Source: a virus
Reading direction: 5' to 3' (one strand)
Virus record (IMG/VR): IMGVR_UViG_3300012411_000621
Coordinates: 1-24,573 of that record
Length of the DNA stretch: 24,573 nt
The notes below the pieces were generated by a model. The model saw only the letters and a program-made list of their open reading frames with translations, had not been told where the DNA came from and made no database searches. The translations under genes were made by a program, and so were the position numbers. Below, one piece after another: positions 1 to 24,573 of this stretch (positions are counted from its first letter, which is position 1; the number at the start of each line of letters is the position of its first letter).

Positions 1-315
1 GGAATCAGTAGAAAATGGTTTGAAGGTTGTGTTTATGTAGGCATGTTAGGAAAGATTACTGGTACTCCTGATGCTACTACAGTAACATATCAACTTCAGG
101 AATCAGATGCTTTAGCAAGTGGGTATACAGACATTACTGATTATTATTGTGTAGTTACTACGACTGGTACTAGAAAAGAAGTAAATCTTCCTATGCAGAA
201 TCTTAAAGAGTATATAAGGCCTTCAGCAGTAGTAGCTTTTAGTGGTGGAACTACTCCCTATGCTTCTATTTCTGGTTTGCTTATATATGGTGGTTCTAAA
301 GAATATCCTGTGTAA
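1..315 (+). CDS. Capsid-region structural protein, 3' part (partial)
   Basis: The frame is open from base 1 and reads GISRKWFEGCVYVGMLGK before running on to a TAA at 313-315. The ATG at 43 is therefore internal and the true start lies before the window. The visible 104 residues look like a small beta-rich virion protein. The pattern of an N-terminal KWFEG, then G-T-x-D-A-T-T and Q-L-Q-E-S-D, an Y-I-R-P segment and a closing LLIYGGSKEY is one I associate with small proteins coded near the major capsid gene of siphoviruses, possibly head decoration. That match is from memory of the pattern, not a search. Its place just before the head-tail connector genes fits a capsid-associated role. The call of structural protein is reasonably safe; decoration is a guess. 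Confidence 0.6.
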   Translation, partial: GISRKWFEGCVYVGMLGKITGTPDATTVTYQLQESDALASGYTDITDYYCVVTTTGTRKEVNLPMQNLKEYIRPSAVVAFSGGTTPYASISGLLIYGGSKEYPV

Positions 316-345
316 AATCAGGATAAACTTTAAGGGGGAAGTTAA

Positions 346-588
346 ATGCTTTTAAGAATTAGGAAAGGATATGTAATAGAGTATATAGGTTTTTCTTTTA
401 GGGCAGGAGATGAAGAGTCTTCTGCCTCTTATAAGAAATATAAAAATGTATTAGAAAAACTATATCCTCATCTTTATGAAGAAGTTTCTGTAGAAAAGGA
501 AGAAATAATGGAAGATTTTAAAATAGATAGGATGATAAAAGCCGAAACAAAAGTTATTAAAAAGAAAGAAGGAAAAAAGGATAAATAA
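346..588 (+). CDS. Small charged protein between capsid and connector genes
   Basis: This 80-aa ORF starts at ATG 346 behind a strong AAGGGGGA ribosome binding site about 7 bases upstream. It has a short beta-like N-terminus (LLRIRKGYVIEYIGFSFRAG), a Tyr-rich middle and a highly charged Lys/Glu C-terminus ending in a lysine-rich tail. No transmembrane segment or catalytic motif is visible. Its stop overlaps the start of the connector gene (TAATG), so the two are translationally coupled. Small proteins of unknown role are common at this place, between the capsid and the connector. It could help head completion, but I do not recognise a family. Confidence 0.55.
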   Translation: MLLRIRKGYVIEYIGFSFRAGDEESSASYKKYKNVLEKLYPHLYEEVSVEKEEIMEDFKIDRMIKAETKVIKKKEGKKDK

Positions 589-1154
589 TGCAGTTAATAA
601 CATTAGGTGCTTTAAAGAGTTATTTAGAACTTGTTAATACAGATCATGATACTCTTTTAACATCTATTATTGCATTTACATCTAAAAGATTTGAAACATA
701 TTGTAATAGAGAATTTAAGAAAGAATTAAGAAGTAAGTATTTTGATGTTGAGAATTGTATAGAAACAAAAAAGTATTTTTTACCTTGTTATCCTATAGAT
801 TCTACTACTTTTACTGCTACATATAACACCACTGTAATGACAAAAGATAGTGATTATTATATTTGGGAAGAATCAGGAATAGTAGAATTTTATTATACTC
901 TAACATACTCACATCCTAAACAATTGAAGATAGATTATTATGGAGGGTATCAGGAGTCAAATTCTATTATAGAAGTTCCAGATGATCTACAGTATGCTTG
1001 TATTTTACAGTGTGCTTTTATTTATAGAAGAAGAAAAGATATTGGATTACAATCTGTAAACTTACCAGATGGTTCTTTAAATGTGATGGCCCCAAATGAT
1101 TTATTACCAGATGTAAAACAAATATTAAATACATACAAAAATTATATTTTCTAA
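588..1154 (+). CDS. Head-tail connector (gp6/gp15-like adaptor)
   Basis: The 188-aa product begins LITLGALKSYLELVNTDHD, followed by TLLTSIIAFTSKRFETYCNREF. That is the usual opening of the HK97 gp6 / SPP1 gp15 head-tail adaptor family: a short helix with the L-x-x-Y/F-L pattern, then an 'S-x-x-F-E-x-Y-C-x-R-x-F' helix. A beta-rich middle follows (residues about 50-120, rich in Tyr and Thr), then a C-terminal helical segment with YRRRKDIGL. Members form a ring under the portal and connect it to the neck. The gene overlaps its upstream neighbour by one base and its stop directly abuts the next ATG. Size and position, after the capsid region and before gp10- and terminator-like genes, both match the family. 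Confidence 0.75.
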   Translation: MQLITLGALKSYLELVNTDHDTLLTSIIAFTSKRFETYCNREFKKELRSKYFDVENCIETKKYFLPCYPIDSTTFTATYNTTVMTKDSDYYIWEESGIVEFYYTLTYSHPKQLKIDYYGGYQESNSIIEVPDDLQYACILQCAFIYRRRKDIGLQSVNLPDGSLNVMAPNDLLPDVKQILNTYKNYIF

Positions 1155-1793
1155 ATGGATATAACAATACAGGCATCATATGATTTAAAAATTGTAGAAA
1201 AATTTGAAAAAATGCAAGACTATCTTAGAAAGAGAATGTACACGAAAGGATGGTCTTTAGCTTTAAGATTTCAAAAAGAAATTAGACATAGATTAAGTAC
1301 AGGATATTATGGAATTAAAAAACAAACAGGAGCTTTAAGAGATTCAGTTAGTCCTGTTAGAAGATTTATTTCTGAAGATACTTTATCTATAGGAATAGAA
1401 TTTAGAGGGAATAAAAACACTCCTCATCTAAATACTCATGTAGGAAGTGGATTTCAATTTATAAGTCCTGCAAAAAGTAAATATTTATGGATTCCTTTAA
1501 GTTTTGGCCCTGCTTATAGAAAAAATATAAGACACAAATTACCTAGAGACTTTGGTTTAGAAGATCAAGGTGGAATACTTAGTATAGTTAGAGTACATGG
1601 AAAATTATTTGCAGTACAAAGAGCAAAAAAGGATCATAAAATTTTAAAATGGTATTATGTATTAAAAGATAATGTTGTAGTTTTAAGAAGAGTTGATCCA
1701 GATGAAATTGGTGATGAATTTATACCTATTATAGAAGTTGCTTATTTTGATGTTTTTGAACAAGCAGTTAAAAAATATATGGATGAAATGTAG
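1155..1793 (+). CDS. HK97 gp10-like neck / head closure protein
   Basis: The 212-aa ORF starts at ATG 1155, directly after the previous stop. It is basic in its N-terminal half (QDYLRKRMYTKGWSLALRFQKEIRHRL) and has a 'KQTGALRDSVSP' segment at about residues 56-67. That 'TGxLRdSi' motif is typical of the HK97 gp10 / virion morphogenesis family found between the connector and the tail terminator. The C-terminal half (KSKYLWIPLSFGPAYRKN onwards) is longer than in the small HK97 gp10, which is nearer 130-150 aa, so this is an extended variant. The likely role is head completion or head-tail joining. Position in the cluster supports this more than any catalytic residue. Confidence 0.6.
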   Translation: MDITIQASYDLKIVEKFEKMQDYLRKRMYTKGWSLALRFQKEIRHRLSTGYYGIKKQTGALRDSVSPVRRFISEDTLSIGIEFRGNKNTPHLNTHVGSGFQFISPAKSKYLWIPLSFGPAYRKNIRHKLPRDFGLEDQGGILSIVRVHGKLFAVQRAKKDHKILKWYYVLKDNVVVLRRVDPDEIGDEFIPIIEVAYFDVFEQAVKKYMDEM

Positions 1794-1795
1794 AT

Positions 1796-2212
1796 ATGGC
1801 AAGTTCTAGAAATAATATATTAACAAATTTACAATCTACCTTAGAAGGAATTTCTTCTATAAAGACAGTCATAATAAAAAAAAGTTCTATGACTGATTTA
1901 GATGTAATAAGTTTACCAGCAATATTTATTTATATTGGTCCTGAAGAAAAAGTTTTTGATCAACGAGCTATAATAGGATATGAAACATGGGATTGGAAAA
2001 TAACTCTTGCAGTATATGCAAGAGATACAGATATGGAGGAACTATTAAAGGATATTCATGATGTTTTGTTTGCGAGTAGAACATTAACCAATACTTGCAT
2101 AGACATAATAAGACAATCTGCTGATGAATTAATGGTAGACGTGGAAGATTCTTTAAAAATACTTATTTTAGATTATTCTGTTTTATATAGGCATACAATA
2201 GGAGTTTCTTAG
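1796..2212 (+). CDS. Tail terminator protein (gpU-like)
   Basis: The 138-aa product has the layout of lambda gpU-type tail terminators. There is an N-terminal helix (NNILTNLQSTLEGIS), a beta strand with LPAIFIYIGPEE, a central strand 'ETWDWKITLAVYARD' (residues about 63-77), a helix with EELLKDIHDVLF, and a final strand near 'LIILDYSVLYRH'. Terminators cap the finished tail tube and join it to the neck. The gene sits between the gp10-like and the tail tube genes, which is the standard place. Start ATG 1796 lies two bases after the previous stop, and its stop touches the next ATG. No exact family match was run, so the name rests on fold pattern and synteny. Confidence 0.65.
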   Translation: MASSRNNILTNLQSTLEGISSIKTVIIKKSSMTDLDVISLPAIFIYIGPEEKVFDQRAIIGYETWDWKITLAVYARDTDMEELLKDIHDVLFASRTLTNTCIDIIRQSADELMVDVEDSLKILILDYSVLYRHTIGVS

Positions 2213-2410
2213 ATGATAGTAAAAATGATAAATGGAAATGAAAAAGTAGAAATAAAAGGAATAGGAACTATTTATAAAGATATACCTTTTGAAGTTACTG
2301 ATGAAGTAGGAAAAACACTTATTTCTAAAATAAATTCTTTTGTAGAAATAGTTCCAATAAAAGAAACAAAGATAAAGAAAGAAATAAATTTAATAGGTAA
2401 GGAGGAATAA
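2213..2410 (+). CDS. Small phage protein between terminator and tube genes
   Basis: This 65-aa ORF begins at ATG 2213 immediately after the terminator stop. It reads as a small beta protein: MIVKMINGNEKVEIKG, then GIGTIYKDIPFEVTDEVGKTL, then a Lys-rich tail. The pattern 'v...G.g.i.kg..feV.devgk.L' recurs in short phage proteins at tail or capsid positions (DUF7302-like in my recollection), of unknown function. Its 3' end contains the AAGGAGG-type ribosome binding site (2399-2405) of the tail tube gene, so it may help couple or pace translation of that gene. It has no recognised catalytic or membrane features. Confidence 0.6.
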   Translation: MIVKMINGNEKVEIKGIGTIYKDIPFEVTDEVGKTLISKINSFVEIVPIKETKIKKEINLIGKEE

Positions 2411-2412
2411 AA

Positions 2413-3387
2413 GTGGCAGAACAAAGAGGATCAAAATCTAGAATTATATATGATACTGAGACAGTTTATAAAACTACTCCTTCACCAGCAGATGCTTGGA
2501 TTTTACCATTTGCTAGTGAAACATTAAAATTAAATAGGAATCTTGTGGAGTCCAAGGTTATTAGAAATACTAGGAATCCTTCAAAACCATCTAGAGGCAA
2601 TAGAGAAGTAGCAGGAGATATAACCACAGAACTTAATCCTATGATGGGAAGATTATTTTGGAATGTTCTTGGTACAGTATCAGTTACAGGTGTTTCAAGT
2701 CCTTATACTCATACTTTTAAAATCTCTGACCTACCTGCTGGTATGATTTTTGAAAAACAATTTACGGATTTAGATACTCCTAAATATTTTCAGTACAAGG
2801 GATGTAAACTTAATACACTAAAAGTTACTGTTAAGCCTGAAGGTATGGTAGATGTTGTATTTGGAGTAATGGGAGCAGTAGAGACAATAACAGCAACTTC
2901 TTTTGATGGTTCAGCAACAGATCAAGGACATAATCCTTTTGATGGTTATGAAGCAACTATCACAAAAGATAGTTCTCCATTAGCTACTGTAACAGAACTT
3001 GACTTTGAAATTAATAATAACCTTGATGGTAGTATGTATGTTCTTGATGGTACAGGGGAAAGACGTTCTCTTCCTGATGGACTAGTAAAAGTATCAGGTA
3101 ACTTAAAAGCATTATTTGAGAATGATGTTTTATATGCTGTAGCCTTGAATCATACAGAATGTAAATTAATTGTAACTTTTACTAAAGGTAGTGGAGTTGG
3201 AACTGCTGGAAATGAAAAACTAATTGTAACTATTCCAGAATTAATTTTTCAACCATCTGCTCCTACAATATCAGGTCCAACTGGATTACTTGTAGAACTT
3301 CCTTTTGTTGGGTATTACAATGATAGTACAGAAGCAACAGCATTAATGTTTGAATTAAAAAGTGCAACGGCAAATTTTGCAATTTAA
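2413..3387 (+). CDS. Major tail tube protein
   Basis: The 324-aa ORF starts at GTG 2413 behind an excellent AAGGAGGA site; no better ATG is nearby. The first residues (AEQRGSKSRIIYDTETVYKTTP) and the regular alternation of beta strands to the end match siphovirus tail tube proteins of the 'Phage_tube' type. These typically start by describing a peptide array frame and end with a strand such as FVGYYNDSTEATALMFELKSA. Central strands include DITTELNPMMGRLFW (about 77-91) and FQYKGCKLNTLKVTVKPEG (about 126-144). The protein polymerises as stacked hexamers around the tape measure protein. It is followed at once by a strong terminator, which fits the need for more tube protein than for downstream tail tip proteins. 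Confidence 0.8.
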   Translation: MAEQRGSKSRIIYDTETVYKTTPSPADAWILPFASETLKLNRNLVESKVIRNTRNPSKPSRGNREVAGDITTELNPMMGRLFWNVLGTVSVTGVSSPYTHTFKISDLPAGMIFEKQFTDLDTPKYFQYKGCKLNTLKVTVKPEGMVDVVFGVMGAVETITATSFDGSATDQGHNPFDGYEATITKDSSPLATVTELDFEINNNLDGSMYVLDGTGERRSLPDGLVKVSGNLKALFENDVLYAVALNHTECKLIVTFTKGSGVGTAGNEKLIVTIPELIFQPSAPTISGPTGLLVELPFVGYYNDSTEATALMFELKSATANFAI

Positions 3388-3413
3388 GTAAAGACTTTCA
3401 TAGTTTAAATGAT

Positions 3414-3442
3414 AAGGGCAACTGTCAATGGTTGCCCTTTTT
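3414..3442 (+). terminator. Intrinsic terminator after the tail tube gene
   Basis: A perfect 9-bp stem, AAGGGCAAC (3414-3422) and GTTGCCCTT (3431-3439), closes an 8-base loop and is followed by a short T run. It lies 26 bases after the tube stop and 38 bases before the tail chaperone start. With no obvious new promoter behind it, it may act as a partial terminator or attenuator, lowering expression of the downstream tail genes relative to the tube. Confidence 0.85.
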
Positions 3443-3479
3443 CAAAAAAATATCAAATTAACAGGGGGTTTCAATCTAT

Positions 3480-3845
3480 ATGTATACTTATGAAATAAAT
3501 GGAAAAAAATTTACACAGGAAAAATTACGTCTAGGTCAATTAAGACAACTATTAGATATTCTTAAGGATATTGTTTTACCTTCAGACTTTGATACTATTA
3601 GTTTGGTATCAGTATTAGGAGATAAAATCTCTGAGGCAATAGCTATAATTCTAATAGAAGAAGGTAAAACTTTAAAAGATAAAAATGTTATAGAGTTAGC
3701 AAATGAAATAGAATTTGAATTAGATTTGGACAAGACATTGGAGATAGTGAATGATTTTTTCGACTGCAACGACTTAACCTCTCTTTTCAACAAATTCACA
3801 GAAACAATAAACAAAGTAACAGAGAAGATGAGTCAGGAAAAATAG
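3480..3845 (+). CDS. Tail assembly chaperone, short form (gpG-like)
   Basis: The 121-aa ORF starts at ATG 3480 with an AGGGGG-type binding site about a dozen bases upstream. It opens MYTYEINGKKFTQEKLRLGQLRQLLDILKD, a pattern typical of tail assembly chaperones: an N-terminal beta segment and then the L-R-L-G helix. It is acidic and helical to the end. In siphoviruses the G protein and its frameshifted G-T form coat and guide the tape measure protein while the tube assembles. The gene lies directly between the tube and tape measure genes, the universal position for this pair. From 3762 to the stop its codons switch to C-ending forms that are unusual for this genome; see the frameshift entries for why. 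Confidence 0.8.
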   Translation: MYTYEINGKKFTQEKLRLGQLRQLLDILKDIVLPSDFDTISLVSVLGDKISEAIAIILIEEGKTLKDKNVIELANEIEFELDLDKTLEIVNDFFDCNDLTSLFNKFTETINKVTEKMSQEK

Positions 3846-4135
3846 GATATATTGATAGTATAGTTTTATTAATATCAAAAGGTGATATAACTAAAAGAGA
3901 TGAGATTTTATGGAATTATAATTTAGATGAAGTAAAACCTTATTTAGATTATATAGAAAGAGATATTTTGTTCCGTGAAGCTGTTATATCATTCTTAGTT
4001 GATGAATCTAAACTAGAAAAGAATGTAGAAAAAGAATTCTGTAAAGCATGTAAAATTGCAAAGAAAAATATAGACTGCAATAGTTGTAAAATGGAGTTTG
4101 AAGTTAAGGAGCAAGGGGACTTTAAGGAGAAATAG
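3480..4135 (+). CDS. Tail assembly chaperone, -1 frameshift fusion (gpG-T-like)
   Basis: After the G stop (TAG 3843-3845) no start-led ORF exists, yet the -1 frame stays open without a break from 3755 to a TAG at 4133-4135. It encodes a compact, plausible domain: IGYIDSIVLLISKGDITKRD, then WNYNLDEVKPYLDYIERDI, then FREAVISFLVDESKL, and a cysteine-rich end. A ribosome slipping -1 would make a protein of about 218 residues beside the 121-residue G form. This matches the G/G-T arrangement known for lambda and most long-tailed phages. The T part carries a CxxC-x8-CxxC motif near its C-terminus, a likely metal-binding element. It ends 2 bases before the tape measure start. The fusion is well supported; the exact slip site is inferred. 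Confidence 0.8.
3755..3761 (+). promoter_or_regulatory. Candidate -1 ribosomal slippery heptamer T TTT TTC
   Basis: In the G frame the bases read T TTT TTC, a canonical X XXY YYZ slippery site where both tRNA(Phe) can re-pair after a -1 shift. The -1 frame has a TGA at 3752-3754 just before it and no further stop until 4133. A second, weaker option is G GAA AAA at 3836-3842, next to the G stop. The wobble-C evidence downstream of 3761 favours the first. Confidence 0.7.
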
Positions 4136-4137
4136 AA

Positions 4138-7100
4138 TTGTCAGATAGTAAGCAAGTTTTAATTGAATTTAAAACCAAATTTGATGAACTTAAGGATATA
4201 AGAAAATCTTTCCAAGGTATTATTGATAGTGTTAATACTATGGGAGAAGTAGGCCAAGATAGAGCCTCAAAATTAAGAGAGATTTATAAATCCTTATCTA
4301 CTGAATTAGATAATGTTAGAAGAACTTTATCTCGTTTTAGTGAAGGTACAGATTTATCTAAATTAGAAAGTCATTTTGCTAAGATTGAAGAAAGAGTAAG
4401 AAAATTAAAACATTTACTTAATAGTAGTGATACTCCTTCTACTGCTAGGTCTTCTGATTTTGCCCCCATAAAAGAAAAAGATATAGAAAAAGGGTTAACT
4501 AGATTTAATGATACTGCTCCTATTGATTATTCTGCTAGAGATGTAGAATTACTAAAACAACGAGCAGAAGAACAAAGAAAAAATAGACAGATAGGAAAAA
4601 CTTGGCAAAATAGAGATAAAGAAAATGAAGATTTAGTAAAACAAAGAGAAAAAGATTTAGAAACAATAAATAAAAAGGAAGAACAAAGTTTACAAGAGTC
4701 TATTAGAAAAAGTAAAACTAAAACAAGAGAAGAAGACACTATACAAAAAACTGTAACCTCTAATTTAACCAAAGAACTTGATGTAAGAAGAAAATTAGAG
4801 GAACAATTTGAGAATTATAGAACTACTCAAGCAAAAAATAAAAGTAAAATAAACACTCAAACTGAAAAAGAAATAGCAATTCATGAACAGGAACAACTAG
4901 GTATCCAAAGAGAATTATTAGCTGCAAGAATTGCAGCAGCAAAAAAAACTGCTAATAAAGAAGACACTAATACTCCTACTAATTTATCTGTATCAGATAA
5001 AATTGATACTAAAATTGGTAATATAAAAAATAGTGTAAAAGAAGCATCAGAAGCAATAACAATTTTAAAATCTCGTCTTAAGGATATGAATGTTGATCCT
5101 TCTGTATCTACTGGAGTTATTCAACAAACACAAAATATGCTTAAGGGGTATGAAAATTTTGTTAAAGGTGTTGAAGATGGTAATAAAAGAATACAAACAG
5201 GATTAAGAGCCTTACCAAAATCTTTTGAAGATGTAAAAAATAATATGGTTCGGCTTTTTGCTTTTCAGGCTGAATGGTATGCTACTAGAGCTTTATTATT
5301 AAAACCTATTGCTGGATTTGCAGCTTCTATAAAAGAAGGTATACAATTTAGTACTCTTATAGATGAATGGACAGCTAAATTTTTAAGATGGGATGCTACA
5401 AGTGGAAAAATAACTAATGAAGCAAGAGAAAATGCAAAAGGAATGGTACAGGAAATAAGAAAAACAGCATTAGAGTATCCAGTACCTTTTGAAAAATTAG
5501 CAGCATCAGTAGAGGCTTTTAGAGGAGCTGGTTTAGACCCAACTTTAGTAAAACAATTAATACCTTATATTGCACAATTAAAAACTGGTTTTAAAGAAAT
5601 AAATATAGATCAATTTGCCATAGCTGTAGTTGGAGCTTTTAATACATTTAAAGATAAATTAATTGAAGGTGGTTCAGATGTAGAAAAGTTTAAGAAAATA
5701 TTTGATTTACTTATGAAGGCTCAGGAAATGGGTATTATTAGACCTGAAAACTTTCAAACAGTATTACAATATTTTGGACAAATAGCTGATATTGCTGGAT
5801 TTTCTATGCAAGAAATGTTAGCAATGGCTAACGTAGCTACAGATGTAGGTTCTAGAACAGGTATAGCTATGAGAGGTTTAAGACAACTTCTTATATCTTT
5901 TACAAAAGATAGTACTTTACAAACCTTAGAAAAACAAGGAATAAAAATAAATGCAGATATTTCTCCTGCTCAACAATTTTTAAATGTTTTAAAACAGATA
6001 AAAGAAAAGTTAGGTGGAGATGAAAAAGGTATTGCTGTAAAATCTTTAAATTTCCTACAAAAGATTGCTCCTGCAAATGCTGAAGGTACATTATTAGCCA
6101 TTATACAGAATTTAGAAAAATATGAAAAACAAATAGTAGCTATAGGTGATGCTTCAGGAGGTACTAAAGCTGCATCTGATTCTATGTTGGATGCAATTAT
6201 AAGTAAATGGGATATATTTAAAAATGTTATGAAAGAAGTATCTAAATCTTCTATAGATTCTGAAGGTTTAGCCTCAGTAGTAAGAGTAATTTTAGATATG
6301 GCTTCTGGATTACTTTATGCCTTAAATCCTACTTTAGCTACCGCAAATGCTTTAGACAAAATGGGAGAAGGTGGTAAATTTGTTTATGATACCATAAGAA
6401 ATTTAAAAGAAATGTTTTCTGTAATTTTGACAGTATTATCTCCTTTTTTAATCACTTTAAAATATATTGTGGAGGTATTAGGAGGATTAGGTACAGTAGT
6501 TAGATCAGTAATTGAAGGATGGTTGATATATAAAGGAGTTTTTCTTGTTATCCATACATTAATGCTAACATTTGGTCCTATTTTGGTCACTATTATAGAT
6601 TTATTGGCAAAATTAAAACTTGCATTAACTACAATGAGTTTAAGTGCTTTTATAAACCCTTGGACTGCTTTAGCAGCAGCTATAGGAATAGGAGTTGTGG
6701 CTTTATTAGAGTTTACAAATAGTGCAAGACAAACACAAGAGTCAATTAAAGCACTAACAAATGATATAGAAAAAATGACCAAAGCAGAATTAGATTCTGC
6801 TATAATACAGAGAGAGAATTTAATAGGAGAGTTAGGAACTAAAGCTGGAAGTGGTAATATATCAAATTATGATGCAGCAAAACTAAGATCACAACAAAAA
6901 AAAGCAGAAGAAGAATTAAAAGTATTACAAAATTATAAAGATAATGTTTTAAATGGAAATACACCATATACAAAAGAATTTGAAGGAACTAAACCAAGTA
7001 ATAATTCACTATCAACTGTAAATACCTCTAAACCTAATACTGGAAGAGGTATTGAAATGGCAGCAACAAAAAAGACATATGCTGCTATTTTAAATGAAGT

Positions 7101-8487
7101 AGAACAGTATTATAAAAATGAAACAGATATAGTAGATGAAAATAGAAAGAAAAATGAAGAAAGTGAAATAGAAACATTCACAATAAAAAAACAATTATTA
7201 AAAGATCATGCAGAAATGACAATCTTCTATTTAAATGAGGAAGAAACTGCTTTAAAAAAACTATATAAAGAACAAGTATCCTCTGGAATGATTAAACCAG
7301 AGGCTATGAAAGCAACGCAAGAACAATTAAAAGCAGAATTAGATAGAATAGAATCCTTAAAAGAAAAAGCTAAAACTACTAGTATGATAGGAATAAGAAC
7401 ACAAGAAACAGAAGAATATAATTTTAGAAAAAGAATTGGTTTAGAACAAGTTAAATTTGTTGAAGATATGGTCAACACTATGACCAAAAATGAAGTTTCT
7501 ACACAAAATGAAAAAACAAGAATTCTAAATGAAAAAATAAAATGGTTATATGATAATTACAAAGTAACTGCCAAGGATTATTTTGATTCTTTAAAAACAC
7601 AGTATGATGAAGAGTATCAAGGAGAATTAAAAATAATTAATGATGAAGAGACTGGATGGCAGAATACCTATAAAAAAAGACTCGAAAATGTTAAGAAAGG
7701 TTTAGAAGATGAATTAAAACTTTTTGAAGAAAATGAGAAGAAAAAAGAAGAAATCAAAAATAAAAGAAGTATCGTTGATTTAAAAAATGAACAAAATCAA
7801 CAAAAACTTATATTAGAAAGAATTGATAGTCCTAGAGATAAAGACTCTTTATCAGGTATATATGACTTAGCAATAAAAGATCAGTACAAACAATTCAAAG
7901 ATTTAAATGAAAATATATATACTTTATTTAAAAGTACTTGGCAAAATGTAGCCAATTCTTTTGAATCAATTTTTAATGACATGGTTGATGGGACTTTAAA
8001 ATCTTTTCAAGAATATATAACAAATTTTCTTAAGTCTATCGTTAAAGAAATTAATAAAGTTGTGGCATCAGAAATAACCAAAGGATTGATGGGAAATTCT
8101 TCTTCTGGTAATGGAATTCTAGGATGGTTTTCTAATTTTATGAAGTCAGATACTACATCTGACGCTACTAAAATGCATCAAGGTGGGATTATTCCTGTAT
8201 TTCATAGTGGTGGAGGACTTAGAGCAGATGAAAGATTAATTAAAGCCCAAACAGGAGAAGGCGTTTTATCTAGAGATGGAATGTCTGCATTAGGTAAATT
8301 AAATAATGGTGGAGGTTTAGGTAGTGATGTTACAGTTAATGTAAATAACACTAGTAAAACTCCTATGGAAGCAAAAACTAATAATGTAAAATTTGATGGG
8401 AAAAAAGTTATAGTAGATGTAATTTTATCAGAAATTTCTAGTAATTATGGTCCCTTACGACATGCAGTTAAATCAGTAAGAGGATAA
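4138..8487 (+). CDS. Tail tape measure protein
   Basis: At 1449 aa this follows the chaperone pair, as tape measure genes do. It starts at TTG 4138 behind AAGGAGAAA. Residues 1-350 are almost all charged coiled coil. Residues about 420-640 (RENAKGMVQEIRKTALEY, then FEKLAASVEAFRGAGLD, later DVGSRTGIAMRGLRQLL) match the conserved core of phage tail tape measure proteins of the TP901/PhageMin_Tail type. Residues about 758-860 hold several hydrophobic segments that could insert into or cross a membrane during DNA entry. More coiled coil follows. The C-terminus (from about 1345) has MHQGGIIPVFHSGGG and GVLSRDGMSALGKL, the lambda gpH-like ending. By the usual rule of about 0.15 nm per residue, the tail would be roughly 0.2 micrometres long. 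Confidence 0.92.
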   Translation: MSDSKQVLIEFKTKFDELKDIRKSFQGIIDSVNTMGEVGQDRASKLREIYKSLSTELDNVRRTLSRFSEGTDLSKLESHFAKIEERVRKLKHLLNSSDTPSTARSSDFAPIKEKDIEKGLTRFNDTAPIDYSARDVELLKQRAEEQRKNRQIGKTWQNRDKENEDLVKQREKDLETINKKEEQSLQESIRKSKTKTREEDTIQKTVTSNLTKELDVRRKLEEQFENYRTTQAKNKSKINTQTEKEIAIHEQEQLGIQRELLAARIAAAKKTANKEDTNTPTNLSVSDKIDTKIGNIKNSVKEASEAITILKSRLKDMNVDPSVSTGVIQQTQNMLKGYENFVKGVEDGNKRIQTGLRALPKSFEDVKNNMVRLFAFQAEWYATRALLLKPIAGFAASIKEGIQFSTLIDEWTAKFLRWDATSGKITNEARENAKGMVQEIRKTALEYPVPFEKLAASVEAFRGAGLDPTLVKQLIPYIAQLKTGFKEINIDQFAIAVVGAFNTFKDKLIEGGSDVEKFKKIFDLLMKAQEMGIIRPENFQTVLQYFGQIADIAGFSMQEMLAMANVATDVGSRTGIAMRGLRQLLISFTKDSTLQTLEKQGIKINADISPAQQFLNVLKQIKEKLGGDEKGIAVKSLNFLQKIAPANAEGTLLAIIQNLEKYEKQIVAIGDASGGTKAASDSMLDAIISKWDIFKNVMKEVSKSSIDSEGLASVVRVILDMASGLLYALNPTLATANALDKMGEGGKFVYDTIRNLKEMFSVILTVLSPFLITLKYIVEVLGGLGTVVRSVIEGWLIYKGVFLVIHTLMLTFGPILVTIIDLLAKLKLALTTMSLSAFINPWTALAAAIGIGVVALLEFTNSARQTQESIKALTNDIEKMTKAELDSAIIQRENLIGELGTKAGSGNISNYDAAKLRSQQKKAEEELKVLQNYKDNVLNGNTPYTKEFEGTKPSNNSLSTVNTSKPNTGRGIEMAATKKTYAAILNEVEQYYKNETDIVDENRKKNEESEIETFTIKKQLLKDHAEMTIFYLNEEETALKKLYKEQVSSGMIKPEAMKATQEQLKAELDRIESLKEKAKTTSMIGIRTQETEEYNFRKRIGLEQVKFVEDMVNTMTKNEVSTQNEKTRILNEKIKWLYDNYKVTAKDYFDSLKTQYDEEYQGELKIINDEETGWQNTYKKRLENVKKGLEDELKLFEENEKKKEEIKNKRSIVDLKNEQNQQKLILERIDSPRDKDSLSGIYDLAIKDQYKQFKDLNENIYTLFKSTWQNVANSFESIFNDMVDGTLKSFQEYITNFLKSIVKEINKVVASEITKGLMGNSSSGNGILGWFSNFMKSDTTSDATKMHQGGIIPVFHSGGGLRADERLIKAQTGEGVLSRDGMSALGKLNNGGGLGSDVTVNVNNTSKTPMEAKTNNVKFDGKKVIVDVILSEISSNYGPLRHAVKSVRG

Positions 8488-8501
8488 AGGAGAATAATAT
8501 T

Positions 8502-8846
8502 ATGGCAACTTATCCTACACTTTCAATCCCTCCTTCTTATCCTATAAATGAGACTATAGAAGACAGCACTATTAGTAGTAATTTTGAAACAGGATGGGAA
8601 CAAACTAGACCTAGATTTACTAGGTCTAGAAGAACATGGCAGATAAATTATGAAAATCTTCTATATGTAGATAAAAAATTATTAGAAGATTTTGTTAATG
8701 ATGATGTAAGACAAGGAGCAGATTATTTTACTTGGACACATCCAGTAACTAGTGAAGTTGTAACAGTACGATTTAAACCAGCACCAACTTATAATAATAC
8801 AATATTAACATATTGGCAAGTATCTTTTAGTTTACGTGAGGTATAA
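8502..8846 (+). CDS. Minor tail protein, gpM-like
   Basis: The 114-aa ORF starts at ATG 8502 with AAAGGAG about 9 bases upstream. It reads as a small beta protein: a Pro-rich opening (LSIPPSYPINETIEDSTISSNFE), then 'GWEQTRPRFTRSRRTWQINYENL', 'FVNDDVRQGADYFTW' and 'VTVRFKPAPTY'. The 'G.eQtRpR.tr.rrtW.v.w.nL' stretch followed by F-x-W and a final 'f...p..' strand is the signature of the phage minor tail protein family that includes lambda gpM. Lambda gpM is part of the tail tip and is needed for tip assembly before gpL and gpK act. The stop overlaps the gpL-like start by one base (TAATG), so the pair is coupled. Confidence 0.8.
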   Translation: MATYPTLSIPPSYPINETIEDSTISSNFETGWEQTRPRFTRSRRTWQINYENLLYVDKKLLEDFVNDDVRQGADYFTWTHPVTSEVVTVRFKPAPTYNNTILTYWQVSFSLREV

Positions 8847-10012
8847 TGGAAAATCTAGAAGGGAATTTAATTTTAGAAAAGAATAAAGTAGCAAGTACTT
8901 TTCCTTGGATTATTTTATTAGAAGCAGAAATAGATACAGAGGGAACTAAAATATTTCTTTGTAAAAACAATGAAGATTTAGTATTCAATAATGGGATAGA
9001 TGGTTCTCAAACATACATAGCTTTTCCTTTTGATGTTGATGCAGCAAAACAAGTAACAAAAGGGCAAATACCTTCTTTAGAATTAAGAGTAAGTAATGTT
9101 ACTTTATCATTACAATCTTATATAGAAGAAGGAGAAGGATTAGTAGGAAATGAATTTGCATTAAGATTAGTTTACGTGGATACTACAACAAACCCCTACA
9201 CGCTTACAGAGGCTCTAGGCTGGACGTATAATGTTTTGGGGTGTAAATCAACGACTGACATAATTAGCTTCACTCTAGGGGCACCAAATCCACTATATAA
9301 GAGATTTCCTTTATATAGATATATAGCAAGTCATTGTAATTGGGTATTTGGTGGTGCTGAATGTAATTTTACATGGGATATTTCTACATGGACAGCTAAA
9401 ACTAACTATTTTACAGGAGATTTGGTTTATCTTGATATAGGAGGAACTTCTTATACTGCCAGATGTAAAATATCTGGTATTTCTGGTAATGTGGTTACTT
9501 TTACTTCTACCAGACAAGATAGAATTCATGATGATACCTGTACTTGGATTATTAATAATAAAAAACCTTGGGTAGCAAACTCTGTATTTTTAGAAAATGA
9601 AATAATAGATGTGGGAACTGATCATTTATATAGAGTAAGTAGAGGTACAGATGAAATAATTGGCTCAAATGGTAAAAATTACTATACAAAGACTACTTTA
9701 AATGCTTCTCTTGCTACTACCGTAACTGCTCAACCAATAGTAGGAACAAACTGGAATACCTATTTTGAATTAGGTGGGTCAAATGGAGTAGAATGGGAAG
9801 ATGGTATAACATATACTGCAAGAAAAACAGGAAGTGTTCCTCCTACTTGGCCCACAATTTTATTTAAAACAGTTACAGATAATGATATAATATGGATTGA
9901 AGGCGCATGTAAAAGAACTTTAGCAAACTGCAAAGCCTTTAATATGGCAAATAGATATGGAGGACACCCAGGAATGGAAGATGGAGGAATAAGAATTGGT
10001 TCAATCATTTAA
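8846..10012 (+). CDS. Tail tip protein, gpL-like iron-sulfur protein with large insertion
   Basis: The 388-aa product resembles lambda gpL, a tail tip protein of about 230 aa that binds an iron-sulfur cluster through four cysteines. Residues 1-160 are the beta-rich domain (LEGNLILEKNKVASTFPWIILLEAEI near the start, PSLELRVSNVTLSLQSYI in the middle). C164 and C173 lie in HCNWVFGGAEC; C355 and C362 lie in ACKRTLANCKAF, followed by NRYGGHPGMEDGG, the usual closing 'f.N...fgGfP' of the family. The two cysteine spacings (9 and 7) equal those I recall for lambda gpL (C173/C182 and C205/C212), but the two pairs are 182 residues apart instead of about 23. The insert is beta-rich with many aromatic residues. 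The gene overlaps both neighbours, by 1 and 17 bases. Confidence 0.8.
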   Translation: MENLEGNLILEKNKVASTFPWIILLEAEIDTEGTKIFLCKNNEDLVFNNGIDGSQTYIAFPFDVDAAKQVTKGQIPSLELRVSNVTLSLQSYIEEGEGLVGNEFALRLVYVDTTTNPYTLTEALGWTYNVLGCKSTTDIISFTLGAPNPLYKRFPLYRYIASHCNWVFGGAECNFTWDISTWTAKTNYFTGDLVYLDIGGTSYTARCKISGISGNVVTFTSTRQDRIHDDTCTWIINNKKPWVANSVFLENEIIDVGTDHLYRVSRGTDEIIGSNGKNYYTKTTLNASLATTVTAQPIVGTNWNTYFELGGSNGVEWEDGITYTARKTGSVPPTWPTILFKTVTDNDIIWIEGACKRTLANCKAFNMANRYGGHPGMEDGGIRIGSII

Positions 10013-10385
10013 TTATGATTCTTTATTGGGCATAAAATATAAGAAAAATGGAAGAACCATAGAAGGATTGAATTGTTTAGGACTAGTTAATTTAATTCAT
10101 ATACTACAAGATAAAGAATTCCCTATTGATCAACTTCCTTCAGAAGAAGAATTAATTTATAAATTAGTAATAGAAGAACAGAAATTATTTCAAAAAATAG
10201 AAATTCCTGAAAAAGATTGTATAGTATTATTTAAGTTCATTCCTAAAAAATTTCATGTAGGATGTATTATGGAAGATACTTCTAAATTTATACATATAAT
10301 TGAGAATAGAAATGTTACAATAGACAGTCTTGAGTCTCCTATCTGGAAAAGACTATTAATAGGATATTATAAATGGATAAAATAA
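9996..10385 (+). CDS. Tail tip assembly peptidase, gpK-like (NlpC/P60 domain only)
   Basis: The 129-aa ORF starts at TTG 9996; GGAGG at 9983-9987, inside the gpL-like gene, supports this start with 8 bases of spacing. The NlpC/P60 catalytic cysteine is C27 in 'RTIEGLNCLGLV' (the usual D-C-x-G-L-V has N here). H87 in KFHVG is the likely second catalytic residue and H100 in FIHI the third. Lambda gpK carries an N-terminal JAMM domain as well; that domain is absent, so this is the peptidase half only. gpK-type proteins are required for tail tip assembly and may process or hydrolyse cell wall. It overlaps the next gene by 13 bases. Catalytic activity is inferred from three visible residues. Confidence 0.78.
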   Translation: MVQSFNYDSLLGIKYKKNGRTIEGLNCLGLVNLIHILQDKEFPIDQLPSEEELIYKLVIEEQKLFQKIEIPEKDCIVLFKFIPKKFHVGCIMEDTSKFIHIIENRNVTIDSLESPIWKRLLIGYYKWIK

Positions 10386-13300
10386 CATTAAAAGAAATTA
10401 ATAATCCTTTAGAAGATACTACATCTGATGTAAGATTAATTGATAATTCTGATAATAAATCTTTATTAAAATTATGTAATCTTTACATACCTGATTTATC
10501 TAATCATTTAGTTTTTCATAATAGAAAACTAATACAATTAGAAGAATTAGATACTACATTTGTAACTAAAGGAGATTATATTTTAGTTGTCCCTAAAACA
10601 GAAGGTGGTGCTGATGGAGGAGGCATCCTTAAAATGGCAGCTATGATGGCATTGGCTATTGTTGCTATTTATGCTGGTCAGTGGTATATGGCTCCTGAAT
10701 TAATATCTCCTACCACTGGAGCTATAGTTGGTGGTGGTTTAGGAGGCAGTGCATTTGGAGCATCATTGTTAACTGCTGGTGTAATGATGGCAGGAGGTAT
10801 GCTAATTAATGCTGTTATTCCTCCTATTTCTCAAGATAATACAGCTTCTGCTACTGGTTCTACATCTTATAGTTGGAAACCTACTACTACACAACAACAA
10901 GGATTGCCTTGGCAAAAATATTATGGTATAAGTAAAGCATCAGGAAATATTATTACTACATATGAAGAAACTATATCTGATAAATCTTATACCCATATAT
11001 TAACTGATTTTGGTTTAGGTCCTAATTTTGGTTTAAGTGATATAACAATTAATGATGCTCCTTATACAACTTTCTATTCCAGTAAAAGTAAAAATTTTAA
11101 GATAAATACTAGAGTTGGGGATTTAGATCAAAGTGTTATAGAAGATTTTATGTTCACCAAATTAAACAAAGATTTATTTTTGGATATATCCGTGAGTAGT
11201 AAAAATAAATGGGTAAAAAAACATATTGGGTATAGAGTAGATGATGAAATAATTTCAACTAATCCAACTCTTTATCCTAAAAAGTTTATTTGTACTGCTG
11301 TGAACAAAACACTTCCAGCAACAGGTATTACAGGAAATACAGAACCTATTTGGGATATATCACCAAATGGTATTACCATAGATCAAGATATAACTTGGAA
11401 AGAAAATGGAGATTATCCATATTATTTTATAACAGATAGTAGTAATTTTGATAGATTAGAAATAGATATTAATTTTCCTGATGGGTTATACACTACTGAT
11501 ACAACAGGAAGTATGCAATATGAGACTGTAAGTTTTTCTGTCTATATAAAAGAAAAAAATGAAACAGAATGGATGCCTATAACATTTAGAGTAGTACCAG
11601 ATAATTATACTGATCCTAACTATACTTGGTTAAATTATTGTGTAGACAATATGATAGCTTATAAAGATACTATACAAGTACAAGGATCACACCCTTTTAA
11701 AGATGGGCAAGAAGTGGTAATTTTTGGTGGAGTTTATCAACCACCACCACCTACTGTACAATTACCTGATCCATTTAATATATTAAATGGTAAATCCTTT
11801 TTTATAAATGTTATAAATGCTACTACATTTACTATTAATAATCCTGGTGTAAAAATAGGAAGTAAATTTACTGTAGGGAATTATGAGTATCCTGAATATT
11901 ATATGAGAAATGCTGGCGCACCCTCTTCAGAAGTAAATTATGGAAATGGTCAATGGTCAGCAGGATTTTATGTAGAAAATATATGGTATCAAGCAGAAAT
12001 TGGATCAACTGATATTTCTGATCATTTAGATGGGCAATTTTATCAATCTGATGATTTTATAAATAAACAAGCAACATGGCAATGGTTTAAAGGTACGAAA
12101 ATAGTTGCAAAATATTTAGAACAAAATGGAGAAGGGTACTATTATAGTAATGTAGCTAATAATACTTTATCTGCTTTTATCCATACTTTTAAAAGTCCTC
12201 TTATAGAGAAAAAAGGACAATATGAAATAAAAATATGGAGATGGACACCAAAAGACCCTTACGCAACATATACAGGAAGTAAGGCAGTAGTAAATACTAT
12301 AAGACAGGTATTAAATGAGGATTTTTCTTATCCTAGACAAGTATTATTAGGAGTTAGAGCTGTTGCTACAGAAAAATTAAGTGGTAGTTTTAGTTTATCT
12401 AGTATAATAAAAGGGGCTTTGGTAAAAACATACCATGCTGATGAAGTAATTGATCCTACAGATGGATTTAATTATAGATGTAAAACAAATCTTACTTCTA
12501 CAATAGAACCACATCTAGATATTTATAATGTAAATACAAATCCAACAGGACATTGGGAACAAAAAGGTCATAATGGTATAGTATGGAAAACTGGTGGAGA
12601 TTATTCTTCTACTCCTATATGGAGAGTAGAGTATTCTAATAATCCTGCATGGGTATGTTATGATATCCTAACACAACCAGTCTATAATAATTCAAGTATA
12701 GTTTTATGGTCTGATAATAATGTTTATAGATGTACAACAGATCATATATCTTCCACAAATAATCAACCATTAAGTATAAATGGTTATAAATATTGGATTT
12801 TAGATAATAGATATATTACAAAAACTAATTGGTCTAGCAATAAAATCTATACTGGTTATGATTTTATAAGATATGAAGGATCAGATTCAGATAGACTAAA
12901 CTTGACAGATTTTAGAAATTGGGCTGATTTTTGTGATGTATTAGTATCTAATGGAAAAGATGGTTACGAAAGAAGATTTGAATTTAATGGAGGATTTGAA
13001 TCTGAAACTAATTTATGGGAAGCAGCTTTACAAGTATGTGCAATGTCAAGAGCAACTTTAGTATGGAATGGAATAACTCTGAATGTTATCTTAGATCAAA
13101 TAGCAATCCCTGTACAATTATTTTCTTCTGGAAACATTATACAAGATTCTTTTGAAGAAACATTTCTATCAATGGAAGAAAGAACAGGAGAATTAGAAAT
13201 AATTTTTAATAATGCAGAAAAAAATTATGAAAGAGATACTTTCTTAGTTTTTAACCCTGATTTAGATACATCTTCTAATAAAACCTCTTTGAATCTAATT

Positions 13301-16300
13301 GGTGTTACTAAACCTTCTCAAGCATGGAGAACAGGAAGATTTGCTTTATTATGTAATCAGTATCAAAAAAGAATTATAAAATTTGATGCTTCAATTGATG
13401 CTATTGCTTGTACTATAGGAGATGTAATTTATTTTCAACATGATGTTACCAAATGGGGACAATCTGGTTCAAGAATAAAAGCTATAAATAGTAACACTGT
13501 TACTCTTTCTGAACCAATTATTATGGAAACAGGAAAAAATTATAGTTTATTAACTAGAATTTATGATCCACTTCAAGAAATAGAAATATATCCTATTAAA
13601 GAAGTTTATACTTTTGCTGGTACTACTTCAACTGTTACTATAAAAGATTCTTGGAGTATTTCTCCTTCAATCTATGATGTATATTCTTTTGGTGAGACAA
13701 ATAGTGAAGCCAAAAAATTTAGAATAACAAATATAGAAAAAAGTCAAGACCAAGTAGTAACTATAGAAGCTATAGAATATAATGATAATATTTATTTACT
13801 TGATGAAGATGAACCAACTATACCTGAAACAACCTTTAAGTCTATTTCTTCTTTAAAAATTGTGACTGGATTGTCTACTATTGAACAAAATACTCATGAT
13901 GAGAGTGGGAATTTAAAAAAAGATATTATAGTTTCTTACAATATACCCGAAAATTCTTTTTTTAGAAGAGGTAGAATCTTTTATAAGGATATAAATAATG
14001 AGAATAGTGAGTATGAAGAATCTTCTTATATAAATAGAATTTCTAATATTAAAACTAATACTACTTATAAAATTATTGTTGTCAGTGAATCTTATACAGG
14101 AAAAACTACTGATATAGATTTTTCTCCTTTTATTTATATTACTACAACTGGATATAATTCTGGAGTTATTAGTAATCCTTCTGTAGAATATGAAGTAAAA
14201 GGATTACAAATATTCAATCAAGGAAATTCTTATATTTTTGAGGGAAAAGATTGTAAATTCTCTTGGTATCCAGCAAGTATTATAAGTTCTAATTATGATG
14301 CAGATGGAGAACCAGATGGAGCTAGCACAGATAAAAACTCCACGCAGTATTTTAAAGATTATGAAGTAAAAATTTATGATGAAAATGGGAATTTAAGAAG
14401 AACTGAATATGTTACTGATACTTTTTATACCTATACTTTTGAAAAGAATTCTGAAGATGGTAATGGTACTTCTATAAGAGTTTTTCAAATTCAAGTAAAA
14501 GCTAGGGATATTAATTATAATATCTCAACAAAAGCCAATAAGTTACTTGTAGAAAATCCTATACCAAATGAAGTAGATTTTACTTTAGATTCTTCAGTAC
14601 TTTCTTTTACAATAAATATTACTCCTTCAGAAGATACTGATATTCAAGGATATTCTATTTATGCTTCTAAAATATCAGGATTTACTCCTGATGCAACTAC
14701 ATTAATAAATACAGGAGTAGAAACAAGTTTTATAAAAACATGTTCTGCTTCAGAAATAGGTACATGGTATATTAAAGTTATGCCTTATGATTGTTTTGGT
14801 GAAATACTTACCACAACTACAGAATCTAGTATAACTGTAATAGATGAAAATCCTTTAGATGGCATTCCTCCCGCAATACCAACAGGACTTTCTTTAAGTA
14901 CAGCCATTGATAGTATAGGACAAAATAATACTTCTTATATTGAAGCAACTTGGAATACTAATAGTGAAACAGATTTTGCTAATTATATTTTACAATTACA
15001 AAAATCTATAGAGACAAAATACATTGAATATTTTGAAACTAATACTAAACATAAATTTAGTGGACTTGTTTCAGGAGTAACTTATACAGTAAAAATAAAA
15101 GCAGTAGATAAATGGAGTAATAATAGTGATTATAGTGCAGGAGTTTCTTTATTAAGTGCTTTAGATACAACTCCACCAGCAATACCTACAGGATTAGTAA
15201 CAACAACAGGATTTAAAAAAGTTATTATAACTTTTAATTCTAATACTGAAGCAGATTTAGCTGGATATGAAGTTCATGTATCAACTTCTTCAGGATTTAC
15301 TCCTGACAATGCAACTTTGAAAAGTAAAGGACTTAACACTTTAGTTTCTTTTGATGGTGCAGTTAATACAACATATTATGTTAAAATAAGAGCCTATGAT
15401 TGGTCAGGAAATTATTCTGATTATACAACTCAATCATCTGTGACTACATCATTTATAGAAAGTTCTGATATAAACTCTTTTGTTATTACAGCATCTAAAA
15501 TTTATACAAAAATTCCTATAATAACAGGAGATACATGGACTGATAATTCTCCTACTTCTGGTTTTATAGCGTGGAATGAACATAAATTATATTATAATGG
15601 TGTAGAGTATACTATCACAGCAGGAAATACTAATAATAAATATATTTATTGGGATGGAAGTTCTTCTTATGATATAACTAATACAAATCCTGCACTAACT
15701 GATAGTCAATTTATAATTGCCACTAATTTAAGTGGGATACATGATTTAGCATGGAATGCTTTAGCTAATGAAGTTATAGGTTCTGCTTATATACAAAATG
15801 CAGCAATAATTAATGCTAAAATAGCAGACCTTGCAGTAGATTCAGCAAAGATAGCATTAGCAACTATTACTGATGCTCAAATTTCTAGTTTATCTGTAGA
15901 TAAAGTTACTGCTGGCTCAATGAATATTACATGGTCAGGTGGGAATATTAGATCAGGACAAACAGCCTACAATACTGGAACTGGTTTCTGGTTAGGAAAT
16001 TCAGGAGGAACTGCTAAATTTTCTATTGGTGATCCTACTGGACAAAATATAACATGGGATGGTTCTATACTCTCTATTACAGGAACAATGACCATTCTTC
16101 CAGGAACAGTTGTCCCTTGGGCAGATATTTCAGGAAAACCCACTTCTTTAACTGATATTAGTTCTTCTGAAGGAATAAAATTATCTGGAATAGAAGATAA
16201 TGCAACAGTAGGAGCAACTTGGGGAACAAATTTACTAAGTATTCCTTCTGTTTTAACTACTCCTACAGGAACAGGGTTATTTCTATCAGCAAGTAGTATG

Positions 16301-17713
16301 GGATATTATTCTGGAGGTTCTTGGAAAACATATATAGATAATACTGGTAACATGTTTTTAGGAGATATTCTAGGAGGAAATTCAGGACTATCTTGGAACC
16401 AATCAAGTGGAATATTAAGTATTATAGGTACTATAACTGCTAGATCAGGTTCTTTTGGTGATAGTTCTAATAGAATTGTTGTAGAATCTACTGGTTTAAA
16501 TATAGGGTCTACTGGAAGTATTAAAGGTGGACAAACTGCATATGATAATGGAATTGGTTTTTGGTTAGGTAATGTTACTGGGACTCCTAAATTCTCTATT
16601 GGAAATAGTTCTGGTAATAAATTATTATGGGATGGAACTACTTTAAGTGTAAATGGTAAAGTAGCTGGAACTATTCAAGATACTTTATCAATAAGTACAT
16701 CAGGTTCCTTAAGTTCAGGACAAACAGCCTACAATACTGGAACTGGTTTCTGGTTAGAATATAATGGAGGAACACCTAGATTTTCTTTAGGGTCTTCGAC
16801 TAAATATTTAAAATGGGATGGTTCTACTTTAGGCATTAGAGGAGATTTAAATGCAAGTGATATAATAACTGGAGATTTGACTAGTGTTAATGTAATAGCT
16901 GGTACTTTTATGACTAAGGGTACTAGACTTGTGGCATCATGTACTACTGGACAATCTACTTTAGATGTAGAAGATATTACAACTTTATATAATACAGGAA
17001 CACCTCATACATCAGGAAGTGGGTGGATAATTGATGTTGGGAATGATAGAGATTATATAACATGGACAGGAGTCAGTGGAAATACTTTAACTGGTGTTAT
17101 TGGTTTACTTACTCATACTGTAGGAAGTAGAGGAGGTTCAAATAATCCTATTCTTGTTCCTAAAAGACCCTCTATAATAATGACTGATGTTGTTAATGAT
17201 TTACGAATTTTTGGTGATAGAAGTGATGGAGTAATTAAAGAATTAATATCTTTAGGAGATGTTAATACAAATGCTCTACTAAATATTGGAGATGTAGATG
17301 TTAATTATAGAGCAGGATATTTTGATAGTTGTTGGTCGGAAACTGTTTGGATAAGAAACTCTGGAGTTGGTAATGCTTTAATAGTAGAAAATACTGGAGA
17401 TTCTGAAACACCGGGAAATGGTAATGAGGCAATACGAGGCACTTCTACTTATGATGGTGGAATTTATGGATGGTCTTTAGATCATATTGGAGTTAAAGGA
17501 GAATCAACTAATGGTAATGGAGGATATTTTTCAGCAGGACTTGTAAAAGGTTCTATAGGTATGAATTTTTATGAACATACAAATCTTCCGACTGATAGAA
17601 GTGTAGGGCAGATAATAGTAGTTCATAATACTAGTTGGTCTCCAGATTATAGAGTATGCTACTCAGAAGGAACAAACTGGAGATTAATAGATGGAAATAC
17701 AATAGTGTCTTAG
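10373..17713 (+). CDS. Central tail fibre / receptor-binding protein, gpI-gpJ fusion
   Basis: This 2446-aa protein starts at ATG 10373. Residues 1-75 look like a gpI-type N-terminus; residues about 80-150 are Gly/Ala/Met-rich and hydrophobic (ILKMAAMMALAIVAIYAGQ; GLGGSAFGASLLTAGVMMAG), as in the second half of lambda gpI, then run into a gpJ-type body. Residues about 871-910 (GGFESETNLWEAALQVCAMS, then RATLVWNGITLNVI) fit the conserved core of gpJ and related tip attachment proteins. Three fibronectin type III-like domains follow at about 1394-1490, 1497-1597 and 1599-1690, the last two beginning PPAIPTGL. Residues about 1857-2150 hold three copies of a fibre repeat with 'GQTAY..G.GFWL....GT..FS.G'. 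The C-terminus (about 2320-2446) is Gly-rich like a fibre tip. Small aromatic modules interrupt the middle. It probably forms the trimeric central spike and binds the receptor. Confidence 0.88.
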   Translation: MDKITLKEINNPLEDTTSDVRLIDNSDNKSLLKLCNLYIPDLSNHLVFHNRKLIQLEELDTTFVTKGDYILVVPKTEGGADGGGILKMAAMMALAIVAIYAGQWYMAPELISPTTGAIVGGGLGGSAFGASLLTAGVMMAGGMLINAVIPPISQDNTASATGSTSYSWKPTTTQQQGLPWQKYYGISKASGNIITTYEETISDKSYTHILTDFGLGPNFGLSDITINDAPYTTFYSSKSKNFKINTRVGDLDQSVIEDFMFTKLNKDLFLDISVSSKNKWVKKHIGYRVDDEIISTNPTLYPKKFICTAVNKTLPATGITGNTEPIWDISPNGITIDQDITWKENGDYPYYFITDSSNFDRLEIDINFPDGLYTTDTTGSMQYETVSFSVYIKEKNETEWMPITFRVVPDNYTDPNYTWLNYCVDNMIAYKDTIQVQGSHPFKDGQEVVIFGGVYQPPPPTVQLPDPFNILNGKSFFINVINATTFTINNPGVKIGSKFTVGNYEYPEYYMRNAGAPSSEVNYGNGQWSAGFYVENIWYQAEIGSTDISDHLDGQFYQSDDFINKQATWQWFKGTKIVAKYLEQNGEGYYYSNVANNTLSAFIHTFKSPLIEKKGQYEIKIWRWTPKDPYATYTGSKAVVNTIRQVLNEDFSYPRQVLLGVRAVATEKLSGSFSLSSIIKGALVKTYHADEVIDPTDGFNYRCKTNLTSTIEPHLDIYNVNTNPTGHWEQKGHNGIVWKTGGDYSSTPIWRVEYSNNPAWVCYDILTQPVYNNSSIVLWSDNNVYRCTTDHISSTNNQPLSINGYKYWILDNRYITKTNWSSNKIYTGYDFIRYEGSDSDRLNLTDFRNWADFCDVLVSNGKDGYERRFEFNGGFESETNLWEAALQVCAMSRATLVWNGITLNVILDQIAIPVQLFSSGNIIQDSFEETFLSMEERTGELEIIFNNAEKNYERDTFLVFNPDLDTSSNKTSLNLIGVTKPSQAWRTGRFALLCNQYQKRIIKFDASIDAIACTIGDVIYFQHDVTKWGQSGSRIKAINSNTVTLSEPIIMETGKNYSLLTRIYDPLQEIEIYPIKEVYTFAGTTSTVTIKDSWSISPSIYDVYSFGETNSEAKKFRITNIEKSQDQVVTIEAIEYNDNIYLLDEDEPTIPETTFKSISSLKIVTGLSTIEQNTHDESGNLKKDIIVSYNIPENSFFRRGRIFYKDINNENSEYEESSYINRISNIKTNTTYKIIVVSESYTGKTTDIDFSPFIYITTTGYNSGVISNPSVEYEVKGLQIFNQGNSYIFEGKDCKFSWYPASIISSNYDADGEPDGASTDKNSTQYFKDYEVKIYDENGNLRRTEYVTDTFYTYTFEKNSEDGNGTSIRVFQIQVKARDINYNISTKANKLLVENPIPNEVDFTLDSSVLSFTINITPSEDTDIQGYSIYASKISGFTPDATTLINTGVETSFIKTCSASEIGTWYIKVMPYDCFGEILTTTTESSITVIDENPLDGIPPAIPTGLSLSTAIDSIGQNNTSYIEATWNTNSETDFANYILQLQKSIETKYIEYFETNTKHKFSGLVSGVTYTVKIKAVDKWSNNSDYSAGVSLLSALDTTPPAIPTGLVTTTGFKKVIITFNSNTEADLAGYEVHVSTSSGFTPDNATLKSKGLNTLVSFDGAVNTTYYVKIRAYDWSGNYSDYTTQSSVTTSFIESSDINSFVITASKIYTKIPIITGDTWTDNSPTSGFIAWNEHKLYYNGVEYTITAGNTNNKYIYWDGSSSYDITNTNPALTDSQFIIATNLSGIHDLAWNALANEVIGSAYIQNAAIINAKIADLAVDSAKIALATITDAQISSLSVDKVTAGSMNITWSGGNIRSGQTAYNTGTGFWLGNSGGTAKFSIGDPTGQNITWDGSILSITGTMTILPGTVVPWADISGKPTSLTDISSSEGIKLSGIEDNATVGATWGTNLLSIPSVLTTPTGTGLFLSASSMGYYSGGSWKTYIDNTGNMFLGDILGGNSGLSWNQSSGILSIIGTITARSGSFGDSSNRIVVESTGLNIGSTGSIKGGQTAYDNGIGFWLGNVTGTPKFSIGNSSGNKLLWDGTTLSVNGKVAGTIQDTLSISTSGSLSSGQTAYNTGTGFWLEYNGGTPRFSLGSSTKYLKWDGSTLGIRGDLNASDIITGDLTSVNVIAGTFMTKGTRLVASCTTGQSTLDVEDITTLYNTGTPHTSGSGWIIDVGNDRDYITWTGVSGNTLTGVIGLLTHTVGSRGGSNNPILVPKRPSIIMTDVVNDLRIFGDRSDGVIKELISLGDVNTNALLNIGDVDVNYRAGYFDSCWSETVWIRNSGVGNALIVENTGDSETPGNGNEAIRGTSTYDGGIYGWSLDHIGVKGESTNGNGGYFSAGLVKGSIGMNFYEHTNLPTDRSVGQIIVVHNTSWSPDYRVCYSEGTNWRLIDGNTIVS
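15953..15995 (+). repeat. 43-bp exact direct repeat, copy 1 (in gpJ-like gene)
   Basis: Identical to 16715-16757, 762 bases downstream and in the same reading frame. It codes the 'GQTAYNTGTGFWL' core of a fibre repeat. The intermediate copy near 16530 is similar only at protein level, so copies 1 and 3 were recently homogenised or duplicated. Confidence 0.95.
16715..16757 (+). repeat. 43-bp exact direct repeat, copy 2 (in gpJ-like gene)
   Basis: Second exact copy of the repeat at 15953-15995, again coding the GQTAYNTGTGFWL segment. The flanks diverge at once (GNSGG after the first copy, EYNGG after this one). Confidence 0.95.
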
Positions 17714-17741
17714 TTAGAATAGAGATAAAGGAGATAGTGAG

Positions 17742-17792
17742 ATGTATACAAAGTACAATACTTATTTAAAATATAGTTGTGAGGAGGTGTAA
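17742..17792 (+). CDS. 16-codon leader ORF upstream of the tail fibre gene
   Basis: ATG 17742 is preceded by AAAGGAG with 8 bases of spacing from GGAG, a full-strength ribosome binding site. It codes MYTKYNTYLKYSCEEV and stops at TAA 17790-17792. Its last codons contain the AGGAGGTG that serves the fibre gene, whose likely start is two bases after the stop codon. The peptide is rich in Tyr and Lys and resembles nothing I recognise. The arrangement suggests translational coupling or control of the fibre gene rather than a functional product. An alternative is a +1 frameshift at GTG-TAA joining it to the fibre frame. Confidence 0.5.
   Translation: MYTKYNTYLKYSCEEV
17782..17789 (+). promoter_or_regulatory. 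Strong ribosome binding site that sets the fibre start
   Basis: AGGAGGTG is a full match to the 16S anti-Shine-Dalgarno sequence. It lies inside the reading frame that begins at GTG 17779, so that GTG cannot be the start it serves. The in-frame codon at proper spacing (6 bases after AGGAGG) is ATT 17794. No ATG, GTG or TTG occurs in frame nearby. Confidence 0.7.
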
Positions 17793-17793
17793 T

Positions 17794-19830
17794 ATTTCTC
17801 AATATCGTATAGGAAAAGTTACAGTAGTAACTGGAAGTGCAGTAGTAATAGGAGAAAATACAGAATTTATTGATAATATTGAAGTGGGTTATAATTTTAA
17901 TATCTTAGGAGAGAATGTTATTTATACTATTCAATCTATAGATACTGACTTACAGATAACACTAACATCAAATTATACAGGAAATTCTGATAATAATTTA
18001 AATTATATTGTTGGTAGAGATTTTACGCAAAATCTTAATCTTCCAGAAATATGGCCTGGAGATAAAGATTGGGCATATCATTTAACTACAGGTTTAAGAA
18101 TAATAGATAATGCCTTAACTCAAACATTATTAACTACATCTTCTCCTATATTTAAAACTATAAAACTTACCGATCTTACCAATGGATATGTTCCTTACCA
18201 TGTCAATGATGCTACTGGATTAGCAAATTCTCCAATATTTACAGATGGAATAAATATCGGCATCGGGAGTACCACTCCAAATGATAAATTGGTTGTTACT
18301 TCTACCACAAATAATTATGGATTAACCGTTGAAGGGTCAGGTGATATTGGAGCAACATTCCGAATGATGACTGGTGGAACAAACTCTGGTGCTAGAAACT
18401 GGGGATTTGTTATACCGACCATAGTCAATGGTGATTTTGCGATTAGACAATCAGACGCTAAAGGTGGTGACCCTATTACTGCTGGAACGACAAGGTTCTA
18501 TATTAAAAACGACGGCAACGTGGGCATCGGGACGACTTCTTTTGGAACTTCAACAGTAAAAATATTAGCTTTAGGAGAAGGAACAGCACCTACAACAAGT
18601 CCTGCTGATATAGTTCAATTATGGTCTGCTAATGAAGGTGGTAGGGCAGGATATAATCAAATTCATATGAGGAATGAAGCTGGTCAGTCAGGAGCAATTG
18701 CATTTCAAGCACCATTACAAAACATTTTAGATAATACACAGTGGAAAATTTGGAGCAATGGGACGCTGGAGAATGTGGGGACGCAGATATCAGTAACCGG
18801 CATCACTGCCGGAGTCTGCGCTACGGCAAATACTCAGGGTCTTGCTATAGGTAAATTGGTCAAATTCGGAGCGGGCGGCTCCACGGCGAATACGACCTAT
18901 GAAGTCACCGCCCTTACTGCCAACGTATCGTTTACCATCAATAACACATCTATAACGGCTGCTACGGCGGTAACATGCTACGAAGTCACCCCCGGATGCG
19001 TGGGGGCAGATGCGAAGGGGCCAGAAGGGTGGTGGAAAGAAGGTGGCAACATAAGGTTGTGGAGAGAGTGCGAAGGCCCTAATACGCAACTTGGAGCACT
19101 CTATTCTTTAAAGGCGATAACTACCGCAATAAATCAAAGGATAGCCTGGAGTTACAATAGTTACGGCGTCCGCGATTTCAGAAAGACATTTGCCGGGCGA
19201 ACCGTGACTTTTGGATGCTGGGTGAAAACGTCAACGCCATCAAGTGTAACCATGCGATTTTACGATGATGTCTCAGGCTACACATCCTCAGCGCAACATA
19301 CAGGAGGTGGCAGCTGGGAATGGCTGGAAGTATCTCATGCTTTTTCATCCTCCATTGCCGATATCGGATTCTATATTTATAATCCCGTTTCAGGAACTAC
19401 AGTGTATCTTTCTCAGCCCATGCTCGTCTTCGGCTCCTCCATCGGACAGGGGAACTATCAGTCCGCCCCAAATGAGACCATCAACTTTGAAAGCCCCATC
19501 ACCCTTTCAAGTTGGAACGGCACTACCGCCGGAGCGGACGGAGTGGTCAACGTAGAAGTCGAGTCAGCCGGGAAAATAGGAAAGGGGGTCAAAGCCTTTA
19601 ATTTGAACCTCCTCGCAAAAGATAGCGCAGTTGCGGACGGCGTGGGCCTTAAGGCTCAGACTTCGAGCACAAACACCAGCGGCTTCTCCGTTCGTCCGCA
19701 GGTGAATAACCTGACCAATGCCGCCACGGGCAGGATAGGGGCAGATGCGAATGGGGACTTCTATGCAGATGTAACCGCAGGAGGTACTTTAACTTCCACA
19801 ATCAATGTAATAGGTGTCACATTAAACTAA
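17794..19830 (+). CDS. Tail fibre / receptor-binding protein with GC-rich C-terminal half
   Basis: I place the start at ATT 17794 because of the AGGAGGTG site and because the protein then begins ISQYRIGKVTVVTGSAVVIG, the usual start of phage fibre proteins that attach by a 'YR.G.V.V..GS..V.G' beta domain. A GTG at 17779 would add five residues but has no binding site. The product is 678 aa. The middle has 'NIGIGSTTPNDKLVV' and 'GNVGIGTTSF', the common GIGTTxP fibre repeats. Residues from about 320 on are coded by GC-rich DNA and include a likely jelly-roll carbohydrate-binding domain (SLKAITTAINQRIAWSY, then GRTVTFGCWVKTS, then VSGTTVYLSQPMLVFG). The C-terminus 'NGDFYADVTAGGTLTSTINV' is typical of fibre tips. 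It probably determines host range. Confidence 0.75.
   Translation: MSQYRIGKVTVVTGSAVVIGENTEFIDNIEVGYNFNILGENVIYTIQSIDTDLQITLTSNYTGNSDNNLNYIVGRDFTQNLNLPEIWPGDKDWAYHLTTGLRIIDNALTQTLLTTSSPIFKTIKLTDLTNGYVPYHVNDATGLANSPIFTDGINIGIGSTTPNDKLVVTSTTNNYGLTVEGSGDIGATFRMMTGGTNSGARNWGFVIPTIVNGDFAIRQSDAKGGDPITAGTTRFYIKNDGNVGIGTTSFGTSTVKILALGEGTAPTTSPADIVQLWSANEGGRAGYNQIHMRNEAGQSGAIAFQAPLQNILDNTQWKIWSNGTLENVGTQISVTGITAGVCATANTQGLAIGKLVKFGAGGSTANTTYEVTALTANVSFTINNTSITAATAVTCYEVTPGCVGADAKGPEGWWKEGGNIRLWRECEGPNTQLGALYSLKAITTAINQRIAWSYNSYGVRDFRKTFAGRTVTFGCWVKTSTPSSVTMRFYDDVSGYTSSAQHTGGGSWEWLEVSHAFSSSIADIGFYIYNPVSGTTVYLSQPMLVFGSSIGQGNYQSAPNETINFESPITLSSWNGTTAGADGVVNVEVESAGKIGKGVKAFNLNLLAKDSAVADGVGLKAQTSSTNTSGFSVRPQVNNLTNAATGRIGADANGDFYADVTAGGTLTSTINVIGVTLN
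18746..19800. other. GC-rich island inside the tail fibre gene
   Basis: Base composition changes abruptly inside one reading frame. The line 18961-19020 has 39 G+C of 60 and 19501-19560 has 35 of 60, against 17 of 60 at 20041-20100. Codons such as GCG, GGC, ACG, GCC and CTC appear, which are rare elsewhere. A milder GC rise also occurs at about 18250-18540, with an AT-rich stretch between (18541-18745). The frame is intact, so the segment looks like an acquired functional module and not damage. Confidence 0.85.
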
Positions 19831-19843
19831 AAAGGAGGAAACA

Positions 19844-20152
19844 ATGTTTGATTTAAAAGGAAGTAAAGAGATTTACAACAAAGGTAATATAAAACAAATA
19901 ATTATAGATAAAGATTCTATTACTATTTCATTTGAAGAAGGATATGAAGATAAAGATGGTAATTTTGTTCCTGTTGGTTCAGATCATATAATTCTTACAG
20001 AAGAAGAAAAAAACAATTTACTATCTGTAATTACAATAGAAAACTCAACAGAATCTTTTGTACAAAAAATAAGAAATGTTGAACCTGTTATGGAAGAAGA
20101 TATTATAACTGAGGGAGAATTATTAGAAGAAATGCAGGAACCAATAGAATAA
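19844..20152 (+). CDS. Small acidic protein downstream of the tail fibre
   Basis: The 102-aa ORF starts at ATG 19844 with AAAGGAGG upstream. It begins with beta strands (KGNIKQIIIDKDSITISFEEG, DGNFVPVGSDHIILTEEE), then a strongly acidic C-terminus (EPVMEEDIITEGELLEEMQEP). Base composition is back to the AT-rich background, unlike the fibre gene just before it. I do not recognise a family. Small genes directly after a fibre gene are often fibre chaperones or tail-associated proteins, but nothing in the sequence shows this. A 76-base non-coding gap follows; it holds an AT-only inverted repeat and no convincing promoter. Confidence 0.55.
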   Translation: MFDLKGSKEIYNKGNIKQIIIDKDSITISFEEGYEDKDGNFVPVGSDHIILTEEEKNNLLSVITIENSTESFVQKIRNVEPVMEEDIITEGELLEEMQEPIE

Positions 20153-20228
20153 AACTGAAATTTTTAATAAAAAATTGATAATAATACTAAGTAGTAAAAT
20201 CTAAATATCCTTAAGGGGGATACATCAT

Positions 20229-20654
20229 ATGAGAACAAAAATAATAACTTTAATTAATGCAAAAGATTCTTTAATTAAACTTCTAACTCAAACTATGCCA
20301 GCAAAAACAGCATACAGCATTATACGTTTAGCAAAAACAGTAGAAAAAGAATTTTTAATATTTCAAGAAGCAAGAAATAAAACTATTCTAACATACTGTT
20401 CATTAGATGATAATAAAAATCCTATAGTAGATGATCAAAATAATATTGTATTTGATGGTATTAATAAAGAAAAATTCTATGGGGAATTAAATGAACTTCT
20501 AAATAAAGAAATAGATATTTGGTTTGATCCAATTACTATGAAAGATTTAGGAGATAAACTAGAACTAAAGCCTACAGACTTGCTTTTACTAGAACCTTTT
20601 ATAAAAGATGAGGAAAATACTAATGAAGAATTTACTACTGCAAGCAAAGAATAA
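20229..20654 (+). CDS. Hypothetical phage protein, possibly DUF1617-like
   Basis: The 141-aa ORF starts at ATG 20229 with AAGGGGGA about 9 bases upstream. The first 60 residues (IITLINAKDSLIKLLTQTMP, then AKTAYSIIRLAKTVEKEF) form two helices, with the segment 'LP.k.AY.i.rl.k..e.E...f.e.R' that I associate with DUF1617-type phage proteins of unknown role. The rest is acidic with a DDNKNPIVDDQNN loop and a closing 'LELKPTDLLLLEPFI'. It has no catalytic motif. The assignment to DUF1617 is tentative. Its 3' end overlaps the next gene by about 32-47 bases in another frame. Confidence 0.6.
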   Translation: MRTKIITLINAKDSLIKLLTQTMPAKTAYSIIRLAKTVEKEFLIFQEARNKTILTYCSLDDNKNPIVDDQNNIVFDGINKEKFYGELNELLNKEIDIWFDPITMKDLGDKLELKPTDLLLLEPFIKDEENTNEEFTTASKE

Positions 20655-21075
20655 AATATTTTATACTCTGACTAAAACAGATGCGGATTTTATTAATCTA
20701 ATTTCCAGTTGGTTGTTACTTTTATGGGGAGTATGGTTATTACTCCCCTTTAATACCTTTGAAACTAGTATATTATATGAAACTCTCCATAATATATTTA
20801 AACCTTGTTTTTTATCAGAAAATTTTTGGGGTAGTATTTTTCTTATTGTAGGATTATTTCAATTAATCTCTTTTATTTATCTTATTCTACCAGTACAAAA
20901 ACTAAGTATGTATTTCTCTTTTATGGTTTGGACTATTCTAAGTTGTATCAGTATTTATCATTTAAAACAAGTACCTTCTATTTCTTTTGTTTTTCACTCT
21001 ATAATGGCAATTAGTACAGGTATTATTTACTTACGAATGGGAAAATTTTTGAAAAATCAAAGGAGAATTACTTAG
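20623..21075 (+). CDS. Four-helix membrane protein of unknown function
   Basis: Two starts are possible: ATG 20608 and ATG 20623. GAGG at 20610-20613 lies 9 bases before 20623, while 20608 has no binding site, so I use 20623 (150 aa). Four hydrophobic segments are clear: about SSWLLLLWGVWLLLPF, GSIFLIVGLFQLISFIYLIL, YFSFMVWTILSCISIY and FVFHSIMAISTGIIYL. The N-terminus is basic (KNLLLQAKNKIFYTLTKTD). The product is an integral inner-membrane protein at the head of the lysis region. A holin-like or other lysis-associated role is possible, but a cleaner holin candidate lies downstream. It overlaps the preceding gene. Confidence 0.65.
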   Translation: MKNLLLQAKNKIFYTLTKTDADFINLISSWLLLLWGVWLLLPFNTFETSILYETLHNIFKPCFLSENFWGSIFLIVGLFQLISFIYLILPVQKLSMYFSFMVWTILSCISIYHLKQVPSISFVFHSIMAISTGIIYLRMGKFLKNQRRIT

Positions 21076-21076
21076 A

Positions 21077-21454
21077 ATGAAATTAGAAGATGAAGATAAA
21101 TTAATTTGTAACTCTCCTTATTGTAAAATAGATAAAATTGAACCATTATTAGAAGATATAAGAAATAAACAAGAAGCATTTGCCACTGGCCTAAAAGAAT
21201 CTACGAAATTATTATTAGATTTAGTCTCAGATCAGAAATTAGTTCAAGAAAAATTTGAAAACATAAAAGAAAAGTTTCAAGAAAATAAAGAGATACATGA
21301 AGGATTTTTTGAAAGACTAAGACAAGTAGAAGTAAATAAAGAAGAAAAAAAAGATACAAAAGCATCTTATGCAGAAATTAAAACTTATTTATGGGATTTA
21401 GTTAAACTTGGTTCAGGTATACTATTAGCACTAAAATTAACAGGAAAAGTATAA
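21077..21454 (+). CDS. Coiled-coil protein with C-terminal membrane segment
   Basis: The 125-aa ORF starts at ATG 21077 with AAAGGAG about 11 bases upstream. The N-terminus has a cysteine pair in KLICNSPYCKIDK, then a long charged helix (about residues 20-95, e.g. SDQKLVQEKFENIKEKFQEN). It ends with one hydrophobic stretch (YLWDLVKLGSGILLALKLTG). This layout, soluble coiled coil then a single C-terminal membrane anchor, recalls XhlA-type lysis accessory proteins, but I see no sequence signature to confirm that. It abuts the next gene: the final TAA shares a base with the following ATG. Confidence 0.6.
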   Translation: MKLEDEDKLICNSPYCKIDKIEPLLEDIRNKQEAFATGLKESTKLLLDLVSDQKLVQEKFENIKEKFQENKEIHEGFFERLRQVEVNKEEKKDTKASYAEIKTYLWDLVKLGSGILLALKLTGKV

Positions 21455-21822
21455 TGACAACAACATGGAAAATAATTTTAATAGGATTTGGTATATTAAT
21501 ATTTTTTGCTTTAATAGGTTCATTTGGATTTAAGAAATATCAAGGATATATAGATAGTATAACTATATTAAAAACTCAATCTATAACAAAAACTATTGAA
21601 GTGTCTGAACAAGTAAAAATATTAGAACTTCAAGTACAGTCTCTAAAAAATGAGAATAAAAAACTTTCCAATGATACTTTAGTATTAAAAAATAATTATA
21701 ATATAATTAAAAATAATATAGTACAAAAGCAAAAAGAGATAGATAATATACCAAAAATTGATTCTGTAGAAAAAGCAAAAACTGTATTAAAGGACAATGG
21801 TTATGAAATATTTGATAAATAG
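21454..21822 (+). CDS. Inner-membrane coiled-coil protein, i-spanin-like
   Basis: The 122-aa product has one N-terminal membrane segment (IILIGFGILIFFALIGSFGF, residues about 7-26) and a long periplasm-facing coiled coil (VKILELQVQSLKNENKKLSN onwards) ending in KTVLKDNGYEIF. This is the topology of Rz-type i-spanins, which bridge to an outer-membrane partner and fuse the membranes at the last step of lysis in Gram-negative hosts. The next gene starts within its 3' end, as Rz1 genes often do. No sequence signature is diagnostic, so the name rests on topology and context. Confidence 0.55.
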   Translation: MTTTWKIILIGFGILIFFALIGSFGFKKYQGYIDSITILKTQSITKTIEVSEQVKILELQVQSLKNENKKLSNDTLVLKNNYNIIKNNIVQKQKEIDNIPKIDSVEKAKTVLKDNGYEIFDK

Positions 21823-22228
21823 TATTTTAATAATTTTATTAATATGCTGTCTAAGTACTTTTTCTTTAGCTCAAAATACTACTAGAATTTCTGATGAATC
21901 TATAATAAAACTTTCTAATGTTATAGAAGAATATTCTCAACAGAAAGATTTATTAGGATTATATAAACAAGGAAATGTAGAATTAGTAGAAACTAATAAA
22001 AAACAAGAAGAAATAATTAATAATGATACCAAAATAATGGATATACAAAAACAAGAAAAAGAGATTTTAGAAAATCATATAAAATTTCTTATAAATACTA
22101 TTGAAGTACAAAATCAGATAGCAGAAAAAGCATTAAAAAATACTAAACCTAGTTTTTGGGATAAATTATCTGATATGAGTTTGGGAGCAATGGTTGGTTC
22201 TACAATTATGGGAATATTATTGAGGTAA
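21803..22228 (+). CDS. Secreted coiled-coil protein with C-terminal hydrophobic segment, spanin-related
   Basis: ATG 21797 and ATG 21803 are both in frame. AAAGGA (21789-21794) is 2 bases from the first and 8 from the second, so 21803 is preferred (141 aa). It has a signal peptide (KYLINSILIILLICCLSTFSLA) with a type I cleavage site likely after FSLA, a coiled coil (about 20-100), and a C-terminal hydrophobic segment (LGAMVGSTIMGILLR). It overlaps the i-spanin-like gene by 20 bases in another frame, like Rz1 in Rz. Yet the LICC near the signal is a poor lipobox and the C-terminal segment is not typical of Rz1. It could be a non-lipoprotein partner, or a unimolecular spanin variant. Confidence 0.55.
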   Translation: MKYLINSILIILLICCLSTFSLAQNTTRISDESIIKLSNVIEEYSQQKDLLGLYKQGNVELVETNKKQEEIINNDTKIMDIQKQEKEILENHIKFLINTIEVQNQIAEKALKNTKPSFWDKLSDMSLGAMVGSTIMGILLR

Positions 22229-22233
22229 ATACT

Positions 22234-22503
22234 ATGATAAATAAAGAAATGAAAAGAACTATAACATCTATTATACTTTTCTTATTAAGTGGAGGATTAT
22301 ATCTATATTTAAAACTAACAGGAAATCCTGATTTATTTATTTTTAAAATCTTATTAGGAAATACAGGATTTTTAAATGCACATATAGTTAGAAAACTAGC
22401 TTTTGGTAAAGTAGATTGGAGTAATGATGAACAAAAAATGCTTAAGATTCTTATTATTGTTATGTATGGTATTTTTATTTATATCTATGCCATTGGTGGC
22501 TAA
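22234..22503 (+). CDS. Small membrane protein, holin-like
   Basis: The 89-aa ORF has two to three hydrophobic segments: ITSIILFLLSGGLYLYLKL, a short LFIFKILLGNTGFLNAHI, and the C-terminal MLKILIIVMYGIFIYIYAIGG. The 'GN.GFLNAHI.RKLAFGKVDW' stretch followed by a membrane helix ending 'YA.GG' is one I associate with small phage membrane proteins coded directly before an endolysin. Size, position and topology fit a holin, which would let the lytic enzyme reach the cell wall or depolarise the membrane. Its last 77-80 bases also encode the signal peptide of the endolysin in another frame. Holin is the best guess; no direct proof is visible. Confidence 0.6.
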   Translation: MINKEMKRTITSIILFLLSGGLYLYLKLTGNPDLFIFKILLGNTGFLNAHIVRKLAFGKVDWSNDEQKMLKILIIVMYGIFIYIYAIGG

Positions 22504-23038
22504 TAGTAAAGATAGATGTGTCTCCTATAAACAAGAGATAAGACGGATAAATTATTTTTATTGGGGCATGAATTTCCCTTATGAATATGCTATTGGACAA
22601 GCAAGACAAGAATCAAACTGTAGAGATTTTATAATAGCTTTTGATGGGGGAGAAGGAATTTTTCAGTTTATGCCAAATACCAGTAAATATATTAATAATA
22701 TTATGCATGAGAAAAATGATGCAATGAATGTATCTAATGCAATTAAAATGAATGCCTTTTACATGAATAAACTTCATAAAAGCAATCCTAATGGAAAATT
22801 ATTTATGACTTACATGATGTATAATTCAGGAACAAGTACTATTTTAAAAGATATTAAGAATAGTCACTCTTTTGAATATAGAGATATGAAAAAAGTATGT
22901 AATAGAAAAAAAATTAAATTAAAAAATGGAAATATTTTAGATTTATGTACTGTTGGTTATGATTACCCAAAAAGAGTTGAATTTTATGGATTAAAATATA
23001 GAGAAGGAAAAGAAAAACAAGAATATAAATTTTGGTAA
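22427..23038 (+). CDS. Endolysin: secreted lytic transglycosylase (SLT-like)
   Basis: The 204-residue ORF has tandem ATGs at 22424 and 22427; GGAG (22418-22421) is better spaced to the second. An N-terminal signal sequence (MNKKCLRFLLLLCMVFLFIS) with a likely cut after LVA precedes the enzyme. Counted from ATG 22424, the catalytic glutamate is E63 in ARQESNC; GEGIFQFMP at 76-84 matches the 'G.G..Q.mP' motif, and MMYNSG at 131-136 replaces the usual A-Y-N-A-G. These are the three signature motifs of SLT-family lytic transglycosylases, which cleave glycan strands of peptidoglycan. A secretion signal means export may not depend on a large-hole holin. A signal-anchor form is possible, since the hydrophobic run is long. 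Confidence 0.85.
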   Translation: MNKKCLRFLLLLCMVFLFISMPLVANSKDRCVSYKQEIRRINYFYWGMNFPYEYAIGQARQESNCRDFIIAFDGGEGIFQFMPNTSKYINNIMHEKNDAMNVSNAIKMNAFYMNKLHKSNPNGKLFMTYMMYNSGTSTILKDIKNSHSFEYRDMKKVCNRKKIKLKNGNILDLCTVGYDYPKRVEFYGLKYREGKEKQEYKFW

Positions 23039-23066
23039 ATTCTATGTCATTATAATGACATAGAAT
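23039..23066. repeat. 28-bp perfect palindrome after the endolysin stop
   Basis: Every base pairs: the left half is ATTCTATGTCATTA and the right half is its exact reverse complement. It begins directly after the TAA at 23036-23038. The following base pair (A/A) breaks the symmetry. It is AT-rich with no loop, so it is a weak terminator by itself; it could be a protein binding site or a second hairpin stacked before the main terminator. Confidence 0.9.
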
Positions 23067-23115
23067 AAGCCCACTATGATGATTACCCCCTTTCATCATT
23101 TGTGGGCTTTCTTTT
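23067..23115. terminator. Intrinsic terminator between convergent operons
   Basis: AAGCCCAC (23067-23074) pairs with GTGGGCTT (23102-23109), and inside it ATGATGA (23076-23082) pairs with TCATCAT (23093-23099), around a C-rich loop. TTTCTTTTT follows on the plus strand. It ends the late operon and overlaps the end of the minus-strand methyltransferase fragment, so it may stop transcription from both sides. Confidence 0.85.
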
Positions 23116-23348
23116 TATTCTTCTATTTTATCTTTAAACCATCTTGCACCTGAAACTGCCAAATGAGTACAAGGAGGGAATGCTAATAGCATATCCCATT
23201 CTTGGTTTAATGTTTTTCTTACATCTCCTTGTATATGTGGACCTTCAATTTCAGAAGGTAGAAGGTCACAAGATACTACCTCATGACCTTTTTTTCTAAA
23301 TGCTTCTCTCACTATACCTGAAAACTCACAAGCAACTAATACTCTCAT
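23115..23348 (-). pseudogene. DNA methyltransferase, C-terminally truncated
   Basis: The 77-aa product starts MRVLVACEFSG, the standard opening of a phage family of class I DNA methyltransferase-like proteins of about 200 aa or more. C7-G11 (CEFSG) is the cofactor-binding loop; CDLLPSE at about 27-33 and IQGDV at 39-43 follow; FPPCTHLAVSGARWF at about 57-71 holds the PPC catalytic motif. The frame then stops after FKDKIEE, where full-length members continue through an ENP-type motif and the target recognition part. About half or more of the protein is missing. A TTG at 23366 would add six residues, but ATG 23348 matches the family start and sits two bases after the upstream stop. It is probably inactive unless another fragment completes it. 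Confidence 0.7.
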
Positions 23349-23350
23349 TC

Positions 23351-23512
23351 CTATACTATCTCCCAATAAAAAGATACTTTTTCTTGAAAATCATCAAATA
23401 CAAACTGTTCTATCATATCTTCTATATCTTCCTTTGTCATATCCTCTTCAAATTCAGACTCATCTATCTTTAAATAATGAGGTCTTAATTTTCCTATATA
23501 ACCATCTTTCAC
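23351..23512 (-). CDS. Small acidic ORF, possibly broken at its start
   Basis: From GTG 23512 (minus strand) a 53-aa frame runs to a TAG at 23351-23353: it includes YIGKLRPHYLKIDESEFEED and MIEQFVFDDFQEKVSFYW. The GTG has no proper binding site. Upstream, AAAGGTG overlapping the phosphoesterase stop is well placed for ATG 23530, which is in the same frame, but that start reads M-K-I-R and then TAG. So the natural start seems to be cut off by a stop at codon 5. Either the gene is newly broken, or it is made weakly from GTG, or the tetrapeptide is regulatory. I do not recognise the acidic product. It sits between the phosphoesterase and the methyltransferase fragment in one minus-strand operon. 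Confidence 0.5.
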   Translation of the reverse strand: MKDGYIGKLRPHYLKIDESEFEEDMTKEDIEDMIEQFVFDDFQEKVSFYWEIV

Positions 23513-23542
23513 TTTCTATCTAATTTTCATGAACAAACACCT

Positions 23543-24334
23543 TTATAGAGTAACATCAATATTAACCCAAGTATTATTAGGTTTAATATTTATTGTGGCA
23601 CCACCTATTTTGGAAGGAGGAAATCCCATAGTTTCTTCCCAAGTAGAAGTGGAAGTATTTGTTAATGATTTCTTAAATGTCCCACATATAACCAATATTG
23701 TTGGACGAGCAATTAATTTAGTACCAGAAATTCCTAATCTTGGTATTTCATCAAATTGTAGTCTATGAACATGACCATATAGATGAATATCTCCTATATA
23801 AAAACTAGCATCCCTAGCAAACTTAGATAAATCTCCCCCTGAAGTTCTCCCTCCACCACCAAATCCATGATGTTGATGGATAATAACTGTTCTTCCTCTT
23901 CCACCATTTTCACTCATTATGAGTTTTATAAAACAAGAATATCCAGTATAAGGAACTCCCATTTTTTCTGCTAATCTTTTGGCAGGATTAGTACCACACT
24001 TTTTTACTATAGTATCTTCATGATTGCCCAAAGAAATATTAATAAATTGCTTTTTATATGGTTCTAGAATTTTATACAACTCATCAATCTGTTCATCTAC
24101 AATTTCTTCTGAAGAGATTGCATCAATACTTTTTCTATATCTTTTATCTGTTACTACAATAGAATCTAGAAAATCACCTACTCCAACAAAATAAGTATGT
24201 TTGTCTGAATCTGCAAGAAAATATTCTAATGCTTTTACATCACATAAAGCATGACCATAATGAATGTCAGCGATAGTTTTTATTTTAATAGTTTCTCCAT
24301 AATGGTATGGAATTTTTTTCTCAATTACAAGCAT
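23543..24334 (-). CDS. Metallophosphoesterase (calcineurin-like)
   Basis: The 263-aa product starts at ATG 24334 with AAGGAG upstream. It shows the full set of calcineurin-like motifs: D23-x-H25 (IADIHYG), G53-D54-x-x-D57 (VGDFLDS), G103-N104-H105-E106, H153-Q-H155-H156 and G187-H188-x-H190 (YGHVHR). These residues bind two metal ions and hydrolyse phosphoesters; the substrate could be nucleic acid ends, cyclic nucleotides or phosphoproteins. Phages often carry such genes in their early or replication region. The gene lies after an unknown ORF and before two small ORFs, all on the minus strand, with short gaps that suggest one transcript. The function class is clear; the exact substrate is not. 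Confidence 0.85.
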   Translation of the reverse strand: MLVIEKKIPYHYGETIKIKTIADIHYGHALCDVKALEYFLADSDKHTYFVGVGDFLDSIVVTDKRYRKSIDAISSEEIVDEQIDELYKILEPYKKQFINISLGNHEDTIVKKCGTNPAKRLAEKMGVPYTGYSCFIKLIMSENGGRGRTVIIHQHHGFGGGGRTSGGDLSKFARDASFYIGDIHLYGHVHRLQFDEIPRLGISGTKLIARPTILVICGTFKKSLTNTSTSTWEETMGFPPSKIGGATINIKPNNTWVNIDVTL

Positions 24335-24351
24335 TATTTTAATCTCTCCTT

Positions 24352-24573
24352 TTATCTTTTTATTTTAAAGGTCTTATCATTAAGAATTTTCTGCATACAA
24401 AAATCTACTGTATCATCATCCCCTATATACAATGAACAAGTAAGAAGATAGAAAATCAAATTCTTAGTTAGTAAGTGAGGATTTATAGGTGTTTCATTTA
24501 AATCTAATTTCCCAGAAAGTAAAACTGATAAATCAAGATAAGCCTTTTTATAATCCTTAACTTTAAAATAAAC
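24352..24573 (-). CDS. Hypothetical protein, 3' part (partial)
   Basis: On the minus strand the frame is open from the window edge (24573) to TAA at 24352-24354 and gives 73 residues, beginning VYFKVKDYKKAYLDLSVLLS and ending MQKILNDKTFKIKR. The start is outside the window. The region looks helical and soluble, with a hydrophobic TKNLIFYLLTCSLYIGDDD stretch. Its stop lies 17 bases before the phosphoesterase ATG, and AAGGAG of that gene follows directly, which points to a shared transcript. I do not recognise the family. The regular codon use and the close spacing support a real gene. Confidence 0.6.
   Translation of the reverse strand, partial: VYFKVKDYKKAYLDLSVLLSGKLDLNETPINPHLLTKNLIFYLLTCSLYIGDDDTVDFCMQKILNDKTFKIKR

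Follow-up and report, generated by a model that had tools for sequence, protein, structure and literature searches.

The window, by which we mean the whole stretch of DNA analysed, is a linear virus record of 24,573 bases (IMG/VR IMGVR_UViG_3300012411_000621). It is one assembled contig with a GC content of 30% and a third-position GC content (GC3) of 0.12. The window contains a siphophage tail region with genes for a tape measure, an L-like minor tail protein, an NlpC-like protein, a lambda-J-like protein and a tail fibre, and 3' of the fibre gene lie small genes and a lysozyme gene. The features are as follows.

10373-17713, + strand: lambda-J-like protein gene (2446 aa, unusually long)
17794-19830, + strand: tail-fibre gene (ORF listed from a GTG at 17779; about 678-683 aa; ORF intact)
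17794-18255, + strand: AT-rich N-terminal part of the fibre gene, with background codon usage (GC3 about 0.09-0.10)
18256-18534, + strand: mildly GC-raised patch, a fibre module widespread among phages that has DGNVGIGTT at its end, with relatives at loci L002-L006
18535-18738, + strand: AT-rich segment (GC3 0.09), 57-59% identical to fibre proteins at loci L051 and L052
18718-18780, + strand: linker QNILDNTQWKIWSNGTLENVG, counterpart of ENLLTNSGFxVWSN[GSA]TLENVG in tip carriers
18739-19827, + strand: segment imported as judged by composition (GC 51%, GC3 0.53), with its right edge between 19762 and the stop codon
18781-18978, + strand: variable slot separating linker from tip (about 65 aa; in relatives about 130 aa, forming a CBM-like domain)
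18979-19461, + strand: tip domain 1, a predicted CBM4/CBM22/CBM16-like beta jelly roll (Foldseek and VIA matches)
19462-19827, + strand: tip domain 2, a predicted beta-sandwich resembling the trimeric C-terminal tip of Bdellovibrio Bd2133
23115-23366, - strand: 83-aa ORF matching the first 97 of the 247 positions of phrog_757 (phage DNA methyltransferase family; E 9e-29), apparently a truncated methyltransferase gene

Towards its C-terminus, the lambda-J-like protein has repeats of the GQTAYNTGTGFWLGNxxGTxKFSIG type. The J protein of locus L008 (1144-6795) has the same repeat type, and its best segment is 40% identical over 339 aa. With the J and L-like genes as queries for close relatives of the recipient phage, we obtained one J match at 23% identity and then none, in a collection that may omit records very near the window; this yielded no close relative, and hence none bearing another tip. 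The start of the fibre gene deserves comment: AGGAGGTG lies at 17782-17789, just within the ORF listed from GTG 17779, and directly 3' of it, at 17794, is an ATT (ISQYRIGKVTVV...), the first plausible start after the GTG. The sequence suggests that this ATT, a rare start codon, is likelier than the GTG to be the fibre start. The fibre protein had no match in Pfam, PHROGs, NCBIfam or cultured phages.

We analysed the base composition along the fibre gene. The GC content per 60 bases was 0.23-0.33 in 17761-18240, 0.38-0.65 in 18781-19800, and 0.18-0.28 beyond 19800. An earlier note, made from the sequence alone, had described a rise from about 28% to 58-65% GC. The rise is real (51.1% GC and GC3 0.529 for 18739-19827, in a window of 30% GC), but its size was overstated, since 58-65% is reached only in some single 60-base lines of a GC-rich block with a mean of 51%. 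The same note had the GC-rich part in frame and intact, returning to background at the end of the gene; we found the fibre ORF to be unbroken from 17779 to 19830 and the GC content to fall as described after 19800. GC3 was about 0.10 as far as 18255, averaged 0.24 over 18256-18738 and reached 0.53 over 18739-19827, and the best two-segment change-point in GC3 fell at codon 321 (18739; BIC 815, compared with 900 without a change). No other 340-codon stretch of the phage has a GC3 above 0.18, and the neighbouring tail genes have background codon usage. The last 22 codons (from 19762) are possibly at background again, a split that BIC did not favour.

As a control for amino-acid content, we recoded the fibre segment with the phage's own codon usage. 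The recoded 18739-19827 had 36.4% GC and a GC3 of 0.119 ± 0.014, placing the observed GC3 at a z of about 29. By this measure amino-acid content accounts for about one third of the rise in GC and practically none of the rise in GC3, and recoding led us to reject low complexity or amino-acid make-up as the source of the GC-rich block.

The milder patch that had been noticed at 18250-18540 also exists, with a GC3 of 0.24 for 18256-18738 (z 5.8 on recoding), but it is small: its excess is concentrated in the 30-48 bp coding for DGNVGIGTT (18487/18505-18534), where GC3 is 0.75-0.9. L006 and L035 likewise show a local GC rise at this motif, but L004 does not. In moderately AT-rich fibres generally (L006 2514-9738, L035 6939), GC-ending codons in GNVGIGTT motifs are often above their flanks, commonly 0.4-0.75 compared with about 0.2; L004 differs. 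The two recombination steps that had been proposed on account of the patch gained little support, because the patch is mostly one motif and the models are only about 4 BIC units apart. A separate, older import and a single motif with odd codons are equally possible explanations of the patch. As a side observation on a relative of the adjoining AT-rich segment, the fibre gene of L051 (6807-8213) has GC 0.44 and GC3 0.32, and the other genes of L051 have GC 0.28-0.34 and GC3 0.15-0.23.

A single-sequence scan found one relative of the tip, L008, with 42% identity over 273 aa. Using a two-row alignment, we found the tip at 42 IMG/VR loci in viral contigs of 27-62% GC, two of which (L008 and L011) represent a single contig. 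In the window, the C-terminal 287 or so residues of the fibre belong to this family. The tip forms the last 276-309 aa or so in all closed genes, and is preceded by about 180 to 1640 aa of sequence that differs between carriers (upstream lengths below about 180 aa reflect contig ends). In the stretches compared, only L008/L011 matched the window's L-like (26%), NlpC (33%) and J (31-40%) proteins; at the remaining loci the fibre was the only window gene matched. The tip therefore sits on otherwise different backbones, and its presence at 42 loci on phages with unrelated backbones is that of a horizontally exchanged receptor-binding module. A 1031-aa protein in a viral structure library matched the whole tip at 35% identity. 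The tip family is spread over many uncultivated phages; it is undescribed in the libraries searched, and the window protein matches nothing in Pfam, PHROGs or NCBIfam. In a tree of the tips, the window grouped loosely near L024, L012, L009 and L013. Few branches were strongly supported, and no donor lineage was named from the tree.

To further characterize the tip, we built a structural model from 37 family members (pLDDT 88.8), which has two domains. The predicted model of domain 1 has a beta jelly-roll fold and resembles carbohydrate-binding modules of CBM22 (2w5f, Z 13.1; 1h6x, Z 12.7) and CBM4 (4bj0, Z 12.2), as well as the jelly rolls of the phage tailspikes K2-2 TSP (8iq9, Z 12.0) and CBA120 TSP4 (5w6h, Z 11.5). 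The confidence of the model and these PDB matches agree with the jelly-roll-like domain that had been read from the sequence. We call domain 1 CBM-like and do not place it in a CBM family because the sequence matches no such family: the window protein has no Pfam match, and CBM_4_9 was found in only 1 of the 37 family members. Domain 2 was modelled apart as a monomer (19438-19827; pLDDT 91.5). It matched the Bd2133 tip (8ok3) with Z 9.8 and an rmsd of 2.9 A over 108 aligned residues, the next unrelated match having Z 7.1, and with Foldseek E values of 1.3e-3 to 3e-3, so that the two are predicted to share a fold. Domain 2 is short and divergent, and a profile search of PDB sequences did not list Bd2133 at E <= 10. 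From its predicted fold, its position and its neighbours, the tip is likely to be receptor-binding, and the imported part would most likely bind a cell-surface glycan.

For the 33 carriers that had sufficient coding DNA flanking the tip, we then compared the GC3 of the tip with that of its carrier. Tip GC3 tracks carrier GC3 (slope 0.63, r = 0.84, residual sd 0.067, n = 33). The difference between tip and carrier ranged from -0.28 to +0.10 in the 33 carriers and was +0.40 in the window (z = 5.0), a composition incongruent with the carrier in the manner of an exchanged module. The tips of nine other AT-rich carriers (GC3 0.15-0.26) have a GC3 of 0.13-0.35, which indicates that the protein does not require GC-rich codons. 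Relatives with a tip GC3 of about 0.50-0.53 live in phages of about 46-62% GC. The window tip thus has the composition of tips in such phages, which supports a recent import from a mid-GC phage. We put at roughly 85% the probability that the fibre gene recently gained its 3' half, an exchangeable receptor-binding tip, through recombination with a phage of about 46-62% GC. The idea of a recently imported module of receptor-binding type with undrifted codons is upheld by the window's position as an extreme GC3 outlier against 33 carriers; the claim that the donor must be high-GC is not, given the mid-GC phages in which such tips occur. Composition gives neither a date nor a donor name for the import.

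We searched for the donor in cultured phages (protein and DNA) and plasmids and found none. Two tip relatives used as queries against cultured phages gave no match, and a search with the slot (18763-18966) found no relatives. The donor search that the earlier note had recommended for the 3' part of the fibre thus gave no close donor: the best tip relatives are about 42-43% identical to the window protein across most of the tip, and there was no near-identical donor in these collections, which are incomplete. It is unlikely that the tip came from a bacterial genome, as a host gene or in a prophage, and not from another free phage. The jelly roll does resemble CBMs of bacterial enzymes, and domain 2 a Bdellovibrio fibre tip; against this, two pattern-based scans across the genomes of about 85,000 bacterial and archaeal species, which depend on short exact peptide matches and can miss divergent sources, found neither a donor nor any relative, compared with 42 loci in viral contigs.

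The left composition junction (18739-18766) lies inside the linker QNILDNTQWKIWSNGTLENVG. The first half of the linker has mostly AT-rich codons, and the second half (AGC AAT GGG ACG CTG GAG AAT GTG GGG) is donor-like, so the crossover seems to lie inside a linker common to both partners. In about half of the relatives, the linker ENLLTNSGFxVWSN[GSA]TLENVG precedes the slot and tip. The recipient would already have had a related linker. One crossover would have occurred in the stretch coding for WSN-TLEN, with the common linker keeping the reading frame, and another near the end of the gene, replacing the old tip. The phage would have kept its own N-terminal part, presumably the portion attached to the tail. 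The fibre gene of L014 (7581-8849), in a phage of about 56% GC, is a mirror case, with a GC3 of about 0.72 before its WSNATLEN linker and 0.33 after it; its sequence suggests import of a low-GC tip.

Two broader roles of the linker were considered and rejected. As a recombination site conserved at the DNA level, it would be expected to share codons: the same codon was used for the same residue at a rate of 0.473 in the linker compared with 0.423 in the tip, but the rate is up to 0.54 in conserved tip motifs. Nor is the linker the regular site of the largest composition step: of 20 carriers, three (the window, L014 and L047) had a large step there (combined p about 0.05-0.11, window included). 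It is doubtful, though conceivable, that phages of 27-62% GC draw on a pool of interchangeable tips, with a fold common to the fibre tips of predatory bacteria, that are joined by a standard linker NLLTNSGFxVWSNSTLEN and swapped by one-step recombination.

An assembly chimera, in which a second, mid-GC phage contributed DNA to this contig during metagenome assembly, perhaps through a join at the shared linker, is quite improbable. The window is a single metagenome-type virus record from one contig, and its left junction falls at a motif common to several phages, where misjoins are likelier. However, two misjoins about 1.05 kb apart would be required, both preserving the frame, and together they would also have to yield a complete C-terminal domain, a normal stop codon and, downstream, a gene whose ribosome-binding site and start are normal. 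Least probable of all is an old resident tip whose GC is held high by selection on protein composition, expression or the DNA itself: fibre genes are rich in Gly, Ala and Thr (the segment has 36% GC even with the phage's own codons, compared with about 29%) and the fibre gene of the AT-rich phage L051 is likewise raised (GC3 0.32 vs about 0.2), but the excess here sits at third positions (0.53 vs 0.12), the same tip stays at low GC3 in other AT-rich carriers, and the neighbouring tail genes are at background usage.

Fibre-tip exchange between phages is already a known process, and the window is one clean case of it. Tail-fibre and host-recognition modules are common to the unrelated Alteromonas phages A5, V22 and P24 (PMC10579305). 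The window resembles these phages in that a receptor-binding module is found on differing backbones through recombination. The Alteromonas phages share the whole fibre and a chaperone, whereas in the window only the C-terminal part of one gene has been replaced inside the ORF, and the evidence, unlike that in Alteromonas phages, comes from setting codon composition against that of 33 other carriers. The mosaic adhesive trimeric (MAT) fibres of Bdellovibrio, including Bd2133 and Bd1334, are mosaic fibres with swapped tips, and the Bd2133 tip is a trimeric beta-sandwich that had no PDB homologues at the time of publication (PMC10769870). The window fibre shares with them an interchangeable C-terminal tip, and its predicted domain 2 matches the Bd2133 tip above all other folds. 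Bd2133 is a bacterial predation fibre without a CBM-like domain, and the likeness seen between it and the window tip is one of predicted fold. Similarly, domain 1 resembles the CBM4/CBM22/CBM16 jelly rolls, including those of tailspikes 8iq9 and 5w6h, in fold (Z 11.5-13.1 over about 120-139 residues), whereas the identity is only 9-15%.

A change of receptor or host through import of the tip is plausible, though speculative. The window provides a quantified snapshot of a phage soon after a change of its fibre tip. Comparing the codon composition of a tip with that of its carrier, as done with the 33 carriers, distinguishes tip transfers that are recent from those that are old, and other receptor-binding families can be examined in the same way. 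The predicted combination of a jelly roll with a Bd2133-like sandwich hints that the fold of the Bd2133 tip also occurs in phages.
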